Source: a virus
Length of the DNA stretch: 20,987 bases
Reading direction: 5' to 3' (one strand)
Virus record (IMG/VR): IMGVR_UViG_3300025120_000701
Coordinates: 1 to 20,987 of that record
This document shows, in pieces, positions 1 through 20,987 of this stretch. Below the pieces are notes generated by a model. The model had not been told where the DNA came from. It was given only the letters and a program-made list of their open reading frames with translations, and did not search any database. Made by a program: the position numbers and the translations under genes. The first letter of the stretch is position 1; each line of letters opens with the position of its first letter.

Positions 1-376
1 CAAATTCATAAAACCTAACTCCTTTGTCTTCTTCTCCTCTTACTATTACTGGAGCAAAAACTCTAAGTTTTGGGTATAATTTTTTAGCTAATTCCATATT
101 TTCACTGTCACCTGATTTTCTTAATTGAGTTGCAAATTCCATAATTGGATCTGACTCATCAAAGTTAGTTAAGGCAATCATTCTTGGTTTACCAATACCA
201 AAGTAAAAATATAATTCCGAAAATGGAAAGTCTTTATTGTGTGCGTAAGGTACTATTCTTATCACTGATTTTTCACCTACTGGTGGTCTCCAAAAATTGT
301 TTTTGAAGTCACTAGAGCCACCGCCCCCTTTGTTGTTTAATTTGTTTAAACGATTCTTGATTTCATCTAAATTCAT
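1..376 (-). CDS. 32: gp32-like single-stranded DNA-binding protein (C-terminus cut by window edge)
   Basis: The first 125 codons are visible; the frame is still open at the left edge, so this is a 3'-partial gene. The translation begins MNLDEIKNRLNKLNNKGGGG, a short basic N-terminus like the cooperativity segment of T4 gp32. It continues with FWRPPVGEKSVIRIVPY, then DPIMEFATQLRKSGD, then KLYPKLRVFAPVIVRGEED and GVRFYEFG. This order matches the OB-fold core of gp32 proteins of marine T4-like phages. The family coats ssDNA during replication, recombination and repair and contacts the replisome. No cysteines occur in the visible part, so the zinc site of T4 gp32 is probably absent. The start is the first ATG after an A10 run, with no Shine-Dalgarno sequence. 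It lies downstream of the polymerase and a 130-aa gene, behind a structured leader. Confidence 0.85.
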   Translation of the reverse strand, partial: MNLDEIKNRLNKLNNKGGGGSSDFKNNFWRPPVGEKSVIRIVPYAHNKDFPFSELYFYFGIGKPRMIALTNFDESDPIMEFATQLRKSGDSENMELAKKLYPKLRVFAPVIVRGEEDKGVRFYEF

Positions 377-461
377 ACGATTTTTTTTTTAAAATTTATA
401 TAATGTATCTTATTACTTCGTGTAATGTACGAAGCATGTTTGGCTAAACCAAATTTTTCTA
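377..461 (-). promoter_or_regulatory. Structured leader of the gp32-like gene, possible translational operator
   Basis: Two inverted repeats lie between the stop of the 130-aa gene and the ssDNA-binding protein start. In transcript order they are TTTGG-TTTAG-CCAAA (453-439) and CTTCGT-ACATTAC-ACGAAG (434-416). The second ends 40 bases before the ATG. The remaining 39 bases are almost pure A/T and include a run of ten A's. Neither hairpin is followed by a T tract, so they are unlikely to be terminators. T4 gene 32 mRNA is autoregulated by a folded element located about 40 bases upstream of the start, followed by an unstructured A/U-rich stretch where gp32 binds. The layout here is the same, but function is inferred. 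A 13-codon ATG frame (437-396, MLRTLHEVIRYII) also runs through the second hairpin. Confidence 0.45.
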
Positions 462-854
462 CTAAAGTTTTATGATTTCTTTTATTTTCGTGTCTATACG
501 ATTAAAACCCTCTGTTTGTATGAGTAATATACAATTTTTATAATTATTCCATTCTATAGGAAATCTTTTATCTAAAACTCCGTTATTTAAACTTTTAATT
601 AATTCATTAAGCGCATTAATAGTGTATAAAGTATTAGTTTGTTTTTTTCTGTGTACTAATATTGTATTATCTATTATACCATTAGTTGTTGAATTACTCA
701 TATCAACATTATATGTAAGCATGATTTTTTCACCATCCAAACTTTCTAACACAAAAATTTTATTAAAGAGAATTACATAAGATGATTTTATCTTATCAGT
801 AACTTCTTCAACATCATTATTATTAGTAAATGTACAATATAATCTGTTGTTCAT
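462..854 (-). CDS. Protein of unknown function between the polymerase and the ssDNA-binding protein
   Basis: A 130-aa protein with no signal peptide or membrane segment. It starts MNNRLYCTFTNNNDVEEV, and its middle reads like a compact alpha/beta fold, with strands such as SYVILFNKIFVLES and NTILVHRKKQTNTLYTIN followed by a helix ALNELIKSLNNGVLD. I do not recognise a catalytic motif and assign no function. It sits 33 bases after the polymerase stop and 85 bases before the gp32-like start, so co-transcription with the replication genes is likely. The start is the only reasonable ATG. It is preceded by an imperfect CGGAA/TTCCG inverted repeat and an AT-rich TATATTTATA motif, with no Shine-Dalgarno sequence. 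A role in DNA metabolism is possible from position only. Confidence 0.75.
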   Translation of the reverse strand: MNNRLYCTFTNNNDVEEVTDKIKSSYVILFNKIFVLESLDGEKIMLTYNVDMSNSTTNGIIDNTILVHRKKQTNTLYTINALNELIKSLNNGVLDKRFPIEWNNYKNCILLIQTEGFNRIDTKIKEIIKL

Positions 855-875
855 AAATAACCGGAATTTTCCGAT

Positions 876-883
876 TATAAATA
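876..883 (-). promoter_or_regulatory. AT-rich promoter-like motif (TATATTTATAAT) before the 130-aa gene
   Basis: In gene direction the gap between the polymerase and the 130-aa gene contains TATATTTATAATCGG, 22 bases before the ATG. The first seven bases fit the Bacteroidota -7 consensus TAnnTTTG except its last G. The opposite strand reads TATAAATA, the T4 late promoter core, but pointing away from the genes. The same string recurs before the tail tube gene and, with one change, before the sheath gene. I see no convincing -33 element here. Confidence 0.25.
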
Positions 884-887
884 TAAA

Positions 888-2171
888 CTAACTTAGGTCA
901 CCATAATGTTTACCAATCTTAATTTTGATTGGGAATTTTTCACTAAGTATGTTTTCTAAATCTAAAAGTGTTTGTTTACCATCCTGCTTTGACACATCAA
1001 ATATAAATGCATCATATATGTAAAGAACTAATCTTGTTTGTTTTGTTTTTAAATAATCTTGTATAACCTGTATCTTACGAATGTTGGTTTCTGTTTCTGT
1101 AGCTTGAATGTAATAGTTAAATAATTTTTGAGCATGTATTTTAGGATGATCGTCTTTTTTTATACGATAGGATCCTACATCTATATATCCATTTTTATTA
1201 AATTCATCCCAAATAATGTCTATAAATTGTTGTGTTTTAGAAAAGAAAGGGTGATGTAAGTTCGCCTTATCTATACCTCCATATATTTGTTTAAATGTAA
1301 GCGTTTTACTTTCCTTATATTGTTGTGGAGTTATTTTCTTAGATTTAAAGTAAATTTCCGCAAGTGTGTTGTGTACGTTGCCTTCAAATTGATAGTCGAC
1401 TATATCGCCTATTAGACGGGGATGATAACCATCATAATCCATTTCTACAAAAAAGTCATTGTCAGGTTCAAAACTGTCTCTTTCGCCATTGTCGTGTTTT
1501 AGACCCACAAAATTTATTCCATTAAAGTTATTTACAGGACGACCCGTTGTAGTATATGGATTATACCATCCGTATATATGATTTTCTTTTACAGAGAATT
1601 TTTTATTCTTTAATGTAAAGTAATCGTCAAACTTGCTATTAAATTTTAATGCATTTTTTTCTAACTTATGTAAGACAGGTAATAATATTTTATTATAATA
1701 CTCATTAGTTTCCCCACGATACTCTTGGAATATATCGTGTGACTTTTGTTTACAGCGCTCTAGGTGTTTTCCCACAGGTATCATTTTATTCACTTTAGTT
1801 TGCGGGAATTTACGGTAATACCATTGGTGTGTATTAGTTGTATGTTGGTTTAAGGAAGGTATTGTATGTTGTATATCCGTATAAGATAGTTGTGGGGCCG
1901 CATGTAAGCTGCTCTTCTTATCTAAAACACAAAAATCATATCTTTTTAATAAACTAAATATAAGATCTCTGTCTTGATTTATACATTCTAAATGGCTTAA
2001 GGGTATAATAAAATCTTCACCATCAACGTCAAGATATACTGCTATTATTTCTGCTAATTGAGGGTGTGTGTTGTCATTGCCTTGAATAAATTCAAGATAA
2101 CGTGATAGACTAGAAGATAATTTTAATTCTAGTTTGTCTAATTGATTTTTTGTTTCGATAAGATAAAACAT
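888..2171 (-). CDS. Short family A DNA polymerase (polymerase domain, exonuclease apparently inactive)
   Basis: A 427-aa protein carrying the family A polymerase signatures in order: a TTTGRP segment with NFNGINF (207-221); motif A MDYDGYHPR with Asp245; motif B KTLTFKQIYG with Lys289, Phe293 and Tyr297 matching Taq Lys663, Phe667 and Tyr671; an NYYIQATETE segment (352-361) matching the NxxxQGTAAD helix; and motif C IYDAF with Asp387. Both catalytic aspartates are present, but motif C is YDA instead of HDE. Residues 1-85 resemble a shrunken 3'-5' exonuclease domain (compare DVDGEDFIIPLSH with the PGVAAYIPVAH stretch of Pol I); where Pol I has DTE this protein appears to read FIQ, so proofreading is probably lost. 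At under half the Pol I length it lacks a 5' nuclease. An in-frame TAA two codons upstream fixes the start. It follows the baseplate genes by 26 bases. Confidence 0.82.
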   Translation of the reverse strand: MFYLIETKNQLDKLELKLSSSLSRYLEFIQGNDNTHPQLAEIIAVYLDVDGEDFIIPLSHLECINQDRDLIFSLLKRYDFCVLDKKSSLHAAPQLSYTDIQHTIPSLNQHTTNTHQWYYRKFPQTKVNKMIPVGKHLERCKQKSHDIFQEYRGETNEYYNKILLPVLHKLEKNALKFNSKFDDYFTLKNKKFSVKENHIYGWYNPYTTTGRPVNNFNGINFVGLKHDNGERDSFEPDNDFFVEMDYDGYHPRLIGDIVDYQFEGNVHNTLAEIYFKSKKITPQQYKESKTLTFKQIYGGIDKANLHHPFFSKTQQFIDIIWDEFNKNGYIDVGSYRIKKDDHPKIHAQKLFNYYIQATETETNIRKIQVIQDYLKTKQTRLVLYIYDAFIFDVSKQDGKQTLLDLENILSEKFPIKIKIGKHYGDLS

Positions 2172-2197
2172 ACCTTACCAGTGTAATAAAATTTTAT

Positions 2198-3091
2198 CTA
2201 ATAACCACCTCTTCCTGATGAAGTTGAACCTCCTGATGAAGTTGAACCTCCTGATGTATATGATGTTCTACTTCCACCCCCACTATTTCCCCTTGTTGGC
2301 CTTATTTGAGTTGCATTTGGGTTAGCTAAAGGTGTATAATTTGATTTAGGAGTAGATTTAAGTTGGTCTAAGGTAAATAATTTTTTATGTAGTTTAGTTG
2401 AATGAAAAGGTCCTTCCATAAATCCTTTTTTAGGGTGTTGGTGAAAGTAACCTTCATAAGGTATAATTTTAGTTCCTTCTTTTATAGATAGTTTTTCCAT
2501 AAAATTTCTAGTGTGTAAAGGTTCATATTCATTTAAAATATTAAAAAATACGTTTAAAAAAGGATATATATTTAATAACAATTTTACGTTAATATCATTA
2601 ATTTTTATTACAGAGTTTTTAGGTGTTTCTAATAATATCCAATTTATTTCTCCTATAATATATAAATTATAATCATAATTATCTGTTTTTGAATTTAAAC
2701 TATCATATGTTTTTTTATTTATTTCAAAGTAATTATATTTATCATTTACTCTTTTACAAAAATATCTTGTAAAATATCCTCGTTCATAATCTTTATTTGT
2801 TGGTTGGGGTTTATTAATAGGGATGGGTGTTTTCTTAGATAATTCATTGTATACAGGTCTATTTATTTTTCTATAAGTTGAATTATTATTACTTTTACCA
2901 AAAGAACTACCAACAGGTTTTCTTTTTAATAATTTTTCTCCTGGTTTTTGGGGATTGTTACCCGCAAAAAAGGTACCATCACTAAGTTCCATGTAAGATC
3001 CATTATATGAACGTAATGTTGAGGCTATTACAAATTCATTTTGTGCTGTTTGTAATATGCTTACTTTTGATTTTGGTATATATCTTGCCAT
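2198..3091 (-). CDS. Putative baseplate/tail-associated protein with Gly/Ser-rich tail
   Basis: A 297-aa protein beginning MARYIPKSKVSILQTAQNEF, followed by SYNGSYMELSDGTFFAGNNP. I recall this kind of N-terminal module from structural proteins of marine and Bacteroidota phages, though I cannot name a family. The middle (about 95-245) is rich in aromatic and charged residues and contains YEGYFHQHPKKGF. The last 30 residues are a Gly/Ser/Thr tail with a tandem GGSTSS unit, likely flexible. Only one base separates its ATG from the stop of the 1031-aa hub-like gene (TAATATG), so the two are translationally coupled. It is probably a virion component of the baseplate. No enzymatic motif is seen. 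It is the last structural gene before the replication genes. Confidence 0.6.
   Translation of the reverse strand: MARYIPKSKVSILQTAQNEFVIASTLRSYNGSYMELSDGTFFAGNNPQKPGEKLLKRKPVGSSFGKSNNNSTYRKINRPVYNELSKKTPIPINKPQPTNKDYERGYFTRYFCKRVNDKYNYFEINKKTYDSLNSKTDNYDYNLYIIGEINWILLETPKNSVIKINDINVKLLLNIYPFLNVFFNILNEYEPLHTRNFMEKLSIKEGTKIIPYEGYFHQHPKKGFMEGPFHSTKLHKKLFTLDQLKSTPKSNYTPLANPNATQIRPTRGNSGGGSRTSYTSGGSTSSGGSTSSGRGGY
2214..2256. repeat. 18-base tandem repeat encoding GGSTSS units
   Basis: Two perfect copies of an 18-base unit, beginning CCTGATGAAGTTGAACCT, lie at 2214-2231 and 2232-2249, with a partial third copy at 2250-2256. They encode the repeated SGGSTS segment in the C-terminal tail of the 297-aa protein. 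The period is a multiple of three, so gain or loss of units would keep the frame. Confidence 0.85.
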
Positions 3092-3092
3092 A

Positions 3093-6000
3093 TTATACTA
3101 AATTAGGGAAAGTTTTTGATAAATAAGTCATCCATGATTCATAAGAAGAAAAAGCTGAACCCATATTTGCGTTCCTTAAAGATGGAAAATCTTGCATACT
3201 AAAATTATATTGGAAAACAGAACTATACTGTTGTCTTAATTTATCAACATTGGAATTAATAATATTAACATTTGATGTATTACCCTTAAAAAATTCTTCT
3301 TGTAAAGCACCATTTTGTGCACTTCCAGCCGCTTGTAGTAAATAAGCATATTCATATGGGGTGTTACCATTTACTCTTCTTTTAGTTGTTTCTAATCCAC
3401 CATTGTCTATTTGTTCTTGTGTTAATCCTGTATTTCCTACTTTTGGTTCTATAGATACATCTTCTAATACACAAGCTTGAATGTCTTCATTCCATACTTG
3501 ACCTGGGGGACATTGGGGTGTTTTGGGTAAAACTTCATCTTCAACTTGAGGACCATTATCTATTATTTCGTCTTCTAAAATTACAGGTGGGGTTGTTTCT
3601 CCTGATCCAGCTTTATCACCACCAGCACCACCCCCACCATCTCCTTCATATTTGTTATTAAGTTTTTCTCTTTCTTCTTTTCCTAAATCTAATAACATTA
3701 GTTGTCCTGATAATTCAGTTGTCCAATCTTGCCCAGATGTTATTTTTTGTGATTCACCCATTACTACAAAAGCTACATCATCTGCTTGGTATCCTTTTGG
3801 TAATTTTTCTTTTTCTACTTTAAAAACATTTCCTATAATTGCGCCACTTATACCATCCATAGAAACATTAAATTTTAGGGGAATTACAGCTGATTTTCTT
3901 GAAGGAATTATAGGACGTCTTTTCCCTGTTTTTGGATTTCTCTGTAGTAAAGAAGTTATTTGTTTTTGAATACCAGATGCTAAACCAGTAGCTTCTGAAA
4001 ATGTTTTATCATCTACTGTGTCTTTTGAATTATCATCAAATTCCCCTAATGCTAATTCTGCTTGATAAACTGCTAGATCTACTATATTTTCTTTATATTT
4101 TTCTAAATCTTTTTTATATGCATTTATTATTTCTTCACTATTATCTTTTTTTGCTTTTGTTGAAATTATATTTGTATTTGAAGTAAATCTACTTTTTATA
4201 CCTTTTGAAAAATTTGCAAATGTAACTTGATCTAAATCACTAACACTAGTCGGAGCCTGAGCTGCTATTCCTATTGTTGCACTTAAAGCACTTGGAATTG
4301 TAGTGTTAAAGTTAAAATCTCTAACTATTGATTTATTACTCTGTATTTTAAATTCAAATAGATCTTCTGGTTTAATGTTAGGGGGGTTTACTTGTAAATC
4401 TATTATTCTTGCTTTATTAGGACTTTCTAATTCTGTTTGGAGAATAAAATTATGATTTCCTACACATGCTTTATTAACATCTTGCCATATTTTTTTAAGA
4501 TAATCAAAAAAGTTAAAATTTTCTTTAGGCTCATCATTACTATAAGCCATTTGGTTATATACTTTACTTAAATGTTCTACACCTAACATTATATGTCCAA
4601 TTTCATTTTTAATTCCAGATTCTGTTTCACTAACTTGACTAGGAAGTAAACATATAGAAGGATCAAAACTATTATTTAAAATAGATTCTACATTTATTAT
4701 AGTTTCTAATTTTGTTTTAAAAGCATCTTTAGATATGTTTCTAATTTTTCCGCCATTATTGTCAACTTTACTGTATAATTCTCCTGGGAATTCATAAGGA
4801 ACAGATTGTATATATTCTTCTTTACCTTTATTAGTTTTTTGGGTATAAACTAATTGACATAGTGGATCATCTATTTTACTAGGATTAGGAAGGGGAAATA
4901 CAACTCTATTAATTAAGTCACATAAATGATCCCATCTTATATAAGTTCTATCAGTTTTATTTGTTTTTGTAAGTATATTAAAAAATAATTTTCGAGTTCC
5001 TAACACATCTCCTTTAAATATAAAATACTTATCAACTTTATTAAAATAATCTCTTAATAAATCTGAGGATTTTATGTAATTAGATGATTGTCTTAGAGAT
5101 GCTACCTGACTATTTCCTGGCTTATTTGATTCATTTAATTCTTTTAATTTTTCTAATGCGTCTACTCCTTCAGAATTTACTAAAAATTCATTTGCTAGGG
5201 GATTTTGTTGTAAATAGTAAAGAGCGTTAGACCCATTACTAGTATTTAGTTGATCTTTTACTTCAGATATTTCAATTATTCCCTCTAGTAAAAATTGCAT
5301 ATTATCTATTTGGATTTTTTTATCTTCTTCTTTTTTAGAATAACCATCATTTCTAGATTTTAAACTTTCTAAAACTTCTCCTGCGGCTATGATTTCAGTA
5401 GTGCAATCATAACCCCCATCTGGTCTTGATTTAAATTCAAAATTTTTACAAAAACCTACAAATCCATCATAATTACCATTACTTTCCTCTTTATTTTTTA
5501 TTATAGATGTATTAAAATCATTAGTAGTTTTATTAGGATCAAACCAATCGTCTCCTATACCATAGAGTTCATTATCTATTTTTCCTTTATTATTAATAAA
5601 AGGTGACCACTGCCATTCTAATAAGATAGGAAAACCTGGTCTCATATATAATAATTCTAAAACTTCTAATTGACGTCTGTTATGGCAAACAAAATTTACT
5701 TTTGCTTCACGAAGTGAACCATAGGCTGTTTTTGTTCTAATGTCAGCATCTATAATACCTGGCATTGGTACTATACCAAAACCATCTGTTGCGTTTGAAC
5801 GGATAGATTTATCACCATATGCTCCATTATTTTTTGCAAAACCTGATCTTGGTTTTTTATTTTCATCTAATACACCACCTTCTAAAATGTAAGCTTTTGC
5901 TAACTTATCACCTTCACCGTCTTCTCCTTCTTCTAAAAATTCTCTACTTGTAACATCTACACCTGAAGTCATTCTAATAACACATTGTTTATGTACTGTG

Positions 6001-6188
6001 TTTGTATAAAAAGCACCAGCTGCTATGTTTACATTAGTGGATTCACCATTTTCACCTTCTATTTTTGTTCTAGGATTACCAAATCTATGTCTAAATTTAG
6101 TGGGATCATTTCCTTGTTCTATAATAGCTTCTCTCATTCGAAGCTGCCTAAAAACAAAATCTTTAAAGGTTTCTTTGAATATAGACAT
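3093..6188 (-). CDS. Large baseplate hub-like structural protein
   Basis: A 1031-aa protein directly downstream of a LysM-like baseplate protein, the usual place of the hub/spike protein in contractile tails. The N-terminal third contains YGSLREAKVNFVCHNRRQLE, RPGFPILLEWQWSPF and GFCKNFEFKSRPDGGYDCTT, reading like a beta-rich hub domain. At about 775-850 a second module reads LKFNVSMDGISGAIIGNVFK, then LPKGY, then a WTTELSGQLMLL strand. A linker of about 850-890 is Gly- and acid-rich. It is followed by a small two-cysteine motif CPPGQVWNEDIQACV (893-907) and a C-terminal region of about 125 residues that I do not recognise. No lysozyme or peptidase motif was seen. The start is the ATG four bases after the previous stop. 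Hub assignment rests on order and architecture. Confidence 0.65.
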   Translation of the reverse strand: MSIFKETFKDFVFRQLRMREAIIEQGNDPTKFRHRFGNPRTKIEGENGESTNVNIAAGAFYTNTVHKQCVIRMTSGVDVTSREFLEEGEDGEGDKLAKAYILEGGVLDENKKPRSGFAKNNGAYGDKSIRSNATDGFGIVPMPGIIDADIRTKTAYGSLREAKVNFVCHNRRQLEVLELLYMRPGFPILLEWQWSPFINNKGKIDNELYGIGDDWFDPNKTTNDFNTSIIKNKEESNGNYDGFVGFCKNFEFKSRPDGGYDCTTEIIAAGEVLESLKSRNDGYSKKEEDKKIQIDNMQFLLEGIIEISEVKDQLNTSNGSNALYYLQQNPLANEFLVNSEGVDALEKLKELNESNKPGNSQVASLRQSSNYIKSSDLLRDYFNKVDKYFIFKGDVLGTRKLFFNILTKTNKTDRTYIRWDHLCDLINRVVFPLPNPSKIDDPLCQLVYTQKTNKGKEEYIQSVPYEFPGELYSKVDNNGGKIRNISKDAFKTKLETIINVESILNNSFDPSICLLPSQVSETESGIKNEIGHIMLGVEHLSKVYNQMAYSNDEPKENFNFFDYLKKIWQDVNKACVGNHNFILQTELESPNKARIIDLQVNPPNIKPEDLFEFKIQSNKSIVRDFNFNTTIPSALSATIGIAAQAPTSVSDLDQVTFANFSKGIKSRFTSNTNIISTKAKKDNSEEIINAYKKDLEKYKENIVDLAVYQAELALGEFDDNSKDTVDDKTFSEATGLASGIQKQITSLLQRNPKTGKRRPIIPSRKSAVIPLKFNVSMDGISGAIIGNVFKVEKEKLPKGYQADDVAFVVMGESQKITSGQDWTTELSGQLMLLDLGKEEREKLNNKYEGDGGGGAGGDKAGSGETTPPVILEDEIIDNGPQVEDEVLPKTPQCPPGQVWNEDIQACVLEDVSIEPKVGNTGLTQEQIDNGGLETTKRRVNGNTPYEYAYLLQAAGSAQNGALQEEFFKGNTSNVNIINSNVDKLRQQYSSVFQYNFSMQDFPSLRNANMGSAFSSYESWMTYLSKTFPNLV

Positions 6189-6191
6189 AAC

Positions 6192-6503
6192 TTATTTATT
6201 TATTTGTTCAAATGATCTTAATATATTAGTAATTCTATTTGGATCAGGAATTCTAATTTGTAAACCAGATTTTAAATTGAAACTATCTCTTCTAATAACA
6301 TCTGGATTTGCGGTAGCAATAACCCACCATAAATCCACATTTTTATAAAATTGATCTGCTATTAAATCTAATCTGTCTCCAATTAATGTAGTAGCATATA
6401 TATCATCTACAGATAAGGGGATATTAGGGTATTTTATATATTTATGTACTATTTTTCCATTAGCCCCCTTTTGTTTTTGTATAAATCTTAATCTACTTGA
6501 CAT
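6192..6503 (-). CDS. LysM-like baseplate protein (gp53/gpX-like)
   Basis: A 103-aa protein with a LysM-like segment at about 37-88: ATTLIGDRLDLIADQFYKNV, then LWWVIATANPD, then LKSGLQIRIPDP. This matches the small LysM-containing baseplate proteins of contractile tails (T4 gp53, P2 gpX and Afp7-type proteins), which bind between the central hub and the wedges or tube initiator. Here the fold most likely mediates protein contacts rather than peptidoglycan binding, because no signal peptide or other domain is attached. It starts one base after the stop of the 644-aa baseplate gene (TAATATG) and ends three bases before the hub-like gene, so all three are translationally coupled. Confidence 0.78.
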   Translation of the reverse strand: MSSRLRFIQKQKGANGKIVHKYIKYPNIPLSVDDIYATTLIGDRLDLIADQFYKNVDLWWVIATANPDVIRRDSFNLKSGLQIRIPDPNRITNILRSFEQINK

Positions 6504-6504
6504 A

Positions 6505-8439
6505 TTATTTTATTTTTGCAACAGCATTAGCTAAAGTTGGGGATGATTCTTCCTGATTCCATAATTTTCTTCCTGGTGTATTAGCTATAGGACTATCTTT
6601 ATGAGGAATAATAAATGGAGAGCGTATACCTTTTTGTGGTAAGAAATCATGTATTGGTTGATAAGTAACTTTTACATCTAAAACATGAGGTAAAACAAAT
6701 AAATTACTAGTAGTTCCTCCTTCAGGTGCATCTAATGTTATTTCCCAAGGATAATCTTTATTCCATGTTATACTTACATTTTTTATAACACCAGGTAATT
6801 GCTGGAAATAACTACCTATAGTTAGTCTCATAAAAGGAGTCATCATTCTACCCGAAGTTTCATTGTATTCAGGTGTAGTATTTGATAATAAATAATTTAA
6901 TTTTCTGTATAAAGGTTTCATTTCACGAGCTGATTGGGCTGCTATTTTAAAACCAAAACTTACATCTCGATTAAAACCATTATATGTGTAAAAACTTTCT
7001 GCTCTACCATTATAATTAAATTCATTATAATTAGCCGTAAAATTATCACCCATATCATCTAAAAATGCTCTAAATACCATTACATCTGATTTATTAGGTG
7101 TGTATGGATTTACAGCTTCAATTCTAAAACGTATTAAATCTCTTACAGCATTACTTTGAAAATCTTGATCTGATTTAAAAACATCTAAAGCATTTATTAA
7201 ATCTACTGTAGTTGTTCCTAGTGTTGGGTCACCACCTGGATTACCTAAATTGACTCTTTCTTCTCTATGGTAAGATTTACCATCTTTTCTTGTTTTATTA
7301 TAATTATCTTCTGTTATTTTACCTAAAGTAGCTAAATAATTTTTTACCCTAGATGTACTATTTAAAACATGAGAATCAAATGTTGTGTGATAACCTAAAC
7401 CAATATTTTTATCTCTTAAATTTAAATCCTCTAAAGCTTTATCACTAGGTTTTTCAAATAAAATATTATTAACATTAAATATTCCATTTATATCATTTTT
7501 ATCTTCAGCAAAAAATCCTATGTTTTTAGGACCTTCATATCTTAAATCTTGTTTAGTATTAGTATTACTATACTTATATATATTTGTTTTACCAATACCA
7601 TAGGTTGAACCAGGACCCCCCGCATATGAATATAGTTCTTCATTAGGGTTTGCAAATGCTGCTTTAATTTTTTTTCCTACGTTTTGGGCAAATTTACCTA
7701 ATCTAGATTGTTTCTTTTGTTCTGTTTCTATAGGACTACCATCTGCATTATGAGTTTGACCAGGTACTGCGGAATAATTAGATCTATCTGCAAAAGGAAC
7801 TTCTGTTAGTGTTCCTGCTACATTAACCATTGCTGTTTTGAAACGTTCTTGTTGAGGAGATGTGCTTATATTTTTATCAAATAAATAAAGTAATCTGTTA
7901 GTATTGCTACTTTTTCCTGAAAAGTCAGGTAATGAATAATTATTTGAAAATTTTTCTTCATCTATATAACCTTCTTTAGCAAAAGGTGTTTTACCTTGTC
8001 TATTAACATGTAAACCAGTACCTTGTCCTACTACTTGAGCTAATGTGTTTATACCAAAATTATAAGTTCTATGGTTAGCTGGAGAACCTAATATTCCTCC
8101 TACAGATGGTTCGCTAATTTTAGGATTTGATTTTTGTAATCCTATTTGTTTTGTTAAAAAAGTAATACCCCTATTTGATATTAAAAATTTACCTATTCGG
8201 GTAGTATCTTGCAGTAATCGTTCAATATGCATTAACACACCACCTCGTATAAAACCACCAGTAATTGCATTAAACTGTGATGTTCCACCTAAATTTATAC
8301 CACCTTTAATAAAAGGTTCGTTACTAAATCCTTGACCAGGTCTGTCATACGCAGTACCTTTTCCATAGGTTAAGTTTTCAGCTGCTGAAGTTGCTAGATC
8401 CCCCGCAGCTAAGTCCGATTTTAGGTTTTTTAAAGCCAT
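6505..8439 (-). CDS. Baseplate protein, probable tube-initiator-like
   Basis: A 644-aa protein. The C-terminal domain (about 440-605) contains VMVFRAFLDDMGDNFTANYN, GRAESFYTYNGFNRDVSFGF, then MTPFMRLTIGSYF, LPGVIKNVSITW, YPWEITLDAPEG and LPHVLDVKVTYQPIHDF. This pattern of strands resembles tail-tube-fold proteins that nucleate the tube on the baseplate (T4 gp48/gp54 role). The N-terminal 430 residues are Gly/Asn-rich, with AYDRPGQGFSNEPFIKGG near the start, and may be an extended or threaded segment. It lies between a 133-aa repeat protein (10-base gap) and the LysM-like gene (1-base gap). The T4-role assignment is inference from fold-like patterns and gene order; that it is a virion baseplate component is more secure. 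Confidence 0.6.
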   Translation of the reverse strand: MALKNLKSDLAAGDLATSAAENLTYGKGTAYDRPGQGFSNEPFIKGGINLGGTSQFNAITGGFIRGGVLMHIERLLQDTTRIGKFLISNRGITFLTKQIGLQKSNPKISEPSVGGILGSPANHRTYNFGINTLAQVVGQGTGLHVNRQGKTPFAKEGYIDEEKFSNNYSLPDFSGKSSNTNRLLYLFDKNISTSPQQERFKTAMVNVAGTLTEVPFADRSNYSAVPGQTHNADGSPIETEQKKQSRLGKFAQNVGKKIKAAFANPNEELYSYAGGPGSTYGIGKTNIYKYSNTNTKQDLRYEGPKNIGFFAEDKNDINGIFNVNNILFEKPSDKALEDLNLRDKNIGLGYHTTFDSHVLNSTSRVKNYLATLGKITEDNYNKTRKDGKSYHREERVNLGNPGGDPTLGTTTVDLINALDVFKSDQDFQSNAVRDLIRFRIEAVNPYTPNKSDVMVFRAFLDDMGDNFTANYNEFNYNGRAESFYTYNGFNRDVSFGFKIAAQSAREMKPLYRKLNYLLSNTTPEYNETSGRMMTPFMRLTIGSYFQQLPGVIKNVSITWNKDYPWEITLDAPEGGTTSNLFVLPHVLDVKVTYQPIHDFLPQKGIRSPFIIPHKDSPIANTPGRKLWNQEESSPTLANAVAKIK

Positions 8440-8449
8440 TAATTAAAGT

Positions 8450-8851
8450 TTAGCCTGGTAAATTATCTAAATATTGTCCTGGTGTAGCTCCATCATTTCT
8501 ATCTTGAAATGGAGAATTTGATGAACCACCAGGTACCTGTTTTAAAGAATCAATGTGTTTTTGTGATGCTGCTTCTTGTGGCAATTGAGACTGTGGGCCT
8601 GTTGTCCCATCTAAATCTTGAAATTGAGATTTATTTGGTGATGGAGTGTATGTTAATCCTGTGTTTGTACTTTTTACATTTTTAGTTAACATGTCTACTA
8701 AATGATCTCCTGTTGTACTTTGAAATGGAGATTGTGATTGTCCACCGTCAGAAAAATACCCACCATCACTAGGTGAATTTTGTCCTACTGTATTTCCTTT
8801 TACACCTGTTTGATTTCTATCAAATAATGATTTTTTGTCTTTTAAACTCAT
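8450..8851 (-). CDS. Small repeat-containing, probably disordered structural protein
   Basis: A 133-aa, Gln/Ser/Gly/Asp-rich protein with little hydrophobic core. Three copies of a loose unit are visible: SPFQSTTGDHLVDML (41-55), SQFQDLDGTTGPQ with HIDSL (75-103), and SPFQDRNDGATPGQYLDNL (113-131). A degenerate version, SLFDRNQTG, lies at 8-16. Each unit pairs an (S)(P/Q)FQ aromatic patch with a short (H/Y)(L/I)D-Leu patch, suggesting repeated short binding motifs on a flexible linker. It sits between the tape measure gene and the 644-aa baseplate gene, so it may be a virion protein or assembly factor that bridges subunits. I know of no named family and assign no precise function. Confidence 0.6.
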   Translation of the reverse strand: MSLKDKKSLFDRNQTGVKGNTVGQNSPSDGGYFSDGGQSQSPFQSTTGDHLVDMLTKNVKSTNTGLTYTPSPNKSQFQDLDGTTGPQSQLPQEAASQKHIDSLKQVPGGSSNSPFQDRNDGATPGQYLDNLPG

Positions 8852-8879
8852 AATTGTTGTGTTTTATTATACATATAAA

Positions 8880-10901
8880 TTAAGCAAATTTAGACTCATA
8901 TCTTGCTGTGCTTTGGTATCTTCCTCCATTTGATGTTGTACTATTAGCGCTAAATGAGTCATATTTTGTTGAAACATTAACTTGGGCTTTAGACATTGCT
9001 GAAGCCATTTTATCATAGTCAATTGGAGCTGATCCGCCTCCACCACCTAAAAGATTGGTTCCTGCTACAACACTATCATTGTTATTAAGCATAATTGCTC
9101 CTTTATTTTTAGTAACAAGTGTATTATTACCATACCCCATATCGTCTGCTTTTGAAGCATTACTTATAAGTCCCATTAATCCTGCTGTAGCTGCTACTGC
9201 TAAAGGTACTCCTAATCCAAAAGGTATGTTTCCAAAAGATCTAAATAATGTTCCTATAGCGGATATTACAGAATATTTTGCCACTAATGCTATACCTCCT
9301 GCAATCACTGCCATTTTACCCCCTGCTGTTCCTAAACCATCAGCAATTAAACCTATAATATCTACTAAAGGAGAAAATACTGCAGCTATATCTATAGCTA
9401 ATCCTTTTACTTGTTCCATTACTTTAGCAAATTTTTCTTGTGTGTCTAATCTTTTTAAATCTTGGACTGCTTGTGTGTTTCCACTTGCAATAGCATCTTG
9501 TAATAATTGTTCTCTGTTTTCTTCTGTTATTAATGAATTAGCTAAATCATCTGCTGTCATTCCAACAGATTTAGCTATTGCTTCTTGTTGTAAAACATTC
9601 ATTTGAGAAAAATCGTTAAAATCACCTACATTAGCTGCTATTTCTTTTGTTAGGGTTTCATAATCTCCTGTTAATGCTGCTAGTCTTGCTTTTTCTAAAT
9701 TTAATTGTTTACCTGTAAGTAATTCTGCTTCTAATTCTGCTTCAATAGATGATTCAAAACCTAATAATGCTTTACCTGAGTTTGCTATTTGTTCTAATTC
9801 AAATCCTAATGCTTTTGCTTGTGTTACTGCTCTTGCTATTGCCTCAGGGTTAGATCCCAATTGAGCTCTAATTTGTCCTGTTATTTTATTAGAATCTTCT
9901 AAAACTGTTTTTAAACTAATTTGAGCTCCCGTTTGTGAATTTATAGCGTTTACTGCATTTTCTTGAGTTTTAAGAGATTCATCAAATGTCATTCCTAATC
10001 TAGCAGCGTCTCCTGACAGTTGTGCTATTGCTTCTCCTGACATTAATTGTGCATCTAATGCTGCAGTAGCACCTACTAATATATCTTTATTAAATACGGC
10101 TGCTGTTTGGAATTCTTTATTAAGAGCTTTGTTTGCTTTTAATATAGCTTCAGTTGTTACCCTTAAATCATTTGCTGTAAAAGCAGCTCCTGCTAATTCA
10201 GCTCTTATAAGAGTTGATTCTGTTCCACTAGTTCCTAATTCTTTTGAAATACCAATTACAGATTTATTACCTGCTATTAGTGCTGTGCCAATAGCTGCTA
10301 GAACTGCTTGAGCTAATTTTGCAGAGCCTGCTATGTCTTCAAAATTTCCTTTTAATACACCAGATAATGTTCCTGATTTGTCTAATTTGTCTAATTGATC
10401 ACCTAAACTTTCTGATATGTCTGCTCCAAAACCTTTTGCTTTTTGGGTTTCTTTATTTTGATTTTCTAATGTTTTAAGATTTGCTATTTCAAGTTTATAC
10501 TGTTCTGTTAATGCTCCTCTTAATTTTAGTTTTTGTTCTGTTGTTAGTCCTTCTGCTTGTGTTATTTTTTGACTAGTTAATAAGGCTCTTACTTTAACTT
10601 TTTCTATTTTTTTATCTATTTCTTTTTGAACATTTATTTCTTTATTTATTTTAAGTTGGAGATTTACATTTTCCTCTAATCCCCCAGACATTTTTTTTAT
10701 AGAACCTACTATGTCTCTTTCATAAGATTTAGCTATTTTAGCTCCTACATTATCAATACCATTAAGATTATCAATAGCATCTTCAAATAGATTAGATAAA
10801 GTAGCAGCAATGGATTTATAAGCATTATCTAAATATCCAGCTTCTACTACTTGTTCTTGTACAAGTTTTTTACCTTTTTCTAATTCGTCGTTATCAGCCA
10901 T
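8880..10901 (-). CDS. Tail tape measure protein
   Basis: A 673-aa protein. Residues 75-160 are a charged, coiled-coil-like helix. Residues 190-490 are Ala-rich helical repeats, including SIEAELEAELLTGKQLNLEK and MTADDLANSL. Hydrophobic segments lie at about 196-211, 502-521, 528-546 and 561-580. After them comes GNNTLVTKNKGAIMLNNNDS followed by VVAGTNL, a C-terminal signature I know from tape measure proteins of marine phages. The tail is Gly/Ser-rich. Position downstream of tube and assembly chaperones and upstream of the baseplate fits the role of spanning the tube lumen and fixing its length. At about 0.15 nm per residue the predicted tail is roughly 100 nm, close to T4. A terminator lies just upstream, so the gene probably has its own promoter in the 10902-10928 gap. 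Confidence 0.83.
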   Translation of the reverse strand: MADNDELEKGKKLVQEQVVEAGYLDNAYKSIAATLSNLFEDAIDNLNGIDNVGAKIAKSYERDIVGSIKKMSGGLEENVNLQLKINKEINVQKEIDKKIEKVKVRALLTSQKITQAEGLTTEQKLKLRGALTEQYKLEIANLKTLENQNKETQKAKGFGADISESLGDQLDKLDKSGTLSGVLKGNFEDIAGSAKLAQAVLAAIGTALIAGNKSVIGISKELGTSGTESTLIRAELAGAAFTANDLRVTTEAILKANKALNKEFQTAAVFNKDILVGATAALDAQLMSGEAIAQLSGDAARLGMTFDESLKTQENAVNAINSQTGAQISLKTVLEDSNKITGQIRAQLGSNPEAIARAVTQAKALGFELEQIANSGKALLGFESSIEAELEAELLTGKQLNLEKARLAALTGDYETLTKEIAANVGDFNDFSQMNVLQQEAIAKSVGMTADDLANSLITEENREQLLQDAIASGNTQAVQDLKRLDTQEKFAKVMEQVKGLAIDIAAVFSPLVDIIGLIADGLGTAGGKMAVIAGGIALVAKYSVISAIGTLFRSFGNIPFGLGVPLAVAATAGLMGLISNASKADDMGYGNNTLVTKNKGAIMLNNNDSVVAGTNLLGGGGGSAPIDYDKMASAMSKAQVNVSTKYDSFSANSTTSNGGRYQSTARYESKFA

Positions 10902-10928
10902 AGTGTAATATTATTCATTAATAAATAT

Positions 10929-10958
10929 AAAAAAAGAAAAGACATCATAGATGTCTTT
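10929..10958 (-). terminator. Rho-independent terminator after the tail-assembly chaperone genes
   Basis: A perfect 9-bp stem (AAAGACATC/GATGTCTTT) with a 3-base TAT loop is formed by 10958-10950 and 10946-10938. It is followed in the direction of transcription by a T-rich tract (TCTTTTTTT). It lies two bases after the stop of the 90-codon frame and 37 bases before the tape measure ATG, so it separates the chaperone unit from the tape measure gene. Confidence 0.85.
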
Positions 10959-10960
10959 AC

Positions 10961-11233
10961 TTAAAAATTATATGTTGAAGAAGGATTAATGTTAGGTCCT
11001 ACAGGTCCACTTGAGGGTGAACTTGAATTACCTCTTTTAGCTTCTTCTTGTTTTTTATTTTGCTCTTTATTATATTCATTAATTTTTTGAATATGATATC
11101 TTCTCATCCAAATAGGCATGTTGTATATCTCTGAGTGTATAAATCCACCACCGCCATGGTACACTAGATCATGTATTTGAGTAAAGACTTGGTTTCTATA
11201 TGTCAGTGTCAGGCCAAAAAAAGTTAAGACCAA
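10961..11233 (-). CDS. Second-frame extension of the tail-assembly chaperone (likely made by frameshifting)
   Basis: A 90-codon frame overlapping the last 38 bases of the 248-aa chaperone gene. The recognisable core, FTQIHDLVYHGGGGF then NMPIWMRRYHIQKINEYNKE, resembles small proteins encoded next to the gp26-type gene in marine T4-like phages. That core begins well before the first ATG (codon 39). The only upstream start candidate is a TTG, and an in-frame TAA lies just before it (about 11243). This argues that the frame is read by a ribosome shifting out of the chaperone gene at the T7 run at 11222-11216, giving a protein of about 326 aa. It corresponds by position to the GT extension of other tailed phages. 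The C-terminal 30 residues are polar and Ser/Pro-rich. A terminator follows two bases later. Independent TTG initiation is the alternative. Confidence 0.7.
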   Translation of the reverse strand: MVLTFFGLTLTYRNQVFTQIHDLVYHGGGGFIHSEIYNMPIWMRRYHIQKINEYNKEQNKKQEEAKRGNSSSPSSGPVGPNINPSSTYNF

Positions 11234-11942
11234 TAGGTATTGTTATTTTAACGAAGTCCCCATTTTTATCTTCGTATTCATGAGTTAAATCAATGTCTGG
11301 TTGTACTTCAGCTATATAATTTCTTAATTCTCTAGCATCTCTAGCAAGTAATTCATTGTCAACAAATTCTCTAATTGTTTTTGTTTCAGAATCACCTCCT
11401 ATAGAAGTAATCATATATTTCATTCTAGTAGACACATTTGAAGATGAATTTTTATTTAATCTTTTTAAACCTTTCATTTCGTTAGCTATAGCTTTTTCAT
11501 CTCCATGAGTTAAAAGTTTAAATGTAACTTCTTTTTTTGCTGTAGGTAATGTAAAGAAAAATTTATTTTCATTGTTTATTATTAAAGATTCATTAAGTGA
11601 CTTATCTTCTACTTTTGTTAAATCTGCTTGGTGGGTTTCTCCCTTATGTTCAAATTCATAGTCTTTACCGTAACCTAAAATACGAGCTGCTATTAATACA
11701 GCATTTTTATCTCCTAACAATAAATCATCATAATTAATTGGGGTTATAATAAGAGATTGTAATAATTTATCAATTACTGTTCCATTTTCAATTAAATTTT
11801 GATTAGTTAATATATCTTCTTCTCGAGCTGTCATGTATTTCATTGTAATGGCTCCTTTAGATAATGGGGATTCTTTTGGGTATAATAAACCCTTTGATGG
11901 TAATGTAACTTCCTCTGTGGGAAATTGATGTTGTTGTTCCAT
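11196..11942 (-). CDS. Tail-assembly chaperone of the T4 gp26/base-plate family
   Basis: A 248-aa soluble protein with the family pattern EVTLPSKGLLYPKESPLSKG, then KYMTAREEDILTNQNLI, ENGTVIDKLLQSLI and LLGDKNAVLIAARILGYGKD. This matches the T4 gp26-like base-plate family (Pfam T4_baseplate, from memory). The C-terminal part contains DNELLARDARELRNYIAEVQ and ends IPIGLNFFWPDTDI. It lies between tail tube and tape measure genes, where tailed phages encode tape-measure-binding assembly chaperones. The gene has its own transcription unit: a terminator and a palindromic element lie upstream, and a terminator follows the overlapping frame. The last codons contain TTT TTT TGG, part of a T7 run that allows a shift into the next frame. 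The start is an ATG after AATAAATAAATAACGTT. Confidence 0.78.
   Translation of the reverse strand: MEQQHQFPTEEVTLPSKGLLYPKESPLSKGAITMKYMTAREEDILTNQNLIENGTVIDKLLQSLIITPINYDDLLLGDKNAVLIAARILGYGKDYEFEHKGETHQADLTKVEDKSLNESLIINNENKFFFTLPTAKKEVTFKLLTHGDEKAIANEMKGLKRLNKNSSSNVSTRMKYMITSIGGDSETKTIREFVDNELLARDARELRNYIAEVQPDIDLTHEYEDKNGDFVKITIPIGLNFFWPDTDI
11216..11222 (-). other. Putative programmed ribosomal frameshift site (T7 run)
   Basis: The minus strand reads AAC TTT TTT TGG in the chaperone frame, seven consecutive T's, six codons before the TAG. A Phe-tRNA on the second TTT can re-pair with TTT after moving +1 or -2, after which GGC CTG ACA continues into the 90-codon frame. A -1 move gives TTG GCC TGA and stops at once. 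The window between the in-frame TAA of the second frame (near 11243) and the TAG of the first (11196) contains this single slippery run. I did not find an obvious stimulatory hairpin by eye. Confidence 0.55.
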
Positions 11943-11968
11943 AACGTTATTTATTTATTAAAACTAGT

Positions 11969-11990
11969 TCGGATATACATATATGTAAAA
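11969..11990 (-). promoter_or_regulatory. Shared palindromic intergenic element, copy 1
   Basis: A 22-base string identical to 15660-15681, containing the perfect 12-base palindrome TACATATATGTA followed in gene direction by TATCCGA. It lies between the terminator after the tail tube gene and the chaperone start, 26 bases before the ATG. Position just after a terminator suggests a promoter or operator for the chaperone unit. An AATAAATAAATAA stretch follows before the start. Confidence 0.5.
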
Positions 11991-11991
11991 T

Positions 11992-12020
11992 AAAGAAAGC
12001 GCCAAAAAGGCGCTTTTTCT
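11992..12020 (-). terminator. Rho-independent terminator after the tail tube gene, probably bidirectional
   Basis: An 8-bp stem, AAAGCGCC/GGCGCTTT, is formed by 11996-12003 and 12009-12016 with a 5-base homopolymer loop. It is flanked by A-rich sequence on one side and T-rich sequence on the other, so it can work on either strand. In gene direction GGCGCTTT is followed by CTTTATTTT. This is the only GC-rich hairpin in the neighbourhood and lies 18 bases after the tube stop codon. Confidence 0.85.
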
Positions 12021-12037
12021 TTATAAAAATATTACTA

Positions 12038-12523
12038 TTAGTAATTTAAGATAGCATAATCCATTACTATAGTCATTGAAATGTTTGCTGGTGAATCTGA
12101 TGTCCAATCCATATCACCAAAATTAGCTGATTGACAATAAGCACCTTTTAAAATCCATTCTTCAACTATATCACCTACTGGTCCTAATGTGTTGATTCTA
12201 ATGTCTTTTTTATAAAAATCACTATAACCGTCTCTACCTGTAACTGACTCATGTCCTAATCTTACCCATTCCATTACTGCTTGAGCACCCGATGGAGTGA
12301 TTGGGTCATATAAGTCACATGTAATGTTTTCCCAATTTGCTTTTCCTTTTAATTTTCTTTTCACGTTGATGTGATCAAGAACCACTTCTCCAAATGTTAT
12401 ACTTGGACGTGAAATTTTCTTAATAAGGTATGCTGGAATTCCATCAATAAACATTATAAACCTATTCTGTAATTTAGGTTCAAATGCTGTGAACATAGTT
12501 TCGTTTGTGTCTAATATTGCCAT
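12038..12523 (-). CDS. 19: Tail tube protein (T4 gp19-like)
   Basis: A 161-aa protein, close in length to T4 gp19 (163 aa). Family features include the N-terminal NETMFTAFEPKLQNRFIMFI and the strands IKKISRPSITFGEVVLDHIN, then WENITCDLYDPITPSGAQAV, WILKGAYCQSANFGDMDW and a C-terminal ISMTIVMDYAILNY. Gp19-like proteins stack as hexameric rings to form the inner tube through which DNA passes after sheath contraction. It directly follows the sheath gene (49-base gap), as in T4. A strong terminator follows. The start has A-rich upstream sequence (AATAAATAAAATAAAAAG) and no Shine-Dalgarno motif. Confidence 0.92.
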   Translation of the reverse strand: MAILDTNETMFTAFEPKLQNRFIMFIDGIPAYLIKKISRPSITFGEVVLDHINVKRKLKGKANWENITCDLYDPITPSGAQAVMEWVRLGHESVTGRDGYSDFYKKDIRINTLGPVGDIVEEWILKGAYCQSANFGDMDWTSDSPANISMTIVMDYAILNY

Positions 12524-12548
12524 CTTTTTATTTTATTTATTGTTCTAT

Positions 12549-12556
12549 TATAAATA
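12549..12556 (-). promoter_or_regulatory. AT-rich promoter-like motif before the tail tube gene
   Basis: In gene direction the sheath-tube gap reads TATATTTATAATAGAAC, 26 bases before the tube ATG. TATATTTA fits the Bacteroidota -7 pattern TAnnTTTG except the final G, and a TTTG lies 22 bases upstream inside the end of the sheath gene. It would allow extra transcription of the abundant tube protein. The opposite strand reads TATAAATA. Confidence 0.3.
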
Positions 12557-12572
12557 TATTATTTTTTAATTT

Positions 12573-15200
12573 TTATGAATCAAATGTTGCTCCAGTTGGT
12601 AGTACATTGAAATCTAAGATTATAAATTCAGCTGTTTTAGTTGGTTGTAAAAATATTTGGCCAACTAATTGATTTCTATCAATTTCAGCTGCTGTGTTAT
12701 TATTTTCATCCATTTGTACTCTAAAGGCAAATAATCCTTGTCTTTGTTGTACTGACTCTAAATATGGATTTACTATATTTAAGAATCTATTTCTAGTAGC
12801 TTGTGTATTTTGTTCAAATACTAAGAATTTAGAAGAACTTCCAATAAATTTCTTAAGAGCAATTAATAATCTACGAACATTAATTCTATCTAATGCTGAA
12901 GCTTTTTCTTGAAGTGTTTTTTGTCCCCAAATACAAACTCCAGTTGCTGGGAATGTTGCAATTGGGTTAATTTTAGCATCGTATAATGTGTCTCTTTCAG
13001 CTTGATTTAATCTTGTTTTAGCTTCTAATACATTTCCTAATACACCTCTATTTAAACCTGCTGGTGCAAACCATTCTGCAGCAATTGCGTCTGAAGCTGC
13101 TATAGCTCCTGGTACTATTACTGATGGTGGTACTAATACTGGTTTATTTATTGAAGTGTCTAACACTTTAACCCATGGGTAATAAACTGCTGCGTAGTTA
13201 GTGTCTAAACCACTTACTTCGTTTACTGCTGAATTTACTGAAGTATTATATTGAGCTAAATCCATTACATAAAATGCATCTCCTCTTTCTTCTACCATAT
13301 CAATTGCAGCATTTGTTACTGCTGAGTGTCTTTGTTTAAGTACACCTGGTAATGCTAACATGTTAATATCGTATTCATCTTGATTTGAAAGTATAGTTAG
13401 TGCTTTTTTATAAGCTGTTGTTCCAACTCCAGTTGATGTACTTAAATCAAAGCCATATAGATTAGTTCCTGCTGTATAAGCGGATGCTAGTGTACTTTCA
13501 TTTCCTATAAATTTAACTCTATGAGTTGGTATACCATCTGTTCCACCCTGGAATGGTACTGAGAATTTAAGTTGGTTAGCTGTTGGTCCATTTACTCCTG
13601 TTGGGTCTAATGAAGCACTTAAACTGCCTGCAAATGCACTTGAATTTGCGTGGCCATTAAAGTTTTCAACATTAAATGCTCCTGCTACGTTATTTTCTAT
13701 TGTATTTGGTAATGGTTTTACAAAGTTTTTATTATCGTATGATTTATCTTCAAATTTCCATCCTAAATATCCTCTTGAATTAAAGTCTGTACCTGTAGAT
13801 GCTGTTTTTTGTACTCCTTCGTAAGATGCTGAAGGAAATACTACTGTATAAGCACTTGCATTATTATTTATTATACCACTACCACTAAATACTGTTGTAG
13901 CTATAGGATTAGTTAATACAGCAAATCCTTTAGGTGATAATTTAGGTGATGTAGCTTTAGCATCTACTGCTGTGTCTACTTCTACTCTAACATATTCTGA
14001 AATATTAGGATAATTTCCAAGTAATTCTACTTTTCCTAATGTTTCATTATATTGTGGGAATCTATCTCCTATTACTCTTGAAATATAATTTGGAGAATCT
14101 GGATCTAAATTACAATTATTGTATTGTTCTAATATTAATGGAGTTTTATCTGTATCATTATATCTTCTTAAAATTACAGAGAAAATAGAATATTGTGGAA
14201 CACCATCTATATCTGCTGGTTCTCTTAAATTAGCAATAGAAATTTTAAATTTAGTATTCATTTCTCTACCATGAGATATTGTATGAATTTTAAATAAATT
14301 TTTACTACCTAATGCTTTACCTGATTGGATAAATGGTGTTGAAGCGTATGAATATTTTTCAGTTGTACCTGTTAACCCACTATATGTTAAAGTAGTTCCT
14401 TGGGTTACTAATTGAATAACTACCCCATCAAATAATGAACTTGATGGAGATGTTAAAGTTGTTGATATACCATGATTAGTAAATTGTGTTCCTGCTGTAT
14501 CTGCTAATAATGTAGTTATTTTATCTTTAAATTCTAATTCAGCATATCCTGGTATACCATTATATGCATCAACTGCTGTTTTACTATTATCTGGTGTATC
14601 ACCTAATAATTTAACCCAATATTTATTACTTGTTGGGGTAAGTGAAGCATCAAAAGTAGTAGAAAAAGACGTTGCTGAACCTGATAATTTTATTTGTAAT
14701 GTACCTGCTATTGATGCAGATGTAATGTAAGATGAACCAGTAATAGTACCTAAACTACCAGAACTACCCATATTTAATGGATCAGATGCATTAGTTAAAA
14801 CTGAATCTTTTAGATCTGGTAAAGCGTCTGTGTCTTTAGATGGAAAAATTGCACCTAAAAATAATCCTTTACTTGAACCTGAAGGGAAAGCAGCTAATGC
14901 TACTACTTCATTAGTACTTGTTGTGTAAGTAGCTCCTCCACCACCTAATACTCTAGTTACAGTAACTGATCCTGCACTTCTTAAGTATTCTCTAACTGTT
15001 TGTGGAACGAATGTTTCAGAGCTTAAAGTTCCAAATTTTCTTTCGTATTCTGCGAAACTTTTTACTACTGTTGGTACAAAAGCTGGTCCTTCTACTGTAG
15101 GTCCAACAATTGCAGCGCCTATTGCGCCAATTCCTGCTGGTAAAAATGAAAGGTCGTTTTCTCTTGTAAAAACACCTGGTGAAATAATTTGTTCTGCCAT
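12573..15200 (-). CDS. 18: Contractile tail sheath protein
   Basis: An 875-aa protein with sheath hallmarks: an N-terminus ISPGVFTRENDLSFLPAGIG and FVPTVVKSFAEYERKFG; a middle segment FSVILRRYNDTDKTPLILEQ followed by NLDPDSPNYISRVIGDRFPQ; the core LDTSINKPVLVPPSVIVPGA and AEWFAPAGLNRG; and a C-terminal domain FRVQMDENNNTAAEIDRNQL followed by AEFIILDFNVLPTGA. Gp18-like sheaths surround the tube and contract on infection. It is about 215 residues longer than T4 gp18 (659 aa). Much of the excess is probably the Ser/Thr/Gly-rich region at about 95-330, likely surface-exposed domains. The tube gene follows. The start has an A-rich leader and no Shine-Dalgarno sequence. Confidence 0.93.
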   Translation of the reverse strand: MAEQIISPGVFTRENDLSFLPAGIGAIGAAIVGPTVEGPAFVPTVVKSFAEYERKFGTLSSETFVPQTVREYLRSAGSVTVTRVLGGGGATYTTSTNEVVALAAFPSGSSKGLFLGAIFPSKDTDALPDLKDSVLTNASDPLNMGSSGSLGTITGSSYITSASIAGTLQIKLSGSATSFSTTFDASLTPTSNKYWVKLLGDTPDNSKTAVDAYNGIPGYAELEFKDKITTLLADTAGTQFTNHGISTTLTSPSSSLFDGVVIQLVTQGTTLTYSGLTGTTEKYSYASTPFIQSGKALGSKNLFKIHTISHGREMNTKFKISIANLREPADIDGVPQYSIFSVILRRYNDTDKTPLILEQYNNCNLDPDSPNYISRVIGDRFPQYNETLGKVELLGNYPNISEYVRVEVDTAVDAKATSPKLSPKGFAVLTNPIATTVFSGSGIINNNASAYTVVFPSASYEGVQKTASTGTDFNSRGYLGWKFEDKSYDNKNFVKPLPNTIENNVAGAFNVENFNGHANSSAFAGSLSASLDPTGVNGPTANQLKFSVPFQGGTDGIPTHRVKFIGNESTLASAYTAGTNLYGFDLSTSTGVGTTAYKKALTILSNQDEYDINMLALPGVLKQRHSAVTNAAIDMVEERGDAFYVMDLAQYNTSVNSAVNEVSGLDTNYAAVYYPWVKVLDTSINKPVLVPPSVIVPGAIAASDAIAAEWFAPAGLNRGVLGNVLEAKTRLNQAERDTLYDAKINPIATFPATGVCIWGQKTLQEKASALDRINVRRLLIALKKFIGSSSKFLVFEQNTQATRNRFLNIVNPYLESVQQRQGLFAFRVQMDENNNTAAEIDRNQLVGQIFLQPTKTAEFIILDFNVLPTGATFDS

Positions 15201-15331
15201 TTTATATTTTTTTATAAAGTTATATCCTTGATTGGTTCTCGTATAAATATGAAAAGAAAACGCAAACCACGACCAAGTAATCGATTAAAGTGTAATTTAA
15301 TCAATAATAAATATAATTGGCTTTTTAAAAA
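15201..15331. other. 131-base intergenic region upstream of the sheath gene
   Basis: The longest gap in the window. It holds an inverted repeat, GATTAAA/TTTAATC with a 6-base loop (15283-15302), without a T tract. In gene direction it also has CATATTTATACGAGAA (around 15242-15249, 42 bases before the sheath ATG) with a TTG 22 bases upstream of it, a possible Bacteroidota-type promoter for the highly expressed sheath and tube genes. No minus-strand gene or terminator is evident. Confidence 0.35.
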
Positions 15332-15622
15332 CTACCCTGCTGGTGTAAATGTACCTGTTTCTATATCTAAAGAACCTCTACCGTACTTGTCTGATAATGA
15401 TTTAGCTAATTCTTGTTCTTCAGTTTCGATTTTTTTAATTTCAGCTTTTATTAAGTCTTCTTGCTCATTTAATTTAATTTTGGATAAATGAACTCTACCT
15501 AATTGTGAAAGTATTTGGTCTAATCTAGTTTGAAAACCTTTTAAATTATCTAACTCTTTTTGAGTAAATTTTTGTGGTTCGTTTTTAATTTCTTCTGGTG
15601 ATGGTATTTTTTCTGTTGCCAT
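15332..15622 (-). CDS. Small coiled-coil protein, possible assembly factor
   Basis: A 96-aa, strongly charged protein. Residues 22-77 are predominantly helix-forming and coiled-coil-like, with regularly spaced Leu/Ile (LKGFQTRLDQILSQLGRVHL, then LIKAEIKKIETEEQELAKSL). The C-terminus is a short non-helical GSLDIETGTFTPAG tail. It has no signal peptide or membrane segment. It lies between the fibre/virion module and the sheath gene, and shares its upstream 22-base palindromic element with the tail-assembly chaperone gene, which hints at joint regulation and perhaps an assembly role. I do not recognise a named family. The start ATG follows TTTAAGTT, with no Shine-Dalgarno sequence. Confidence 0.65.
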   Translation of the reverse strand: MATEKIPSPEEIKNEPQKFTQKELDNLKGFQTRLDQILSQLGRVHLSKIKLNEQEDLIKAEIKKIETEEQELAKSLSDKYGRGSLDIETGTFTPAG

Positions 15623-15659
15623 AACTTAAATGTTTAAATTTATTTTTAGTATTTATTAA

Positions 15660-15681
15660 TCGGATATACATATATGTAAAA
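15660..15681 (-). promoter_or_regulatory. Shared palindromic intergenic element, copy 2
   Basis: Identical over 22 bases to 11969-11990, with the palindrome TACATATATGTA and trailing TATCCGA in gene direction. Here it lies 11 bases after the stop of the 230-aa virion gene and 37 bases before the ATG of the 96-aa coiled-coil gene, followed by TTAATAAATACTA. It is a likely promoter or operator. Confidence 0.5.
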
Positions 15682-15692
15682 AATAGAAACCG

Positions 15693-16385
15693 TTAATCTA
15701 CTGTATTTATTTTTTCTATGTTTGCTGTTGCTACTGTATTTACTTTAGCTATATTAGCTGCTGCTACTCCTAATACTTTATGTGTATATCCTGAGGCTGC
15801 TGCTGTAAATGTTAATTGAATTGTACCACTAAAATTAATACCATTAGTAACGTCTCCATCTTCTTCAAGACCAGTATCATTATAATCAAGTGATGTAATT
15901 AAAGCTACTTTGGTAACACTTTGGGCGTTAGCAAATGATGCAAATGCAGCATTTAAAGTTATATTATTATTTCCACTTACACCTGTTGACCAAGCGTCTC
16001 CCGTAGCTGAATTAGAATATAAATTTGCTGCCCCAAAACCTAAATTATTAAAATCATTACCTTCAAGTGCATTATCTTCTCCATTAAATGCAGTTGATTT
16101 CATAACAAAAACATTGTCAGTATCTAATCCACTTGCGGTGTATGTTGGTACGTTTAATACAAAATTTGAAGCTCCACTAATACCAGAAGTGTCAAATCGA
16201 AAAAATGCTCTTATGTATCTAAAAGTTCCACTTCCTCTACCTGAAGATTGAAAATATTGCATTGCGCTTTGATCTCCTGAAGGAGCATTTGTTGCTATAC
16301 CTGTAGTTGCATCTCTTGCTGCTGGTTGATTAGCTCCTGTATTACCTGTTATAAAACCTACATGTGACGCTGCTTGAGTTGCCAT
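15693..16385 (-). CDS. Beta-rich virion protein with DNRLRE-like segment and KVN-repeat tail
   Basis: A 230-aa protein rich in Ala, Gly, Asn, Ser and Thr. The segment FRYIRAFFRFDTSGISGASN (55-74), followed by alternating strands, resembles DNRLRE/carbohydrate-binding-type beta-sandwich domains found in surface proteins. The last 28 residues form a degenerate repeat, VLGVAAANIAK / VNTVATANIEK / INTVD, like the short C-terminal KVNGV repeats I know from other phage structural proteins. The gene follows the methyltransferase with no gap (TAG then ATG), and the methyltransferase overlaps the fibre, so all three are probably translated together. A role as a fibre-associated or particle-surface protein is inferred. 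Carbohydrate binding is possible but not shown. Confidence 0.65.
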   Translation of the reverse strand: MATQAASHVGFITGNTGANQPAARDATTGIATNAPSGDQSAMQYFQSSGRGSGTFRYIRAFFRFDTSGISGASNFVLNVPTYTASGLDTDNVFVMKSTAFNGEDNALEGNDFNNLGFGAANLYSNSATGDAWSTGVSGNNNITLNAAFASFANAQSVTKVALITSLDYNDTGLEEDGDVTNGINFSGTIQLTFTAAASGYTHKVLGVAAANIAKVNTVATANIEKINTVD

Positions 16386-16952
16386 CTAAAACTGTTTTTT
16401 TGGTAAATAATAAGTTGTACTATTAAAATAACTGTTTGTTGGTGGATCAATAATTACAGCTTGATAAGTTACATTAGGTATACTGTAAAAATTAGTTTCA
16501 TCAGTATTATTATTCCACCAAGTTACTTTAGTGTTTGATTTTGTTAAAGCACTTAAAGATGAACTAAAATTTTTCATGTTTTGATCACCAAAAGTATCAT
16601 AAAATATACCATCGTATGTTAATAGTGAATCTTTGACATCATACCAACTACCTGTTATAATAGTTACATTAGATTTATTTGAAGCCCATGCTTGAGCTTT
16701 AGATACTATGTTGGGATGGTTTTCTATTATGGTGTGTGTTGAAATTGAATGAGAATGCATATAACCTGCTGATATTCCCATTCCAAATCCTATTTCTAAA
16801 ATATCTCCTCCGTTTTCACACACGTAAGCTGCTGAAGCTGACATTAAAGGATCTTCCCAATCCATCATAACTTCAAAGTCTCCTCCAAAAGATGTGTCTG
16901 TGTAGTATATCTTATCTGATTTGAATGTTAATGTTTTGTTTGTGTAACTCAT
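16386..16952 (-). CDS. SAM-dependent methyltransferase resembling guanidinoacetate/arginine N-methyltransferases
   Basis: A 188-aa class I methyltransferase. Its motifs match guanidinoacetate N-methyltransferase (GAMT) and the related Rmt2 group one by one. VMMDWEDPLM (28-37) matches VMERWETPYM; ILEIGFGMGIS (51-61) matches VLEVGFGMAIA, the SAM-binding loop; HTIIENHPNI (73-82) matches HWIIECNDGV, with the ribose-binding acidic residue at Glu77; GSWYDV (101-106) matches GLWEDV; DGIFYDTF (114-121) matches DGILYDTY. The C-terminal DPPTNSYFNSTTYYLP aligns with VPPADCRYYAFP. Glu33 and Asp119 correspond to the GAMT residues that hold the guanidino group, so a guanidino substrate (arginine side chain or small molecule) is plausible. 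It is shorter than GAMT (236 aa), mainly in the middle. The ATG overlaps the fibre stop (TAATG), and the next gene begins directly after its TAG. Confidence 0.82.
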   Translation of the reverse strand: MSYTNKTLTFKSDKIYYTDTSFGGDFEVMMDWEDPLMSASAAYVCENGGDILEIGFGMGISAGYMHSHSISTHTIIENHPNIVSKAQAWASNKSNVTIITGSWYDVKDSLLTYDGIFYDTFGDQNMKNFSSSLSALTKSNTKVTWWNNNTDETNFYSIPNVTYQAVIIDPPTNSYFNSTTYYLPKKQF

Positions 16953-19900
16953 TATGCTGTAACTTCTACAAACGTACCAGATGGATTAAACCAAATTTGA
17001 CCAGAACTAGCGTTTAAACAATAACCAATAACCCTTACTATATCACCACTACCTGCTGGAGCACCACTTGTAGCAGCTCCATAAGCACTACTTACTTGTT
17101 GTTCATCTAAAAATAAAACATCACCAACAGCACCTGGATCATGATCTAATGTTACCATACCTCTAAGTAACATACCATGAGTATTTGAAGTAGTTCCTAA
17201 AGCAACAGCTAACAAGCCATCACTAGTAGCTGCAGAATTTGGATTTGCTAATTCCCAAGTTCCACTTGAATTATAATGATATATTCTACCTTTAGTCATA
17301 CTAGTTGCACTACCAAAAAATACTACATCACCACCATTATAATCACCATCATTACCCGTACTAATGGCCATTTTTCTTGTATTGATAGTAGTTACTGTAG
17401 TACCAGCAGCTGTAAAAGCAACATTTATGTTTACTGTACCATCATCAGCAAATTCAATAGCATTATTTGTAGTAGTAGAACCTATTGTACCATCATCGGC
17501 AACAGCTATATTACCTGTTGTAGTTACTAGTGGTGTATTTAAATTTACTGCTACATCAGCAGTTAAATTAACATTATTATCACCATCTATTGTTATATTG
17601 TGATCTGTACCTGTAATAAATTGGTCAGTAGTTGATTCATTATCAAAAATTATTTTATTTCCTTCAGGTATAAAGACATTATTAAAATAACCATCTCCAC
17701 TTGCGCTTATATTACCTGAGGCTGTTATGTTAGTTACACTTACATCACCTGCGACAAAAGTCCCACCTGAAAACGTAAGTGTATCAGTTGAATGTGTTAA
17801 TAGAATGTCAGACTGATTAAAATTAATAACTGCACCTGTTCTTAAAAATAGATCAGACCATAAATGATTTGTATCACCTAATGCAGCTCCATCAGTAGTT
17901 GTGGGTCTAAATACATTTTCAGCGAATTCATATTCTGCAACGTTATTAACTTTAACTGTAACTTGATTATCTGTGCTAAAATCTATAAGATTATCTGTAT
18001 CTCTACCAAACTTTTGGCCAAATATATTTCCACTTGAACTTATATTACCTGAGGCTGTTATATGTGTTGAAATAGGAAAATTAAATTTAATTTCACCTCC
18101 TAATTGGATTTCTGCGTTAGCTCCTACTCTAGTAAAATTACTTGAATCATAACCAAATACAGTAACTACAGTACCATTAGTTAGTCGTTGTTTAATAAAT
18201 TTATTATTTTGTAAAAATATATCACCACTTGCACTTATATCACCTATCACATGTAATTCTGAATCAGGTGTAGCAGTTCCTATACCAACGTTACCACCAT
18301 CTAAAATGGTAAATACTTCTGTACCACCATCATGAATATTTACTAAATCTCCAGTTCCATCACCTCTTACATCTAAAACGGTACCAGTTGAAGAACCATG
18401 ATCACTTCTTATTGATACTACAGAATTAGTAGAAGTCCCTGTATGATTAGCGTTAGTATAAAAATATGCTGTAGCTTTATCTGTTAAATCTGAACTATCT
18501 ATTTGGAATTTTCTTGTAGGTGCAGTAACATTTATACCAACGTTACCGTTTGCAAGTATTCTCATTTTTTCTGCTGATGTACCTGAATTATCAGTAAAGA
18601 AAGAAATATAACCATTAGTATTTCCACTAGTTGTTCCACCTTGAATCATGGCGGCAGAACCAACATTATTTGCAAAGTTAACAGTACCTATTACATCTGT
18701 GCTATTATTATTATCATGAGTTAGTCTCATTACTGCACCACCTGCATTAGACCCATCACTTTTTAATTCTAATAAGTCGTTAGGACTAGTAGTTCCTATA
18801 CCTACATTAGGCCCTGCAATTCGCATTTTTTCTGATACTGTACCATTAGAATCACCTGCGGTATTAGTATGAAAAGCTAAATATGTTTCTGTTGTAGTAC
18901 TAGGATCAGTATATTTGCTTCTTAGAAATGCTGTTTCAAATGCATTAGTAAATCCTAATTCAGATACAGAGGTAGTACTAACACCTCCTTTTATAGTAAT
19001 ATCGTCAGATTTTATTGTTCCACTTGCACTTATATTACCTGTTACTTGTAGAGCTTCTGTTGGTGCAACTGTTCCTATACCAACGTTACCGTCGTGATCT
19101 ATTCTTATAGCTTCATCTAATGTTTCATCATTTTGAGTAACAAAAAATCCTAAACCAGTACTTGAATCAGCGTCACTTGCAATTTCTCTAATAGCAGCAA
19201 TACTTGCTCCAACTAAACTATCCCCAGGTGTTGTTGATGCATTACCTGCTATTCTAAATTTAATACCAACACCTTCTCCACCTAATTGGTTAATTGAGTT
19301 TCCATCATCTTTTGAGGATATGACATGCGGATAATCTATAGTGGATTGTGCTGATAATTGCGTACTAATTTCTAGTTCTGAAAATGAACCTGATAAGCCT
19401 ATTATATCTCCACTTGCACTTATATTACCTGTTACTTGTAGAGCTTCTGTTGGTGTAGTTGTTCCTATACCTACTTTTCCGTTTTCACCAATACGCATTA
19501 ATTCAGTACCATCATCACCAGTACCATTTGCTCTAAATCTATAACTAGAAGTTCCACTACTAGCGTCTGAGTCAATTTGAAAAATCATTGAATCACCAGA
19601 TATTAACCTACCTCCAGTTACACCTGTTTCACCTATTTTTATAGTACTATGAACTTCAAGTGTTTGACTAGGACTAGCTGTTCCTATACCAACATTACCA
19701 TTTGAACCAGTGATAAAAATATCGTTAGAAGTACCATCTCTTCCAACTCTAATTGATCTTGTTGATGTATTTGAACCAAAAGTAGAAACACCACTCGAAT
19801 CAATCATTTGTGCAGTTGCAGCTTGTACTCTACCAGTAGCATTTATATTACCAGATACATCTAATTTTTGAGAAGGTGTAGTTGTTCCTATACCAACATT

Positions 19901-20987
19901 ACCTGTAGAACCAGTTATAATCATTCTTGTAGCACCAGATGTATAATTATCACCTGAGGCAAATACAAATGATTGATGTTTTGCGTTTGTTGTTCTACCT
20001 GAATATATTTTAAATTCACCACCTCCATTTCTAAATTCAGTAGAATCGTTGGGAGCTCCTCCATTTACTAATAATTTTATAGGCACAGTTGCTCCAAGCT
20101 GTATTGCTCCACTTGAACTTATATTACCCACTACGTGGAGTTTAGCTGCTGGTGCAGTTCCTGTTCCTAAACCTAAATTACCATTGTTAGCAAGTATCAT
20201 AGGTGTATTACCGCTAGAATCATACCAAAAATGTATAGAAGGAGATACAGCATATCGTAAAGTACCTTGAGATATAATTCTTGAATAACCACTTTGTGTT
20301 CCAAATTCAGCTACTCCATTTGTGTTAATAGCTTTAAGTGTTACAAGAGCATTAGAACTTCCTATATTTGAAGCAACTATAGATGAACCTGATATGTGTC
20401 CACTTGCACTTATATTGCCTTCTACTGTTAGTTTTTCTGGGGCAAAACCAGATCCTATCTGTAGTTTACCTTCGGAACTTAAAGTCATTTGAACTTCTGC
20501 AGACGTAGTACTATTATCATTAGTTAAAAATTGTAATGCACTACTACCAAAATCTTGAGTATCGGGACCTGTATCTCTTATGCCTCTAATTCTACTTCCA
20601 CTATATTGGCTACTATGGTCTAAAATTAAATCTGAGGTTGAGCTTGCACCTCTAATTCTAATATCACCACCATCAACATGTAATTTATCTATAGGTGAAG
20701 TTGTTCCTATACCAAAGTTACCTCCATTAAAGTATGAATTACCATAACCCCTTACAACAACATTTCTAGTTCCTGCTTCATTGTATAAATTAATTAAACC
20801 TCCATTTCCGTTATCATATCCTATTAATGCTTTTTGAACTCCAGAAGAATTAACTATATTTATTTTAGAATCACCCCCTGAACCTGGTTTTAGTTCTAGT
20901 AATTCGCTAGGACTAGTGGCTCCAATACCAACCTTTCCTGTAAATCTACCATCTGAAAATGAACCTGTTCCACTTGCACTTATATTA
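16952..20987 (-). CDS. Long repetitive tail fibre protein (N-terminus beyond window)
   Basis: At least 1344 codons are open to the right edge, so the real start is outside the window; the ATG at 20488 is internal. At least eleven copies of a beta-structured unit are visible, of the form GNVGIGTTTP followed by ALQVTGNISASGDI, separated by variable segments of about 40-110 residues. Such units occur in tail fibres of marine phages and in Bacteroidota surface proteins. The C-terminal 150 residues contain GMLLRGMVTLDHDPGAVGDV, GSGDIVRVIGYCL and IWFNPSGTFVEV, a terminal domain I know from marine phage fibres. No peptidase S74 auto-cleavage chaperone domain is seen. The protein would form trimeric fibres for host recognition. 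It is translationally coupled to the methyltransferase gene. Near-identical DNA repeats inside the gene suggest recombination between units. Confidence 0.85.
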   Translation of the reverse strand, partial: NISASGTGSFSDGRFTGKVGIGATSPSELLELKPGSGGDSKINIVNSSGVQKALIGYDNGNGGLINLYNEAGTRNVVVRGYGNSYFNGGNFGIGTTSPIDKLHVDGGDIRIRGASSTSDLILDHSSQYSGSRIRGIRDTGPDTQDFGSSALQFLTNDNSTTSAEVQMTLSSEGKLQIGSGFAPEKLTVEGNISASGHISGSSIVASNIGSSNALVTLKAINTNGVAEFGTQSGYSRIISQGTLRYAVSPSIHFWYDSSGNTPMILANNGNLGLGTGTAPAAKLHVVGNISSSGAIQLGATVPIKLLVNGGAPNDSTEFRNGGGEFKIYSGRTTNAKHQSFVFASGDNYTSGATRMIITGSTGNVGIGTTTPSQKLDVSGNINATGRVQAATAQMIDSSGVSTFGSNTSTRSIRVGRDGTSNDIFITGSNGNVGIGTASPSQTLEVHSTIKIGETGVTGGRLISGDSMIFQIDSDASSGTSSYRFRANGTGDDGTELMRIGENGKVGIGTTTPTEALQVTGNISASGDIIGLSGSFSELEISTQLSAQSTIDYPHVISSKDDGNSINQLGGEGVGIKFRIAGNASTTPGDSLVGASIAAIREIASDADSSTGLGFFVTQNDETLDEAIRIDHDGNVGIGTVAPTEALQVTGNISASGTIKSDDITIKGGVSTTSVSELGFTNAFETAFLRSKYTDPSTTTETYLAFHTNTAGDSNGTVSEKMRIAGPNVGIGTTSPNDLLELKSDGSNAGGAVMRLTHDNNNSTDVIGTVNFANNVGSAAMIQGGTTSGNTNGYISFFTDNSGTSAEKMRILANGNVGINVTAPTRKFQIDSSDLTDKATAYFYTNANHTGTSTNSVVSIRSDHGSSTGTVLDVRGDGTGDLVNIHDGGTEVFTILDGGNVGIGTATPDSELHVIGDISASGDIFLQNNKFIKQRLTNGTVVTVFGYDSSNFTRVGANAEIQLGGEIKFNFPISTHITASGNISSSGNIFGQKFGRDTDNLIDFSTDNQVTVKVNNVAEYEFAENVFRPTTTDGAALGDTNHLWSDLFLRTGAVINFNQSDILLTHSTDTLTFSGGTFVAGDVSVTNITASGNISASGDGYFNNVFIPEGNKIIFDNESTTDQFITGTDHNITIDGDNNVNLTADVAVNLNTPLVTTTGNIAVADDGTIGSTTTNNAIEFADDGTVNINVAFTAAGTTVTTINTRKMAISTGNDGDYNGGDVVFFGSATSMTKGRIYHYNSSGTWELANPNSAATSDGLLAVALGTTSNTHGMLLRGMVTLDHDPGAVGDVLFLDEQQVSSAYGAATSGAPAGSGDIVRVIGYCLNASSGQIWFNPSGTFVEVTA
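19019..19065. repeat. 47-base direct repeat in the fibre gene, copy A
   Basis: Identical to 19409-19455. It encodes the TEALQVTGNISASG part of one fibre unit. Identity at every base, including third codon positions, contrasts with the divergence of the other units and suggests recent duplication or gene conversion. Confidence 0.85.
19409..19455. repeat. 47-base direct repeat in the fibre gene, copy B
   Basis: Second copy of the 47-base string at 19019-19065, offset by 390 bases (130 codons), so recombination between them would keep the reading frame. Shorter versions of the core CCACTTGCACTTATATTACC recur near 17698, 18027, 18224, 20109, 20400 and at the right edge. Confidence 0.85.

What the first reader, a model, noticed from the sequence alone, without database searches (positions are those of the whole stretch)
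11190..11245. Probable programmed +1 or -2 frameshift in the tail-assembly chaperone gene
Between tail tube and tape measure genes most tailed phages make two chaperones by frameshifting (lambda G/GT; -2 in Mu; +1 in Listeria phage PSA). Here the 248-aa chaperone ends with TTT TTT TGG, and a second frame overlaps it whose core starts long before any ATG. Only a +1 or -2 move at the T7 run joins the frames; -1 stops at once. Gp26-family genes in T4 are not known to me to use this, so it would link the T4-like gp26 family to the G/GT system.
Basis: partly seen in the sequence, partly recalled or inferred. Interest (0 to 1): 0.72.

Follow-up and report, generated by a model that had tools for sequence, protein, structure and literature searches.

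The report
Ribosome frameshift in phage tail chaperone
A marine virus and its many relatives almost certainly make two versions of one tail-building helper protein by letting the ribosome slip forward one base at an unusually conserved spot; the trick is known from other phages, but this forward-slip site in the T4-type helper family appears not to have been described.

Summary
The 248-aa gene between tail tube and tape measure (G, window 11196-11942, minus strand) is overlapped by a second frame (T) that continues it only by +1 or -2. In 124 related loci, including three cultured phages, T is always in the +1 frame. The junction is always [T/C]TT TGG, nearly always [T/C]TT TGG CCT GA. A 17-base DNA pattern of the site, searched blind in viral contigs, lay at the end of this gene in 80 of 80 loci read. 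T between the G stop and the usual first in-frame ATG is under strong purifying selection (dN/dS 0.11). The T7 run is not the signal: relatives have TTC TTT TGG or TTT CTT TGG, which favours +1 slippage of the P-site tRNA and argues against -2 and against RNA-polymerase slippage. The link of T4 gp26/gp51 to the G/GT system is already published (Vladimirov et al. 2022, seen only through citing papers). I reproduced it: gp26 is a short and gp51 a long paralogue; cyanophages instead carry a -1 site, T TTT TTC. What looks new is the conserved +1 site in this branch, plus a lead that contractile injection systems (DUF6760) use the same device. No protein was measured.

The parts
11196..11942 (-). 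G: tail assembly chaperone, short form, 248 aa (gp26-family, phrog_150 'baseplate hub')
   Evidence: ORF; phrog_150 E 3.9e-10 over 5-243; lies between tube 12038-12523 and tape measure 8880-10901; structure model pLDDT 90 whose few best PDB chains include the HK97 tail assembly chaperone
11209..11219 (-). conserved frameshift site [T/C]TTTGGCCTGA (here TTTTGGCCTGA): P-site codon TTT 11219-11217 slips +1 onto 11218-11216, A-site codon TGG 11216-11214
   Evidence: P-site plus A-site [T/C]TT TGG in 65/65 clusters at 80% identity; 80/80 blind pattern loci at the end of G
11216..11222 (-).
   Evidence: variants TTCTTTTGG in L282-L296 and TTTCTTTGG in L037 and others
10964..11215 (-). T: +1-frame extension, 84 codons from GGC; stop at 10961-10963; DUF6760-like
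   Evidence: open frame; dN/dS 0.11 before the first ATG; Pfam DUF6760 E 1.2e-5, just under the curated cut-off
10964..11942 (-). GT: predicted 326-aa fusion (242 residues of G, then 84 of T)
   Evidence: translation with one +1 step; inferred product, not measured
11117..11119 (-). first ATG of the T frame, inside the conserved core (NMPIW)
   Evidence: first ATG at this offset (96 nt after the slip) in 49 of 65 clusters

Best explanation
G and T are the two parts of a lambda-type tail assembly chaperone pair. Most ribosomes translate G to its stop (248 aa). A minority pause with a Phe (or Leu) tRNA on [T/C]TT in the P site and the rare Trp codon TGG in the A site; the P-site tRNA slips one base forward onto TTT, the next codon read is GGC, and translation runs on through T to give GT (326 aa). 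G would coat the tape measure protein and GT would recruit tube subunits to it. Shown here: gene order, open frames, the conserved site, selection on T before any usual ATG, frame constancy. Inferred: the +1 direction, the Trp-codon pause, the minority ratio, and the chaperone roles (by homology with lambda G/GT).
For: T is in the +1 frame of G in 105/105 distinct loci of the first set and fits in 124/124 in all, cultured Immutovirus, Mel-JY01 and RM378 included. 65 clusters at 80% identity: P-site codon TTT 60, CTT 5, always followed by TGG; TGG occurs only 4 other times in those 65 genes; Leu is CTT 5/5 against a 16% background, Phe TTT 60/60 against 87%. A DNA-only pattern hit the end of G in 80/80 loci, with T in the +1 frame in 78; the other two run off the contig end. 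Non-overlapping T codons before the usual first ATG: dN/dS 0.11 in that frame, 1.4 and 2.8 in the others. 19/65 clusters have no ATG, GTG or TTG at all in the open T frame upstream of the slip. Homologues show the same pair by other routes: -1 site T TTT TTC in cyanophage-type viruses with an upstream SD-like GAGGG in 66/74, an in-frame fusion in L252, T4 gp26 short and gp51 long.
Against: No protein, reporter or ribosome-profiling data. No conserved RNA structure (RNAalifold 0.0, mean z -0.4) and no SD-like stimulator at the +1 site (6/65), so what drives the slip rests on the codons alone. WPD is also conserved as protein sequence in G, so part of the base conservation comes from dual coding. 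Two relatives (L293, L297) have a separate T gene with an ATG. Sequences are related, so counts are not independent.
Confidence: 0.9

Rival explanations
1. The frames are joined by a -2 slip, as in phage Mu, adding one Phe more to the junction.
For: The arithmetic fits, and in the window T7 allows TTT to re-pair two bases back.
Against: In L282-L296 (TTC TTT TGG) a -2 move would put the Phe tRNA on TCT; the only re-pairing kept in all variants is +1 onto TTT.
Confidence: 0.06
2. T is a separate small gene started at its own codon (TTG, GTG or an internal ATG), possibly by translational coupling with the G stop.
For: L293 and L297 have such a gene with an ATG just after the G stop; 46 of 65 clusters have some ATG, GTG or TTG upstream in the open frame.
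Against: The upstream starts are not conserved (19/65 have none); the usual first ATG is inside the core; purifying selection is stronger before that ATG than after it (dN/dS 0.11 against 0.30). It would not explain the invariant slip site.
Confidence: 0.04
3. RNA polymerase slippage on the T run makes mRNAs of two lengths.
For: The window has seven Ts.
Against: Relatives with TTCTTTTGG or TTTCTTTGG have runs of only four or three Ts and keep the frame relation.
Confidence: 0.01
4. Assembly or sequencing error, or a decayed gene.
For: Homopolymers are error-prone.
Against: Same frame relation in 124 independent or related loci, including cultured, complete phage genomes.
Confidence: 0.005

Closest known systems
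Lambda G/GT tail assembly chaperones and their relatives (Xu, Hendrix & Duda 2004; reviewed in PMC5009743)
   Same: Place between tube and tape measure, short and frameshifted long form, T part without its own start, conserved slip site.
   Different: Lambda shifts -1; here the site is a +1 site with a Trp codon, and the protein belongs to the T4 gp26 family.
T4 gp26/gp51 as tail assembly chaperones (Vladimirov et al. 2022, as cited in PMC10885494 and PMC12846349)
   Same: Same protein superfamily; T4 has the short and the long form.
   Different: T4 has them as two genes, gp26 (short) and gp51 (long fusion), without a frameshift; the window has one gene with a +1 site.
Cyanophage gp26 with the short 'gp51' (PMC3037559)
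   Same: G followed by an overlapping T; the 2010 paper noted that cyanophage gp51 lacks about 200 N-terminal residues.
   Different: Frame is -1, site T TTT TTC with an SD-like GAGGG upstream.
HF1-like haloviruses, suspected +1 at TTT-CGC (PMC7230728), and HSTV-2 (PMC5009743)
   Same: Contractile-tailed, +1 between tube and tape measure, no classical slippery run, UUU P-site codon.
   Different: No phrog_150 match in HF2 or HSTV-2; A-site codon CGC instead of TGG; not shown to be homologous.
Vandenendeviridae/Andersonviridae chaperone, -1 at GTTTTT (PMC12846349)
   Same: Comparative-genomics evidence of the same type for a myovirus chaperone.
   Different: -1 direction; homology to this family not tested here.

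Membership tests
G/GT tail assembly chaperone frameshift system | two overlapping frames between tail tube and tape measure | tested here: met
   Tube (phrog_4542 E 1e-26) 12038-12523, G 11196-11942, T to 10961, then the 673-aa gene 8880-10901. The tape measure is assigned by place and length, with no family hit.
G/GT tail assembly chaperone frameshift system | conserved slip site joining the frames | tested here: met
G/GT tail assembly chaperone frameshift system | T part translated as an extension, without its own start | tested here: met
   no conserved start before the core; dN/dS 0.11 there. Indirect evidence.
G/GT tail assembly chaperone frameshift system | both products made in a fixed ratio and required for tail assembly | not testable with these tools
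   needs mass spectrometry, reporters and mutants
G/GT tail assembly chaperone frameshift system | tail assembly chaperone fold of G | tested here: inconclusive
   Model residues 1-93: 3klu (YqbN) Z 5.6, HK97 chaperone 2ob9 Z 5.2, 5ir0 Z 4.0, next row 2.6; L252 fusion: 2ob9 Z 5.8, 3fgx Z 5.7. All below Z 8; Foldseek alone had no hit at E under 0.6.
T4 gp26 family (phrog_150 / Pfam PF12322 T4_baseplate) | profile match over the whole protein | tested here: inconclusive
   phrog_150 E 3.9e-10 over 5-243; structural neighbours are T4-like baseplate hub proteins; linked through SP-15, Atu_ph07 and MIJ3. But no PF12322 match at E up to 1 and no direct hhalign match to T4 gp26.
DUF6760 (PF20546) | score at or above the Pfam cut-off | tested here: inconclusive
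   Window T 25.6 bits against cut-off 27, E 1.2e-5; a profile of the injection-system T reaches phage T domains at E 4e-4.
RF2-type +1 frameshift | upstream SD-like element and stop codon in the A site | tested here: not met
   SD-like in 6/65; A-site codon is TGG. It may still work like it: NTT slipping to TTT.

The most novel reading that the evidence does not exclude
Recoding is the usual way of making the long form across one chaperone superfamily that spans marine and T4-like phages, jumbo phages and the contractile injection systems of bacteria and archaea. The direction has changed in evolution (+1 at [T/C]TT TGG, +1 at NCC CGA, -1 at T TTT TTC, -1 at G GGG GAA or T TTT TTG), and a few lineages left it by gene duplication (T4), in-frame fusion (L252) or a separate T gene (L293, L297). 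In injection systems DUF6760 would then be the T domain and not a free protein.
Probability: 0.6. Interest if true: 0.68.

Novelty: new variant of a known kind. Interest (0 to 1): 0.5.

Why it matters
It gives a +1 frameshift site that is nearly invariant across a large, abundant group of marine viruses, with no RNA structure or SD-like helper visible, so it is a clean natural case for testing P-site slippage before a rare Trp codon. It corrects annotation: in these phages T is left out or called a short gene starting inside its core (for example immuto35A_232). It also offers an explanation for the cyanophage gp51 that was noted in 2010 as lacking its first ~200 residues. The lead on injection systems, if it holds, would mean that the DUF6760 protein of toxin-delivery machines is made as a fusion, which matters for anyone who rebuilds such gene clusters.

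Tried and rejected
T7GG as evidence by itself: rejected, at chance level in the window. Reading the finding as the first link between T4 gp26 and G/GT: rejected after the citations to Vladimirov et al. 2022 turned up; the paper itself is not held. Downstream RNA structure as stimulator: no consensus structure. SD-like stimulator at the +1 site: absent in 59/65. Haloviruses HF2 and HSTV-2 as members: no phrog_150 match. A mixed alignment of G and T fragments misplaced the G ends, so A5 was used. A first gp26 family set was contaminated with gp51 because the two find each other by BLASTP; redone with minus-strand genes only. Direct profile comparison of window G with T4 gp26 or gp51: no match; the link is through phrog_150, SP-15, Atu_ph07 and MIJ3.

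Full report
What is there. The window is a 20,987-base IMG/VR virus record with a contractile-tail module on the minus strand: sheath 12573-15200, tube 12038-12523, G 11196-11942, T to 10961, then a 673-aa gene 8880-10901 that is the tape measure by place and length only. G ends ...AAC TTT TTT TGG CCT GAC ACT GAC ATA TAG. The second frame can be joined only by +1 or -2; -1 stops at TGA within two codons. One +1 step gives a 326-aa protein.

Is it more than chance? The T7GG string is not: two in the window, 0.95 expected. Conservation is. Two protein searches of viral contigs gave 105 distinct junctions, all with T in the +1 frame. Adding 16 more distant loci and three cultured phages (Immutovirus, Mel-JY01, RM378) gives 124. 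In 65 clusters at 80% identity the P-site codon is TTT (60) or CTT (5) and the next codon is always TGG; 63 of 65 continue CCT GA, 64 of 65 CCT or its equivalent dual-coding frame, RM378 being the exception with TGG AAT. Tryptophan is otherwise almost absent from these genes (4 TGG in all 65). Leucine at the slip is CTT in 5 of 5 against a background of 16%.

Is T translated from before its first ATG? Codons of T that lie after the G stop and before the usual first ATG (offset 96, found there in 49 of 65 clusters) show pairwise dN/dS 0.11 in the T frame and 1.4 and 2.8 in the other two; after that ATG it is 0.30 (90 related sequences, so a summary and not a test). In 19 of 65 clusters there is no ATG, GTG or TTG at all in the open T frame upstream of the slip.

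Direction. Three site variants exist: TTT TTT TGG, TTT CTT TGG and TTC TTT TGG. A +1 move lets the P-site tRNA re-pair on TTT in each. A -2 move would place the Phe tRNA on TCT in the third. RNA-polymerase slippage is unlikely on runs of three or four Ts. RM378 lacks CCTGA but keeps TTTTTTTGG, which puts the shift at [T/C]TT T and not at CCT. I found no conserved downstream structure and an SD-like element in only 6 of 65. The pause at a rare Trp codon is an inference.

The family. Window G matches phrog_150, the family of T4 gp26 and gp51. Pfam PF12322 covers T4 gp26 1-206 and gp51 1-201, and the cyanophage and SP-15 G proteins, though it does not reach the window G. gp26 and gp51 families align at hhalign probability 99.1, E 8e-19, up to gp51 residue 203 where gp26 ends; the cyanophage G+T product aligns to gp51 across the junction (98.5%, E 1.6e-15). 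The cyanophage T profile finds the gp51 C-terminus. So T4 has a short and a long copy. This is already published: PMC10885494 describes T4-like phages with one short and one long fusion gene, citing Vladimirov et al. 2022, and PMC12846349 cites the same paper for poly-T -1 signals in T4-like phages. I could not read that paper, so I cannot tell whether it lists +1 sites.

Other solutions in the same family. Cyanophage-type viruses: 72 of 73 distinct loci have T TTT TTC within four codons of the G stop and T in the -1 frame; 66 of 74 have an SD-like motif upstream, with GAG in 64 of 74 where Glu is GAG 30% of the time elsewhere. In 49 of 74 there is an ATG nine bases into T, so separate initiation is not excluded there. 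Atu_ph07, MIJ3 and LR756511 also have T TTT TTC. SP-15, LIS04 and GXN1 have +1 frames with NCC CGA. L252 is fused in frame, with no second copy in its 236-kb record. L293 and L297 have a separate T with its own ATG.

Structure. The G model (pLDDT 90) has as neighbours in the viral library SP-15 and T4-like baseplate hub proteins. Among PDB chains the aligner's best were YqbN 3klu (Z 5.6), HK97 tail assembly chaperone 2ob9 (5.2) and 5ir0 (4.0), then 2.6; for the L252 fusion 2ob9 (5.8) and 3fgx (5.7), then 2.6. These stand apart from the rest but are under Z 8, so I call the fold suggestive.

Verdict. A programmed +1 frameshift making a short and a long tail assembly chaperone is very likely (0.9), and +1 more likely than -2. 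The kind is known; the site and its spread in this group look new within the literature I could search.

Noticed in passing
L345-L424 (genome contigs; e.g. L345 around 1495); L178:3627-4159: In contractile injection system loci of bacteria and archaea the DUF6760 frame lies in the -1 frame of the upstream 'phage tail assembly protein'; 52 of 78 distinct loci have no ATG/GTG/TTG before the conserved start, and G GGG GAA or T TTT TTG/A motifs are common at the junction. The upstream protein's profile hits LIS04 and GXN1 G at E 2e-7 to 6e-7.
   Followed up: partly
L252:1001-1891: Natural in-frame G-T fusion in a 236-kb contig; at its TTT TGG a +1 slip would reach a stop at once and give the short form, the reverse of the window's arrangement. 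One record only, from metagenome assembly.
   Followed up: partly
L293:1711-2028 and L297: T domain as a separate gene with its own ATG just after the G stop, in the -1 frame.
   Followed up: partly
L201-L280: Cyanophage-type gp26 genes have T TTT TTC plus an SD-like GAGGG about 10 nt upstream, the layout of a -1 frameshift cassette; this may explain the short cyanophage gp51 noted in PMC3037559.
   Followed up: yes
L163, L164, L165: SP-15, GXN1 and LIS04 have the second frame at +1 with NCC CGA as the shared junction motif instead of [T/C]TT TGG.
   Followed up: partly
L176:2501-3794; L338-L343: In RB43-type phages a gp26-like ORF follows gp51 on the same strand, whereas in T4 the two genes are on opposite strands.
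   Followed up: no
888-2171 (-): 427-aa protein with a sub-threshold match to DNA polymerase family A (PF00476, E 4e-6) next to the tail genes.
   Followed up: no
16386-16952 (-): 188-aa protein with a methyltransferase-like stretch (ILEIGFGMG) beside the fibre-like 1178-aa gene; seen by eye, not searched.
   Followed up: no

Follow-up and report, generated by a model that had tools for sequence, protein, structure and literature searches.

The locus analysed here raises the question of what a methyltransferase gene related to guanidinoacetate methyltransferase (GAMT) does between a phage tail fibre gene and a gene for a putative carbohydrate-binding protein, and on which guanidino group its product would act. 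The window, by which we mean the whole stretch of DNA that was analysed, is a virus record of 20,987 bases (IMGVR_UViG_3300025120_000701, positions 1 to 20,987). Its minus strand carries a tail block with tail sheath, tail tube, baseplate hub and tail fibre genes, the hub and the fibre having PHROG matches (Table 1), and the presence of a tail sheath implies a contractile-tailed phage. The sheath is long (875 aa), and Microcystis phage Mel-JY01 is the only phage record spanning at least 80% of it, at 48% identity. Adjoining the tail genes is a gene for a 427-aa protein whose residues 194-412 match DNA polymerase family A (PF00476; E 4.1e-6, 26.4 bits, under the cut-off of 34.3). Scans of the window for tRNAs and, at gathering score, for Rfam families found none.

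The methyltransferase open reading frame is real and lies on the minus strand; plus-strand frame 1 over the same interval is riddled with stops. Its start overlaps the fibre stop in the sequence TAATG, and the next gene, a member of a family that we call D220, begins directly at the methyltransferase stop with zero gap. Both junctions had been described in an initial interpretation of the letters (the sequence-only reading), and both are present in the window.

Table 1. Features of the window, with two decayed enzyme copies from other loci.
Feature	Coordinates	Strand	Evidence or remark
Protein matching DNA polymerase family A in part	888-2171	-
Baseplate-hub match	11196-11942	-	Minus-strand tail block; PHROG 150, 3.9e-10
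Tail sheath gene	12573-15200	-
D220, 230 aa, predicted carbohydrate-binding-module fold	15693..16385	-	Family 3' of the enzyme; Z 14.4 to 8wab, 12.3 to 7vbo
D220 Arg50 codon, GRGSG turn, candidate methylation site only	16236..16238	-	Between strands 38-47 and 54-65
GAMT-fold methyltransferase gene, 188 aa	16386..16952	-	GAMT-only sequence matches; model pLDDT 95.9; Z 23.3 to 3orh_D
Asp119 codon (GAT)	16596..16598	-	Aligned to human GAMT residue 135; 84/84 distinct viral copies
Glu33 codon (GAA)	16854..16856	-	Aligned to human GAMT residue 46; 84/84 distinct viral copies
Tail fibre gene, 1178 aa	16952..20488	-	PHROG tail fiber protein families, best PHROG 18345, 5.6e-22
Fibre C-terminal domain, end ...GDIVRVIGY...IWFNPSGTFVEV	16955..17302	-	Common to many uncultured phages
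Decayed enzyme copies	L055:4964-5563, L056:3196-3795		Between baseplate-hub-like gene and long tape-measure-type gene

The window enzyme is very probably a member of the GAMT family

We compared the window protein with 177,635 distinct PDB sequences using phmmer, and the four matches at E<=1 were all GAMT, the best at 4e-14. A profile built from 29 relatives likewise found GAMT at 8.7e-19, with the next non-GAMT match at 0.0055. Sequence homology to GAMT thus exceeds that to all other solved methyltransferases, with GAMT entries alone at E below 0.005. An AlphaFold2 model from a 56-sequence alignment (pTM 0.92) gave the same picture. Specifically, Foldseek and VIA-align both rank GAMT first (Z 23.3 and 23.1), the best non-GAMT structure reaching Z 15.3, and 182 of the 188 residues are matched to GAMT at rmsd 2.2, the C-terminal strand included, so that model residues 1-188 superpose on residues 18-235 of the GAMT chain. 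The sequence-only reading had likened the protein to GAMT along its whole length, down to the C-terminal strand, and this likeness stands. The profile search, which might have placed the protein in an unrelated methyltransferase family, returned GAMT, as did the comparison of the predicted structure.

The reading had also set the protein apart from the usual phage DNA methyltransferases, which is borne out by Pfam. General methyltransferase models match the window protein, all below their cut-offs, with no DNA-methylase model at E<=1, and none occurs among the five families matched at 0.01 by the 29 relatives. Of those families, Methyltransf_25 matches 24 of the 29 relatives (best 1.8e-6) and the rRNA methylase model RrnaAD matches 15 (best 2.6e-5). 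Three other labels were considered and set aside. PHROG 4950 'tail fiber protein' (E 0.0027) was matched at 0.01 by one relative in 29 and is treated as chance; NCBIfam ksgA (0.0037) is far under its cut-off; and the PADLOC defence model mad2, matched by 23/29 relatives (best 1.1e-7), covers just residues 47-119 of the window protein, around the SAM motif. The gene is under purifying selection, with a median dN/dS of 0.143 over 175 non-independent pairs at 80-99% identity. Overall, sequence and model make us confident that the enzyme belongs to the GAMT family and to the guanidino type of chemistry, catalysis being presumed from both.

Next to solved GAMT (3orh, 1xcj, 1khh), the phage enzyme shares the whole-length predicted fold, a motif I (EIGFGMG), a W-E at positions 32-33, a D at 119, a TWWN corresponding to the TYCN of GAMT, and the C-terminal strand. 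It differs in length, the human chain having 48 residues more, and in being encoded inside an adhesin block.

Viral copies keep the GAMT-type Glu/Asp pair

The phmmer alignment sets Glu33 against residue 46 and Asp119 against residue 135 of the human GAMT chain (3orh), which we take to be the acids that grip the guanidino group. The same role had been assigned to the two residues from the sequence, and both are conserved. E33, D119, W32, E77 and W103 are present in all 84 distinct viral copies counted, and motif I is kept across the same 84, one of them with A for G59. Cellular homologues switch at these positions. Among 53 of them, many being close kin and 51 being readable at both positions, 18 have E/D, 28 have Q/H, five have L/H and two are incomplete, with no mixed pair. 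This indicates that positions 33 and 119 behave as a unit and that the viral clade keeps the GAMT-type pair. Two viral copies (L055 and L056, outside the count of 84) belong to a decayed lineage in which the reading frame is open, the GMG of motif I is missing, and Q and N stand at positions 33 and 119. Thus, the fold can outlast the active site.

Bacterial homologues fused to NRPS modules have the homologous domain behind Condensation and/or AMP-binding domains. Four of them (L115, L127, L131 and L140) carry Q/H and one (L145) carries E/D, which hints at different substrates. A further point of comparison is Rmt2, a fungal protein arginine delta-N-methyltransferase with an N-terminal repeat extension and a GAMT-like catalytic domain that acts on protein arginine. 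Going by this description, the 188-aa phage enzyme differs from Rmt2 in lacking the repeat extension, as it has 31 residues before Trp32 of the WE motif. Four Rhodospirillaceae proteins (L108, L109, L111 and L112) do carry extra N-terminal sequence in front of a GAMT-like domain whose pair is E/D, and TPR repeats were confirmed in this N-terminal part of L108 and L109. These four are perhaps bacterial Rmt2-like enzymes, and the layout of L108 and L109 looks nearer to Rmt2 than that of the phage enzyme does.

The family is widespread among uncultured viruses

At least 561 relatives of the enzyme were found in IMG/VR among at least 599 pattern matches. In a tree, 17 viral rows together with L107 form one clade (support 98/99) that is separate from the 19 cellular rows. 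L107 comes from a contig filed under a Flavobacteriales MAG and looks viral by its order of fibre, enzyme and D220. The sampled viral clade also takes in LR745206, an uncultured megaphage record of 634,780 bases, where the enzyme gene lies 3' of a 762-aa gene that is fibre-like by eye and has no PHROG match at 0.001. This is the one record with the enzyme among 50,697 phage records and it is uncultured; thus no cultured host is known.

Members of the family have been seen before. The phage protein A0A8D9CBY1 from an uncultured marine phage, already named 'Putative guanidinoacetate methyltransferase', is 43% identical to the window enzyme with a TM of 0.89 and so very probably belongs to the same family. 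An ocean survey (PMC11360552) reports viral GAMT (K00542), found in nine Arctic virus populations, as its most virus-enriched auxiliary metabolic gene (AMG) at 85.4-fold, and proposes creatine production as its role. The GAMT of these nine populations may belong to the same family.

The enzyme recurs as an optional cassette between fibre and D220

We surveyed gene neighbourhoods in a sample centred on the enzyme, comprising the best-scoring 106 loci (104 IMG/VR contigs, L107 and L061), with near-identical contigs counted separately. The linkage to the fibre seen in the window recurs in relatives, the shared fibre C-terminal domain being upstream in 81 of the 98 loci that have an upstream ORF. 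The D220 family follows the enzyme at 97 of the 105 loci with a downstream ORF, and the enzyme lies between fibre and D220 at 80/106. At nine loci D220 is present with some other gene upstream. A TAATG or TGATG overlap occurs at 61 of the 101 loci with sequence before the match. The enzyme is probably translated in step with fibre and D220. Eight of these best-scoring loci have no adjoining D220: in L049-L052, L055 and L056 the enzyme is flanked by a gene like the window hub and by a long gene whose position suggests the tape-measure type, in L058 it sits between collagen-like repeat genes (judged by eye), and L061 is the eighth.

A second sample was centred on the fibre, with its C-terminal domain alone as query, the enzyme never being used, and gave 78 loci. 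The enzyme is the next gene at 18 of the 73 loci having at least 400 nt downstream. D220 lies within 3 kb after the fibre at 18/18 loci with the enzyme versus 27/55 without it (Fisher 4e-5, ignoring kinship), and at two of those 27 it is about 2 kb off. When presence of the enzyme is mapped on the best tree, a quick one, of 115 D220 proteins, it changes eight times, at least five of these on starred branches. No copy of the enzyme was found elsewhere in the 14 records (8-64 kb, possible fragments) that carry D220 without an adjoining enzyme, while the same alignment detected the enzyme in 22/22 carrier records, with a single copy in each. Together, the 18/73 fibre loci and the eight changes indicate that the enzyme gene is a cassette that may or may not be present between fibre and D220. 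After enzyme-less fibre ends several other gene families stand directly next; L164 and L199, for instance, have a gene of 119 aa there, and another case is L165. Insertion at this site thus looks general.

The flanking proteins and candidate arginine sites

Within the last 150 aa of the window fibre, residues 35-148 match, at E 1e-9, a gene annotated as tail fibre in four Flavobacterium phage records; the fibre has no Pfam match at E<=1. The D220 model (pLDDT 88.8) finds as its best match the chondroitin-sulfate-binding module 8wab (Foldseek E 1.9e-4, 160 residues at the Z score in Table 1), and it also matches the alginate-binding module 7vbo. At the level of sequence, D220 has no Pfam match in any of 40 members, none in the PDB and none in 50,697 phage records. 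From its modelled fold, we best read D220 as a virion adhesin that binds carbohydrate, and we deduce from the gene block that it is present in the virion.

Two arginines were considered as substrates. The C-terminal Arg of the fibre is invariant with the enzyme (18/18) and without it (54/54), and was rejected as a substrate signature for being equally invariant in both. Arg50 of D220 is placed by the model in the turn joining strands 38-47 and 54-65, in a GRG/GRGG setting that presumably resembles eukaryotic RGG methylation motifs. A first count had this residue tracking the enzyme (86/86 with versus 4/11 without). After the alignment was improved and the sample centred on D220, it is Arg in 90/91 proteins with the enzyme and 23/24 without, indicating that the first difference was largely an alignment artefact. 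The neighbouring residues differ more, as Arg-Gly or Arg-Ser-Gly stands at position 50 in 89/91 proteins with the enzyme versus 10/24 without. However, 12 of the 14 enzyme-less exceptions form one clade, and a tree test of the Arg-Gly association was not significant (five pairs, of which one or two go the same way, none the opposite way and three or four show no difference). Arg50 could equally be a sugar-binding residue. Where D220 exists, its Arg-Gly turn is the strongest single candidate for the methylated site. D220 was not found in any of the eight carrier records without an adjoining D220, the whole 634,780 bases of LR745206 included, while four of four positives were found. D220 is thus a candidate and not the sole possible substrate, and the megaphage and the group on the baseplate-hub side must have a target other than D220.

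Discussion

The position of the enzyme between a fibre gene and a sugar-binding-like gene suggests methylation of arginine in the virion. In the mechanism that we favour, the GAMT-fold enzyme would be a SAM-dependent guanidino-N-methyltransferase whose translation is coupled to that of the tail fibre and of the carbohydrate-binding-module-like D220. It would methylate an arginine side chain on a newly made adhesin, fibre or D220, before or during tail assembly, and the resulting methyl-arginine may alter charge or hydrogen bonding at the receptor-binding surface. Catalytic activity is expected from the kept active-site residues, and the gene block points to arginine of a protein as the guanidino group acted on, to an adhesin as that protein and, by extension, to an effect on receptor binding. 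We put methylation of an arginine of a virion adhesin by this enzyme at just under an even chance. Slightly more tentative still is the fuller account, in which a phage protein arginine methyltransferase of GAMT and not PRMT descent modifies the phage's own fibre and carbohydrate-binding-module-like adhesin, is carried as a mobile cassette in uncultured myophages and also in a megaphage, and tunes host recognition covalently in the virion. The sequence-only reading had proposed virion-arginine methylation as its simplest hypothesis. The type of enzyme, the Glu/Asp pair and the recurring fibre linkage favour the proposal; the arginine substrate fares less well, since the fibre Arg is the same without the enzyme and D220 was not found in eight carrier records.

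Methylated Arg and Lys have been measured on virion proteins of Cellulophaga phages, a putative tail fibre among them (PMC13288928, 2026), and by the authors' own account these phages have no gene for a known methyltransferase, which indicates that host enzymes can methylate virions. Among the literature matches listed, none described a dedicated phage enzyme for virion arginine methylation and none reported a fibre or adhesin context for viral GAMT. The initial remark that no such phage tail system is known therefore holds in part: viral GAMT is already in print as an AMG (PMC11360552), and A0A8D9CBY1 is already named, while the fibre and adhesin context is absent among the matches listed.

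The enzyme might instead act on a small molecule, as an AMG that serves the infected cell by making creatine from guanidinoacetate or by methylating a different free guanidino compound. GAMT structures are its closest solved relatives, and the alignment with GAMT also takes in the stretch that precedes VMMDWE (model 1-188 on chain 18-235). A partner amidinotransferase would be sought with PF02274, a family labelled ADI that we assume also covers glycine amidinotransferase. It matches none of the 22 carrier records, mostly short possible fragments, and 3 of 14 controls, which is weak alone, and the partner could come from the host. A search for the kinase family PF00217 matched nowhere, controls included. 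What weighs more than the lack of PF02274 is that the gene sits in a virion block with adhesins; the enzyme is also shorter than the human GAMT chain (188 versus 236 aa). The creatine proposal and the strong virus enrichment of GAMT (PMC11360552) speak for this role, whereas the context described here points to virion proteins and argues, though not decisively, against creatine. We regard action on a small molecule as unlikely.

We hold it equally unlikely that the enzyme is a protein arginine methyltransferase whose target is a ribosomal, surface or defence protein of the host, and whose place in the late adhesin block reflects timing alone. The chemistry would be the same, the cassette is optional with its eight presence changes on the D220 tree (at least five on starred branches), and the share of methylated peptides is reported to be about twofold higher in infected cells (PMC13288928). 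Against this, a host-directed enzyme would not need the position between fibre and D220 that is kept at 80 of the 106 best-scoring loci, and a late structural position would fit virion targets better. Finally, the protein may serve in assembly or as a minor component of the virion, with its methyltransferase fold kept and its catalysis dispensable, as the open frames of L055 and L056 without GMG and with Q and N at 33 and 119 would allow. The retention of motif I and of the Glu/Asp pair in the 84 distinct copies, from which those two stand apart, makes this improbable.

If this enzyme does methylate virion arginine, phages would be devoting an enzyme of their own to the chemical modification of their adhesins, and host recognition would have a further layer that is missed by sequence-based prediction of host range. 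This reading also offers a testable alternative to the creatine proposal for viral GAMT, the most virus-enriched AMG of that ocean survey (PMC11360552).
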